Translations under genes and position numbers: made by a program | Origin: Amyelois transitella | Taxonomy: Eukaryota > Arthropoda > Insecta > Lepidoptera > Pyralidae | Assembly: GCF_032362555.1 (NCBI RefSeq) | Contig: NC_083515.1 | Span: forward strand, 4,933,001-4,997,000 | Length of the DNA: 64,000 nt | Direction of reading: 5' to 3' | Part shown: positions 1 through 64,000 of the stretch, piece by piece | How positions within the stretch are numbered: position 1 is the stretch's first letter | How the letters are laid out: each line of letters begins with the position of its first letter | Notes under the pieces: model-generated | Database searches by the model: none | The model's input: the letters and a program-made list of their open reading frames with translations, nothing else | What the model was told of the DNA's origin: nothing

Positions 1-949
1 AGTACTTACTTAAAACATCGTTTGCTTTTTAAATAGAATTAGTACGAAAACTACTCAAAACTCTCAGAAGTATTTATGTGTGTATATGTAGACTTCTCAA
101 GAACAAAGACATGATTTTATTTATTTACTTTTTATTGAAAGTTGTAGTTTTTTAGATCTTGAACTAGTAGGTATCAGTGTCTTGTGACTTTTTGACACAT
201 GTGACAAAAGTATTTTGAGTAGGTGATACCAGTTAGTAATATACCATGTCATTTAGCCTCCTGGCGTAAGAGCATCGGTCATACATTAGGTATTTAAACC
301 AGTGCCTCATACTCATAAATAATCGGTCATCTTAACACAATACATAATATAGTGCCCACCACGAAAGTTGAACAAAATGTACTCTATGGATGCTGCGTAG
401 AAGATTTTTTATATTATGAATAATTGCTGCTGCGCATCCCGGAAGTGTAAAATTTTAGGGTCTACTGTTTTGCAGAGTAACCATCGTAGAAAAGAATACC
501 ACCTCCGATACATACGTCTACAAAATGTTAAGTGGTCCTCTGTACATTTCTATTGAAAGCCCGCTTAGTAATATATCCGAAAGAGTTATTATGAAGATCT
601 GATAAATATTTTTTATATTTGGATTAAGTTCTTAGCTATTGTTACCATAGCGACGACGTTACCTAGCATTACGGCAAAGAGGCAAACAATAAAATGTTTT
701 AGGACAGTGTGAATAAATGTATTTATTTACACTGAAAACAATATATATGCAGAATGAAAAAGAGGTACTTGCTTCATGAAAACACCGCTGTAAAAACAAG
801 TGCATTTTGACTTTGACCGACAAGTGACATTTGATCAGGCGTAAAATGTCATTCTAGAGACGTAGTACCTATAGGTTATGTTGTCTTTATAAAGGTACAA
901 AATGTAATTAGTAACAGAAATTAAACGTTTTCGTGCCGTATTATCAACC
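1..949. other. Upstream region of the INPP5E-type gene
   Basis: AT-rich non-coding sequence. I see no open frame with coding character. TGACA/TGTCA words cluster at about 808-851, within 150 bp of the ATG at 950, as they do upstream of four other genes in the window. The start of transcription cannot be placed from sequence alone. Confidence 0.5.
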
Positions 950-3900
950 ATGACAACGTCGCCCACCAGGACCAAGCAAAAATTATCATTACGAAAACGT
1001 CTATTTGTGAAGAAGTCTCCAAAAGTTGGTTGCTATGTTGATACGGACTTGAACGATGAATATAATCAAGCAACTTCTCGTCCGATTTCGCCAGCGGATC
1101 CCTTTTTAGCTCAAAGCGCCCATAATTCTGATACCAAATCAGATCTAGCAGATAGCCATCAAAACTCCTGCACAGAACTACACAGTAACAACTCTAGCCA
1201 CAAGTCTAATCACTCTCACATCGAAAGTGATAGCAATCAAAAATGCTGTCGTACGTTTTTTAGGCGGTCCCGTCCTCGAAGTCTCGTTGAAGGCCAACCT
1301 CCCAAAGAAGAATCACAATCAAAACCATGTAGTCCAATAAATAATTCAAATAATAGTTTAAGTGAGTCTAAAAGTGAAGAAATCCCTAAAGCAACAGTTA
1401 AATTTCCTAAAGGTGATGATAGCAAGAAGTGTTTCGAGCATTCTGGTTCCTTTGAAGGTATCAAGACAAAAAATAAATTATTTGTGAAGAGACTATCTGC
1501 CGACCATTTAATAACAAATGAATCTAAGCCATTTTGTCGTTCTTCTTCACCTGAGAGTGATAGAAGTAGTTCTTTAGACAGGAAACGAAGGTATGATAAT
1601 TATATTTTTTTAACCTTATAGCAGCTCATACACTTTTTTGTTATAATTGCTGTTTTTTTTTATAATGTACCCTATGTTTTAAAACAGCAAAGGCAGGAAT
1701 AGTACTTGATTTTGAATTAATTGCTTTGGTATGTCCATTAACCTTTTGAAGCTTGGTAATAAAGATAGAATTATAAATCAAGTATGAGATAAGCTTTAGT
1801 TTGGGGATTACTTTATATTTCTTAATCTGTAAATATCTCTCATAGGAGCAAGTCAACTATCACAAGGTCAACATCCCGAGCGGGCAGTACTGACAGCCTA
1901 GCGAGAAACTCACTACTTGCTGCACAAGTCCTTCGTCTCATACCCACACAAGAGGCTAGAGAAAGGTAAATTATTTTATTTTATTTTAAAAATTAACATA
2001 CATTTTTTAAAATAATTATTAAAACAACTTGCTTGGTCAAATAAATACTAATTGGTTAAGAAGTTTGTTATACTTTTATTTACTACTACTTTAGTAAAAA
2101 ATATTTTCAAACCAAAGGAATGAATATTTTCAAAGGAAAGATTCAAATTATGATTCAGCTTTGACTCAGTGGAATGTACAGCATTTGCATCTACGGAAAG
2201 TCACGTAACTAAAGTCCTCCAACTTAATAGGCAATAATAAGAGCCAATTAACCATTATTCAATTAAAAGGAATGTTTAACACTTATGTAATGACTAGAGT
2301 TCGCCCAAGGCTCTGGCCTCGTAATGAAAAACTTCATCCATGAGAATTTTGTTTTATATATTATTTGTCAGGAACTACTTATATGGCAGACTGGCGTCCC
2401 ACTCATTGCTGGGCGCTGCTGAGTTGGAGCATGTCTTCCCGGACAGGGAAGTCAAGATATTTGTTGGCACATGGAATATGAATGGACAGGCCCCACCCAA
2501 GTAAGTAAATCATTGCGAAATATAATGTACTAAGGGCCCGCTACGGATTCGCATCTGGTACATACAAATATGTGCCGTGACATAATAACATGTGCCATGT
2601 GGTTCCCGGCACCAAATAGAAAAAAGAATAGGACCACTCCATCACTCTCCCATGGATGTTGTAAAAGTTCCGATCCGACCGATCATGAAAATAATTTTAC
2701 AATAATTTTCATGATCGGTTCAATATTTCGAACATTTGCCTTTACAAACAAACAAGCAAAGTGACAAACTTTACCTCTTTAACATAACAGATTATTCTTG
2801 TGTTATTTACGAGTATCGTAGTAGACAGGTTTTTAAAGGAAGTGATTCCTGTCTGACCTCCGCAATCTTTGCAAGGGGTCTTGACACATATTAACATAGT
2901 ATTCTTGCGTTCGTATCACAAGTTTTGAACTTACTTCGAGGCAAGGTAATTGGTCCCGTATATATTTATTTATTACTAGATATTTATTCGATCACGGAAA
3001 ATGTCGCACTATATAAATGGGCACATTTATATAGTGCGACATTTGAACTTACTTCGAGGCAAGGTAATTGGTCCCGTATATATTTATTTATTACTAGATA
3101 TTTATTCGATCACGGAAAATGTCGCACTATATAAATGTGCCCATTCTACTAGTCGCTTTTTACGACATCCACGAGAACAACAAGAAGTACTTTTCGTAAG
3201 TGCCGAGTACTACACTCATATTATGTATCATTTCTACAGGGAATTGGCAGACTTCATATTCCCCAACCAAGTGAAACATGTACCTGATATATTTGCAATC
3301 GGCACACAAGAGTCCTACTCAGAGAGAACAGAATGGGAGATCACCATCCAGGAAGTGTTGGGACCATCACATATTTTATTACATTCTCACTATTTAGGTA
3401 AGTTGTTTACAAAAGTTACCTACTACAAACTTATAAGTACCTATCACGTCTTTATCCCAGACGCATTGTATGTACTAATAGCGACCCGCCCCGGCTTCGC
3501 ACGGGTGCAAAATTCGGAAAAAATTATACATAAAAACCTTCCTCTTGAATCACTCTATCTGTTACAAAAAACCGCATCAAAATCCGGTGCGTAATTTTAA
3601 AGATTTAAGCATACAGACAAATAGACTAAAATAGCGACTTTGTTTTATACTATGTAGTGATACATGACAGTGTATTGAGTAATTCATGAATGAAATGTTA
3701 TATATTTTATTTGATTTTTTATTTGATAGTCAGAAGACTAAAAGACCGTAGCTTAATAAAACTTGAAATTCAAAAAGTCACTATCCTGCCCCAATAATGA
3801 TAAAAAATTACACAATTTATGACATTTAATCAATAATTTATTTCCAGGAACACTCCATCTCACAGTCTTCGTACGCCGAGACCTAATCTGGTACTGTTCG

Positions 3901-6900
3901 CTCCCAGAAGATGCCAACCTATCCGTGCGGCCGGGCACAGCTTTCAGGACGAAGGGCGCCGTAGCCATCTCATTCGCTTTATTTGGCTCGACCTTCCTGT
4001 TCGTCACCGCACATTTGACGGCGCATCAGGAGAAGGTCAAAGAGAGAGTTTCCGATATCAAACGGATCATCAGGTCTATTGATTTGCCGAAGAATTTGCC
4101 GTGCCGACATAGGACTAAAGGTAGGTAATTACTCCGCCACTCACATGTTTTGAATTTATATTAATGTATTTTGAGCAGCCTTCAAAGCATAGGGTTCATA
4201 TAGAAGTAATACGTAATGACCAGACTTTACAAATTATTTGTCAAATTTTATATCTAAACCTACTTCTCTCCTTAAGCTTTTTACATGTATACATACATAA
4301 CATACCATCACGCCTGTTTCCCATTGGGGTATGCAGACTATGGAATATATATATTAAGCTATATTAAGCTTTTATTGCTGAAAAAATGCTAGTAGTGGTT
4401 TTATCGTTTAGTTGTCTCTATGATAACCACAGGAAGGAGTGATTCTATCGGTCCTAATCTCGCATATAGGCATAGATAGCATAGCATAAGGTAATTAAAA
4501 TCTATCTCAATACTGAAACTTTTATACAATACAACGAGAACAATAGAAATTTTTCCCGATTGTTTTAATAAATTCTCTCGATAAAAGGTTTACCTGCATT
4601 TCAAACAGAGATCTTAGTGTGATATCATTTGATAAGATAACTCGCGACCGTGAAATGTTTTAAACGAAAGATTTATTGATATTCCTGTAAATATACTTAT
4701 GGATTTGCACTTTGTTTGCTTTTGTTACTCATAGTACTATATGATAGATAATACTATTAAAAACTAAAGGAGGTTTCTGTTCCTACTGTTACCTATCATA
4801 AATGTGTAATACGGTGGCATTTTCTGGGATTATTTTAAATTTTTACTTGTTAAATAAACTCCGTGTAAAACCAAGTTTTAGTTGAGGTAAAGCAAAAAAT
4901 TGTATCACACAGATGTTTCATGTGTTAGAGATATATACTTCTAATATCTCCACGTGTTACCAATTGCAATCTGCACCGTTTGCTTGGAAGGCATTAGTAC
5001 GAAAAAAGGTAGGTTAGGTCCCCATCAAATTAGGCTTATTAAAAGGAAATTACGGCAAATTTTCAACTTAATTTTCTCCGTCTGACGCTTGCTTATGAAA
5101 TTGTTTTTCTAGTCGGATATTAGTTTCTTATCAGTTACTAGCTGTGCCCGAAACTTCGTCCGCGTGGAATAATTATTTTGAGCATCATTGAAGCCCTCAA
5201 GGATGCCGAACGATGCCCGTTTTTTTCACATATTCTTTGCATTTTCATTATGTCTTTGCTTCTTATAGTTGCAGCAGCAATTCTTCAGCTTTATAATATT
5301 AGTATAGATAAAAAAATTACGTAGGTTTGAAAATGAATTTTCACTTCCAGATGTGACAAGCAACTTTGATTACGTGTTCTGGTGTGGCGACTTGAACTTT
5401 CGGCTCGGCGAGCCACGAGCGGCTGTACTGCGCTGGATAGAGCAGACGCAAGTAAATAAACCTTCAATAATTATATACACATATCGTTTAATTGAAATTA
5501 TCAATCCACCTCGTAATACATAGTAGTAGTGCAAAAGTCTTAAGTAAATTTAAGCAAACTTTGAAACATCAATAAAAGGAATTCACTGAAGTAATTTAAC
5601 AATACTATACATACATATGGTCACGTCTATATCCCTTGCGGGGTATTCAGAGCCAACAGTTTTGAAAAGACTGAATGGCCACTTTCAGCTATTTGGCTTA
5701 ATGATAGAATTGAGATTCAAATAGTGACAGGTTGCTAGCCCATCGCCTAAAGAAGAATCCCAAGTTTACTATACAATACTTAAAATTTCAGTTTCCCCTC
5801 CCACCGTACCTCCCTCACGGGCTCCTGCACGCGGACCAGCTGACGGCGGTGCTGGAAGACGGCGCGGCCTTCAGAGACTTCAGGGAAGCCCCGATTACAT
5901 TCCCGCCTACTTATAAGGTCCTTTTTGTTGATATTAGTAGGAAATAAAAAAGATCATAAACACAAAGCTGTTGAAAATTCTACGGAGGTCTAACGGGATT
6001 CTCACTAGGTGATTTAGAGTGGTCTTGCACAAAGATATCCATACATATAAATATGATAACATTGAGCCGTGGTTGAAATAGGCCTACAACCTTTAAACGG
6101 TTATTGATAAACGTAAAGTAAATAATAATATTTTTAAATAACAATCTCAGTTTGATCTAAAGATTCGTACTGTTAGAAAATGCCTAGAAGAATAGAAAAT
6201 AAAGTGTTCATTATTTTTAGTGCAATAAAATTTAATAAATAAATAGGGCTGGAGCGAGACTAGTAGGTAGAACAGCGTCCATCCCTCATACAAAGTACAA
6301 TTATAAGAAAAATTAATAACAAAAATGCTATTATAAGTGAATTTTCTGTAGATTCTTTTACGAGAATAAATTTCTTTAACCGTTTTCAATTATAAGGTTG
6401 TCAAGCTACAAGCACGTGGAATAATCTTATATGTATAAATTTCAGTACGACCCGGGCAGCCAACAGTTCGACACGTCCAGTAAACAGAGGGCGCCAGCGT
6501 ACACCGACAGGATTCTCTTCAAATCTAGGTGTACATCGACCAGTGCCTCGTCCGCATTCTCAGGTAATTTAAAGAGATGGTAATAATAGTGTTGCATATA
6601 TCTGGCACATTGTTTCTTTGGCTGTTTTACCTTAACATTTAAATCTCAAAGTTAGCTTTAGTTAAATAAAATTTTAAAGAATAATTCTAGTCACTTTGTT
6701 AAGTGCTTGAGAAATTACCATTTTAAATTTAACTATAAAAGAGAGATGTGATCACGTTTCTACTATAACTATTATCCGGGAAAAGCAACAGTGCGCCTTA
6801 ATGAGTGTTATTCAAGATATCCACCAGATGTCGGGTTTATACATCGGTTTCACCCTGTTGCCACTATCACACCGTTTAATAAATCAGAATCACAACCTTA

Positions 6901-7722
6901 AGTCAATTATTTATATGGCAATAAAATACTGTTCAACAAATACCTGAAATTAAAACCTCTAATTCAGCTTGGGGATTATCAAGGCAAGAGTGTATAGGCA
7001 TTATTTGATGCCTCATCTTGCTTTCCACCAGGCAGATTGAGGTCAAACGCAATCAAATCTATTATTTAAGAAAAACTAGCGCTGTTTTATTATTAAACTA
7101 GTGCAATCTTTTGGCAGAAGGTGTAAGTACTACAGTCGTAATATATTTCCAGGTCTTCGGCGGATCAGCAGCGTGCCGACTGCGTCTGGTTTGAAGTGCC
7201 TCGCGTACAACTCAGTGCAGTCCGTGTGCACCAGCGACCACAAGCCGGTGTGGGCGCTCTTCTCCGCCGCTTTGAGACCCGGGACCGACGTGTATGTCAT
7301 TTATTTCATTAATTTTAAACGGCCATTGGTGTAAGAATTTCAATGGTCTAAATCATAGTCATAATCTTAATCAGTTCATGACCAAGTTAAAGCTGTGGAT
7401 GATTTGGTCTTCCTTAATTTTTTTTGTCACAATGTAAGACTAACACAGGTTTCGTAACGCACATGTTTGTCCATGAAACTTGATCATTAACCTAATTTCT
7501 CCGACTTATCACACTGCCTAACACCTGGCTACCTTTTCCCACGCTTTATGTCACCTGGGCACGATAATTGTTTCCTCCATTCCCTAAAGCTATAATATAA
7601 TTTGCAGGGTGCCATTAGCAGCCGGGCTGTTCAACCGCGAGGTGTACCTAGAAGGCATCAAACGGCGGCGAGCGCTACTCGACCACGCGCCCGGCACCTC
7701 AGCGGTATGCAGTGTACAATAA
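950..7722 (+). CDS. INPP5E: Inositol polyphosphate 5-phosphatase, INPP5E type
   Basis: Removes the 5-phosphate from phosphoinositides such as PI(4,5)P2 and PI(3,4,5)P3; the vertebrate protein acts at the cilium and Golgi. Coding exons: 950-1590, 1846-1965, 2372-2500, 3240-3397, 3848-4120, 5351-5451, 5792-5917, 6446-6563, 7153-7291, 7608-7722. All have AG/GT borders and they sum to 1920 nt, giving 639 aa (human about 644). Residues 1-213 are Ser-rich, basic and probably disordered. The catalytic domain starts near residue 281 with [10 protein letters not shown], then AIGTQES (316-322), WCGDLNFR (451-458), PAYTDRIL (533-540) and SDHKPV (583-588); these are the diagnostic 5-phosphatase motifs, with the catalytic Asp and His present. 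The C-terminus CSVQ is a CaaX prenylation box, a hallmark of INPP5E. The ATG at 950 is the first in frame. The donor after exon 9 allows one Val more or less at the joint. Confidence 0.93.
2592..2672 (+). mobile_element. Head fragment of the TATG-tailed retroposon
   Basis: Matches the 5' head of the short retroposon seen complete at 62746-63009 (GTGGTTCCCGGCACCAA, then the AGAATAGGACCACTCC stretch). It lies in intron 3 of the 5-phosphatase gene. Just after it is a 15-bp inverted repeat (2678-2692 and 2705-2719) around a 12-nt loop. Confidence 0.7.
2924..3138. repeat. 118-bp tandem duplication with embedded palindrome
   Basis: A unit beginning TTTGAACTTACTTCGAGGC occurs at 2924 and again at 3042. 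The first copy holds a perfect 21-bp inverted repeat (2999-3019 and 3024-3044) with a 4-nt spacer, and its right arm forms the junction with copy two. It lies in intron 3, just upstream of exon 4. Confidence 0.9.
3474..3664 (+). repeat. Interspersed repeat with GCGACCCGCCCCGGCTTCGC head
   Basis: Shares its head, the CTTCCTCTTGAATCACTCTA core and the TTTATACTATGTAGTGAT end with 63101-63378. The copy here lacks roughly 95 bp present in the other. I recall it as a very common lepidopteran repeat of unknown class. It lies in intron 4 of the 5-phosphatase gene. Confidence 0.8.
4282..4352 (-). mobile_element. Short LINE tail fragment
   Basis: The antisense CATACATAA... ATCACGCC.. TTTCCCATTGGGGTATGCAGACTA resembles the 3' end of the LINE at 44491-46651 (reverse of CTGCCTACCCCTCCGGGAAA). 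Short and diverged. It lies in intron 5 of the 5-phosphatase gene. Confidence 0.45.
5139..5312 (-). repeat. Degenerate lepidopteran interspersed repeat
   Basis: Runs from AGCTGTGCCCGAAACTTCGTCCGCG to TTATAATATTAGTATAGAT. The same kind of ends occur at 12255-12440 and 16140-16320. It is a non-coding remnant in intron 5 of the 5-phosphatase gene. Confidence 0.55.
5611..5766 (-). mobile_element. TATG-tailed retroposon, 5'-truncated
   Basis: Antisense copy of the short retroposon (tail, AGACTGAATGGCC, CTATTTGGCTTAATGATAG, TTGAGATTCAAATAGTGACAG). It is flanked by an 8-bp direct repeat TACTATAC (5603-5610 and 5767-5774), as expected for target-primed retrotransposition. It ends 25 bp before exon 7 of the 5-phosphatase gene. 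Confidence 0.8.
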
Positions 7723-9603
7723 CAGTTACTGCAACAGCTACTCGGTACGGTCGCACCGGATACTGAGCTTCAGTAAGTGTACCTCACTCTTTAGAGACGG
7801 CTCTGCCTATTTTGTAGCAAGATGCGTGCAGTCGCAGGGGTATTAGGGCGATTTTTTATCAGATATGTAGTTTTGATGTGATTTATTTATTTCACATACA
7901 TTAGAAGCAAAACAGTACAAAAACTGACTTATGCCTAAGAGAGATTTCTCAAAGGAAAGTATTTTCTTTCATCTTGAAATGAGTCATCAAAGTGTCGCAC
8001 GCATACAAGAGGGCGCCAATGTTAATGACACAAGAGATATATAGGTTGAACCAAATTTTAAAACTCACTAAGTGAATATTATCTTTAAATTTGGTGAAAT
8101 TTAAATCAGCAGTAATTTATCATAGTCTCGAACCAGTTGAACTGGACTTTGAATAACCGAAAGAATTTCTTCTGAATTCTTTATTGTAACATTTAATAAA
8201 TAGGATAATGAAAAATAAATAAAATTTAAATGAACCAAATATAATACGTGGTTTTAGAAAGGTTAATTCATTTATTGCTTAATTTGTCAGTTAAGGAACA
8301 ACTACATACATCCCTTTCTTTACAAACATGAAAATAGTCTAATCCAACCCTACTATCAATAGAGTGTACATTATTTATGGGGATTAGATTTAACTAGTCA
8401 AAAGTTGTTCGGTGATTAAATAAAATATGTGTGGTATGAAGATACACTTTTAGTGAGTAAATTGTTATCGCTATATTGCGCCTGTTCTATTTTACGCATG
8501 GTCATCTCTGAAATTTATAATTTCTATTAAAAATTTATATCAGTGTACGAACAAACGTTAGTCGTAAACAAATAACGGTTTACTCTTTATTTATATTAGG
8601 TTCAAAATTCTTTGGTCAAACCAAAATAACCCTTTCAAATTATTAAAGTGAGAAATTGACAAGGTTTGAAAAGGATCTAGAAAGAGTCTACTCAACTTAC
8701 AATGTGAGTTAATTAATTTATTAATGCGCACACCAAAGTTTATTATTATTTTTAATAGTTAATTTTACATTTTTACAAGTTATTTATTTTATTATTAATT
8801 TTTGCTGGGCTCCTAAGGTAGTTTAAGTCAATAAAAAAGTGCAATGAAATTAAAAGACATAGTATTATTAATTATAATTTACGAATAGCTTTTTTTATGT
8901 TATTTTGCTGTACAATGTGCTCATTTTATTAACCAAAAAAAGACAAATCTAGTCAGTATGGATGTTGCTATTCAGACTACATAACTAAATCTAATAATAA
9001 CTAAGTATGTCACTTAACAATATAATTTATAGACCAATCTATGTATAATTGTGTAGCATGTTATACTATGTTAAAATACGCTTTCGTTGTGACATAATAT
9101 ATAAATATTTGTCCACTTAATAATCCGTCGCTTTGTATGTTCCTTTGGAAAAAAAGCTATAGAATTATTATTGTATATAACATATATGTATATTATGAAA
9201 GATTCCACTGTTGGTATATAGTGTAAAACAGTGAATTATGTAGCAAAATAAGGCTAAAGCTGTTGTAGTCAAAGCAAGCTTTATGAATATACGAGTATAA
9301 TAAAATAAGTATGGAATTTAATAAGTACTTTGAATATTTCCTGCCTTATAACTGTGTTATCTTATCATCTTGAAATGTTGAAAACATTTCAATATGTGCT
9401 GTGATCCAACAGTTTCTAGTCTCGTAGTGCATTTCAAACAAATCTTCAGTGTATATATAAATCTTTCGAAGTAGTTTGGTTATATAATGGAGAATGTCAA
9501 TTTCCATGGGTAGTAAGTTGCATGAAATCAACCGAACATAATTTCACATTCGTTGCAAAGAAAAGCCTACTGATTAAAAATCTTTAACTAAATCTTGACC
9601 TGC
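7723..9603. other. 3' UTR and downstream region of the 5-phosphatase gene
   Basis: AT-rich DNA with several AATAAA-type hexamers (for example near 8195-8220). The true cleavage site cannot be chosen by eye. No coding frame with recognisable product was seen. Confidence 0.4.
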
Positions 9604-9740
9604 GGGGCTAGCACGGCGGATGCGTCGATGGTTTTATCGCACGATAAAGTGTCATGATCTCTTTTCACGTCATAATGATTAGCAAAACAGCTTTGTTTGT
9701 CACGCGATAATAACGGCTTCGCGCGTGCCATGCTAGCCCC
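9604..9740. mobile_element. Small MITE with GGGGCTAGCACGG ends
   Basis: About 137 bp bounded by an imperfect terminal inverted repeat: GGGGCTAGCACGG on the left, and GGGGCTAGCATGG read on the other strand at the right. The interior shares words (TTTTATCGC.CGATA, CACGTCATAATGATT) with 22849-22942 and, less, with 10545-10660. No clear target duplication was found. Confidence 0.6.
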
Positions 9741-9889
9741 ATAGAAATATAGCAGACCTGTCAATGAGGGCGATCGTTTTGCGTTTTAATAAAACGTTAT
9801 GCTGTTTTTCTAGTACTATTTCGATAAATTTTTACTAATTTATTTGAACTAGGCTTGGTTGATTTCTGTACGCTGAGAGGTGTTTACTC

Positions 9890-9994
9890 AGAAACGTGAA
9901 TGCATCCATCTGTGGAGTTCCACAGATGGATGCATTCACGTTTCTTAGTTTGTTCGGTTATTGTTGTGTAGTTACACCTTAATAACCGAACAAA
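9890..9994. repeat. Two adjacent perfect palindromes
   Basis: First hairpin: 27-bp arms at 9890-9916 and 9919-9945 around a 2-nt centre, with no mismatch. Second hairpin: 14-bp arms at 9949-9962 and 9981-9994 around an 18-nt loop that is itself partly self-complementary. They are three bases apart, in intergenic DNA downstream of the 5-phosphatase gene. Confidence 0.95.
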
Positions 9995-12254
9995 TTTTCT
10001 TTAATCTTAATGGTTTTGTTTGCAGACCAGTATATTAACTACATGTCTCAAAATAATTTCAAGGCATAAAGTGTATAACATAAGAATTAAATATGAGTGT
10101 ATTTCTAAAGTTGTTATTAACCTAGTGCCTACTTATAAACTGTATCTTAATATCTAACTATTAAGGCTCATTGACAGACATCTTCTATACACTGTTGTAT
10201 ACCATATGTTGTTGTATGAAGGTTCTTCCTTCTTATTATACCAAATATCTCTAGGTGTATGTGCAATTTGTAATAAACAGGTACCAGTTATTATTATAAT
10301 TTAGCTGTAAATTATTTATTGTGTGATTTTTACATTAATGGAGACAAAGTAAAAAATAATAATAATGAAGTTGCATTATTTTCACAATAAAGCGATATAA
10401 GATAATATAGACTAGTCAATTATAATTGGATAATAATGCGAATTTGACGTTTCAATTATGTAACGCCAAGTTACAGCGGTCCAATTACAGCACTGTACTT
10501 GTGAATACCGACTACTGAAACTGCCACTTCTTAAATTATACCTGCCACCATATTATGGCACGCGTGAGGCCGTTTTTATCGCGCGAAAAACTATCGCGGT
10601 TTGGCTTTTTATTATTACGCGAAACAGGACAGCGATAGTTTTTCGCTCAACCTAGATTTTATAATATCACATCACAAAGCCAAGCTCTTGAATTAAAATT
10701 GTGGAAGTAATTTGTATATTAAAATTTCAGAAGTCACTTCAAAATTATTATAAGTCGTCGAGAAATAAAGCTTCCTTTGACAGCTGTTTTAAGTCTTGTC
10801 TCTTTCACGCTAATGTCAAAGTGAATTGTTCTGTTTCACTGTGAAATGGGCATCATATTTCTCAAAGACTTGTGTTTTAGTAAAAAGATATAAAACAAAA
10901 ATATTCGGATGTGTTATTGTTAGTTGGCTTAGTAAGTAGTTGTCGACTTCGACGTTCTTGATAGATTTTTTTTTGCAGAAGTCTGATCAGCTTAAAGAAA
11001 TAAACTTGTACATGAGGACTTTTTTGTATAAGCTTATTTACCTATGTCATGAAATTTAATGTATCTGAATAAATTAGTGAGCATATTTATTAAATGAAAT
11101 CATGAGTGTGTTATTGTATTTAAAATAAATTACTCATGAAAGTTATTCATATAAACAAATTAGCTGACTTTTTTTACATATTGCAAGCTACATATAATAG
11201 CTAGTATCAAACTGTCTTCCAAACTTAGTAACTGATAATAATTGTGTAAATCTCATCTTTGAATATGCTTTATCTATTATATTAAAGTAGTATATTTTCT
11301 GGTACATCAAATGCTAGTTTCTGTGTTTGTGTAATTATAAATATTTTAATTGATACTTTTATAATGTTTCATGCAATCTTCATTTACCTAAATTGTTTTC
11401 TGGGACCAGGAAAAAGGGAGCCGTTGATGAATTGCTTGAAACACGAAGTGTAGAAAAAGTTTCCTTTCGGTACAATCGTTAAGTAGGCTGATCAAAATGA
11501 TGGCGTTACTCTGATATTAACATGGTGGCAGTATGACTGAAGCTATTAAGAACATTTCTATTAATGCACGGTTTGATAAGCCTAAAACCGAATTAGCCTT
11601 CCTAGTGATAGTTACCTAAAGCATCGTTATCATATATACAAATCAGATCCTAATTAGGGTCCCTAGTAAATCTAGAAGCATCCAATGGAAACAATAACTT
11701 AAGTACTAACATACTATATCAAAGACTTGTAACACAATGTAACAAACTGCAGCAACGCCTAATGGATAACTAGCACGGGTATAATTCAGGCGTTGTGTTA
11801 GCGTCCATTGGTCGAATGACACAAAATTAAAGCTTATTCTGGTAAAGTGACGTCCCTTTAAATTAATAAAAGTAGAATAATATTTAGCGAACAGTAATAC
11901 TTGTTGTTGTATCGCTAGTTATGTGTACTTGTCATATTTTTACAGTATTAAAATACAATTTATCAGGGATTTCGATAATAGGTTCTCTTTTGTCAATAAT
12001 GTTATAGCTTTTTTTATCTTCACTTACTCATTACATAAATATATTAAGGAAAATGTTCTTGGGTATCTTTCCACGTGAATTGTCTTATTTGTCTGTTACA
12101 GAAATTCATTGACTAAAACTCCTTAATCAGGTACTCATTTTAAGTGTAAGTTAGTTATATGTTTCTCTAAATATAGTTAACTTTCCTCGCTATTTCGTGT
12201 TTTATTTCTTTTTTTTTCCTCAGGTTAAGTTTGAGAGAGATAACCGAACAGATT
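9995..12254. other. Intergenic AT-rich DNA
   Basis: No gene recognised. It includes a hairpin with perfect 15-bp arms, 10583-10597 and 10632-10646, inside a sequence (10545-10660) that shares words with the MITE at 9604. The rest shows no structure I can name. Confidence 0.4.
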
Positions 12255-12440
12255 TATACTAATATTATAAAGCTGAAGAGTTTGTTTGTTTGTTTGAACG
12301 CGCTTATCTCAGTTACTACTGGTTCGTCCGGTGAAAAATTATTTTTGTGTTTAATATACCATTTATCGAGGAAAGCTATTTATGGAAAATGTGAAAAAAA
12401 CCGGGAAAAATAAATATCCTCCTTGAGGACTTCAATGATG
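12255..12440 (+). repeat. Degenerate lepidopteran interspersed repeat
   Basis: Begins ACTAATATTATAAAGCTGAAGAG and includes a line on TTACTACTGGTTCGTCCGG. It has the form of the common Lepidoptera repeat that starts CTAATATTATAAA. Related remnants are at 5139-5312 and 16140-16320. Short frames inside it are not genes. Confidence 0.5.
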
Positions 12441-12860
12441 CCCAAAATAACTATTCTAACTATTATTAATATATATTAGTTATAGATAAAAGAAAATTTT
12501 TAATTGCCATGTCGTCATAATCGTTTCGCTGAAAAAGATGAAAGATCGTTTTGAAATACAGTTTAACCTTTGCGAAAAATAGAACATATGTATGTATGTA
12601 CGTCAGGATAACTTATAACACGCACAGCGTAAGTATATGAATCATATCAAAGCAATAATTTAATGTGTATGGCAATCAAATAATAATCAACGATCATTCT
12701 TTAAATATGTTTTATTTATAACATTTAACATCCATCGGTGGTATTGGAATCCTACAGTCTCACAAAAAATCATAATAGGACAGACCGATTGTTAGTTAAA
12801 ATAATGATAACAAATGTAGCATGCCACAGAAAGTTAATAATTAACTTCTTATCGGTATTA

Positions 12861-13846
12861 TGAAATTCGATGGTATCCTGCCTTCTCGCCGAAAATTGTT
12901 TAGCGGATTATCACTTGCCAACCAACGGTTCGCCTGATTTTCACTTTGACAACTAACGATTGTCAAATTTTTGTATGATAACGTTTCATTTGGTAGAATT
13001 ATTGTTAAGCTCATTATTATAATGACAGAACACGTTTCGGGCACTTATCATTTATCAAATCCTTCACTAGGCCAGACAACTTTTAGACGAATAACGTTTC
13101 GTCTGTATAACAGTACCTTTTTCGTACATTTATATTATGATATAAAATAAACTAATTTCGACATGCAATTTTTATTAAAGAATTACAAAAAAAAATTAAC
13201 ACTTTAAATTAGCAGCAATGCACATTAATAATTTTCATGTGAATATGAAGATTTGTGTTCAAGAATTCTGTTATTCTTTCGTCTTTGTCTAAGTATTTTT
13301 TTTTTCTTAGGTTCTGGTGGGGCACCTGTTAATATATTTTCTATTTCCCCCTCGTTGGCAACGGTTTCCTTTATTAACGTAGTTGAGGTGAAATCGAAAG
13401 AAATCGGTTAGGTTAGGTTAGAACTGCGACCATCAACGCACGAGCCGAGCGAGCGAAGCGAGCGTGCCGCGGCAGCGGCCGGCGAAGTGCCAGAACCGAA
13501 TCGCTTTTGTTTCACTACACAGGGCACTTGAATATTAGCTACAGTAGAAAAATATTTATGGAAAAAAAACAATAATATATTATTTGGTAAAAAATACATA
13601 AAATTAAATTAATATTACTCTAACTGAAACGTTCGCTACTTGAAAGTTGGCCTTGTGAAAAGTGTCATTATAAAAGCCAGACCAAACGTACAGTTGGCAA
13701 TAGTTAAGTTGGGAAATGAAACAAAATTAAGTGATATAGTTGACAAATGATTATTCCGCGAAATAAAATTCTGCGAAACGTTGATTGGCAAGTGATGATC
13801 TGCCAAACGATTTTCGCCGAAAAGGCAGAGAACCAAATTCGATCGA
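12861..13846. mobile_element. Long-terminal-inverted-repeat (foldback) element
   Basis: The left part from 12861 and the reverse complement of the part ending at 13846 match over roughly 250 bp with substitutions and small gaps (for instance CTGCCTTCTCGCCGAAAAT against CTGCCTTTTCGGCGAAAAT, then ATCACTTGCCAA on both). The centre (about 13110-13610) is unrelated and holds a GC-rich patch and three TTAGG-like units. There is no transposase. It resembles a non-autonomous, possibly MULE-type, element. Borders are uncertain by about 15 bp. Confidence 0.65.
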
Positions 13847-14410
13847 TGATGGTGAAATTTAACAATTTTAATTTTTTTCTTTTATAATAATAATTAAGGT
13901 ACAAATTGTTCATTTGCCTGAATTGACATTTATATTTAAATTTAATACTTCTTTTACACACGCGCCACACAGATGATTATAGGTATTTCTTATCGAACAT
14001 TATGTGGCGGTTAGCTTTGGGTTATCTTATTTCTCGACACAATAGAAACTTGGCTAATTTTATAGTTCTTTGCATCAAAATGCGTTTACTTTATAGTAAT
14101 TATTTTTCTTAATTATTTCTCTTTGGACTCACATCACAAGCTCTCAAGACAACAAGAGCTCAACGTGTGCCCTTTTATTTAATTATAAAAAAGTTCTCAT
14201 CCTATCACCACATGTCCAAAATAAAAAAAAGGAAAAATAACAATTTAAAATCTGTATGGAAAAAAGTTAATGCCACTTTTTCTTTACAAAGAGTGCCTAA
14301 CTTTTATGTACGAAATACTTTAAACCTACGGCAGTGGCAGCTCCCAAGAAAATCCACTCCCTCATCTCTAAAGCAATGGAACATACCTACCGCTTTAATA
14401 AGCCTGTTAA

Positions 14411-17400
14411 CTACGCATTCTTATATTGACATTCCACACACGCCCAGCCCTTTACTCCGTTGACTTCTACTGCACACCATCTTTCGTAGATTACAGCCGC
14501 TTTCCCATCTCCAATGTAAAATGGTTCCTCATCCTTAAAATTAACACGAACAACGTACGACTGACGACCTGCAACACAAAGGTTCATTGTAGAACGTTCA
14601 ATTAATAGTATCAACACATTTATATTTTTCCCTAAGTGTATTGCTTATTAGTAGGCCTGCCTATATGAAACTGGCGTACCTACCTAAATAGAGACTGCAA
14701 TGTATCAGAGTTGGTTTTATGAAAAGAAAATACTTTGTGAGAAGGCTTATTATAGGACTGATGACCTGAATGGCAAAAACATCTAGCTTGAGCTTGGCGC
14801 AGTAACTGCATGTGCTGCAGTGCAGTTGATTACCAATTCTTCTTAATTTATTTGACGTCAACCAATGTTGTGAAACCAAAAGATAAGATAATTATTAAAT
14901 GATGTTTGAAATGACCCCTTAATGAATAAAAAATGGAATAATGTTAATTACCTGCTTCAAAACTAAACGCATAGTCTTTCGGCATGATTTTATTTTCTCC
15001 ATGCTGATACAGGTGAAAGTCACAGGAGTCTACAGGAAACACTCTCTGGTTGTCTAATTTTCGGCACACATATCCGATAGTCAAACTGAAATATAGGGAG
15101 GGGCATCATATAGGTATAGTTATTATATTTGTTTTAAAGTTAAGTTCTAAAAGTGTAAAAAAGTGGCCTAACATTTTTTAAACAAATCTTTGTTTTATCA
15201 CGTAAAGAAGCGTGATCATGAGAATACTAAACACACATAGGTACCTACATTATATTTTCTGAAAAATTAAAATGGAATTTACGTACTGTGACAAAACAGA
15301 CGGTTGAGAAACTACACCTACAGCCATCGAATCTCCATTTTCCAGAAAAATAAAATGAAGAACGTATCGGTGGAAAGTGCGCCAGTCTCGGAAAGGGCCT
15401 GCAATGAATAACAATTTATTTATTAAATGAAGGTACTTATTTGGCTTTACAATTTATTATTATCTCTAGGATTGGTGAAAACGCCTATTATCCAGACAAT
15501 AAATAAACTAACCTGAGGGATATATTTGATTTGTAAAATAATCTTACCAAAACTGTGATCCCTGACACAAGGAATGTTAACTGTATGTTCTTTATCATTC
15601 ACAGTAACAGTACCCTTGAGGAATCCCATCTGTTCATAATGTGTTTGATGTAATCTGAAACAAAGATTAGTGTAAGTACTTATTCTTACTATTGGTAGTT
15701 TCAGTGATGATTATGAGACATTCATTGCGTTCTGCGAACCATTCTCATATCCTACGCATGATGTCTCAGCCATTGCGATCTTTGCAAAGTGTGTGTGGGT
15801 GGTGGTATTGAAGGTTAGTGCGCACGCTTAATAATCCTTCGCTACGCCTCACAAAAGGCCGCCTTTCTGTAGCACTTTTTAAAAGGACTTAATGGCAGTC
15901 TCGTAGGTCATGATGTACATAAATATATAAAAATAGGTGTCCTAGGCAGCGAGTACACAATTAAAATGATCACTATCTATACTCTAACCCAAACAAATGA
16001 ACGGATTTTCCTTATCTATACATCCTTGGCTTACCGATAGTTACTTACGATTATGTAAGCATCCGCTAAGTAAGCGATGCTACAAACAGAAGTTCATTTG
16101 ATACCTAGACTTTGATCGGACATAGTTATCCCTTCTTATATCATAAATGCGAAAATTACTGTATCTTTATGTCGGTTTCGCTTGCACGCCTACACCACTG
16201 AACTGATTTTAATGGAATTTGGTACAGGGATAAAAAAAGTTAACCCTGATGAAAACAGACTTTTTATTGTGAAAGAAGGAAAAAAACCTCGCGGACGAAG
16301 TCGCGGTCATAAACTCTTATGCTTACTCGTATAGCATACTTAAACTACACACCGAACCGGTTACCGAAATTACACCAACCGGTTGATTAAAAGATTCTGA
16401 AAAGGTTGAACATACTTTTTTAAAAGCTTGAAATAAGTGCGCGACCAGGGTTCCTTCGCCATATCTCTAGCCAAACTCCGAGCAGACATTTGAGTGTCGT
16501 AGTTAAAGGGAGGGAAGTGTGCGCTCCACGTTAGCGATACCTTCACGTTTACTTTCTTGTTAGGGTCACTTCTTGATCTGCAATCGAAAGTAATATTATG
16601 CTAAGTATTTTGATGGTGTTCAATTAAAGAGAGTTGAGTGGTCGATGTTATGCACATACGTTGATTACACCAGTAGGATTACTGGGGTAACAACTTTTCT
16701 ATGTACAGCCATACATACATATATAAAATCACACCTTTTTCCCGTATGGATAGGCGGAGACTATATCTTTCCACTTGCCACTATCTCTGCATACTTCTTT
16801 CGCTTCATCCACATTCATAACTCTCTTCATGGAAGGTCGGCGGTTTCGGGTAGGTACTCTTGACCTAACCTTTTGCCAGGAAGTCCTTAATTTTAATCAA
16901 GATACGTTCGTCTCGGCTTTTCCACTCCGACCTTTCCCTCCACACTCTCCTTGTATATTTGCTTAGTCAACCTGCTTTCATTCATCCTCTCCACATGACA
17001 GAACTACTACTATGTACAGCCAGCTGCAGAAAATTGACTTTCACCACTGGCGTTAATATGCGTAATCTAGCATGTATATAATAGCATGAGTTGATAAGAC
17101 TTTACTCACTTCATTTCTCCGTCGTATGAGACCTTCCAAGTCCTCATCGGCATAAAATTATTGATAACAATGCCCTGTACTCTGTATTCTCCTTCTTCAA
17201 TGGGCTCCTGTTTCATTTGCGTGTCGGGCAGATTCGAGTGCAAAAGTAATTCTTCTCCATTTACCTGTTTCATAAATTGTTTAGTACCTTTTTCTGTAGG
17301 AAATGACAATATATCAACTAGCAGCGGCTATAGGGTAGCGATTAACCCGCCACTATCTCGGAATCACGAAATTTCATCAGTCAGCCATCCTGACCCTTTC

Positions 17401-19142
17401 GGTGTTCTTCTCCGAAATATGATTATTGGCTGTGTCTACCCCGTAATTGTAAAGATCTGATGTGTGTGAGTGATAGACATCTATAGGTACCACTGTGTTC
17501 GGCAAATAAATGGTAAGTATCTTGAGTTTGTAAACTCTCTGTAGTACCTACCTATATGTACTTATATCACTACACACATACTTATGTTGCAGCGAAATAT
17601 TATTATTTTAATTTTTTTTTTATTTTAATTTTTCATTTCCAGTTTAATATATTGTATGAGACAATGTTTTTCTATGAGTAGGACATAGGTACCTTCAACA
17701 TCAACAGGGCATCGCAAACAAATCCTTGTCTTCTCGCGACATTACAAACAAAAACATCATTTTCGGACACTCCGTTGAAATAAACCGCATCTATAGCCTA
17801 GAACAACAAAAACATTATAAATCTAATTTTAAGGCCTCTACCATAATCTAATATAATATCTTTTTGTATAAAAAGGATATTGTAACTGACTTATCTAATG
17901 CAGGATTTCACTGGCACTTAATCTCTTCTCTTTTAGGCGATGAGCTAGATACCTGTTACTTTCTCATGATGGCCTTCAAGTTTTGTGAGTATTGACTAAG
18001 TAGGTATATTTACCCCGTAAATGAAGAAGTCATTATATTATATCTTTAAAGTAACCTTAGGTCTTTGTAGTAGTAACTAGTGGGCACCTACACTCAACAA
18101 CATTTTTATCAAGTGATGCATAAGAGAAAGAATCCCGTTATTCGTGAGCTTTATGTGTTTGAGTTACCAGGTAGGTAACCTTAACCTTAAATTACCTTAT
18201 TACAACACTAGATATAAAATACTTACAAGGGGGTCATCTCCGAGGAAATACTTTTGTTCGAGTGCCGCATCCTGCTGGTGGATGTGAGCGGTGCCGTCGG
18301 CGCTACGTCCGTACTCCACATCAAGTATGCGTCTGACATGGTTGAAAAGCTAAAAATGTGCTCATATAATTAATGTCGCATAGGTACCACCCCGACTTCG
18401 AGTACCTAAGCACTTCTAAGGTAAAACACGTGATGCAAAGATAAGTAGGTTAGGTTCCCTGACAGCAAGGTCTGCCGGGAGTTGTTTCGTGCCTTACCCG
18501 CTCTGGGATAAATGTTAATATGGTTATATGACCTTGGTACAAACTTTCTAAATAACCCACCCTTATGCTCCTACCTTACCCTTTGCACGTGATTTATACT
18601 TACCTAACATTTGATAATATTCAAAACCGCGCTGAAGGTAATAACGGATATAGAGATAAAAAAATATACAATTAAAATAAATCAGGTAAAATAAAGTGGT
18701 GATGATTTAGACTTTAGAATATATGGTGATGATTAAGATTTAAGATCTAGACTTTGGAATGTCTTTCATTCGAAAAATAAAAGTTTTGGTAAGAAAAGTA
18801 TTCAAATTACTTTGATGCTAAGCTGTATCAATCAGTCACATGCAGAATGTAGCATGTGCTCATCATCCCAAAAGTTCAACACCTTTCTTTTTTTTTTAAT
18901 TATGATATAAGGAGCGATAGCAATATGCGTTATTAAAAAAATATATAGCTTATGTTAAAAAAATATTTCTTACTTACCTGTCGTAGTCTTATGACGATGT
19001 ACATAAACACAAACTTTAACCAATAATTTTTATTCTTCGTTTGATATATTCCAAATATCGGCGGTTCATATTTCTTATTCACATATCGGAATATTAATAC
19101 TAAGGCGACTGGAATTAACCCAGAAATTAGAAAAGATAACAT
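14411..19142 (-). CDS. Membrane-anchored AttH-like protein of unknown role
   Basis: Function not established. Coding exons, first to last: 18978-19142, 18227-18349, 17693-17797, 17110-17264, 16416-16577, 15548-15654, 15287-15398, 14952-15085, 14411-14568. They sum to 1221 nt, 406 aa, with all phases consistent. The start is the ATG at 19142; a longer frame opens only with GTG. Residues 1-20 are hydrophobic and look like a signal anchor (MLSFLISGLIPVALVLIFRY). The C-terminal half has CVRDHSFG (266-273), then RDWRTFHRYVLHFIFLENGD, a Val-Ser pair, LTIGYV and a final GWACVECQYKNA. This order recalls the AttH-like (DUF7064-type) domain that I know from the N-terminal part of insect proteins annotated as putative phosphoenolpyruvate synthase; here that enzyme part is absent. 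Family placement is from memory. A LINE fragment sits in its fourth intron. Confidence 0.75.
16140..16320 (+). repeat. Degenerate lepidopteran interspersed repeat
   Basis: From CTTATATCATAAATGCGAAAAT through TGAACTGATTTTAATGGAATTT to CTCGCGGACGAAGTCGCGG, the usual layout of a very common lepidopteran repeat. It lies in an intron of the AttH-like gene. Confidence 0.6.
16712..17009 (-). mobile_element. LINE 3' fragment with target-site duplication
   Basis: Antisense, 5'-truncated copy of the LINE at 44491-46651, covering its C-terminal coding end and tail. It is bounded by the direct repeat CTATGTACAGCCA (16699-16711 and 17010-17022). It lies in the fourth intron of the AttH-like gene and in the same direction as that gene. 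Confidence 0.85.
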
Positions 19143-20863
19143 CTTTGACACGGCCACACAGTGTGCTCGAACGAATTAAAGACCAAATTGGCAGTAATTA
19201 AAACCGGCCATGACTAATCATATCTTATCGTGTATTCCAAAGTAAATGATATCAGTATCAGGTCAAAGATCCACGTTTTCATTGAGTGGAGGTGTGGTAA
19301 TAACATTTATTAGTAACTCGTAACTTTTTCCTATAAAATAACAAAAAAAATCAAGCATTTTAGTAAATATTGATGTAATTAGTAGTAAGTAGTTGTTTGT
19401 TATTTCTTCACACAACAGAAAAATAGAATGAGAACTAAAAAACCCAGCACAGCATAGCATATCGGAATAATATACTCGTAAGACTGATATTATCCGATTC
19501 AGTGGGACGTACTTTTTTGGATTTGGGTAGATTGTCTTAAATATAAATTCTTAACATTGTAAGAGCCACTTTAACATCACAAGAAAATTTAAATTCTGAT
19601 TCTGATCACATTAACGCAAGCCGTTCATATTATTACGTAACTCTTTAAGCTTCAAACACATTCAAAAATACACATTACTTTTCATAGAATAAGTACTTTA
19701 TAACCTTTTCCATCTTTACTTTTTTGAAATTCAAATGATTCTACGCGTGCGGAAATGTTTGGAAGTAGATTTAAAACTTTATTTCTAACACACGTCTTCT
19801 TATTTCTACACCAACTGACCTCCTTGATTTAAATGACCTGCTTAGCCAATTAGTGTCACGAGACACAGGAGACTAGATACGTAAAAACGTATTTCATTAC
19901 TTGGACGAAAACAAGGTTAAAAAGACGCCATTCATAACTGTTACCTTACAGTTTTTTTTTTTTTTCATCAAGAAAAGAAGCTGTTGTTTTTAAACGGTGC
20001 AGATCTTAACCCATGTGAAATTTGATTAATGTCCACGCGGCATAGCATTATTTAACTACTTATCATAATGTTTTTATGTAAAGCACAAAATTGAGATAAG
20101 GGCATTATCAACTCGCCAATTGCAAGTTTGCATCTAATTATACTACCAAACTTTTGTAGCATGTAGCGCGCCACCTGCACCTTTCATATGAAAATATATT
20201 TGCATTAATTTGGGACTAATAAACAGATCGTTATTATTATAGTGACTGAACACAATAGTTTCACTCACTACTTAAATGACGACCCTATGTGTTTATATTT
20301 AATACGGCAGATATGTGTTAAATATAAAACACATATGGTTGGGAATGTTGATTTGGAATAACCCGCCATCATTTGAATAAACTTATAACCCGGGAATTAA
20401 AAAAAAATTGTTTTCTTCAGTTTGTAAAGTAATAATTGCGAAATTAAACTAATGTCATATCAGCAAATGTTGTTTATTATACTTTTACTTTACCAAATAC
20501 GCTATATTTAATGCCAGCATGAAAATTATCAAAATGCATTTTATTATTTCGAATCTGGATTTTCAATTACAATATATATGTGGATTTGTATAGGTAACAC
20601 TGGTTCATATTTTCCTTATTTTCTTTTATATGTTTACAATAAAGATTGTGCCATGAGGAGTTTAATCATAATAACTTGAAGTAACAAGTTAAAATAAAAA
20701 TAAGCAATAACTAAAAGGAAAAATTCAATTTAAACAAAATTTTTACATCATTGTGTAAAAAAAAACACTAAGCATTTTCACATTACTCAACAGAACTATG
20801 AACCAGACTGTTACAAAATAGAAGAGCTCATATAGGTAATATAAATTTAATAGGTATAATATT
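19143..20863. other. Intergenic region between AttH-like gene and PSMD12
   Basis: Both neighbours read on the minus strand, so this holds the 5' flank of the AttH-like gene and the 3' flank of PSMD12. It is AT-rich. TTTATT (a minus-strand AATAAA) occurs near 20540, some 320 nt past the PSMD12 stop, and could be its poly(A) signal. Nothing else recognised. Confidence 0.4.
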
Positions 20864-23800
20864 TTACTCGGCAGTCGCCAGCAAATGTTTGTGAACGCAT
20901 TCCTCCTTGTTTATAAGATGCGTCGTCTTGTTCACCAGTTGCATAAGCGTGTTCAAGTTGTTGGACCATTCGTTGAGGCGGTCCGAGGCGTCCATGTTGA
21001 GGCTGAAATAAAAAAGTAATGTTCTTATCTATGACATAGCAGATAAAATACAAGAGAGCCGCATATTCTACTCTAGTCTCGTCTTGCAGCAGCCTGAAAA
21101 CTATCTGGGGAACCAATGACTGGCCGCCTCCGCCGGAGTAGAAAGAGCAGCTGAATGATATTGGATTTAAAATTGAGTATTTCAAAGTCTAGACAAAGTA
21201 GAGAGAGAAATATCACAGAGGGAATTCCAGGCCCCCAAGCAGGGTGGTAGGCAGGGTGCAACCGGGAACATGCAAATATGAGATAGGAAAAAAAAGTATA
21301 GGTAAGAAACAAAAACATACATACATATGATCACGTCTATATCCCTAGCGGGGTAGACAGAGCCACCAGTCCTGAAAAGACTTATAGGCCACGCTCAGCT
21401 GTTTGGCTTTGTAATAGAATTGAGATTCAAATAGTGACAGGTTGCTAGCCCATCGCCTAAAAGAGGAATCCCAAGTTTATAAGCCTATCCCTTAGTCGCC
21501 TTTTACGACATCCGTCAGAAACAAAAACATTAAATTAATATGAGTTACCTGAAGTGCACGACTCCCGCTGGACGGTCGATCTTCGCTCGTACCACACTAC
21601 TGACGACCAATTGGCTGAGGGCATCCTCTGTTTCTGTCTCGCTCAAACCAAGCAGTTCGCTCATGCGTTTGACAGTGATGCGAGTGTAATACATCGACAT
21701 AATGCGGATATTCTGCAAAATAAATACTTCTTAATTTAGTAAACACATAAATTATTTCTTTGTGTAATGTATAGCATGGCAAGGCCCTTTTTTAGGTCTA
21801 CTACAAAGCCATAATGATAGTTAGTGCCACTATATGTATAATTTGAAGTAATTTAAAAATACCAGCAACTTAAGTTGATATTTAATAACAGTATTTGGAA
21901 TTGGTGCTGGAGAAGATAAGTTGGATGGAAAAATCACAAACGAAGAAGAGATGTTCAGAATAAAAGAAATAAGAAGATATAGGCCATTTAGTCCGACATG
22001 ACGATTTGTTCAATGACAATAGTAAAATTTGTGTTTTTGTAGCAAATTTTAAAACTACTCAACCGATTTCAAAATATAGCATAAAGTAGCATTTAATTCT
22101 GATATTGAACTATTTTAAGGCCTATTTTGGATAGGGACATCATCGACGAAAGCAAATGCTAAGCCTAAATATAATTCCTAAATATTAATGTAATTACTTT
22201 ATTAATTAATGATTTTTACTTACATGTTCTACAACTCTATTTTTCAAGTCATTCCAGCGTTCCTGACCTTTCTCATCAGAGGCGTCGAAGTATGGAGTGC
22301 TCCGCAGCATCTTCTCATATGTCGAACAAAGGACATTCCATCTTATTATTTCAGGGTTGATGAACAAACCCAAAAGTTGTCTGTAAACAAATGACACATA
22401 AACCTTCATTACAATAAATCACCCAGAACAAAAGTTGAACTAAAATAATGATGTGCATAGGTGGGTGAGTCGCCAGCCGTACAAACATATACATAGAATC
22501 ACGCTTCTTTCCCAGAGGGGTAGGGAGAGACTACATCTTTCCACTTAGATTCCAAAATTTATGTCTATCTCAGATACTTAATTCAAAATTTTCCATGGTA
22601 GGTTGTACATATATTATTTTTTCTCGCTGGATTGTCCCATCAGTACTTACTGTAAGAACTTTTTTAAATTGAATGTCACAAAATCAATAATTATCAGTAG
22701 GTACAGTATAAACCCAACCCAGACACTTGCTTGCATATTAATTGAGAAACAATTAGAAAGCAACTATTGTGACACAGTACCCGCCGATTCGGTTAAGCTG
22801 CATTCAAGCAGGTATTGGCCATTACGTGAAAATAATCCAGCGGGACTAGCACGGCACGCGCGACGTGTTTTTTATCGCGCGATAGACTATCCAGCTCCAT
22901 TTCATGTCATAATTAAAGCGAAACAGCGATATTTAATCACGCTTATTATACTCACTTATACTCGGGCAGTTTCTCCAGTTCCTTATCCTCATTGAGCCTA
23001 TGCGTCAGATCCGCTTGCTCATTGTCGTATGGCGCTAAAATGAGAAACACTACACTCCCCACCAGGGCGTCTGTGCCCGCTAATTCGCCCAACGCGCGGA
23101 AATGGCGGCATACAGACAGGTATTGGCCATTGTGCTGATCCACAGCTATCATCAGACGGTAGAATTTCTCCTTCAGCTCCTGTAAGTACATGTACAATAA
23201 TGAATAAGTAATATATACTATGAATCTATAAATCATGCTTCTAATTTAGTAATTATTATCTTCAATACAACAATAACATAACTAGAGCATGTAAATTGTT
23301 AACAGCCCTAATCAATTTCAAACACAATAAAAGATCCAAATTTAATACCAATATAACTAACTTACCTGCGTGTTATCTTCATCAAAGAATTTAGTATTGA
23401 TCTTCTTAGAAATTATCTGTGTTCGGATGTAGTCTTTGATGGCCAGACAGAGCCTCATCTGTTCCAAAATCAGCTCCACCTTTTCCCTTTTGTCCATTGA
23501 ACCATACGTTTCCACCTGAAGCTCTTGAATGATCTTAGCAGCCTCAGCAATATTCCCTTCATCTTCTCTGATCTTTGCCAAGATATGAGTAAGCCGGGCT
23601 CTCTCAACTTCCACATAGATTTTACCTTCAGTTATTGTCCTCAATGTTTCAATGAGCTTTATTTTGGTTTCTTTGTCAGGTGTTTTGTCAACATAAGTGT
23701 AACATTCTTGCACCATTTTTACCACAGCCTGCTTGAGCTGAGATCTACAAATACAAATATGTATCTTATTTTAAACAGAAACAGCAATTTTCTAAACAGA

Positions 23801-25645
23801 TTAATCAATATTCATACTCAGCATAAGCTGGCAACCTCACAGAAACCTTCTTGAAAGAAGTTAAGATTGACCAGTGGATTGCTTACCAATTTCTTATTTT
23901 ATATTCCTTCTTCTCTATTTTTAATCATTGTTTTTTTATTATAGAGATGATTATATAACTAATTAAATTATAATTTTCTATAATATATATTATATGATAT
24001 ATATAAAGATAAAGTAGCTCAATGTATTGTTATAAAACCAAATTTGCATCCCGGCACCAATGAAAAAAGAATAGGACGACTCCATCTCTTTCCCATGGAT
24101 GTCGTAAAAGGCGACTAAGGGATAGGCTTACAAAGTTGGAATTCTTTTTTTTTAGGCGATGGGCTAGCAACCTGTCACTATTTGAATCTCAATTCTATCA
24201 TAAAGCCAAATAGCTGAACGTGGCCATTCAGTCTTTTCAAGACTGTTGGCTCTGTCTACCCTGCAAGGGATATAGACGTGACAATATGTATGTATGTCAA
24301 TTAACTGCACAAGCTGCAAATCTATACAATATGGTAAATACAAAGCTTGACACATACCCTCTGAAACTTTGTAGAACTCAACTTTGTAGAAATGGAAGCA
24401 TTAGTCAAGTGACATCTTGTATATATATATATATATTGAACATGTGAATATATATCACACACAAATTCACATGAGTGAGCACACACATGCACACACTCTT
24501 ATAGAACACACACTCACATACACAAACACTCTTGCTTTCTGATACAGGCATATTTTGTTTAAACACATTTTCATTTTTTATGATGAAGACAGAAATTTAA
24601 CTAACTTACCTTCTTTTAGACAACAGCACAATATGATCATTGAGTGCAGACCAGTTCTTAGCCTCAAAACAAATTTGAACTATTGTGACCAAAATTCGAG
24701 CAGTTGATGCCATGTCAGCTCCCTATAAAGATATTACATACCTATTTACAATATACTAAATTGACTTAATTTTTTTTCAAATATAATATTTACAACAGAC
24801 ACACAAATTATCTAATTGATGTTAGTTTAATTTTCACCTATAGCAGATTTTAAGACATATTAAAAAGTATAAATAATTATAAAGTATGAAAACAATGATA
24901 CTCTCTCATCTTTTATGTTGCAGTGGTGAGGAACATCTACCTTCTAACTCCATTTGAGAAATTCACATTTTCATCTAAGACCCAAATTATTGATCTATCA
25001 ATCTTAAAAAGATTATTCCCACCTTTACCTGACTATGAGTCAAACTATCAGGTCTTGCCGACTTAAATCCACTGCCATACAGAGTATTAAATATAAATTC
25101 GAAATAGCACAATAGTTACCGTTCTTGTTTGTTTCTCTAGAGCCAGTAGTTGGTCAATGGCTTCTTGGACCTTCCCCTTAGCAGCCCAGGATTTCCATAG
25201 TGGTATCTTCTCGTCACAGGTTGTACTATAGTCCACCTACAATTAAAATGTAACTTATATAATAATCACATGAAAATAAACTTTTTTATTTCTCATTTCT
25301 GTCAATTTTAAGATATCCTGTTTAATTGGTTCTGTAGTCTAAAATGGCACTAAAAGAGGCATAAAGGTCTATAGCCCTATAAAGACTGAGGCTGACAATT
25401 TTGACGAAACATGTGCAACAGCCTAATTTTGACTCGAGGAATGTTTTTTATACATATTATTGACTGATACACTACTATAACGTAAGACTAAATAAGCGAA
25501 ATAACCTAATCAACCTAATCAAAACACAAATCCTATTGGACATTTTGATGAGTATTTATTGAGCAACAAATTTGTTTGTACTTACCTCCATCTTAATTAT
25601 TTTGCCGCTCGCATCCAGACCTCCAATATCACCGTTAGAAGTCAT
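20864..25645 (-). CDS. PSMD12: 26S proteasome non-ATPase subunit 12 (Rpn5)
   Basis: Scaffold subunit of the 19S regulatory-particle lid, which helps degrade ubiquitinated proteins. Coding exons, first to last: 25586-25645, 25120-25236, 24610-24722, 23366-23744, 22956-23179, 22224-22380, 21549-21712, 20864-21002. They sum to 1353 nt, 450 aa (human 456), with matching phases. The N-terminal two thirds is an Ala/Leu/Glu-rich helical repeat region, including [19 protein letters not shown] and [20 protein letters not shown]. The PCI domain (about 240-415) follows, with [10 protein letters not shown], a winged-helix part around [15 protein letters not shown] and [19 protein letters not shown], and a C-terminal helix for lid bundling. 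The start ATG at 25645 gives the expected short acidic N-terminus. Identification is by recognising the family sequence; I could not run an alignment. Confidence 0.95.
21319..21516 (-). mobile_element. TATG-tailed retroposon, 5'-truncated
   Basis: Antisense to the window; sense strand runs from GACGGATGTCGTAAAAGGCG to the ATGTATG tail. It is flanked by the 14-bp direct repeat AGAAACAAAAACAT (21305-21318 and 21517-21530). It sits in the last intron of PSMD12, in the same direction as that gene. Confidence 0.85.
22478..22552 (-). mobile_element. Short LINE tail fragment
   Basis: CATAGAATCACGC..CTTTCCCAGAGGGGTAGG..GAGACTAC..CTTTCCACTT is the reverse complement of the LINE 3' end (AAGTGGAAAGAGGTAGTCTC to GGCGTGATTTTATG). 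It lies in intron 5 of PSMD12. Confidence 0.7.
22849..22942. mobile_element. MITE-like fragment next to a splice donor
   Basis: Begins GCGGGACTAGCACGGCACGC and shares TTTTATCGCGCGATA and TGTCATAATTAAAGCGAAACAG with the family at 9604-9740 and 10545-10660. On the minus strand it lies about 14 nt past the donor of PSMD12 exon 5 (exon ends 22956). Confidence 0.55.
24046..24298 (+). mobile_element. TATG-tailed retroposon, nearly full length
   Basis: Runs from CATCCCGGCACCAATGAAAA through GGATGTCGTAAAAGGCGAC, ACCTGTCACTATTTGAATCT and CTGAACGTGGCCATTCAG to CAAGGGATATAGACGTGAC and ATGTATGTATG. It lies in intron 3 of PSMD12, antisense to the gene. Confidence 0.85.
24420..24540. repeat. TA and CA-rich simple sequence
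   Basis: A (TA)n run at about 24421-24437 is followed by a CA/CACT-rich stretch to about 24535. It lies in intron 3 of PSMD12. Confidence 0.75.
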
Positions 25646-27580
25646 CTTGCTTGGCTCGAAAGCTAAAAAAGGTGCAGGTATTAGTTTTAACTTTCGATAT
25701 CTTACAAACGAAATTTAAGTAAGAATAGAACAAGAAACTAAAAAGAAGTATAAATAGCGTTAAAAAATACCGTTTTATTTCAATTCAGAAAGAAATAAAG
25801 ACTAAATAAATTGAATCAAAACAATCTCGGAGAAGATAAATGCAAGCTCATTTGAAATGACAATCATAATCATTGGTTTTCGGAACTTGACAAGCGGCAT
25901 TGATTGACAATGATATTTCAAAATTTTCAAAAGAACAAATGAAAAATGTTTCATCGTGTATTTTTCAATCTTCAAACCATGACATTGGCAGAATCACCGA
26001 AAGTCCGGTGGAAGCCATAATATAGAAAAGAAAGAAAGAACCTCGACATTGGCAAAATCATCGTTTTTGAACAATAGCTTATTATAAAAAAAAGTGCCCT
26101 GGATTTTTTTATTCTCTCATTTTATGGGGGCAAAGGGTACCCATGCAACTAAGTCTTCAACAGACATGATAAAGGCTGAGAATTGTTACCTGAATAGAAG
26201 CCCGCATAGCACACAATAGACTTAATTTTTGTTTTTTATTTTTAATACACTACACAATATAATAAATATAGTTTATAGTTTATTAAGTTATAAGGATTTT
26301 AGAATTTTCAGACGTCACAGTTTTTTTTACTCTTAGCCAATTACTTTCGGTTGGGTTTTCCAGTTTTCTAGAAACTACTCCAGCATAAGCTGTATCAGCA
26401 TGTCAATTCTGCTATTTTATTTTTAGCCGAAACGGATCTGAATCGTATTGATGACAACTTTTGGTATTCTACTAACAATTTTTCAATACTAAGCCGTAAC
26501 GCATTGGTTACGCAGCCGAAACATGTCGTATTCTGCTAAAGGACACGTAACCTTCCGTTTGCCGTTCGGCTATTATTTCGTATTCTAATAAGTTTTTGAC
26601 AGTTGGTCCGGCCGAAACCCAATGGTTGGTTGAATTGTCAAAAATTGTGGTTTTGCATCGGCAGCAAAAGTGTAGCTTTTGTGAATTTTGCGATTAAGTT
26701 GTGATAAAATTTTAAGGTAGGTAATTCCTTGATTATATTAAATTACCTTTTCGGGTGTTTATTGTTGACTAAATATTTTTGTTGAGTCAACATTCGGTTA
26801 AGATTAACGAAAGGGTGCGCACATTTTGGAACTTAAAAAAATTTCGCCGATTTTTTTATGTCCTATTAAGTCCTATTTATGATGACAAGGCTTAGGTATT
26901 ACCAAAAGCATCCCTTTAGGTCATCAACTTTTTCGCTGCGGGTCATAGTTCCAGAGATATCGTCACTTCTTTTACATACCTATTCGTTATTTAGGGGGTG
27001 AAGGGGTTGACTGGAAGAGATTGCATTAGCGATAAGTCCGCCTTTGTACCATCTCTGTCTGTTTTATATGTTTTACTCTTACAGTGCAATAAAGAGTTTT
27101 ATCTATCTATCAGTTCCACAGCGACTAGGTTTGATACAGAATACACAGTTTGTAACAGAATAACCAACATCTAAAAAAAAACCAGTCGTAGTGTTTACAC
27201 ACCTACTCTTTGCAGTTTGCACCTTTATACCTTTTTTGTTTTGTATATAGGTAGACAGACAGTCCCCCAATCCGAGGAGCAGTAATATGACAAACTTCAC
27301 TTTGTCTGTGTGCTGTCAGTGTCAAGTGTCAGATCTGTCAGAATCAAACTCAATCGGCCCTATCTTCGTTTCGTTTCTTTTATGTTGAGGGGTGAACGAG
27401 TGTGATTATGGCGTAGAAAGTGTAGAATTTATTTTTACATTTTGTATATAATTGTTTTACTTTGAACGCTAATCTGAATCGGATTTAAGCATTTTATCTA
27501 GTAAATAAGTTTCTACAACGTGCCGTTGTATGTTTGACCACCCGTGAGAAGTTATAATCGTCTTTTTTGTTTTTCAACAT
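25646..27580. promoter_or_regulatory. Divergent intergenic region between PSMD12 and MARF1
   Basis: Holds the promoters of both genes by position. TGACA occurs three times at 25858-25909 near PSMD12, and TGTCA four times at 27311-27340 near MARF1. A 70-bp sequence at 25971-26040 (GGCAGAATCACCGAAAG.. GAAGCCATAATATAG and a GAAA tail) recurs at 28064-28136 inside MARF1 intron 1, so it is a dispersed repeat. Core promoter elements cannot be placed with confidence. Confidence 0.45.
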
Positions 27581-30500
27581 ATGTTGAATACGTTGTGTGA
27601 TTGTGCATGTGCTAATTCACAAACCAAAATGCATCTTACAAATATTTCCGGATCCACTGGAATTTCTCACAAGGAATCTAGAAGTCATTCAGCTCAAGGG
27701 CTTTCGAGAACTGTCTCTAGTCCAGCCATGAAAATACCATTGCCACCTCGTTTGTGGATCACAGGTGAGTAAACACGTTCGTAAAATTACTTCCTGGTTT
27801 CCAATTTGAGTTCGCAAACCCATAGAATAAACATGATAATCTATTAAAGGTTTTATAAGCAAAATGTGTACAAAGGAGAAAAAAATATGACTAAAAAATA
27901 ATACATGCTTTATCACCTCTTTTATCCCTACGGTGTAGACAAGGCTAAAAGGCTCAAAAGACTGAAAATGCAGCTTTTTGGCTGTTCATTTACTACCCTA
28001 TGATATTGATGGTCTAACTATAGATTAACAAGAGAATTGTTAGAATTTCGTAACTTCTTGTCTCATCAAACCATGATATTGGCAGAATCACCGAAATTCA
28101 GTGGAAGCCATAATATAGAGAAGAAAGAAAAAGAATTGTGTAATAATTTGCATTTTTTCCCTAAGATATAGAAAATGAGTCATCAGATGATATGGAAGAC
28201 ATTGAGAGGGATGACGGGGTGTTCACTGCAGAGCGAACTCGTGTCAGATCGCGCTACCGACACAAGCAGCGATCTGTAGCCAACATCCCCCTTGGTATAT
28301 TTTGGGACATTGAAAATTGTCAGGTAATAATTGGTTAAGTTCACTTTATTTTTTACAGGTTTATTCCAAGCTGGCACCTTTATTCACTTTCACATGGTTT
28401 GTGTTTCAAAACAACAAACCCTGAGCTGAACATTGAACTTCATGGCATAAATAATTGATTCAATAATCATATGAAGGATAAAAAAGAAGCTTAAACTTCA
28501 AAATATGTTTGCAGGGTATAAAAATTTCTCCATGCATGGATATCTATGACCTTGTAATTTGTTTTTACCCACATGGCCATTCATCATGAAACATGATACT
28601 TAGGGTCCAATTAGGTTTGGTAGCATTAATTACTTCCTGAATAATATTGCCCTAATTATTGATTTCATTCAACTCAACATTTTAATGTTTAAATTATAGA
28701 ATAATTATCCTGCTCTAATACCTGCTCCTCAAAAAAGCAGAGCTATGTGGAAACCAAGCATCTCTTGCATTCTCTTTTTATGGGCACTTTCTGTGGAAGT
28801 TTAACATTACCTTTAAAGAGCCATTTCACATTTTTCGAAGCGCAGTGCTCATTTTAAATTAATAATTTTTAATTAAAACAAATAATGACCATTTGTAATT
28901 AAATTGTTAGATTTGAAGCAGTTATTTAATGTTTTGTGTTCTTCTTGGCTATAAATATAACTGTTTTTTTTCTCCAACAGGTCCCTCGTGGATGTTCCGC
29001 AATCGATGTAGTATCAGCAATTAGGAATAAATTTTTGACTGGTCGTAGGGAGGCTGATTTTGTTGTAGTATGTGATGTGCGGAAAGAGTCTTCTAATAGA
29101 CTTCAAGAACTGAATGATGCACAAGTAAGTATTGATAAAGATAATACCTCTACTGGACACAATATTGGTTATGAATTAGTAGCTTTTAAATCCAATTTTC
29201 TATTATGCTTTTACTTAAAAAATTTAAATCCAGACTTCATACTAAAAATATATCGATTCGTATTTTCGTTTGTAACAAATTCAATAATTATTGGATCAAT
29301 ATCAATATTTGATAACATAAGCTCCAGTGAAAGATTTATTCTTTGACAACAATGAATTTGTTTGTTGTGAGATTTTAACTTAAGTATTAACAAGATATTT
29401 CTTTATTACCAGGTGAGCCTTATTCATGTGTGTTGCACACAAAAAAATGCTGCAGACGAGAAACTAAGACAGTGCATGAGAAGATTTGGAGAGTTGCATT
29501 TGGCTCCTGCAGCTCTTTTACTAATCTCAGGGGATATTAATTTTGCAGCCGACTTGAGTGACTTTAGACATAGGTGTATTTTTATCTCTTTCATAGTAAA
29601 AATTATTGATATTTTTATGGTTAACATTAAGACCAATTTATAGATGATGTGATATAGAGTATATGGAGTCATTCCAAACTAATATAGTGAAGTACAAACG
29701 TTTGACATGCTACTGTAAATTGGACCACATCCACTTACATGATAAGGATAAAAACGACTATAGTGAGGGAGAATATATAATAACATATTTATCTATATCT
29801 ACTGTATATCATACGGATATATTTTACGGATATTATTTATGTTTCTTCATTATACTCACACTTTTTTTATAATTATTTCAATATTCATATCATTTTTATT
29901 TAGGTTTTTCTATCTACTCAATTATATATATTTAATATATTATTTCTGTGTCAGGAAAAACATGGAAGTGATATTGGTGCATAAACAGAATACATCGTCG
30001 GCCTTAATATCATGTGCCTCTTCTCATTATTGTTTTAATGAGTTGACCGCACACCTGCCGAGAAACCCAAAGGTAAACTAAAATCGACACTACCAATTGT
30101 TTGGACGTAGAAAAAAAATTGGCCACTGTACTAATCAAATTTAAATATCTACAATCACATTTCAAAGAGGCAATAGACTCTTTATTGCAATGACAGGTAA
30201 TGATAAACAGGTAATGAGGTACAAAGGCCTCATCAAATTTTATAAAATAGGGTATACATACAATATTAATATTAGTACAGTTGCCAACTTAGTTGGTGTT
30301 TGAAGTCTTTGTAGTGTAGTGGTAAACTTTCATCCTTCTAACCATTCTATTCTGCTTAAGACTTCAATTTCTGTAATTTAACTCTTGCATCCTCTAACTA
30401 AACTTACTTTTAAATGTAGGTACTTTAGATTGGCTATTATTATAATCCAAAAAGTGCTGCCATACCGTTGCTAGCTATTTCCCATGTGTGGTACTTGTGT

Positions 30501-33500
30501 AAAATTTGTGTGGTGTTTAGTATTCTAAAATAAATGTTGATGTTGTGAATGTAAGGCCCGTTTAATTAATTATAGCTCTGCCGTCGATAACGGGATTAGC
30601 TGTTCAAAGATAATGTGTAAACTTTACTAACATGAAAATGATTTATTTATTATATTTGAATATCTACCTATATAAATAATATCTATCAACAATACTAATT
30701 ATAGAACTAAAAAGTGGCACATAATCTTGTCAAAACAGAATATCATATAACATTTCTCCGATAACAAGCTTTCAATGTAAACAACATACAATGCATGATA
30801 TGTAAATATGTATACCATTGAGCAGGTTTCCATTTACATTGTCACATAATCCAGTAGCTATAGTGTATAGTTACATACCTATTTGTGTTTTACCAATCCA
30901 TAAATTTTAATATATTTCAATTGATGAAATTAAGGAACAGCGTGATAAGGGAATGTTGTAATGTGAAAGAAAATGTAGTTACAGGAATAGAAAAGTGTAT
31001 GTTAAGATAATTCGGTCATGTGGAGAGGATGAATGAAAGCAGGTTGACTAAGCAGATATACAAGGAGAGTGTGGAGGGAAAGGTCGAAGTGGGAAGACCT
31101 AGACGAACGTATCTTGGTCAAATTAAGCCTTTAGTCGCAGTATATGATATTCGCAAAACATCATAAGAGCAAGACATTATAATCTCAAAATAGCACATTC
31201 TCAAAATATGATATTCTCAAAATATCATAATAGCTAGATATCATATTCGCGAATCATAATGTTCCCAATACATCATATTTGCAAAAAAGCTAATACTCAG
31301 GAAATCATATTCAATCAAATATCATATTCGCATTTCACGATATTTTTGATCCAAAAGTAACATCAGCTACAATAAAACCAAGACTGCGTTTAATTGATTC
31401 TTGTCCTAAAACGTGGTACTGGCTGGCCATTTATTTTCCTTTATTATTTATGACTAATAATGAACTAATAATGAACTACAAATGGAGTCGAAGGATGGCA
31501 TCGCCGAATTAATAGTAAAATTCCTAAAAAGCCAACATTGTATCAATTTATAGCATTAATGAAAAAAGAAGCAAAAATACAAAAAGTAAAACTAGAAAGA
31601 AACAATTTACATTTTGCTGACAAGAAACGAAATAAAAAAACGATAGACAAAAATAAAAAAATTAAAAGTATCGTCAATGATTGTGTACTTAAAACAATAA
31701 GTCTTCCGGTATGTCTAAAACGGTTAAGTGTTTTACAGAAATATTAGTAGTAAATATATTTTGAATATAATTAATAATAATAAGAATATTTTTTATTTTG
31801 TTTTTTGTAATAAGAATAAATAATTTGTTTTGTAATACCTAACAAATAATACTATGTTTCGAAATAATATATCTACCATTTCCAGCACTTCCAGCGGTCA
31901 CCTCCTCCGCTCTTTTTTGTCTAGCTACATAAATTTTTGTCATATATCGTAATATATCAATTACATATGCCTTACTGTACTTAGAATATAATGTTTTGAG
32001 CTTATCATATTTTGCGAGTGTGGTATATTGCGAAAATCATATTTCGTGAATGTGTTTTTACGAGAATCTTATGTCTAGCTATTATGATATTTTGAGAATA
32101 TCATATTTTGAGAATGTGCTATTTTGAGATTATAATGTCTTGCTCTTATGATGTTTTGCGAATATCATATACTGCGACTAAAGGAAATTAAGGACGTCCT
32201 AGTAAAGGGACAGGTCAAAAGTACCCGAAACTGCCGAAGCTTGTATGACGAGAGTTATGAATGTGGATGAAGCGAAGGAAGTATGCAGAGATCGTGGCAA
32301 GTGGAAACAGGTAGTCTCTGCCTACCCCTCCGGGAAAGAGGCGTGATTTTATTTTATGTATGATGAAATTAAAATTATCTGATCATTGTCATGGATTATA
32401 AAATAGCTTTAAAGATCTATTTCGTTGCAAAAACTACTATCAACCATAAATCAAAAGGTCATCAATTTGATCTGTAATGACGATTACCATAAATGGCATG
32501 TTCGGCTGTCATGGCATTCACTCTCTATTTTAGTCGGATTATTCCTTTGATTCAGATTAGTTTTTTCTAAAGTTATATTTTTAAAGGGACACATTGAATC
32601 CATGCGTGGCTGGTTGCTCACTATTTATAAATCCTTTATTATCCCAAACCTTTAAATATGGGAAAGAGATGTTTTTTTTGTTTTGGTGTTAAAAATTTTT
32701 ATTCATTTGTTTTGGTGGTAAAATACTTTTTCTCTCCTGCCAGACTTTAAGCCAAACCGAGGATGATGAGCCCGACACGTGCGTGATAGAAGTGGTGAAC
32801 CTGCCGAATGATCATCCCCCCGAAAAGGTGTCCCGAAGGCTCAAGAGGTTGGCCGACAACTGTGGGGGAAAAGTGCTTAGGGTGACGGCGCCAACTGCCT
32901 TGTTGAAGTTCCCGACGCTCATTCATACTATGAGGTTTGTATTGATAAAAAATAAGACGCAACTTACAACTGAATATAGCTTTTAAGAATTTCGATGTTG
33001 AAATGGTTAAAGCGTCCGAATAAAAAAGTAAGATGCACAGGTTAAAATCCTACCGCGGCGGTGGTGTGTTTGCTAACCAGCACTCTTACGTAGGTATTTC
33101 AAGGTATATATCTATGTAAAAAGATAATGCTTCTAATAACTTGAGTCGAGAAACTCTTGTTTAAATTGTGTTGAATTAAATGTGTTTTGTTATTAAGAAA
33201 ATACATTAGTGGCTTAATAGGCTTAATGATATAATTGAGATTCAAATAGGTACAGGTTGCTAACCCAGCGCCTAAAAAAAAGAATCCCAAATTTGTAAGC
33301 CTATCCCTTAGTCGCCTTTAACGACATTCATGGGAAAGAGATGGAGTGGTCTTATTCTTTTTTGTATTGGTGCCGGGAACCACACGGCACAATAAAAAAC
33401 AGCTGTTTTATATGAATTTCTAAACACATCACGTATCAAAAATAATAAGACACATTTTGTGAATGTTTAATTCAGTTTAAGGTTTAAAAATATTACAGAC

Positions 33501-36500
33501 TTCATTTTTTGATTAGATTGGTTAACTCTACAAGAAAATTTGACAAATCTTGTTGATGAATTTTTAATTGGCGGAAATGATGAAATATTGAAGTTCATTA
33601 TTTTTTCAAATTTGTTTAACCATCTACAGGTCAATATAAGGAAACAGACCTCTGATTAGACACTCTAAGATCCGAGTCACATCATCATTTATCAAAGCGC
33701 GCAAAAATAACGTAATTTCTTTAAAATAGAAGTGGGTCATAGAAGTTAAACAAGAATATGGATGTATGAAGGCACAATTTTTTTGGAAATGAGAATATTT
33801 AGATTATTCAAGTTACATGAAACTGAACAGAATTTTTTTTTTTCTTATGTTTTTTTAACCTTATGATGTTTGTCACTATAAAGTAAAACATCTGTGCGCC
33901 ATTTAATTTAGAACTCCGTTGATTTTGTTTTTTCAAAATTACCCACCAACTTTATTAATTTATGTATGGTCAAGTACCTACGTTTTTCAATGGCCATTGC
34001 ATTTTCAGACACAAGCAGGAACACAGTTATATTAAGCTAAATAGTTTTAAGTGGTTAAATTTTATTTTTACAGTATTTATACACTTTAAATTTATTCATG
34101 TTAACAGTGATAAATTTAGGATAATGTTAGTTTCGGGGTAAGTGATTGATTTTTATAAGTATCTTATCGTATAATATGGACTCGTTAGCGAGTTAAAAAT
34201 GCATAACTTATGTTCAAATGTAGGATTATTAGCTTATGGCATAAGTTTTGATAGATTTCTTACTTAATTATAAATCATACATTTCTATATGTTCGTATTT
34301 GATGAAACATATTTGATATAAGTCGGTATAACACAGTCGATGAATTAAGATCAAGGATTTATTTTAGAAAAAAAGAAGTATAAAATAATTTTAATAGGTT
34401 TAAAAGCTATGAAGTGAAGGAGAGCCATTGATATGAAATTTGTCGGGTCATTATTAATGGCCGACATTGCAAATCAGCTGTTTCAAATTGAAGTTTAGAA
34501 TTAGGTTAAGAATTAGCGTTTATTTTTTGCGTTTACGTTTTTATTAATTTTGTTTCAAGTTTCTTACAATTTATTGAGTATATTTTGAGTAAATAAGATT
34601 TTTATTGTTATGAAATGTATTTTGAAAAGAACACCTAACCGTAAGATTAATGCCATTGCTGCTAATGTTATAATCATGTGTTGAATCTAGATCATACATA
34701 CGAGATCTATTATAAATAAAAAAGAATTTCGTGCGAATAAAAGTTTCCGTTAGATATTAGTCATCCCTTTTGAATCGTAATGGCGGGCGAATTGTTTGAC
34801 AATTTTTTGTCAGTGCAATTAAATGTTTCGTTAACTTACAACATTTAAAATTAACCTATCGAATCAGCTTTGCATGTCGCGAATTTTGTGACCTTATCGA
34901 CTACGTTCAATTATTACACCCTTAAACTTAATAGAGCTAAATTATGTAGTATACTAATTTTAAATAATTTATAATTATACGAGTTTCTGCCACCGGTGCA
35001 AAAAGTACTATTGAGCTTTGGTAATCCCGTAAGCTGCTTAAAGTTAACTAACCAGGTAGGTATTTAACCTGGTTAGTTAACTTGAAGCAGCTTTATCCAA
35101 AGGTGTCATTGCATTATTTTTGGTCGATCAGTCAGTGTGACTTTTTTTGTTGTTCATATACATACATTTCTTATGTATACTAATTGAATTTATATTTGTT
35201 CACAGAGCATTGAAGCGTATGGACGGAGAGGATGTATTCGGTAGGAAAATAAGTACTCGCTACGCCCGCAACGCTTTTCAGCCGGCGTATTCTAGTGATG
35301 AGGGCTATAGCACTGCGGCGTCTCAACCGCCAGTAAGAGCGTTCGTGCCGCCCCCACGCCCGGTATGTCTTCTATAGTAATGGCATAAAAATATAACACT
35401 ATCACGAAACAGATTCACATGTTGTTCGTTATATTAACCTAAAAACGGTTGAACATATTTTAATGGCCGAAAGGTAAGCGACATATAAACTCCAAAAAAA
35501 AAAAAAAATTAGTGCCAAGAAAAGAGAAGAACATTATTAGCCTTTGGAAATGCTTACCGGAACATACAGTAATTATGTTTTTTACAGCCGTTATGCCCAT
35601 CGCCTCGCGATATCCCGGCCAGTGCTCAAAGCATCGCAAACGAGTGGGCGTTAGCGCTGCAGCAGCTACCTGCGCATGCGCTCGAGTATCAGCCGCAACA
35701 CAAACCGAGGAAGATCAGGGGCACGCATGGTGAGTCAGTCATCTGTAAAGTATACATATTAAACATACATACATACATATAGTCACGTCTATATCCCTTG
35801 CGGGGTAGACAGAGCCAACAGTCTTGAAAAGACTGAATGGCCACATTCAGCTATTTGGCTTAATGATAGAGTTGAGATTCAAATAGTGACAGGTTGCTAG
35901 CCTATCGCAAATATTAAACCGTTATATATCAGTTTTCTTGTTGAATCAGGTTATAGCTACAAATGACAAAATATCCCCACGGAAGATTCTCTCCCCCCTC
36001 CTTCTAGACGTCTACCTGCCGCGATATATTCCTCCATCTCAAGTAATTTTTTTTTATTGATGTGTAAGATATTGTGAAAAGGAATGAATCCGTCGTCTAA
36101 CCTGAAATAATACAAAGTAAATTATGTTGACATCATTATGCGATAAATTGTACCCTTTAGTGAAAATAAATAAATAAAATAGGTATATTTGCACTGTACA
36201 GCGCTTTGGTTTATAAGTTTGTGCAATTTTATGTTGTTCCTTCTTTTATGTGAAAAATTGAAAACACTATCTCTTATGCCTGTTTCCAGGTTCAGTCAGC
36301 CTCGACCGTTCCGGCTGCTCATCAAGTAATAGTGGAGACGACAGCCGTCGGGAAAATAGCCAGAGCCGAGCGATGTCTCCTTGGAATTCTTCTAGCGTGA
36401 GCGAGCAAAGCGAGGCGGAGGGCGAGTCTACGGCTGAACTCAGCGTGTCTAATCTACCGCCGTACGAACCGCAAGTCTTACAGGTGATTTGTTTTAGAAA

Positions 36501-39500
36501 TTGTATTTTAGGGCTTTAGTCATGAGGGAATTTCAAGGTAAAGGGTGGCGTTAGAACTCTTCTAGATTAAAGCTAGGCGATTCTAGTGATTCAAGAGAAT
36601 TATGACGAGAAAATAAAAGAAATCAATTTAAAGTTTGCCAAATACCAATTTGTCTATCGATAAAAATTTTGTATTTAAAAATATAAACACAATAAGTGAA
36701 TTGAAGGCTATCATCAGAAGATTTGTAAAAATGCCTGTTTCTTGTCTTATCAAAAAACAATATTTACAAGCTTTTAATGTGAACTTAATCACGAGTCTGT
36801 AACATTATCTACGTTACAATCGTGAAGAGAATTCTTAGGGCACGATTTACTTTATCCGTCAATCCATACTGTACAGTATCTTCAATCAACATTATGAAAT
36901 TCGGAAAATATATTTTATTGTACCCACTTAAAATAATTACATAATTTGAAACAAACACCCTTACTCATCCCTAAACATTTCGCAGGAGATGTTAACCCTC
37001 CTATTCAGTCAATACGTCCCAGTGGTTCGGGTGTCCATCTGGGCAGCAGGCGAGGGTCCCCAAGCCACCATCGTGCTGCGCTCAGAATGGGACGCCCGCC
37101 TCGCCATCGCCCGCATCCATAAACGACGTCTCGACAACCAGTGGACCGGACGCAGGCTCGAACTGTCCCTTGGCAAGCCGTCCCCAGCACCAAATCTAGA
37201 TGTCTTAAGGGCTAGACTGCGAGCGATCTTACTCGACCAGAAGAACTACTCCCTACCGTTACTACGCTTACGTGACGCGTACGCGAGCAGGCATTGCTGC
37301 GCCTTAACTACTTCCGATATCGCCAAAGTGAAAGATACTGTGATAATCCACGAGGGTTTCGGACGCATGGTCCAACTAGTCAATTTAACCCCAGTGTCGA
37401 GCGCTGAAATGGAAGCGGCGCCTTGGAAGTGCCATATTCATGCGTCTTTGAGCACCGGTCACGAAGATGGTAGCCGCATTTTGCAACCAGTGTATATGGA
37501 AGTGGCGGCTTTGGCCAACAATATGCATGTGCTGTTGGAGAAACATGGAGGGGTGCTGCCTTTGTTAACGTAAGTATATATCTGGCTCTTTGATTTATTT
37601 TAAGTTTTTAAATTGTTGATTGTTTTTCATTGTAATACATCGCCACAAAGATCTTTGACTTCATATAACTGAGAACATTTTTTCGTAGGGAATATTTGTA
37701 ATTCCAAAAGCACCATAGTCGAACTTTTTAACTTTGTATTGTTTTATGAAAAAATTGAATTGAAAATATTTCCTTTGAATTTCTTCTGAAATGAGTTTTG
37801 TTTTTCATAACAACACGAGGACACGAAATATTACAATAATTTTAATTAACTTAAAGAATCGGTTGTGTTTCATATTTATTTTGTGTGAAAGGTCAAAAAT
37901 CACCAAATAAATTTATCAGACATTTGATTCTCAGGCTGGTAGAGTGTTACGAAGCGACCTTCGCGCCTTTACTAGTGGATTCCCGGCGGGGCGTAGCCCT
38001 AGAGTTGTTGCTGCGGAGCGTGCCCACTCTAGAGGTCAAAGACAGTCCTTCCAGGCACCTCACCTGGCACTCTGAGAGCGACACGCCGCCTCACAACAGT
38101 TAGTATTGTTATACATAGTTTCAACGCTCAACATGGAAACAAAATGATGTAGATATTATGTATTTGATGAGAAGCGGAAAATCTTAGTCCATTCCTCTTA
38201 CTTGCTTAGCGAGTAAATATCAGAACTATGACAGTGCTTACTACGGCACTTATCATTGTTTTAATCAGATAAGCCCTTTTCATTGTTTTATGTTGAGATA
38301 CATATATTTCGTTTGGCTGTATATTAACAAGTCTTTTTAAATAGTCATTTAAAAAAAAACAAGATTAAAGAAAAAAACAAGAGAAAAACATCTTGTTTCC
38401 TGGCCATAATTTTAATTTTAATTTTTGAACAACTGGCAGTAAATAGTATTTTTCTCTTCCCCTAGATGATAGTTCTCGTTCGAGTGGCGAACGCGAGCGG
38501 CCGCGCACCGCACCTGCTCTGGAGCCCATGCTGGCGTTGTTCGAGCGGGAACTCATTGATTTGCTGAGAACTGCCCCAAGATGCACCATCGCTTTTAGCA
38601 AGTTAGTATTTAACCTTATTATGGATATATTTATATTTATTTTATATTATAATTATATCGTTGCGTTACATAGTATTCCATAACACTAGTCTCGAACTTA
38701 CTTTGGGACTAACTCAGTCTGTCTCAATTCTTAACTTTACTAATTGAACTGGTAGATAGACCATTTTATGATATACTTCACTAAAATCAATTCAGCTAAT
38801 CGATTAACTATATGGAATTTATAAAGAAAGCCGGTCTCAGTCAAGATATAATATTGATTTTCCAAATTTTGTGAGAAATAGAATAAGTATAATAGAAAAA
38901 TACGTTAACATCATTCTTCGTCAAAAATTTACATAAAACTGTTGTTTTAGTTTCATCGCTTACCTAAATGAGGGAGAAAGGTATTTCTTTTTTACAGTCA
39001 CTCTACTCAATTACTGCACTATATATACTGAAATAGGTTGTTATAGATTAAAAAATGCTGTATTATAGTTTGGAAAAGTTATTTTCAACCTAGTCAGCTA
39101 ACTACAGGCTTACCCGGAGATGTAGGCAGAGACTACACCTTTCCCACTTGCCGCAATCCTGCATAATTCTTTGGCTTCATCCACATTCATAATTCTCTTC
39201 ATTCATACTCGTCGGTTTACTATAAAAATATATTATGTTTTTTTTTTTGTTTTATGTAATGTAAAAATTCGTTTACGTCGTAGTTTTACTGTTAGTAGAC
39301 AATTCTTCCTCAGAGGCATGTTCATAGCGTAGTTTTAAACATATTTCGTATTTTTTTCTCATCTTTTCGTGTACCTTCGCGTGTGCACCCTTCGCGCAGT
39401 GCTTGGACCCATGATCCGCTTTCGGACATTTATCTATCTCTCCGTTGATTTATTACTTAGTATGTAGATAAAAAAAAGGGTTTTGTATGTTTTTTCAAAT

Positions 39501-42500
39501 ATTTAAATTTTATCAATTTGCAGACTCATTCCAGCTTTTCATCACCACTTCGGCCGGCAGTGCCGAGTGGCCGATTATGGATTCACCAAGCTTCCAGATT
39601 TACTCGCCGCTCTAAGCAATGCGATTGTTGTAAGTATAATTTTATGTATTTTTTTTAACGAAAATAAAGCCTGCACTGCTGTTAACTGTTACATCCAGAT
39701 TTGGCTATTCAGCATCGGATTTGGCATTGAATTAAATTTTGTTATTTATTTCGGTTTCTAATTATATTGTTTATGTTATTGATGTCATTTTATTAATTTT
39801 AATCGTACGTCTCCTTTATTTATTTCTAAAAAGTAATCCCTTATCGCACATGATTACGATAATTCAAATATCTGTATTCCAAATTTCATCAAAGTCTAGT
39901 AACCAGTCTGTCACCTTTTATACAGTTAGATATGTACAGTTCAATAAATCAATATTCAATAGATATGCTCAATTTAATACAATTTCTAACAAAATCTCGC
40001 CAGGTACTCGGCTCCGGTTCATCCCGTGTAATAACGATATCCGCGGCGGCTCAGGGCCGGCGATGGACGTCCGATCTCGTGAAGCTACTGAAGGCCGCGC
40101 CCAACCGTTCTGTTTCTCCCCGCGATATACCAGAACTGTACCAGGCTACGTTCGGAAGGCCGTTCACCCCAGTCGACTATGGAGTCTGTACTTTAGCGGA
40201 GTTGGTGCAAAGAGTAGCCCCCCAAGCTGTGATAGTAGATGTAGACGGAACGTTGTCGCTGCCTCGTAGGACTCCCACGCCGGAAGAAAGGGGGCGCACT
40301 GTACAGTTTGCTATGGAGGTATGTCTTTTGATTTACTATTAAATTTCAGTGTATTTTTTCAGAAAGACAGACAAGAGTTACTATCGAATTTATAATATTA
40401 GTAGATGTATTTAAATGGATATTTATATTTAAATGATATTAGAGGTCAATAATCGAAACGTGGTAAAAAACTAGCCAGCTTGGTAGACATGTAGCAGATC
40501 CTACATGAGGACCCTTCCCGGCGGGATCATGCACACAAACTATGAACAAATACTTCATTACAAAGAGTTCCATTACTTACAAGCAATATTTCCACAGGCT
40601 GTAGAACTCCTCTGCTACACTCCGAACCTCCGCATGGAATTCTCTCGTTTCGTGCCCGCCTACCACGCCCACTTCGGCCGTCAACTCCGCGTGGCGCACT
40701 ACGGTTGCGTCAAGTTGGTAGAACTGTTCGAGCTGATACCGGAAGCGGTGTCTATATACTCGGAGGCTAGCGGGGAGAGGAGTGTGCGGTTGGCAGTACG
40801 AGCGGCGAGGGCGGTGATGGCGCAGAGGTTGAGGGCGATTACGCCGGTGTCTATGGCCGATTTGCCTCAACAGTACGCAGCTCATTTCGGCGCGCCGCCG
40901 TTGGTGAGTGGATAATTTGTATATTTAAGTTTGTGTTTTTTATAACTTTATGGTTTACTATTTAATTTTTTGACAATAACACAATTGTTTTGTTTTTTAA
41001 ATTTGTTGAAAAAATTAAGTAAGCCACTAAATAAATTTCCCTGTATTAAGTGGTACCGTTAGTTTAGTATTAGTTTTTTTTTGTGTCACACGGTTACGGG
41101 TTCGAATCTCAACCAAATCATAACAAAAAGCACTTACTTACAGGCACGTGGTATTATTCGATGTAACACTTTTCGGGGTCGGGTATCACACTCAACTTTT
41201 CCGTATTGGTCTTAGTCTGGGATGTATATATTTTTAATTTCAGCCGGACGTGCTAGACATGTCGTCTCTGGAAATGCTTGTGTACGCGGCCGGCGGCTGC
41301 ATCGAGGGCGGCGTGGCTCGCGGTGCGGGCTCGGCGCCGCGCTGGGCGTCCGCCGCGCTCGCCGCCTGCGCCGCGCTCAGCGCCGACCGCAGCGTCGCCA
41401 GAGGTATGTGTGGCTCCGTACAGACACGTGACACACAGCTGGGCGTCCGCCGCGCTCGCCGCCTGCGCCGCGCTCAGCGCCGACCGCAGCGTCGCCAGAG
41501 GTATGTGTGGCTCCGTACAGACACGTGACACACAGCTGGGCGTCCGCCGCGCTCGCCGCCTGCGCCGCGCTCAGCGCCGACCGCAGCGTCGCCAGAGGTA
41601 TGTGTGGCTCCGTACAGACACGTGACACACAGCTGGGCGTCCGCCGCGCTCGCCGCCTGCGCCGCGCTCAGCGCCGACCGCAGCGTCGCCAGAGGTATGT
41701 GTGGCTCCGTACAGACACGTGACACACAGCTGGGCGTCCGCCGCGCTCGCCGCCTGCGCCGCGCTCAGCGCCGACCGCAGCGTCGCCAGAGGTATGTGTG
41801 GCTCCGTACAGACACGTGACACACAGCTGGGCGTCCGCCGCGCTCGCCGCCTGCGCCGCGCTCAGCGCCGACCGCAGCGTCGCCAGAGGTATGTGTGGCT
41901 CCGTACAGACACGTGACACACAGCTGGGCGTCCGCCGCGCTCGCCGCCTGCGCCGCGCTCAGCGCCGACCGCAGCGTCGCCAGAGGTATGTGTGGCTCCG
42001 TACAGACACGTGACACACAGCTGGGCGTCCGCCGCGCTCGCCGCCTGCGCCGCGCTCAGCGCCGACCGCAGCGTCGCCAGAGGTATGTGTGGCTCCGTAC
42101 AGACACGTGACACACAGCTGGGCGTCCGCCGCGCTCGCCGCCTGCGCCGCGCTCAGCGCCGACCGCAGCGTCGCCAGAGGTATGTGTGGCTCCGTACAGA
42201 CACGTGACACACAGCTGGGCGTCCGCCGCGCTCGCCGCCTGCGCCGCGCTCAGCGCCGACCGCAGCGTTGCCAGAGGTATGTGTGGCTCCGTACAGACAC
42301 GTGACACACAGCTGGGCGTCCGCCGCGCTCGCCGCCTGCGCCGCGCTCAGCGCCGACCGCAGCGTCGCCAGAGGTATGTGTGGCTCCGTACAGACACGTG
42401 ACACACAGCTGGGCGTCCGCCGCGCTCGCCGCCTGCGCCGCGCTCAGCGCCGACCGCAGCGTCGCCAGAGGTATGTGTGGCTCCGTACAGACACGTGACA

Positions 42501-45500
42501 CACAGCTGGGCGTCCGCCGCGCTCGCCGCCTGCGCCGCGCTCAGCGCCGACCGCAGCGTCGCCATAGGTATGTGTGGCTCCGTACAGACACGTGACACAC
42601 AGCTGGGCGTCCGCCGCGCTCGCCGCCTGCGCCGCGCTCAGCGCCGACCGCAGCGTCGCCAGAGGTATGTGTGGCTCCGTACAGACACGTGACACACAGC
42701 TGGGCGTCCGCCGCGCTCGCCGCCTGCGCCGCGCTCAGCGCCGACCGCAGCGTCGCCAGAGGTATGTGTGGCTCCGTACAGACACGTGACACACAGCTGG
42801 GCGTCCGCCGCGCTCGCCGCCTGCGCCGCGCTCAGCGCCGACCGCAGCGTCGCCAGAGGTATGTGTGGCTCCGTACAGACACGTGACACACAGCTGGGCG
42901 TCCGCCGCGCTCGCCGCCTGCGCCGCGCTCAGCGCCGACCGCAGCGTCGCCAGAGGTATGTGTGGCTCCGTACAGACAAGTGACACACAGCTGGGCGTCC
43001 GCCGCGCTCGCCGCCTGCGCCGCGCTCAGCGCCGACCGCAGCGTCGCCAGAGGTATGTGTGGCTCCGTACAGACACGTGACACACAGCTGGGCGTCCGCC
43101 GCGCTCGCCGCCTGCGCCGCGCTCAGCGCCGACCGCAGCGTCGCCAGAGGTATGTGTGGCTCCGTACAGACACGTGACACACAGCTGGGCCGCCGCTACA
43201 ATCGTGTCTACTTGTTTTATTTAAACCCAAAATATAATGACGAGAAAATATTTTTCTAAAAGGAATTGAAACATTTATGAGAGAATTGGTAAACTTAAAA
43301 GAAAACACTAAACCAACGTTAATCTTCCAGGTTCAACCGAAGAATACTTCACGTCGGCATTCCGCCGGATGCGCTCGGCGGAGCCAGATGTCGGCTGCCT
43401 GGTGGCGTCAGGCGTGGTGGAGGTATGCGACCGACGGATCCGTCTGACGCCCGCCTGGCGGATCGTCTGGCGGTTGGCGCAGGTATTCGCAGAACGAACT
43501 ACGCCGATGCTAGCTAATGAAGTGCTGGCAGAGTATACGAAGAGATTCGAACCTGTTTTCCCTAACTCTGAGTTGGGTGAGTATCTTATTTATTTACTAG
43601 TTTTCGCGACTTCGTTCGCCGTAAAAGTTTGTCGTCCCCTGCCCCCCAGGGCAGTAAAGGGGCAGCGGGGGTTAATATTCGTACTTTGGAATAGCCATGC
43701 TTTTTTTTAATCCCATCCAGCTAAGATATGCGACTCCAAAAACGAGCCTGTTCTTTTGACTCTACAACCAATGCACTTTTGACATATCCTCATCAGGGAT
43801 TGATATACAAAACGCGGTAGTTCTAAAATAAAAGTCGCGTATAACTATCGCAGGTATAAACGGCATAGTGGAGTTCCTCCGGCAATACGTCGAGGTGTTC
43901 TCCGAGACGTGCGGGCAGTGGTCGCTGTGCGCCGGCGTGGCGCTGCCGCGGCCGCGCGACGCGGCGCCCGCGCACGAGGACTACTCCGTGCACGACACGC
44001 CGCCCGGCCAGAAGGTATATCACATATATACATATATATATACAATCACCTCTCTATCCCTTATGGGCAGACAGAGCCAAGTCTCGAAAAGCCCGGAGTA
44101 GAGAACCACGTTCACCTGTATGGCTTGATAATGGAATTGAGATTCAGATAGTGACAGATGGCTAGCCCGCTAAAGCCACAATCGCTATATGTTTTATAGG
44201 TATCTTCAGAAACAAGAAATATCTAGAGCAGAGAACAAGCAACGCGTATCGTTAACATTACGGCATAAGAGGTGCATATAAATGATGTATTGAATGATTG
44301 TACTCAGCATACTTTTGTTTCCTTTGCAGGGATCCCGCGTGTTTGAATCGCCAAAAATAAATATATGGTGCTCCCCTCCAGCCAGTGCCCTGCCGCCGCC
44401 GACTTCATTGCTCACACAAGAGAAGCGTATGTACCATTTATATTTTGTATCTTATTCAATTTATGATTTGATTATTGTATTTTTGGAAAAATTTGAAGAT
44501 TTAGAGGAAATGAGCGATATTGAAGATGGATGGAAGGAATTTAAAGAAAGAATTGTGAAAGTAGCTGTTGAAGTGTGTGGTGTAAGTAGAAGAAGGAAAG
44601 GAAAAAATCACAAAAATGCGTGGATGAGTAAAGATGTGCAAGAACTTGTGCGATTAAAGAAGAAAGCATGGCTGGATTTGTTAGCAGCAAAAGCTAACTT
44701 AAGAATGCAAGAGGTTATAGATGAAGATGTGAATGAAGCACGTAAGGAATATAAGAAAATGAAAGATTTGGTTAAGAAAGCTGTGATTAGAAAGAAAGAA
44801 GAGTATAAAGAGGATTTTGATAAAAGGCTATCAGAAGACTTTCAGTCAAATCTGAAAGTATTCTGGAAATCCGTAAGGTCAGCCCGAGGAAATACTATAA
44901 CCAGAGAGCTGACTAGGATCAGATGCCAGGATGGTAGCGTTGTAAAAGGAGAAGAATGTGTACTAAAGATATGGAAGGACTATTTTGAAAGTTTATTTGA
45001 AAAAAAGGAAGGAAATAAGAAAGATTTCTGCTATAGCGAAGAAAAAGAGAATGAGATGGAAGGCGAAATTGAAATGTTCGAAATTGTGGAAGCACTTAAG
45101 AGTATGAAAGCGGGAAAGGCTGCTGGGTGTGATAGAGTGTCGGTCGAGATGCTTAAAGCAGGAAAAGGCGTAGTAGCTAGTCAGTTGTACTGCCTTTTCA
45201 ATTTGTGTTGGAGAAGCGGCCGAGTACCAAAAGATTGGTGTAAGGCTGTTATCGTGCCACTTTACAAAGGAAAAGGGTCACAGCTGGACTGCAAAAATTA
45301 TCGTGGTATAAGCCTGCTTAGCGTCGTCGGCAAATTGTATGCTAAGGTATTGATTAATAGAGTCAGGAATGAAACTGATGACAAAATATGGGATGCTCAA
45401 GCGGGATTTCGAAAGGGAATGGGATGTACTGATCAGGTCTTTTCCTTGCGGTGCATAGCCGAAAAGTTTTTGGCCAAGAGTCAAAAAGTCTATTGCACAT

Positions 45501-46789
45501 TCGTAGATCTGGAAAAGGCCTATGACAGAGTTGAGAGGAATGAATTGTGGTCAGCACTTTCTATGCATGGGGTGAGCAGTCTCTTAATACGAGCACTGAA
45601 ATCCTTATATGAGGATTCGAGTGCTTGTGTCAGGATAAACGGAGCGCACACTGAGTGGTTTAAGATTGAGAAAGGCGTTAGGCAAGGATGTGTTGCGTCA
45701 CCGTGGCTGTTCAACCTATTTATGGATAGCTGTTTGACAGATTTGAAAGAGTCTAAAAGTGGATTAAGGATGAATGAGTTACTCGTCAAATGTCTGCTCT
45801 ATGCCGACGATCAGGTTATACTGGCGTCATCAGCGGAGGAGTTACAGGAGATGGTAAACTGTATGCATGAAGCTTTAAAAGAGAAAGGAATGAAAGTGAA
45901 CGTAAGTAAAACTAAAACACTGGTTTTTGAAATGGAGAAAGAAATGACAGCATGTAATATTTTGATTGGAGGAGAAAAAGTGGAGCAAGTGAAAGAGTTT
46001 GTATATCTAGGATCAAAGTTTACATCAGATGGCAAGTATGATAGTGATATTGAAAGGAGAGTGAACGCGGGGAACATGGTGAATGGAGCTTTGCATGCCT
46101 TTATGAGCAGTCAGAAACTATCCAAAAAGGCTCGACTGGCTGTGCACAGGGGCGTGTTGGTCCCGACATTAATGTATGGGAGTGAAAGTTGGGTATGGCA
46201 AAAGAAGCATGAAAGCAGAATAAATGCAGTGGAAATGAGAGCGTTAAGGAGTATGATGGGTGTGAAATTGAGTGACAGGATAAGGAACAGCGTGATAAGG
46301 GAATGTTGTGATGTGAAAGAAGATGTAGTTACAGGAATAGAAAAGGGTATGTTAAGATGGTTCGGTCATGTGGAGAGGATGAATGAAAGCAGGTTGACTA
46401 AGCAGATATACAAGGAGAGTGTGGAGGGAAAGGTCGGAGTGGGAAGACCTAGACGAACGTATCTTGATCAAATTAAGGACGTCCTGGTAAAGGGTCAGGT
46501 CAAAAGTACCCGAAACCGCCGAGCTTGTATGAAGAGAGTTATGAATGTGGACGAAGCGAAAGAAGTATGCAGAGATCGTGGCAAGTGGAAAGAGGTAGTC
46601 TCTGCCTACCCCTCCGGGAAAGAGGCGTGATTTTATGTATGTATGTATGTATGTATTTTTGGAAAATAATCGTTCTCTCTACAACCCAGCTGTTGGCTTG
46701 AAATCTAAAATTTTCTGTGCATTTGATAAAATAACTTTGATATTTTCGCAGGTCGAACTCGATTGGCGGCACATTTCGACGCGTCGTAA
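27581..46789 (+). CDS. MARF1: MARF1-like RNA-binding and mRNA-decay factor
   Basis: Relative of meiosis regulator and mRNA stability factor 1, which binds mRNAs and promotes their loss in oocytes. Coding exons: 27581-27764, 28166-28323, 28981-29124, 29413-29573, 29955-30072, 32744-32934, 35206-35362, 35588-35729, 36290-36483, 36986-37569, 37935-38098, 38466-38601, 39524-39629, 40004-40318, 40598-40903, 41244-41403, 43331-43576, 43854-44014, 44330-44426, 46752-46789. They sum to 3762 nt, 1253 aa, with every phase compatible. Domains: NYN nuclease-like (about 104-255; IFWDIENCQ, NAADEKL, LLISGDINFAADL keep acidic residues), RRM (about 258-325), Ser-rich linker, second RRM (about 484-546), then six or seven LOTUS/OST-HTH repeats (554 to about 1195; for example FVPAYHAHFGRQLRVAHYGC). 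Two introns hold LINEs, and exon 16 runs into a minisatellite. The start ATG at 27581 is the first in frame in this exon; Met at 27632 is an alternative. Confidence 0.92.
27915..28012 (-). mobile_element. Diverged TATG-tailed retroposon fragment
   Basis: TATCCCTACGGTGTAGACAA.. AAAAGACTGAAAATGCAGCT..TTTGGCTG is a decayed antisense copy of the short retroposon. It lies in intron 1 of MARF1. Confidence 0.5.
31128..32184. mobile_element. MULE-like DNA transposon, deletion derivative
   Basis: 1057 bp with identical 111-bp terminal inverted repeats (31128-31238 and 32074-32184, starting CCTTTAGTCGCAGTATATGA), flanked by the 8-bp duplication AAATTAAG (31120-31127 and 32185-32192). The plus-strand frame around 31474-31747 contains TNGVEGWHRRINS followed by PTLYQFIALMKKE. 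I recognise this as the C-terminal end of a Mutator-like transposase (VEGWHR and HP-type Phe-Ile motif). In-frame stops lie just upstream and the catalytic part is missing. It is inserted in the LINE copy at 30934-32360. Confidence 0.85.
31474..31747 (+). pseudogene. Transposase C-terminal remnant (MULE type)
   Basis: The frame has TAA, TAA and TGA codons just before ACTACAAATGGAG. It then reads T-T-N-G-V-E-G-W-H-R and continues to the stop at 31745-31747, ending in a Lys-rich tail. The DDE catalytic core and DNA-binding domain are absent, so it cannot encode an active enzyme. Confidence 0.65.
33212..33392 (-). mobile_element. TATG-tailed retroposon, tail missing
   Basis: Antisense copy: TTAATGATATAATTGAGATT, CAGCGCCTAAAAAA, CTTAGTCGCCTTTAACGACA, GGGAAAGAGATGGAGTGGTC, ending in TGCCGGGAACCACACGGCAC, the intact head. 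It lies in intron 6 of MARF1. Confidence 0.85.
35031..35093. repeat. 27-bp inverted repeat
   Basis: Arms 35031-35057 and 35067-35093 (AAGCTGCTT.AAGTTAACTA..) differ at one position and are separated by 9 nt. It lies in intron 6 of MARF1, about 110 bp before exon 7. Confidence 0.95.
35765..35910 (-). mobile_element. TATG-tailed retroposon, 5'-truncated
   Basis: Antisense copy bounded by the 9-bp direct repeat ATATTAAAC (35756-35764 and 35911-35919). It lies in intron 8 of MARF1, some 25 bp past the exon 8 donor. Confidence 0.85.
39108..39215 (-). mobile_element. LINE 3' fragment
   Basis: GGCTTACCCGGAGATGTAGG, CAGAGACTAC, CTTTCCCACTTGCCGCAATC and TTCATCCACATTCATAA are the reverse complement of the LINE C-terminal end (GAATGTGGACGAAG.. 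to CTACCCCTCCGGG). It lies in intron 12 of MARF1. Confidence 0.75.
41342..43184. repeat. 97-bp minisatellite, 19 units, spanning an exon-intron border
   Basis: Units start at 41342 and every 97 bp after. Each has 62 nt identical to the end of MARF1 exon 16 (CTGGGCGTCCGCCGCGCTCG to GTCGCCAGAG), the donor GTATGT, and 35 nt of intron ending CACACAG. A partial unit (CTGGGC) follows at 43185-43190. I see only three substitutions in the array: C to T at 42269, G to T at 42565 and C to A at 42979. The unit is one base longer than 32 codons, so open frames crossing three units appear on both strands but are not genes. Confidence 0.98.
43604..43640 (-). repeat. Fragment of a common lepidopteran repeat
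   Basis: CTAGTTTTCGCGACTTCGTTCGCCG is the end of the dispersed repeat also seen at 16140-16320 and 61007-61040. It lies in intron 17 of MARF1. Confidence 0.45.
44018..44172 (-). mobile_element. Diverged TATG-tailed retroposon
   Basis: Antisense variant: TATATACAATCACCTCTCTA, TATGGGCAGACAGAGCCAAG, CACGTTCACCTGTATGGCTT, ATTGAGATTCAGATAGTGAC, GGCTAGCCCG. It starts almost at the donor of MARF1 exon 18 (exon ends 44014). Confidence 0.7.
44476..46666 (+). mobile_element. LINE (non-LTR retrotransposon), 5'-truncated, with target duplication
   Basis: The element proper is 44491-46651, bounded by a TGTATTTTTGGAAAA direct repeat (44476-44490 and 46652-46666), and ends in a short (TATG)n tail. It encodes reverse transcriptase and the C-terminal region, but no endonuclease domain remains, as is usual after incomplete reverse transcription. 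It lies in the last MARF1 intron in the same direction as the gene. Fragments of the family occur at 16712, 22478, 30934, 39108, 55036, 59948, 62605 and 63040. Confidence 0.93.
44491..46630 (+). CDS. LINE reverse transcriptase, C-terminal portion of the ORF
   Basis: About 713 aa uninterrupted, missing the N-terminal endonuclease. It copies the element's RNA at the target site in the nucleus. Seen in order: a Lys/Glu-rich linker; SMKAGKAAGCDRVSVEML; KNYRGISLLSVVGKLYAKVL; AGFRKGMGCTDQVFSL; FVDLEKAYDRV with the first catalytic Asp; GVRQGCVASPWLFNLFMD; LLYADDQVILASS with the catalytic Asp pair; then a long C-terminal part with LMYGSESWVW, RWFGHVERM and VGVGRPRR. No frameshift or stop was found, which suggests a recent insertion. 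The layout resembles RTE-like LINEs, but the clade is uncertain. The true element start codon is lost; the open frame continues upstream through MARF1 exon 19 to an ATG at 44294. Confidence 0.88.
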
Positions 46790-49603
46790 ATTCTCCATTC
46801 CCACCTTAAATACTACCTACTTAATGATGCATTCCTAACCTGAGCGAGTGAAGTTTGCATGTGTGTGTCATCAGAAGCACCGATCTGTACCCAGGGTCGC
46901 AACGAATTTTATCTCTTAGACTTATAAAGTGTCCTAAATATTGTGATGTCTATAACAATAATGTTTTAGATTGCGTATATTTTTGTGTGTGTTATTTAGA
47001 TTAAGAAATTCGGCGCATTCGTAAAATGTTATTACAATATTGTTTACCTAGTAGGATATTTAAATCGAACAACGATATCACTACTCGACCGTGACCAGAA
47101 GATGCTTGTGTATTTTAAATTTCAAATGAACTACCATTACATAGAAACAAAAATACTTAAATTTTAAGACGTAACAGTGGGTCTAGTGCAATGTGAAAAA
47201 ATAGACAAGCGTCTCTTAGCTGTGGTGGGGTAAGCGACATTTTTTCAGTAATATTCCCGCCATTTGTAATACTGGACAAGTATGTTACCTACATTTTATT
47301 TTACTTGACAACCAAATGATTGCTCTACTATAATAAAATTACTTATTCCCTAGGATCTTAGTCTTTCTTTGCTATTTAATTTTATTTAAGAATGGTTAGA
47401 ATTGATGTTATATTTTCATAAAATCTAATCAATCTTTTATTTTATTCTTTGACATTTATTATAATTTAGGTTTAAATACGTAAATGAGGACTGAAAGATA
47501 AACTGTTATGATTCCAAAAATGATGGATATACTTTTTATCATTTCTGGAAATTATAACAAAATGTACATACATATCATTTTAGGGTTCGAGGCTCAATCT
47601 TATTTTAAGAATAGTGAATAAGTTTTTACATTTATCAATAATTATGCTAGCAAGCACTAATAACATTTTCCGAATGCCAAAGTACAATAAATCAGACAGT
47701 GTTGTATTTTTTTGTCTAAAATGTATTATTTAATATGATGATCTCTGTTGATTTTTAATGCGCATGCGATTAGCTTACTTGGTTTAATTTAAGGAGTAAA
47801 TAAGTGTTGTCAATATACATAAGTATTACTTCGCAATCCTAGTAATATCAATTTCGAATTTATTTTATGTAATTTTAGATGAAGTTTACATCATAATGAA
47901 TGAACTTCAAATCTCTTTTGTGAAGTGCAATGAGCTCGGTATTTTAGCAAAGTTGCGAACTGGCCTTACGACAGTCACCTCACAGCTGAGTCAATTAAAG
48001 ACGATCTAATCTTTTATAATGATATTTCCTGTAGAAATAGATCATTGCTATGATGGAATATGCTTGTGTCTATTGAAATTATAGTAGTTCATTAGTACAA
48101 GTTTGTAAAATCTCTTAGTTCCACATTGATATATTCATCAAGTAAAAATGACGGATTGCCTATATTTGTTACTTTTTGGGAGTCTGTATTGCAATCGTAA
48201 TTTATTATCTATATAGATACTTTCAAAAAGTATTACTTTATTAATGTATCATATTTTATATTACATTCATATAGATGTCGTTAACGTAACGAATTATGAT
48301 CATACATGAGTGGATTGAATTTTTTTTATTAGAATAAATAGCGATTGTATACAGTTAAGTTTTAAACATTTGATAAAACATTAATTGAATATAAGACGAC
48401 AAAACTATGAATCTGATGTACATAATATTTTGTAACTCATTTATATAGCATAGATACAACGGTCTGATATTTGTTCAAAAAGACTGTTGTAATATTGTAT
48501 GTTTTCTTATATTTAGTTATGTTCTTTCGTTCTAACTTCACGACTTGGTCGTACATTATTAGGTATATTAATAATTGCGTTGTATCAATATGGTCAATTT
48601 TATAAACAAGTCCAATATACAAATATATTTTTATTGTTTTTAAGATTTTTATAAGATTCTAAATAATATTTCAAATGGTTTCACAAATGAAGAATCTAGG
48701 CATCAGCCCCTGTGATACTCGTGTACCAATGAATGCCAATCTAAAATATTGTTTTAGTACATAATAAACTATTTGGTAAGTAATTTAAATAAATATCTTT
48801 ATTTATGTATATAGTGTACATAATTTATTTTGTGATTAATGATTAAGAATCAGTACAAAATGTAATAAATGAATGGCTTTAATAAATTAAAATCCGCCAT
48901 TTTTTCTTATAATGTGGAACGTCGACATTTTTTAGTAAAACAGTAGCTTGGTTTTAGATAATGTCACATAGGCAGGGCCTTTGCAGCATTTGGTCAATAG
49001 TATACTATTTTTAATCCAACTGATTCCCTTTTTGGAATTGATAACTCTGCCAGTCCGCATTTGTTAATCTTAACGGTCCAATAAATGTCCAAGTCAAAAA
49101 ATGTGTACCTACTTTTGCGATTGTTACAATTTCTGTGAAGCTTTTCGACATGTTATATATATTTTTCTAAATTAAAGCATATGAATAGCGAATATATATG
49201 ATTTGAAGATGTCTTTCACGATTGATTTTCTTAATATGATTTTATTTTTATGACCAATAATAAAGTACAGCTCTTTTTGTAAAAATTTAATATTGTTTCA
49301 AAACTGGATGAGAAACAAATATATTGAAGATTTAAGACTGTAGTAAATTATATAGTTCATAGTATGTCCCATTTTACTTTTGTGACCAATAAAAAGTTCA
49401 GAATTAATAATAAGGTAGTTTTAAGATTTCAAAATAACGTAGAGATGTTGGTATAATTTTATTGTACATCTTCGTAATTCTGTGATCATTAATTACTTGT
49501 TGTTGTTCCAACGTAGTAGTAGTGTATCAATTCAAGTAGTCTTGTCAGTATTGCATGAACAAAAACTAATGATGGAATAAATGTTATTTTTTCAATTCTG
49601 TGC
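46790..49603. other. Probable MARF1 3' UTR and intergenic DNA
   Basis: AT-rich, no coding frame with recognisable product. Several AATAAA-like hexamers exist (about 47687, 48767, 49576). If the last is used, the MARF1 3' UTR is about 2.8 kb. Confidence 0.45.
49576..49581 (+). terminator. Candidate MARF1 poly(A) signal
   Basis: AATAAA followed within 25 nt by a T-rich stretch and TTCTGTGCTTT. It is 22 bp from the opposing candidate signal of NDUFB10. Chosen by position only; earlier hexamers could be used. Confidence 0.35.
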
Positions 49604-49609
49604 TTTATT
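49604..49609 (-). terminator. Candidate NDUFB10 poly(A) signal
   Basis: AATAAA on the minus strand (TTTATT on plus), 209 nt past the NDUFB10 stop codon, a normal distance for a short housekeeping 3' UTR. Confidence 0.55.
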
Positions 49610-49817
49610 TTACTACCTTCAGCGTGAACAGTTTAAAACACCATTATAATTTAATTGTATATATCAGTAAATGACTTACATTGACATGATATAATTATGA
49701 AGGTATTCAAGTGCATAAATTAAATTAAAAAATAATAGTTCATTTACTATTTATTTTTTTGCAGTGACAAATACATATTTCTACTTATTTATTAAATCAA
49801 TAATATTGGGAAACAAT

Positions 49818-51936
49818 TTACTGTTCCTTAGTTTGTTCAGAAAGATGACCATGACGCCTTTCCCAGATCATGCGATGTTTTTGCTTCATGTATGCTTTCC
49901 TGGCATCAGAATAAGCTCCAAGGTCACCATCTGTAATCATATTCAAGAAATAAAATCTACAGAACCTTACTTATAAATGCTACAAAGTAGGTATGTTTGT
50001 TACCCTTTCATGGCTTATAGAGCCTGCGACGCCCAGACCTTCGACCTTTGTTATATTATAAAAGCTGAAATTCTTGTATACATGTCTCCTATACAGGTAT
50101 AAGCAAACCCAGCCTATACAACCTGGGTCAGGTTTTGGCAGGTTACAGGTAGTAATGGTGAGTAAAATTATGTTTCAAATTTGAATGATCGCGCGATGAA
50201 TATACATGTACGTTGGTGTGAGTGAAATAGCTCGATCTATACTCTAAATTTATCAAGAAAATTAACGAAGGTCTGGGCGTCGCGGGCTCTAAGTGTACAC
50301 AACACAACAACTATTACACAATAAATAGATTTTTTGTTTTCTGAAAATTCTTATGTGTGTGAGGTCCTGGGCAAAACCTTGTTAAAATTTCAATTAGCTG
50401 CCGCCTACTATACATACGACAATAACACCTATTATAATTGAAAACAACTAAACACATTACTAAAAATATGTACTTATACCATACTGCTAACTATTAAACT
50501 ATACCAGCATAAAAACCTGCAAAACTACAAAATTTTTAATTACGTATACCTTTGGTAATAAACTTCAGATGAGCATAGATTGAGAGATCAATAACAGCCT
50601 GAAAGATTAGTGTTCAATTGTTAAAGGTAGCCACAATAAGAAAACTCAATATATTAGATGGTTTAAATTCTTTTCTTCCTTCTTTATGTGGTCAACAGTC
50701 CAACTGAGCAAACTTTGTTTAGGCCTTATAACAAACAATATTTGTTTTCAATCTAGCCAATTATAAGGCTTTGATACCACTGATATAAGGGTGTTATTTT
50801 CATGTTATCAATTATACGCCTATTTTATGTAACTTATTTTTCCCTTTTCATGTATTAACTTACATTTGATAAACCAGGCTTCTTCAGCATCTTTGTATTT
50901 ATCCAATAATGGTTTGCACATTGACAAGTGATCAGGTGATTCATAAAGCATGCAGTCTTCATAGCGTTGACGGAGAATGCTCAATATTTCCGAATCAACC
51001 AATCTAAAATTCAGAAAACTCTTTATTAGAAGTAATTTGTAGGAGTAACGATGATTTGGGCTCAGCCTCACAAAGGGAATATTTGCCAGGCTAGGGGAAC
51101 TATGGCCCTGACGATGTTGAGTCAAAAGTGTATATGCTCCAATCTGTGGAAACTTTAAAATCCCAATTTAGCATACTCACTCATTTACTGATGGTATCAT
51201 GTGATTAGCTGTTATGACTTTTGGGATAGAAATGCCACCATTAATTTCGAATGGTTCTTAAATTTGTTTTTAAAGGTTCTTTTTTGATTTAAGTTGACAA
51301 TGATTTAGGGAGACCCATTTAGTAGGTACTTTAAATATTGGGTTTTGAACAAAATACAAGTTGATATATCTACTACTATCTAAAAATGTCTACCCCGCAA
51401 GGGATATAGACGTGATTATTTGTATGTATGTATGTATCTAAAAATGGGGCTTGATTCTGATGATTTCAATGATATAATAAAAAAGTTACCACCCAACCTT
51501 GGTTCTTAATAACCCAGTTTGAATAACCTAATGCGCTTGAAAAAATCAAACTGAATAATAAAATTCTAATATGGAATCTTCATAGATACGTAGTGTTCAT
51601 TGATACAAAGTGTAAGACTCACTTATCACGTTTAAATTGAGCATTAGCTTCGAAGTCGCAGACGGCATCGTCAGTGTAACATTGGTCAATAGTCGGAACA
51701 CGACGGAAGGTCTGATGATACCACGGGTATTTCTTCTGATTTGGTTCAACTACTTTTTCTGAAGCAAAACAAACGATTTTTTAAGTAAGCTGCATAAAAG
51801 CTGCTTACATAACAACTGTAACACATTGTTAAGTTATAACCATACCTCTAAACCATGTTACTGGAGCATCTATAGTAGAATATAGAGAATGCATGAATGC
51901 GCGAAAAAGATTGTCGTCGTCACCACCATGGCCCAT
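49818..51936 (-). CDS. NDUFB10: NADH dehydrogenase 1 beta subcomplex subunit 10 (PDSW)
   Basis: Accessory subunit of mitochondrial complex I, on the intermembrane-space side of the distal membrane arm. Coding exons, first to last: 51846-51936, 51623-51758, 50864-51003, 49818-49930. They sum to 480 nt, 159 aa (human 172). The sequence has PVTWFREKVVEPNQKKYPWY, then RVPTIDQCYTDDAVCDFEAN, ILRQRYEDCMLYESPDHLSM with a following Cys, and AWFIKYGDLGAYSDARKAYM, ending in a basic tail. The spaced cysteines fit the disulphide-bonded pairs of the family. There is no cleavable presequence, as is normal for this subunit. The start is the only ATG at the head of the first exon (51936). Confidence 0.93.
51385..51440 (+). 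mobile_element. Tail fragment of the TATG-tailed retroposon
   Basis: TGTCTACCCCGCAAGGGATA, TAGACGTGATTATTTG and TATGTATGTATG. It lies in intron 2 of NDUFB10, antisense to it. Confidence 0.75.
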
Positions 51937-53923
51937 GATTATAATTTTAAAGTTTTAGAGTTTTTCCTCAATATAAATAAAGAGCAGAATGAAAATCAAA
52001 TCAAAATACCATAAATGTCAAACGCCAGAATTTAAAAGTTTTGACAGTGATGTTTATTCTTTAAAATTGCTATTGAGCAAATGCAATTAATTTATAAGCC
52101 GCGAGGTTTCTGCAACCTATCTAATAAACCTTAACCCTTAAATACTCCTTATTTTTAAACTTAATACTGGCATCAATAAGCTGCTCCTTCCGGATTCCGG
52201 ACAGGTGGGCTATACTAACGCCAGGAGGATGAGGATATTAGTTTTAATATTTAAAAGTAAACAAAGTACATTATTTTCAGCAAAAGTTAGTTTGTTTGTA
52301 ATCCTTTCATGCTTTATTACCAAAAAATAATCTTATTGAAATAAATAATTAAGAATTTTAACAAGGACCTTTCATCCCGGTAAAATCTATGTGTAGTTAC
52401 AGTTAGGAAAAACCACATTTATAAAATGATTTCAGATCATAATATAGGTACTTGAAAACAATTATTAGTAAAAACTAAAAATGTAGATATTATGTGAGCT
52501 ACGTATAACAATTATTAGTAAAAACTAAAATGTAGATAATATGTGAGTTACGTATACCTGAAAGGGTAAAATTGAAACCTATTTAAGTACGCATGCGCCA
52601 TATACAGTCGTGTAGAGTTGCTAGAAAAGTTAATTTGTGGATTTTGGTGGAAGTTGTTAAATTCTACTCATGTTTATTATTTAACAAAATTATGAGGAGA
52701 AATAGTTTATTAAATATCCATAATAATAAATAATCAAAATAAAATGTCTGCTTCTGTTAAATTACTTGCTAGTATACTACATAGTTTTAGTACTAATTAT
52801 TTTAGTTTGGTTCGAGCAAATAATTGGTAGAACTATCTTCTAGTAAAAATGCAACCCTGTTTAAAATTGTGTCACGGTATTTTATAATATGACACGTCGT
52901 CACTGCGCGGATGTTATTTCTATGTTATTTAGAGTTGCGCGCTAAGGACGTATTGGAGGTTGTGTCGTGAATTGGGGCTGCGGAGCGCGCGTTATTATGG
53001 CGCCGTGGCCCTAGTTACCGAGTTAAAACCTGTTTTATTACTAACTATACGTTCAGCCAGAATTGACAATCTTAGTGAAATAATTTTTAAATAAAGTTAA
53101 ATAAAATATAAGAACCAGGTATTCAAGAAATTGATATATAATATTTTCTTAAATTTAAGGAAAGTATAACTTATAACATATTTAAACAAAGTAACAATTA
53201 ATTTCCTTTAGAAATGCACACTAGAATAGTTTATTGTATATTTAGTTGGTAAATAACGTACCATTTAATGGTTAGTCGTTTTTCTTTTACGTAAAATTTG
53301 ATGTTTTTTTTATAAACTGTAATTTAAATCAAAATTGTATAAATTTATATGTACCAAAATAATCTAGCTGTTAGGCCGGGAAATCTTTAAAGAAAGATCT
53401 TTAAGAACTTAGCTAACCTAACTAGTAGATAAATTCAACAAAGTAAATCCATCCGAATGGTTAACATCACACCTGTGGGGCTATTGACGAACGTTGTTCC
53501 AACAAATGGCATATCTATACATACACGTTTTCAGTTTCTCACTCTCCATCTCTTCGTTTTACGTCAGAGAAAGAGTACTAAAATATTTGGAAATAATATG
53601 TACGAGTACTCATCTTTGGTACCCACGTACTTAATTGATACCTAGGACAAATATTATTTGTAAAATAATGAGTTTAAAATGTCAATGTCAAACTATGATA
53701 CTTGTACGAAACTTTGAATTGGAAGAAATAAACAAACTAGGTAATCATGATTTTAAATGTCAACATGCCTTCATTTGTGCTGGTTGTCTTCACTCTTCAT
53801 CCCCTTAAATAATACTATGAAATAATAAAAAATAAATATAATAAATAAACTTTATTGTTTTGTGACTCAGAACGTGCGCAAGAGTTGGTGCGGTGTCTAA
53901 AAAATCGCTCAGCAAGCTGGCTC
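51937..53923. promoter_or_regulatory. Divergent region between NDUFB10 and the GT92 gene
   Basis: Contains both promoters by position. TGTCA/TGACA words occur at 52016-52046 (NDUFB10 side) and at 53680-53690 and 53759 (GT92 side). A near-exact 50-bp tandem duplication lies at 52458-52556. A CG-richer patch at about 52915-53010 might be a first non-coding exon of the GT92 gene. An acceptor-like TTTTGTGACTCAG ends at 53870, so the first coding exon may begin at 53871 after an upstream untranslated exon. Confidence 0.4.
52458..52556. repeat. Tandem duplication, 50 bp x 2
   Basis: ACAATTATTAGTAAAAACTA.. is repeated at 52458-52507 and 52508-52556 with one A missing and two substitutions in the second copy. 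It is about 520 bp upstream of the NDUFB10 start. Confidence 0.9.
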
Positions 53924-56900
53924 ATGCCCGCCAACAGAATGAGGTGGCCGGTGCGCGCGTATCGCGCAAACATAAGTTTTTTCATCTTCATCATGTTTAT
54001 GGTGTTTGCAGTCATATTCCTAACCCAACTCCTGTTACTTGAAAGGCCCAGCCAAAGGATACTTAGATCTAGATACGAGGAAATCCAGGTGAGTAGATAT
54101 TATTTTACTAAGGTAGATACCGTTAAAACAATCCAATTTTTACATAAAAGTATATCACACAAAAAATGCTTAAAAATTTGTTTGTCATGTATTTTGGGAA
54201 CTGGATTTGGGATTCAGATTTCCATAAAGTTCGCCAATTACGAGCTATTCATAAAAAATATCCATTTTCTGTAAAAGAAAAGAATTTTCTACTTTATTAA
54301 AAAATAAGCCTAATTAATATTTTCACTTTTACTGTTTCCAAGAAGTAAATTCTCAGATTCAACTCAACTTCAAATTCAACAATTTAAACAGACAAAATAT
54401 ACATGACAGGCAAAGATTAGGTGAAATTTAGTTTCTGTAACGAAAATACTAAAAAAAGTTAATAGTGAAGCAAAAGCTAAATGTTTTATACAAGTGGTAG
54501 GTAGGTAGCTAACAAACATAAACAAAAATATATTGTATGATTTTTATGTACATAAAAAAACTATTGTTTTTGTTTTCCAAATACAGTTACATTATAGTGT
54601 AATCATAAATATACACTTAAATAGTTAACTTTATAAAGTAAAGGGTTCATATAAAAATTTAATGGTTACTCTTTTCATATTAAAATTAATAAAGGTACAT
54701 GTTTTTGTCTAAACTGAAATTATAAAACTGTTTGAGTAGTAATGAAATGGTAAAAAAATATCTATATTATTTCCATCCAACTTTATGAGTAATTTTTATG
54801 GCCATTAATAACTGCAGAAAATTATGTTTTTATGGCATCATATAAGTAGGTCTATTATTTTACGAAAAACATCACATGTTAAGTTATTATTCTTGGTGGA
54901 AAATTATGAGGTGTGGGAGAAAAATGAGAGACAAACAAAAAGAAAGCATGTGCATTGAATAAAAGTAGATAAGTGATGCTCTCTCAGATGCATTTAACTT
55001 GGTCAAACTTAAAAAACTGGTAGGTATATACAATAGTCTGTGCCTACCGGGAAAGAGGCGTGATTTTATGTATGTATGTATATACAATAACTAGAGGATG
55101 CTGCAGCGTCTCTGCCTTAATAGAAAAAGTACCATAATTTCCATTACTGCAGGAATTTCGGGACATCCTGTCTTAGTGTACCCCTAGATCACATAAATAT
55201 CATACATGCCAAATTTCAAGTCTCTAGACCCAGCTGTCTTTAGGCTGCGCTTTGATATGTCGGTCATTTATTCACTTATTATATTATTTTTATAATTTTT
55301 ATTACTTTCTTTTGATGCATTGAAATATTGTTCTGGTGCATTAGTCATTACCTACATAGGTAAAATACATCTCATCCAACATATTTCTGGTCTCTCTTAT
55401 TCTCATTTCTCTGGAGTGAAACTCAAAGGGGACCTTTAAGAATTTATAATCCTAGATTGTAAGTCTAAATGTTACATGAAGCAACCCTGTCTGACCTCTG
55501 TAACATTTGCAGGGAATGTGCAGGTTTTCTTACGATATTTTTTTACTCATCTTAAGAGCACAGGTTACCCACATAGCTGGAGTATTTGAGAACATGATTT
55601 TTCCAGCTATGTGAATCATTCGGCTTTCAATGCTGAATAATATGTCATGTATTTACATTGATTTATTTTGTCCTCAGGGTTGGGATAGTAAAATAGAAAA
55701 TGGAGGCGGAGATAGAGGAGAGATGACGCCACCAGTGCAACACCCACAGGACGGAGTATGGCAAAGAGTGGCCGGGACTAGGTATGATTAGTATTATTAC
55801 GCATTATATGAAAAATAAAATAATAAATTAATCACATTTTATCTCAAAATTCAAAAATTCAAATTCAAAATTTTTATTCATTATTATAGGATACTTCGTA
55901 TCGCTTAATAATTGTCAAAACGTATGGTTTAACAACATTAACAACTAAGTTTACTGCCGCTTCTAAGGCGTCAGTGCAGAAGAAGCGGTAACAAATTGCA
56001 CTGCAGCATTTTCTTCAACAACGTCAACTTCACAATATCAATTAAACTTAGAATGTGGACGAGAGATTATCTCTTACGTGGTTGACAGAGCCACAGTTTC
56101 GCAAAGACTGAAAAGCCACGTTCAGCTGTATGGCTTAAAGATAGAAAAATATAAAATAATAATAAGAGTATTTTTTTGTAAAAATATGCGGATTAGACTC
56201 ATCAAAGTAAGTAAAGGTAAGGTGTGTTTTATACCACAATTTTCTCGTATTTTGCGAAGGAACTGCACTTGTGTGAAGATTTTAAAGTGTCATCTTGGTT
56301 GGTAAAGGGCGCTCCAAAGCCGCAGTGCCCTCTTTTATGATCTTTAACATGCATGAGATCAATGCGGCCGTGCCTCAAGATTGGGAAAGAATTTTACTGT
56401 TGATTTTTCATGAATGTCAAAATATTACGCTATAAGGCTATAACTTTTGAGATAAAGGCGTAGGTATTTATAAGTAACGTGTAAATAATTGTAAAAGTCA
56501 ATCGCAGGAAAGGTTATGGGCTGGCAACTTGTCATTATTGGAACTATAATCATTAGGCATCCATTAAATTAAAAAAGCACGCGGCTTTGAAACTGTTGGC
56601 TCTGTCTGCCGTATAGGCTAATAAATACGGTTAGTGATTTATTCCGACAAATTTATATCTATTTAGATTTCCTATATTTTTGGTTTTAGATAGATATGCG
56701 ATTATTATTCTGGCTGTACGTTTAGTAGAAAAATAGAGTAGTTACATACCTACATTGATAGGTACAATTAGCATCATTTTCGCATCGAAAAATCCGAGCA
56801 GTGTTAATAAATTGAGCAGTCATAACGGTTCTTGACCTCTTTGATTTATACGAATGATATAATTAAATTTTAACTATTCACATGCACAGAACAGTCAGTC

Positions 56901-59900
56901 TGTACGTCTGTACGTATAAAAACTACATTTATCTCCTTAACCCATTTGCAGGCTAGCGGGTCGCAAGTGAAATATTTAATCTTGCGTCCTTGCGCCTGTG
57001 AGCGCCGACTTACACTTTAATTAATATTTAATTTACACAAATCGCCTTACAGCGTTACATGGAAACTGGAACATGGAAACTATTTGTAATTACGTAGTAA
57101 AAGATAAGTGATATTATACTTACCGGGATTATTCTTTTGGTTTTAACCAAAGCAAGTTTTAAGAACGAGCAAAAATACACGTATTCATTGTGAATTTGTG
57201 AGCTTTAATCTTATATAAATTTTATATATTCTTAATCTTATATATTTTTTTAGTATTTAATCTTATATAATAATATTTTGAGTATTTACTTCTTATTTGT
57301 ATCAATCAAGTCCTCCCCCGCGTCTGTATTATTCCGATAAAATTAAAAATAACTCGACGATGATGTGGTTTTCGCCAATGAAATTGATTTACTAAACGGT
57401 CGGGTGGTATATATTATTTGTAGGCTAATTTGCCATTCATTCAAAATCCGTAAGGTTTCGTGTCTACGAAAGAAAGCCCTAAAACTGTTCGCTATAATCA
57501 ATTGATTGCGTGCCTGAGAGGATCTGGTTAGTTGAAACATTTTTATATAATAGATACCTAATAGGCACTTTTATCAAGATTTTTTAAAATAAACGAAGAT
57601 TCTTCGTAGGTATACATACCAATACCAACGTGTTAAAACGAGACATGTAGTTCCAAATAAAATTACTAACACTAACCATAAGTACCTATATTAGATAAAT
57701 ATGTATTATGTAAATCCACGCCTTTCTAGAGTGGTAGGTCGAGAAGATAGAATAGAGATAATTTGAAGAACTCTTCTTGGTCAAGGACTCAAGGTTAACA
57801 TTATCAAATTAACACTAAAAATAACGGTAAATAAAGTTATTTTGAAAAGTTATGACTGATACCGTTATAGGCGTGATATCAGTAATATTACGGAATATAA
57901 CGATATTAATTTACGTTAAGAATAGCGATACCAATCAACTCTATACATAAATAACGTTACTGATTAGCGTTACAAATATCGTTACCGTTATGTAAAATTA
58001 AAATCTGTTCTGTTTTATAAAATAAAGGTACCTACCTAAACTACCTTGTCTGTCGCAACAATCGTACGATACGAGGCGCGATTCGAAGTGTTCACGAGAT
58101 ATCCGTCATTAAATCAATCAAAGTTAATTTTACTGGTAATGATATATGAGTATAACGCTAATGAAACCAAAAATATCGTTACCCAGCATAACGGTACTTA
58201 ATTTATAACGGTGACAGTAACCCTGTTTGACAGTAATAATAACGATACCAATTTTTTAATGGTAATTCAAGCCCTGACTCAATGTTGGTCTCCCCCTTCT
58301 TGCCATACTCATTTTATATATCTAATTAGGTAATCTACTTTAACAATTCAAACCAATATGTGGAAACGAACACCCCAAGTACGGTCATCATTTTATCACT
58401 TTAGCACAATTGGCGTCTTTATTATGCGTTTTCAGAATAACTTTTTTATTATTTTTCAGTTGGCTTGGTACTTATTTTTGTAATGCTTTTATATTTCCAA
58501 GTTCATTGTTAACAAGAAAGCCAGACTGTTAAAGTTATCGATCGATTCTATCAATACTATATGAAATCGACACACAGCGTACCATGATCATGAAATGACC
58601 TAGAAACATGAAATTTAATAGTCATAGACTAGGGTATAATTTTACTAGGTTTTGTATCACGTTAAAACAAATGGACGCTGGTGTTTTTAAATCTAGGGAT
58701 TTTATTAATATGATTTTTTAACCGTTTTTGGGTTTAAAATTCAAACTAATATTATAAACGCGAAAGTAAGATTTTTGTTACCTCCTCACGCGTTTTGAAT
58801 AAAAATAAAATTTGCCTAGGTATACAAAATTAGGAGTCAAAATTATCCCCGTAAAAACCGTTGTCGGTGGCGCTAAATTCGTGCATGTGAGTGGCGCTAA
58901 ATACGCGCGGGTGAAGCCATTTTTCCTTAGCAGTGTGACCGGAACTTAGACATTTCTCTAGACCAGGTGTAGTAATACCTATAGCTAATTTGTATGATAA
59001 GTGAGAAGTAAAAAGAGTAAGGTGAGATATCAAACAGCTGCACTGCGTGGTTTTCACCCGTCTAATGACCTACATATATAGACGAACTAAGATTGATCGG
59101 TGAAGATGACGGGCGTCGCGATATCTGTACTAGAATTCGTGACACGTGTTTCTGAACTGAAGTATCTCCATCGTTATGCCAGCCATTTCGCCTCAGAGTA
59201 CCGCTTCCCCCTTGATATGCCTCGTTTGCTAACATATTATGTGTATAGTTTTCCTTCTTCAAAGCATACTAGTTCATATCATGCACAAATTCTACCTACC
59301 TACAGCTCTATTTCGTTTGATGGGCTGAGTTACAACAAGTTGTCTTTTATGAAATGACACTCGACTGTAGCTAGCTGTCGGTAGTTATTTTTGTTAATTT
59401 CATAGGTCTTATTCCCTACAGGGTAGACAGAGATTGCTGATATATAAAGGTAGTGAGATGAAATTGTTACAGGTTATTTGCGAGAATTTAAATGATTTTA
59501 TTTATATTTTTGAAAATTACCAGTAAATATTTTTTGTATTTACTTGAAGATAGAAAAAATAATACAGATGGTTTTAAACGTTGTTTACGTATTGAAGTTT
59601 AAAATGAGTTTTAGTTAACGAAAAATATTTTAATTTCCCTATAATGACATATTTTGTTAGATGAATAGATAGAGAAAAATTCTAGGTATTACAGATGACT
59701 ATAAGAACTTATTTGACAATATTTGATCTATTCAGTGTTAAAGATAGGTTATCCTGTAAGCTTTCCTTGTTCACGTTCTGTATATGTAACTTGGGAACAC
59801 TTAATTACCTATAGGTTAAATCAAGCGAGTGGGAAGTGCTATGCGGTAACATGTTATGCGTTCGTAATGATATTCAATTGTTAAAATATATTCGATTTTA

Positions 59901-62587
59901 ATTTTGGAGGGGAAAACCTTTCTTTTTATGAAAATCGCCAAAAGTAAAAAGAATGTGGTCTCAGCCTACCCCGAAGAGGTGTGATTATTATGTATGAGTA
60001 TTTGGTTTTACAAATCAGCAGTTTCATTTATATGTAGGTACATGTAAAGTTCCCACATATTGTTCATGATATCTACACTCATGCACGTATTATTATCGTC
60101 AGTGTTTGCTTCTAGAGGGAACAATATTGCGGAAACAGATGGCGCGACAACCCGCAATAAAAAGGATATGAGAACGTAATTTTGCCCACTGATGAGGAAA
60201 GAGTTCAGATCATACTGTTTTTACTTATTGATGCCGTCCTCACATACGCATATATATGTAGTTGTAAGGCGGTCGTTGTTGTCGCGATGTCTTAAATTTG
60301 CATTCAGTCGCACTTTCCCTTGTATTTTTTTTAGTTCTTTCTGTATGCTGGTGCGGTGGACTGGTAGAGATGTAACATTTTCTGTCTTGTGTGTAATTTA
60401 TTGTCTTTATATATGATTTGTTTTTATTTTATGTAATAAATATATAACATTAACGTATTTAACAAGAGTACCAGTATCACATGCTGGCTGTGAAAGCCAA
60501 AGCTAACAATTGAGAACACACAGAAAGAGCCACAGATTGATTATTCAAATTAAAAAAAAAAATCTGGTGATTAAGGCGTGTCGTGAAACTTTCCTGTAAT
60601 AATTACCTGCAACCAACATACGAAAACAACATATAGACAAAAATTCTATAGTATTATTTGTACCCTAACCAATTGTTTTAAATAATTTACAGATTTAAAT
60701 TCTACGTGTATTCCGCTTTCATCGAGATGAGAACGGTAGCGGCCGTGCGCATAATCGCAGCGACTAAAACTCGGGGTGCGGACCCAGTCGTCTGTCGCTT
60801 GTGGCTGCCAGACAATCGCACGGTCACACTCAAGGCTAGAGTCAAGGTGAGTTCCACCACTGACTGAATTACAGATGATGCCGTGGGAAAATTGCCGCTT
60901 GTGGTCTTGACGCTATCTCTGTATGATTATTCCGTAAAATCATGACTGAATGATTAAGTTAAGTGTTCTAGCTCGCCGCAATATTAAGTTATGAAGTTAA
61001 TAGCTAGTTGCCCGTGACTTCGTCCGCCTTAAATAAATTTTAACTTATAAAATTTTGTGAGATTCGTGTATGTAGGTACATTTGGCGATTGGTTATTGTC
61101 AGTTTATTTTGTCAGCTGTACTTATATTGGCAATTTCTTTTTGAAACGACTGAATCTCGTCCACTCAAAATACTGATCTAACATAGCTTTGATCCTAACC
61201 ATATTCCTAGTTGTCAAACAAGCTGAAGAATTTGCTCGGGAATCCATACCGCGCTGCTGTGGTATTCAGGTCAAAGCTTAGCCGTAAATAAATTGAATAA
61301 TCTGGAGAGTTGGAGATAAGATACAACATTAATATGAAAGTATAATGAAAATTAGATTGAGTGTCGTATCTCTCTAATATCTACATTATTAAAAGAGCGT
61401 CGGTGACGAGTGGTCATTGGGTATTCAACTTTCGTAAGCCGTTTCAACATCCCGGCTTCGTTTCCTAATTTTGCCTTGTACTTAACCTTTTTCTGAGTTA
61501 TAATACTTTGAATGCTTACTGATACTCTTACGGTGAGGAATACATCATGAGGAAACCTTTCAAGTAAGAGAATGTGGAGCCATGATCCCAGCTGGATAAG
61601 GTTTCCTTGTTAGCAGCATTACGGAGGAGAGACGGGAGTTGGTTCTCGAATTTAGTTCCTGACTTTGCCATTCCTAGATCGTGATCTAAGTGACTTAGAC
61701 ACCACACAACACAAGACGAGACTCGGCGGATGTTGCATCTTTTTGTGTACAGTTGTATAAAGTTAAATGTTATCCGCTCTTAAAGTGTCACTCTTTTTGC
61801 TATAGAAGGGAAATGCTATTTATGGATGGCCCCTAGGTCTTCACCTGGGAGAATGTGGGGCACCTTATGTACCAGGTTAAGGCACTAAAACCCCTGTGCG
61901 CCCTACTAGCCATTGTATGTGCATTATGGTATTGCCTGGCTTTCTACCACAATAAGTATCACCTGACCCTAAAGCGGACTTCTTTAGTTGCATCCCTAGG
62001 TGTATTTAGTGCAGGGCAGTTAGTAAGCTTCTTTCGCTAACATGATTATACTTTCAAATTGTTACCAAGTTAAATACATTAAAATAATTTTCACCTAGTA
62101 TGAAAATGTGTTAAAGAATCATGTCAAAGTTGGCGCTGTTAAATTATTAACATTTTGATATTAATTAATTCAACCGTCAACAAAAAGTCGATAATTAAGT
62201 TTATCCAATCAATCAGTACCTACTGCCTACCGTTATATAAAATTTAATGTTATCAGAATTATATCAAATTTTTTTGGATTCTATTAGTGCTGTAATGAAA
62301 GGAAACATTTTAATGATCTAACTTGTAACTGAATATTATAAGAATTGATAAAAAAAGGCATTTAAAATTAAAATATACCTATATTTTATATTTTATTTCA
62401 GGCTATCCGGGAGAATTGGAATCTGAAATACAGCGCGACATACGTGTTATGTCTGCTTAGCGATTCCGGGGTTCACATCCGCGAGGTCGTGGGCGCGTCC
62501 GTGTCGGTGTTGGCGAGCACTTTGGCTGATAAACCACAAACTAATATGCTTACTGTTCTTGATACAAAACCTATGAGTGATGTTCTG
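53924..62587 (+). CDS. Glycosyltransferase family 92 protein, 5' part
   Basis: GT92 (old DUF23) enzymes are Golgi type II membrane glycosyltransferases; the best known, nematode galt-1, adds beta-1,4-galactose to core fucose. Coding exons in the window: 53924-54088, 55678-55781, 60693-60846, 62402-62587. They make 609 nt, 203 aa in one open phase, and the gene runs past the window after the donor at 62588. Residues 1-16 are a basic cytosolic tail and about 17-39 a transmembrane segment (SFFIFIMFMVFAVIFLTQLL). A short stem follows, then the start of the domain with GVWQRVAGTRFKFYVYSAF, RTVAAVRIIAATKTRG and VVCRLWLPDN. The catalytic part lies outside the window. The ATG at 53924 is the first in frame; Met at 53939 is an alternative. 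The family call rests on the FKFYVYSA and VRIIAATK pattern. Confidence 0.8.
55036..55082 (+). mobile_element. LINE tail fragment
   Basis: AGTCTGTGCCTACCGGGAAA, GAGGCGTGATTTTATG and TATGTATGTA match the end of the LINE at 44491-46651. It lies in the first GT92 intron. Confidence 0.8.
55848..56040 (-). repeat. Dispersed repeat (probable LINE 3' end)
   Basis: AAATTCAAAATTTTTATTCA, GGATACTTCGTATCGCTTAA, ACTGCCGCTTCTAAGGCGTC and GAAGAAGCGGTAACAAATTG. I recognise this as a common lepidopteran interspersed sequence, but cannot name its class. It lies in intron 2 of the GT92 gene. Confidence 0.55.
56069..56145 (-). mobile_element. TATG-tailed retroposon fragment
   Basis: TTACGTGGTTGACAGAGCCA, CAAAGACTGAAAAGCCACGT and TCAGCTGTATGGCTTAAAGA are an antisense piece of the short retroposon. 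A sense, more decayed piece lies at 56508-56625. Confidence 0.65.
56626..59940. other. Large GT92 intron, repeat-rich
   Basis: No exon recognised. 57800-58275 is dense in AACG/CGTT words (many TAACG, CGTTA and ATAACGATACCAA) and could be a decayed DNA transposon, possibly ending at TTCAAGCCCTG near 58274. 58748-58830 begins like the common AATATTATAAACGCGAAAGT repeat. A GCGCTAAAT word recurs at about 58872 and 58893. The remainder shows nothing I can support. Confidence 0.4.
59948..59995 (+). mobile_element. LINE tail fragment
   Basis: AAGAATGTGGTCTCAGCCTA, CCCCGAAGAGGTGTGATTAT and TATGTATG correspond to the LINE 3' end with several changes. It lies in intron 2 of the GT92 gene. Confidence 0.6.
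60847..62401. other. GT92 intron 3
   Basis: Mostly unremarkable. 61007-61040 (TAGTTGCCCGTGACTTCGTC) is a short piece of the common lepidopteran repeat. 61780-62040 has unusual base composition and a short GTG-started frame, but no family resemblance. Confidence 0.35.
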
Positions 62588-62604
62588 GTAAGGATTTTTA
62601 AGCT

Positions 62605-62730
62605 TTACTAAACAAATATACAAGAAGAATGTGAATGGGGACGTTGGAATGGGAAAGCCTAGATGAACGTACGTCGAAATCCTCGCGAAAGGTCAAGTCA
62701 AGAGTAACCGCGCATGATAAAAATGAATGC
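62605..62730 (+). mobile_element. Decayed LINE fragment
   Basis: AAACAAATATACAAGAAGAA, GTGAATGGGGACGTTGGAAT, GGGAAAGCCTAGATGAACGT and AAAGGTCAAGTCAAGAGTAA follow the LINE segment around 46405-46510 with many changes. It lies just after the donor of GT92 exon 4. Confidence 0.7.
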
Positions 62731-62745
62731 ATGTGATTGAAGTAA

Positions 62746-63009
62746 GTGCCGTGTGGTTCCCGGCAGTGCCGTGTGGTTCCTGGCACCAATAAGAAAAAGA
62801 ATAGGACCACTCCGGATGTCGTAAAAGGCGACTAAGGGAAAGGCTTACAAACTTGGGATTCTTTTTTAGGCTAGCAAACTGTCACTATTTGAATCTCAAT
62901 TCTATCATTAAGCCAAATAGCTGAACGTAGCCATTCGGTCTTTTTTTTTTAAGACTGTCGGCTCTGTCTACCCCGCAAGGGATATAGACGTGATTATATG
63001 TATGTATGT
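62746..63009 (+). mobile_element. TATG-tailed retroposon with doubled head
   Basis: The most complete copy. The head GTGCCGTGTGGTTCCCGGCA appears twice in a row (62746-62765 and, with one change, 62766-62785). The body follows with ATGTCGTAAAAGGCGACTAA, CTGAACGTAGCCATTCGGTC, GGATATAGACGTGATTATAT and GTATGTATG. There is no coding capacity. Confidence 0.88.
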
Positions 63010-63039
63010 GATTGAAGTAAATGAAATGTAGGGATTGTG

Positions 63040-63098
63040 ACAGGCGGAAAGATGTAGTCGCTGCCTTAGCCGTCGGCAGAGAGGCGTCATTTTTTACA
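63040..63098 (+). mobile_element. LINE tail fragment
   Basis: AGGCGGAAAGATGTAGTCGC, TGCCTTAGCCGTCGGCAGAG and AGGCGTCATTTTTTACATA resemble the LINE 3' end. It lies directly between the short retroposon and the next repeat. Confidence 0.6.
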
Positions 63099-63100
63099 TA

Positions 63101-63378
63101 TACTAGCGACCCGCCCCGGCTTCGCACGGGTGCAAAATTCGGAAAAATATCAATATGTTTATTTATCAAAATAGGATTTTACGACACCACATTAGAAACC
63201 CTGAAAATAACAGTATTTCTCCATTATTTAATAGATGTTATTATACATAAAAACCTTCCTCTTGAATCACTCTACCTGTTACAAAAAACCGCACTAAAAT
63301 CCGTTGCGTAATTTTAAAGATTTAAACATACAGACAAACAGACTAAAATAGCGACTTTGTTTTATACTATGTAGTGAT
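63101..63378 (+). repeat. Interspersed repeat with GCGACCCGCCCCGGCTTCGC head
   Basis: Second copy of the family at 3474-3664, with about 95 extra internal bases (63150-63245). The ends match closely. Confidence 0.85.
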
Positions 63379-64000
63379 GAATGATTCCTTTTTTTGTTGA
63401 AACAATTTTAGGCAATACCTATAAAATTATAAAAAACGTAAAAAACGCATAAAATATACATAATATTTTTTTTATAAGCTGTTTGTAAATTTTTGTTGAA
63501 TTATAACACATGGTTGGTACGTAAGAATTTTAAAATTAATTAGACTTTTAATTGCTGAAATTTATTCAGATCAACGTCAGTTTAATTCGAAATTTGTTTT
63601 CCAGTACGTATTCGGAAAATGTTAATTTATTTTTACACTTTCCACCGTCTAAGGAAATACATAAACAGCAGTAATTACAAATGTCGCCATTTTGTGCGAT
63701 ATTGTCTTGACATATAAATATTATGCGGAATGTGTCCATAATATTTCCCAGTGAGAAGGTCGCTGCTTTACGACCACTCTTCCAGAATAACGGCGCGATA
63801 TTCATACAATAGAAATTTATATCAATAGCTTTTCGTTTTATGTGCCAATATTGTTTTGATACATTCGTTTATTGGCGTTAGTTAATCTATTGCTACAATT
63901 TGGCACCACGGTTATAAAATAATTCTATTTGGACGAATGAATTTTTGATATTATAACTTCTGAATAGAGCGTATTTTTATCAGTGCGTTATAAATTTGTT
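63379..64000. other. GT92 intron 4, start
   Basis: AT-rich. I see no exon; the next GT92 exon must lie beyond the window. A short minus-strand open frame at 63566-63805 has no recognisable domain. Confidence 0.35.

Follow-up and report, generated by a model that had tools for sequence, protein, structure and literature searches.

The window, by which we mean the whole stretch of 64,000 nucleotides that was analysed, contains a 97-bp minisatellite of 19 head-to-tail copies plus 7 bp (GCTGGGC) at 41341-43190, placed across an exon-intron boundary of the gene MARF1 (plus strand, as are all features of this gene described below). We consider it probable that the array began as a young tandem duplication over this boundary, seeded by microhomology, and that it acts as added intron which is mostly removed from the first donor and may sometimes remain in transcripts that carry premature stops.

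The array and its host gene

Tandem Repeats Finder reported the array with a period of 97, 19.1 copies, 99% match, 0% indels and a score of 3679, while the next best of its 16 rows for the 64-kb window scored 430. This agrees with the description of a minisatellite, whose units are near-identical, arranged head to tail and roughly 10-100 bp long. Each unit is made up of 62 nt from the end of a MARF1 coding exon followed by 35 nt of intron. In a unit-by-unit comparison 16 of the 19 units, unit 1 included, were identical to unit 1 and each of the other three carried one change, namely 42269 C>T (unit 10), 42565 G>T (unit 13) and 42979 C>A (unit 17), which gives three single-copy changes across the 1,843 bp of the array. 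The original prediction had described this composition and three changes in 1.8 kb, and both analyses confirm it. Its coordinates, 41342-43184, located the array correctly and fell short at the ends: the period reaches 1 bp further to the left and 6 bp further to the right, and it is this extension that exposes the 7-bp microhomology GCTGGGC.

No change is shared among the units, which fits a recent spread or homogenisation. Taking the three changes in 1,843 bp, an assumed mutation rate of 2.9e-9 and no turnover, the age of the array would be about 0.56 million generations (95% interval 0.12-1.6 million), a rough figure only. The unit is GC-rich (72%, and 82% in its exonic part), the 2-kb blocks of the window outside 40-44 kb having 27 to 40%. 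Near-perfect units are also what would be seen if one or a few units had been expanded through misassembly. Such an artefact, which we regard as very unlikely, is opposed by the three changes private to units 10, 13 and 17, by the lack of indels and by the tendency of short-read assembly to collapse, rather than expand, arrays of this kind.

The host gene had been named as MARF1 in the original prediction, and Pfam matches bear this out. Three of the ten frames scanned, all open, gave scores above the cut-offs: RRM_MARF1 (30.4 bits, cut-off 27), MARF1_LOTUS (31, cut-off 27) and OST-HTH (32.1, cut-off 23.8). Near the array a second OST-HTH match (23.6, just under 23.8) and a NYN match (15.8, cut-off 24.2) stayed below the cut-offs. 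MARF1 is needed for egg production in flies and mice.

The exon numbers used here (14-19) follow the numbering of the original prediction and are not a count from the start of the gene. Exon 14 very probably ends at 40318, at the donor GAG|GTATGT (40319-40324), mainly on the basis of the consensus sites and of the single open frame in which it joins exon 15; this donor is letter for letter the same as that of the array. Exon 15 (40598-40903) carries, within a surrounding open frame, the OST-HTH/LOTUS domain that scored 32.1 bits. Exon 16 (41244-41403, 160 nt) begins after the acceptor AATTTCAG and ends at donor 1; the exonic part of unit 1 makes up the final 62 nt of this exon, and its open frame continues into exon 17 (43331-43576, 246 nt), which has the acceptor ATCTTCCAG, an open frame and the donor GTGAGT. 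Exon 18 (43854-44014) and exon 19 (starting at 44330) are also open, and exons 14-19 join as a single open frame.

On the protein of the joined exons 14-19, OST-HTH reached 51.8 bits for two stretches together, which scanned apart gave 23.6 and 32.1; the sum was not raised by joining, and the best stretch includes no more than 3 residues on the exon 14 side of the join with exon 15. A joined protein that spans part of exon 15 through exon 18 matched no Pfam family. Since none crosses the exon 16/17 join, only the reading frame supports donor 1. A search of solved structures returned no credible match (best E 0.14 among the 8 listed).

Nineteen donors and the reading frame

The motifs GGTATGT and CACACAG are both present in 19 of the 19 units, and AGAGGTATGT in 18, with ATAGGTATGT in its place in unit 13. 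The donors thus read GAG|GTATGT, or TAG|GTATGT in unit 13, and all 18 downstream donors keep GTATGT. Intron 16 (41404-43330) would measure 1927 nt from donor 1 (41404-41409) and 181 nt from donor 19 (43150-43155), the last one; the shortness of the intron left by this last donor had not been noticed in the original prediction.

When all 19 donor choices were translated, only donor 1, which splices after 41403, entered exon 17 in an open frame. Each donor step adds 97 nt and shifts the frame. From donor 2 translation ends at a stop inside exon 17, whereas donors 3-19, as well as the retained intron, run into the same TGA in unit 2 (41526-41528). If the 160-nt exon 16 were skipped, exon 17 would be read in its frame 0, where a stop lies. 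As judged from the sequence, normal full-length MARF1 would require donor 1, or a route that gives an identical mRNA. The original prediction had claimed 19 intact donors, a first donor (41403/41404) that preserves the frame into exon 17, a frame shift of 97 nt per step and a TGA closing the frame reached by steps of three units. All of this held when the frames were translated, and the last point can be sharpened, as donor 2 also fails and donors 3 to 19 share one and the same stop.

Apart from the three single changes, the 19 donors share the 62 nt upstream and the 35 nt downstream of them. In such a near-identical context differences in usage should reflect position, and position would decide the choice between donors that are nearly equal in sequence. 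We hypothesize that the spliceosome mostly pairs the acceptor of exon 16 with donor 1, which lies closest to it, across an exon of 160 nt, so that 1,927 nt would be removed and normal MARF1 made. The wrong products (from donors 2-19, intron retention, or the inclusion of one or two of the possible mini-exons considered below) would carry early stops and presumably be degraded by nonsense-mediated decay, which is suggested in PMC2809761 as clearing the products of new introns in Drosophila. An open frame persists upstream and downstream of the array, which leads us to infer sufficient use of donor 1.

A consideration against donor 1 comes from the lengths. An exon ending at donor 1 has 160 nt and one ending at donor 19 has 1,906 nt, while the corresponding introns have 1,927 and 181 nt. 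Exon definition and intron definition are commented on in general terms in PMC8614042. Pairing across the intron would favour donor 19, the worst for the protein, given that the other introns checked have 277-340 nt. The array is a natural experiment on whether a donor is chosen by its nearness to the acceptor of its own exon or to the next acceptor; only the first donor makes protein, so that the choice carries a price.

With 18 of 18 downstream donors intact, selection against decoys is not apparent, for which a young age is an equally good explanation; harmlessness also fits. A rival reading makes use of the same donors: as decoys they would divert splicing, longer arrays would lead to more decay of MARF1 RNA, and array length would set the ovarian dose of MARF1. 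This agrees with the presence of 18 extra intact donors of which none is productive, with a last donor whose intron, at 181 nt, would be of favourable length, and with the essential role of MARF1 in oocyte maturation of flies (described in a passage of PMC6168497). Nevertheless no feature points to selection for length and a young neutral array would look identical, and we regard this damping role as unlikely. Under the preferred reading, that of added intron removed mostly from donor 1, the effect of the array is probably neutral or mildly costly, and its length would be expected to vary among individuals.

A special RNA structure hiding some of the donors was considered and rejected, since folding was no stronger than in dinucleotide shuffles (z of +0.25, +0.68, +0.47 and +0.56 for four stretches, 200 shuffles each). 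Two joined units folded at -86.3, compared with a mean of -91.4 (SD 7.1) for shuffled units in tandem, and donors 1, 2 and 3 were equally accessible (mean unpaired 0.379, 0.379 and 0.382). A repetitive protein encoded by the array was also rejected: the unit length of 97 cannot be divided by 3, and all frames on both strands are closed at least every 291 nt within the array, the change in unit 13 adding one extra stop in one frame.

Each unit closes with the acceptor-like CACACAG, the first at 41432-41438, and the original prediction had proposed about 19 potential mini-exons from these sites. The sites exist, 19 of them alongside 19 donors, and together they could generate exons of 62 nt, three of which keep the frame and would add 62 residues. 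Among the mini-exon numbers from 0 to 7 that were tried, 0, 3 and 6 stayed open, while 1, 2, 4, 5 and 7 gave a stop. The tract before CACACAG has 9 pyrimidines in 20 nt, equal to the weakest of five nearby acceptors (9-15), but it has only 2 T against 5-12 in these. Moreover, an intron of 35 nt is below the usual minimum for working insect introns, so only skips of at least 132 nt could work. The claim of mini-exons is thus weakened, and we consider their production most unlikely.

Another route by way of AG|GT had not been noticed in the original prediction. The AGAG|GT of each unit could double as an acceptor, which is possible and not likely; 11 pyrimidines and 1 T are found in the 20 nt before it. 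A splice from one GT to a later AG of this kind removes a multiple of 97 nt and rebuilds both junction and donor, and is therefore invisible in the finished mRNA. It is conceivable that the array erases itself in this manner, AGAG|GTATGT serving as donor and acceptor in silent 97-nt steps, and that late donors still used at a residual level send RNA into decay in proportion to copy number, array length acting as a dial on a regulator of RNA in the germline. We give this idea very little probability.

The units also carry CACGTG, at a spacing of 97 bp, in every unit of 41342-43184 except unit 17 (CAAGTG), and the array holds 18 of the 26 CACGTG sites of the window. These 18 E-boxes might be read as an intronic enhancer. 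Some motif, though, comes along with any 97-bp unit, and this transcriptional role appears extremely improbable.

Origin of the array and known systems

The microhomology GCTGGGC, which was not noticed in the original prediction, is a 7-bp direct repeat bounding the duplication, with its left, exonic copy at 41341-41347 and its right, intronic copy at 43184-43190. The array holds 20 copies of it, at the exonic start (41341), at the intronic end (from 43184) and at every unit border between. Slippage or end joining is commonly seeded by direct repeats of this sort. The gene before duplication would have had two copies of GCTGGGC starting 97 bp apart, one exonic and one intronic, between which a slip or the repair of a break may have duplicated the exon-intron boundary of MARF1. 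The duplicate would then have been expanded to 19 units through unequal exchange or slippage. The coding unit 1 equals the array consensus, indicating that the copies derive from the present exon.

By these steps the intron would have grown from about 181 to 1,927 nt, the array acting as added intron. Four other introns that were checked have 279, 340, 277 and 315 nt, which makes the 181 nt counted from donor 19 plausible as the old intron length. The duplicated segment carries AG|GT, as in reported intron gains, and AGGTATGT is found 19 times in the array. On the evidence of the frames it seems that an old intron was lengthened and none was added. The array would then be a step in intron growth, in which an exon-intron boundary was amplified and the coding copy stayed intact.

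Tandem copies of a segment bearing AGGT are described as supplying splice sites in passages of PMC3443670 and PMC4974935, and the latter includes the RdRp gene of potato, where a tandem duplication across an exon-intron boundary supplies them. The duplication described here likewise crosses such a boundary and bears AGGT. It differs from the AGGT-duplication gains, as portrayed in those passages, in that an existing intron seems to have been lengthened and that there are 19 near-identical copies. In fission yeast SPOG_01682 and SOCG_00815 (as described in part of PMC3629103) the gained introns are 24-nt tandem repeats with a proto-splice site, and they resemble our case in being tandem-repeat intron sequence with a splice-site motif in the units. 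The yeast units are, however, 24 nt long, a multiple of 3, with AGGC as printed, whereas the present ones are 97 nt long and comprise a donor and intron. For SPOG_01682 the same source mentions an EST that removes a longer segment and states that the in vivo intron needs further study.

Like ordinary minisatellites (VNTRs), the array has a GC-rich unit of minisatellite size, near-perfect copies and an expected variation in length; unlike them, it has the host gene's working 5' splice site inside its repeat unit. Epstein-Barr virus internal repeat 1 has units of kilobase size and true exons joined in frame, and it is similar to the MARF1 array in that each unit has exonic sequence and splice sites, whereas the unit of the MARF1 array shifts the frame and has a poor acceptor. 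That the viral region consists of repeat units is stated in a passage of PMC5834210. Minisatellites, tandem duplications over splice sites and donor competition are all known, and within the narrow look taken (word searches in one open-access library) no report was noticed of a minisatellite by which a working donor is multiplied and one coding copy retained.

Other features of the window

A stop-to-stop frame at 44294-46630 runs from exon 19 of MARF1 into a reverse transcriptase (RVT_1, E 2.3e-41), which is probably a non-LTR element adjoining exon 19 on the same strand. In intron 15, within 41085-41130, the sequence GGGTTCGAATC at 41098 is similar to a tRNA B-box motif and points to a fragment of a SINE upstream of exon 16. 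SINE-like motifs of a kind known from Lepidoptera are present in the window, in keeping with a moth. ARAGORN made no tRNA calls in the window, and no Rfam family reached its gathering score there. A 33-base stretch of the unit had no exact match in viral and prokaryote contig collections, and a search of viral contigs for MARF1 protein gave 8 pattern matches of which none was confirmed; both results are uninformative for moths.

Elsewhere in the window, a near-perfect tandem duplication of 118 bp (1.9 copies, 98%) was found at 2924-3145, and a minus-strand exon at 23357-23770 encodes part of the proteasome subunit PSMD12 (Pfam PSMD12-CSN4_N, E 1.2e-59). Degenerate AT-rich repeats of 16, 32 and 64 bp, of the ATATCATATTCTCAAA type, form two blocks at 31142-32177.
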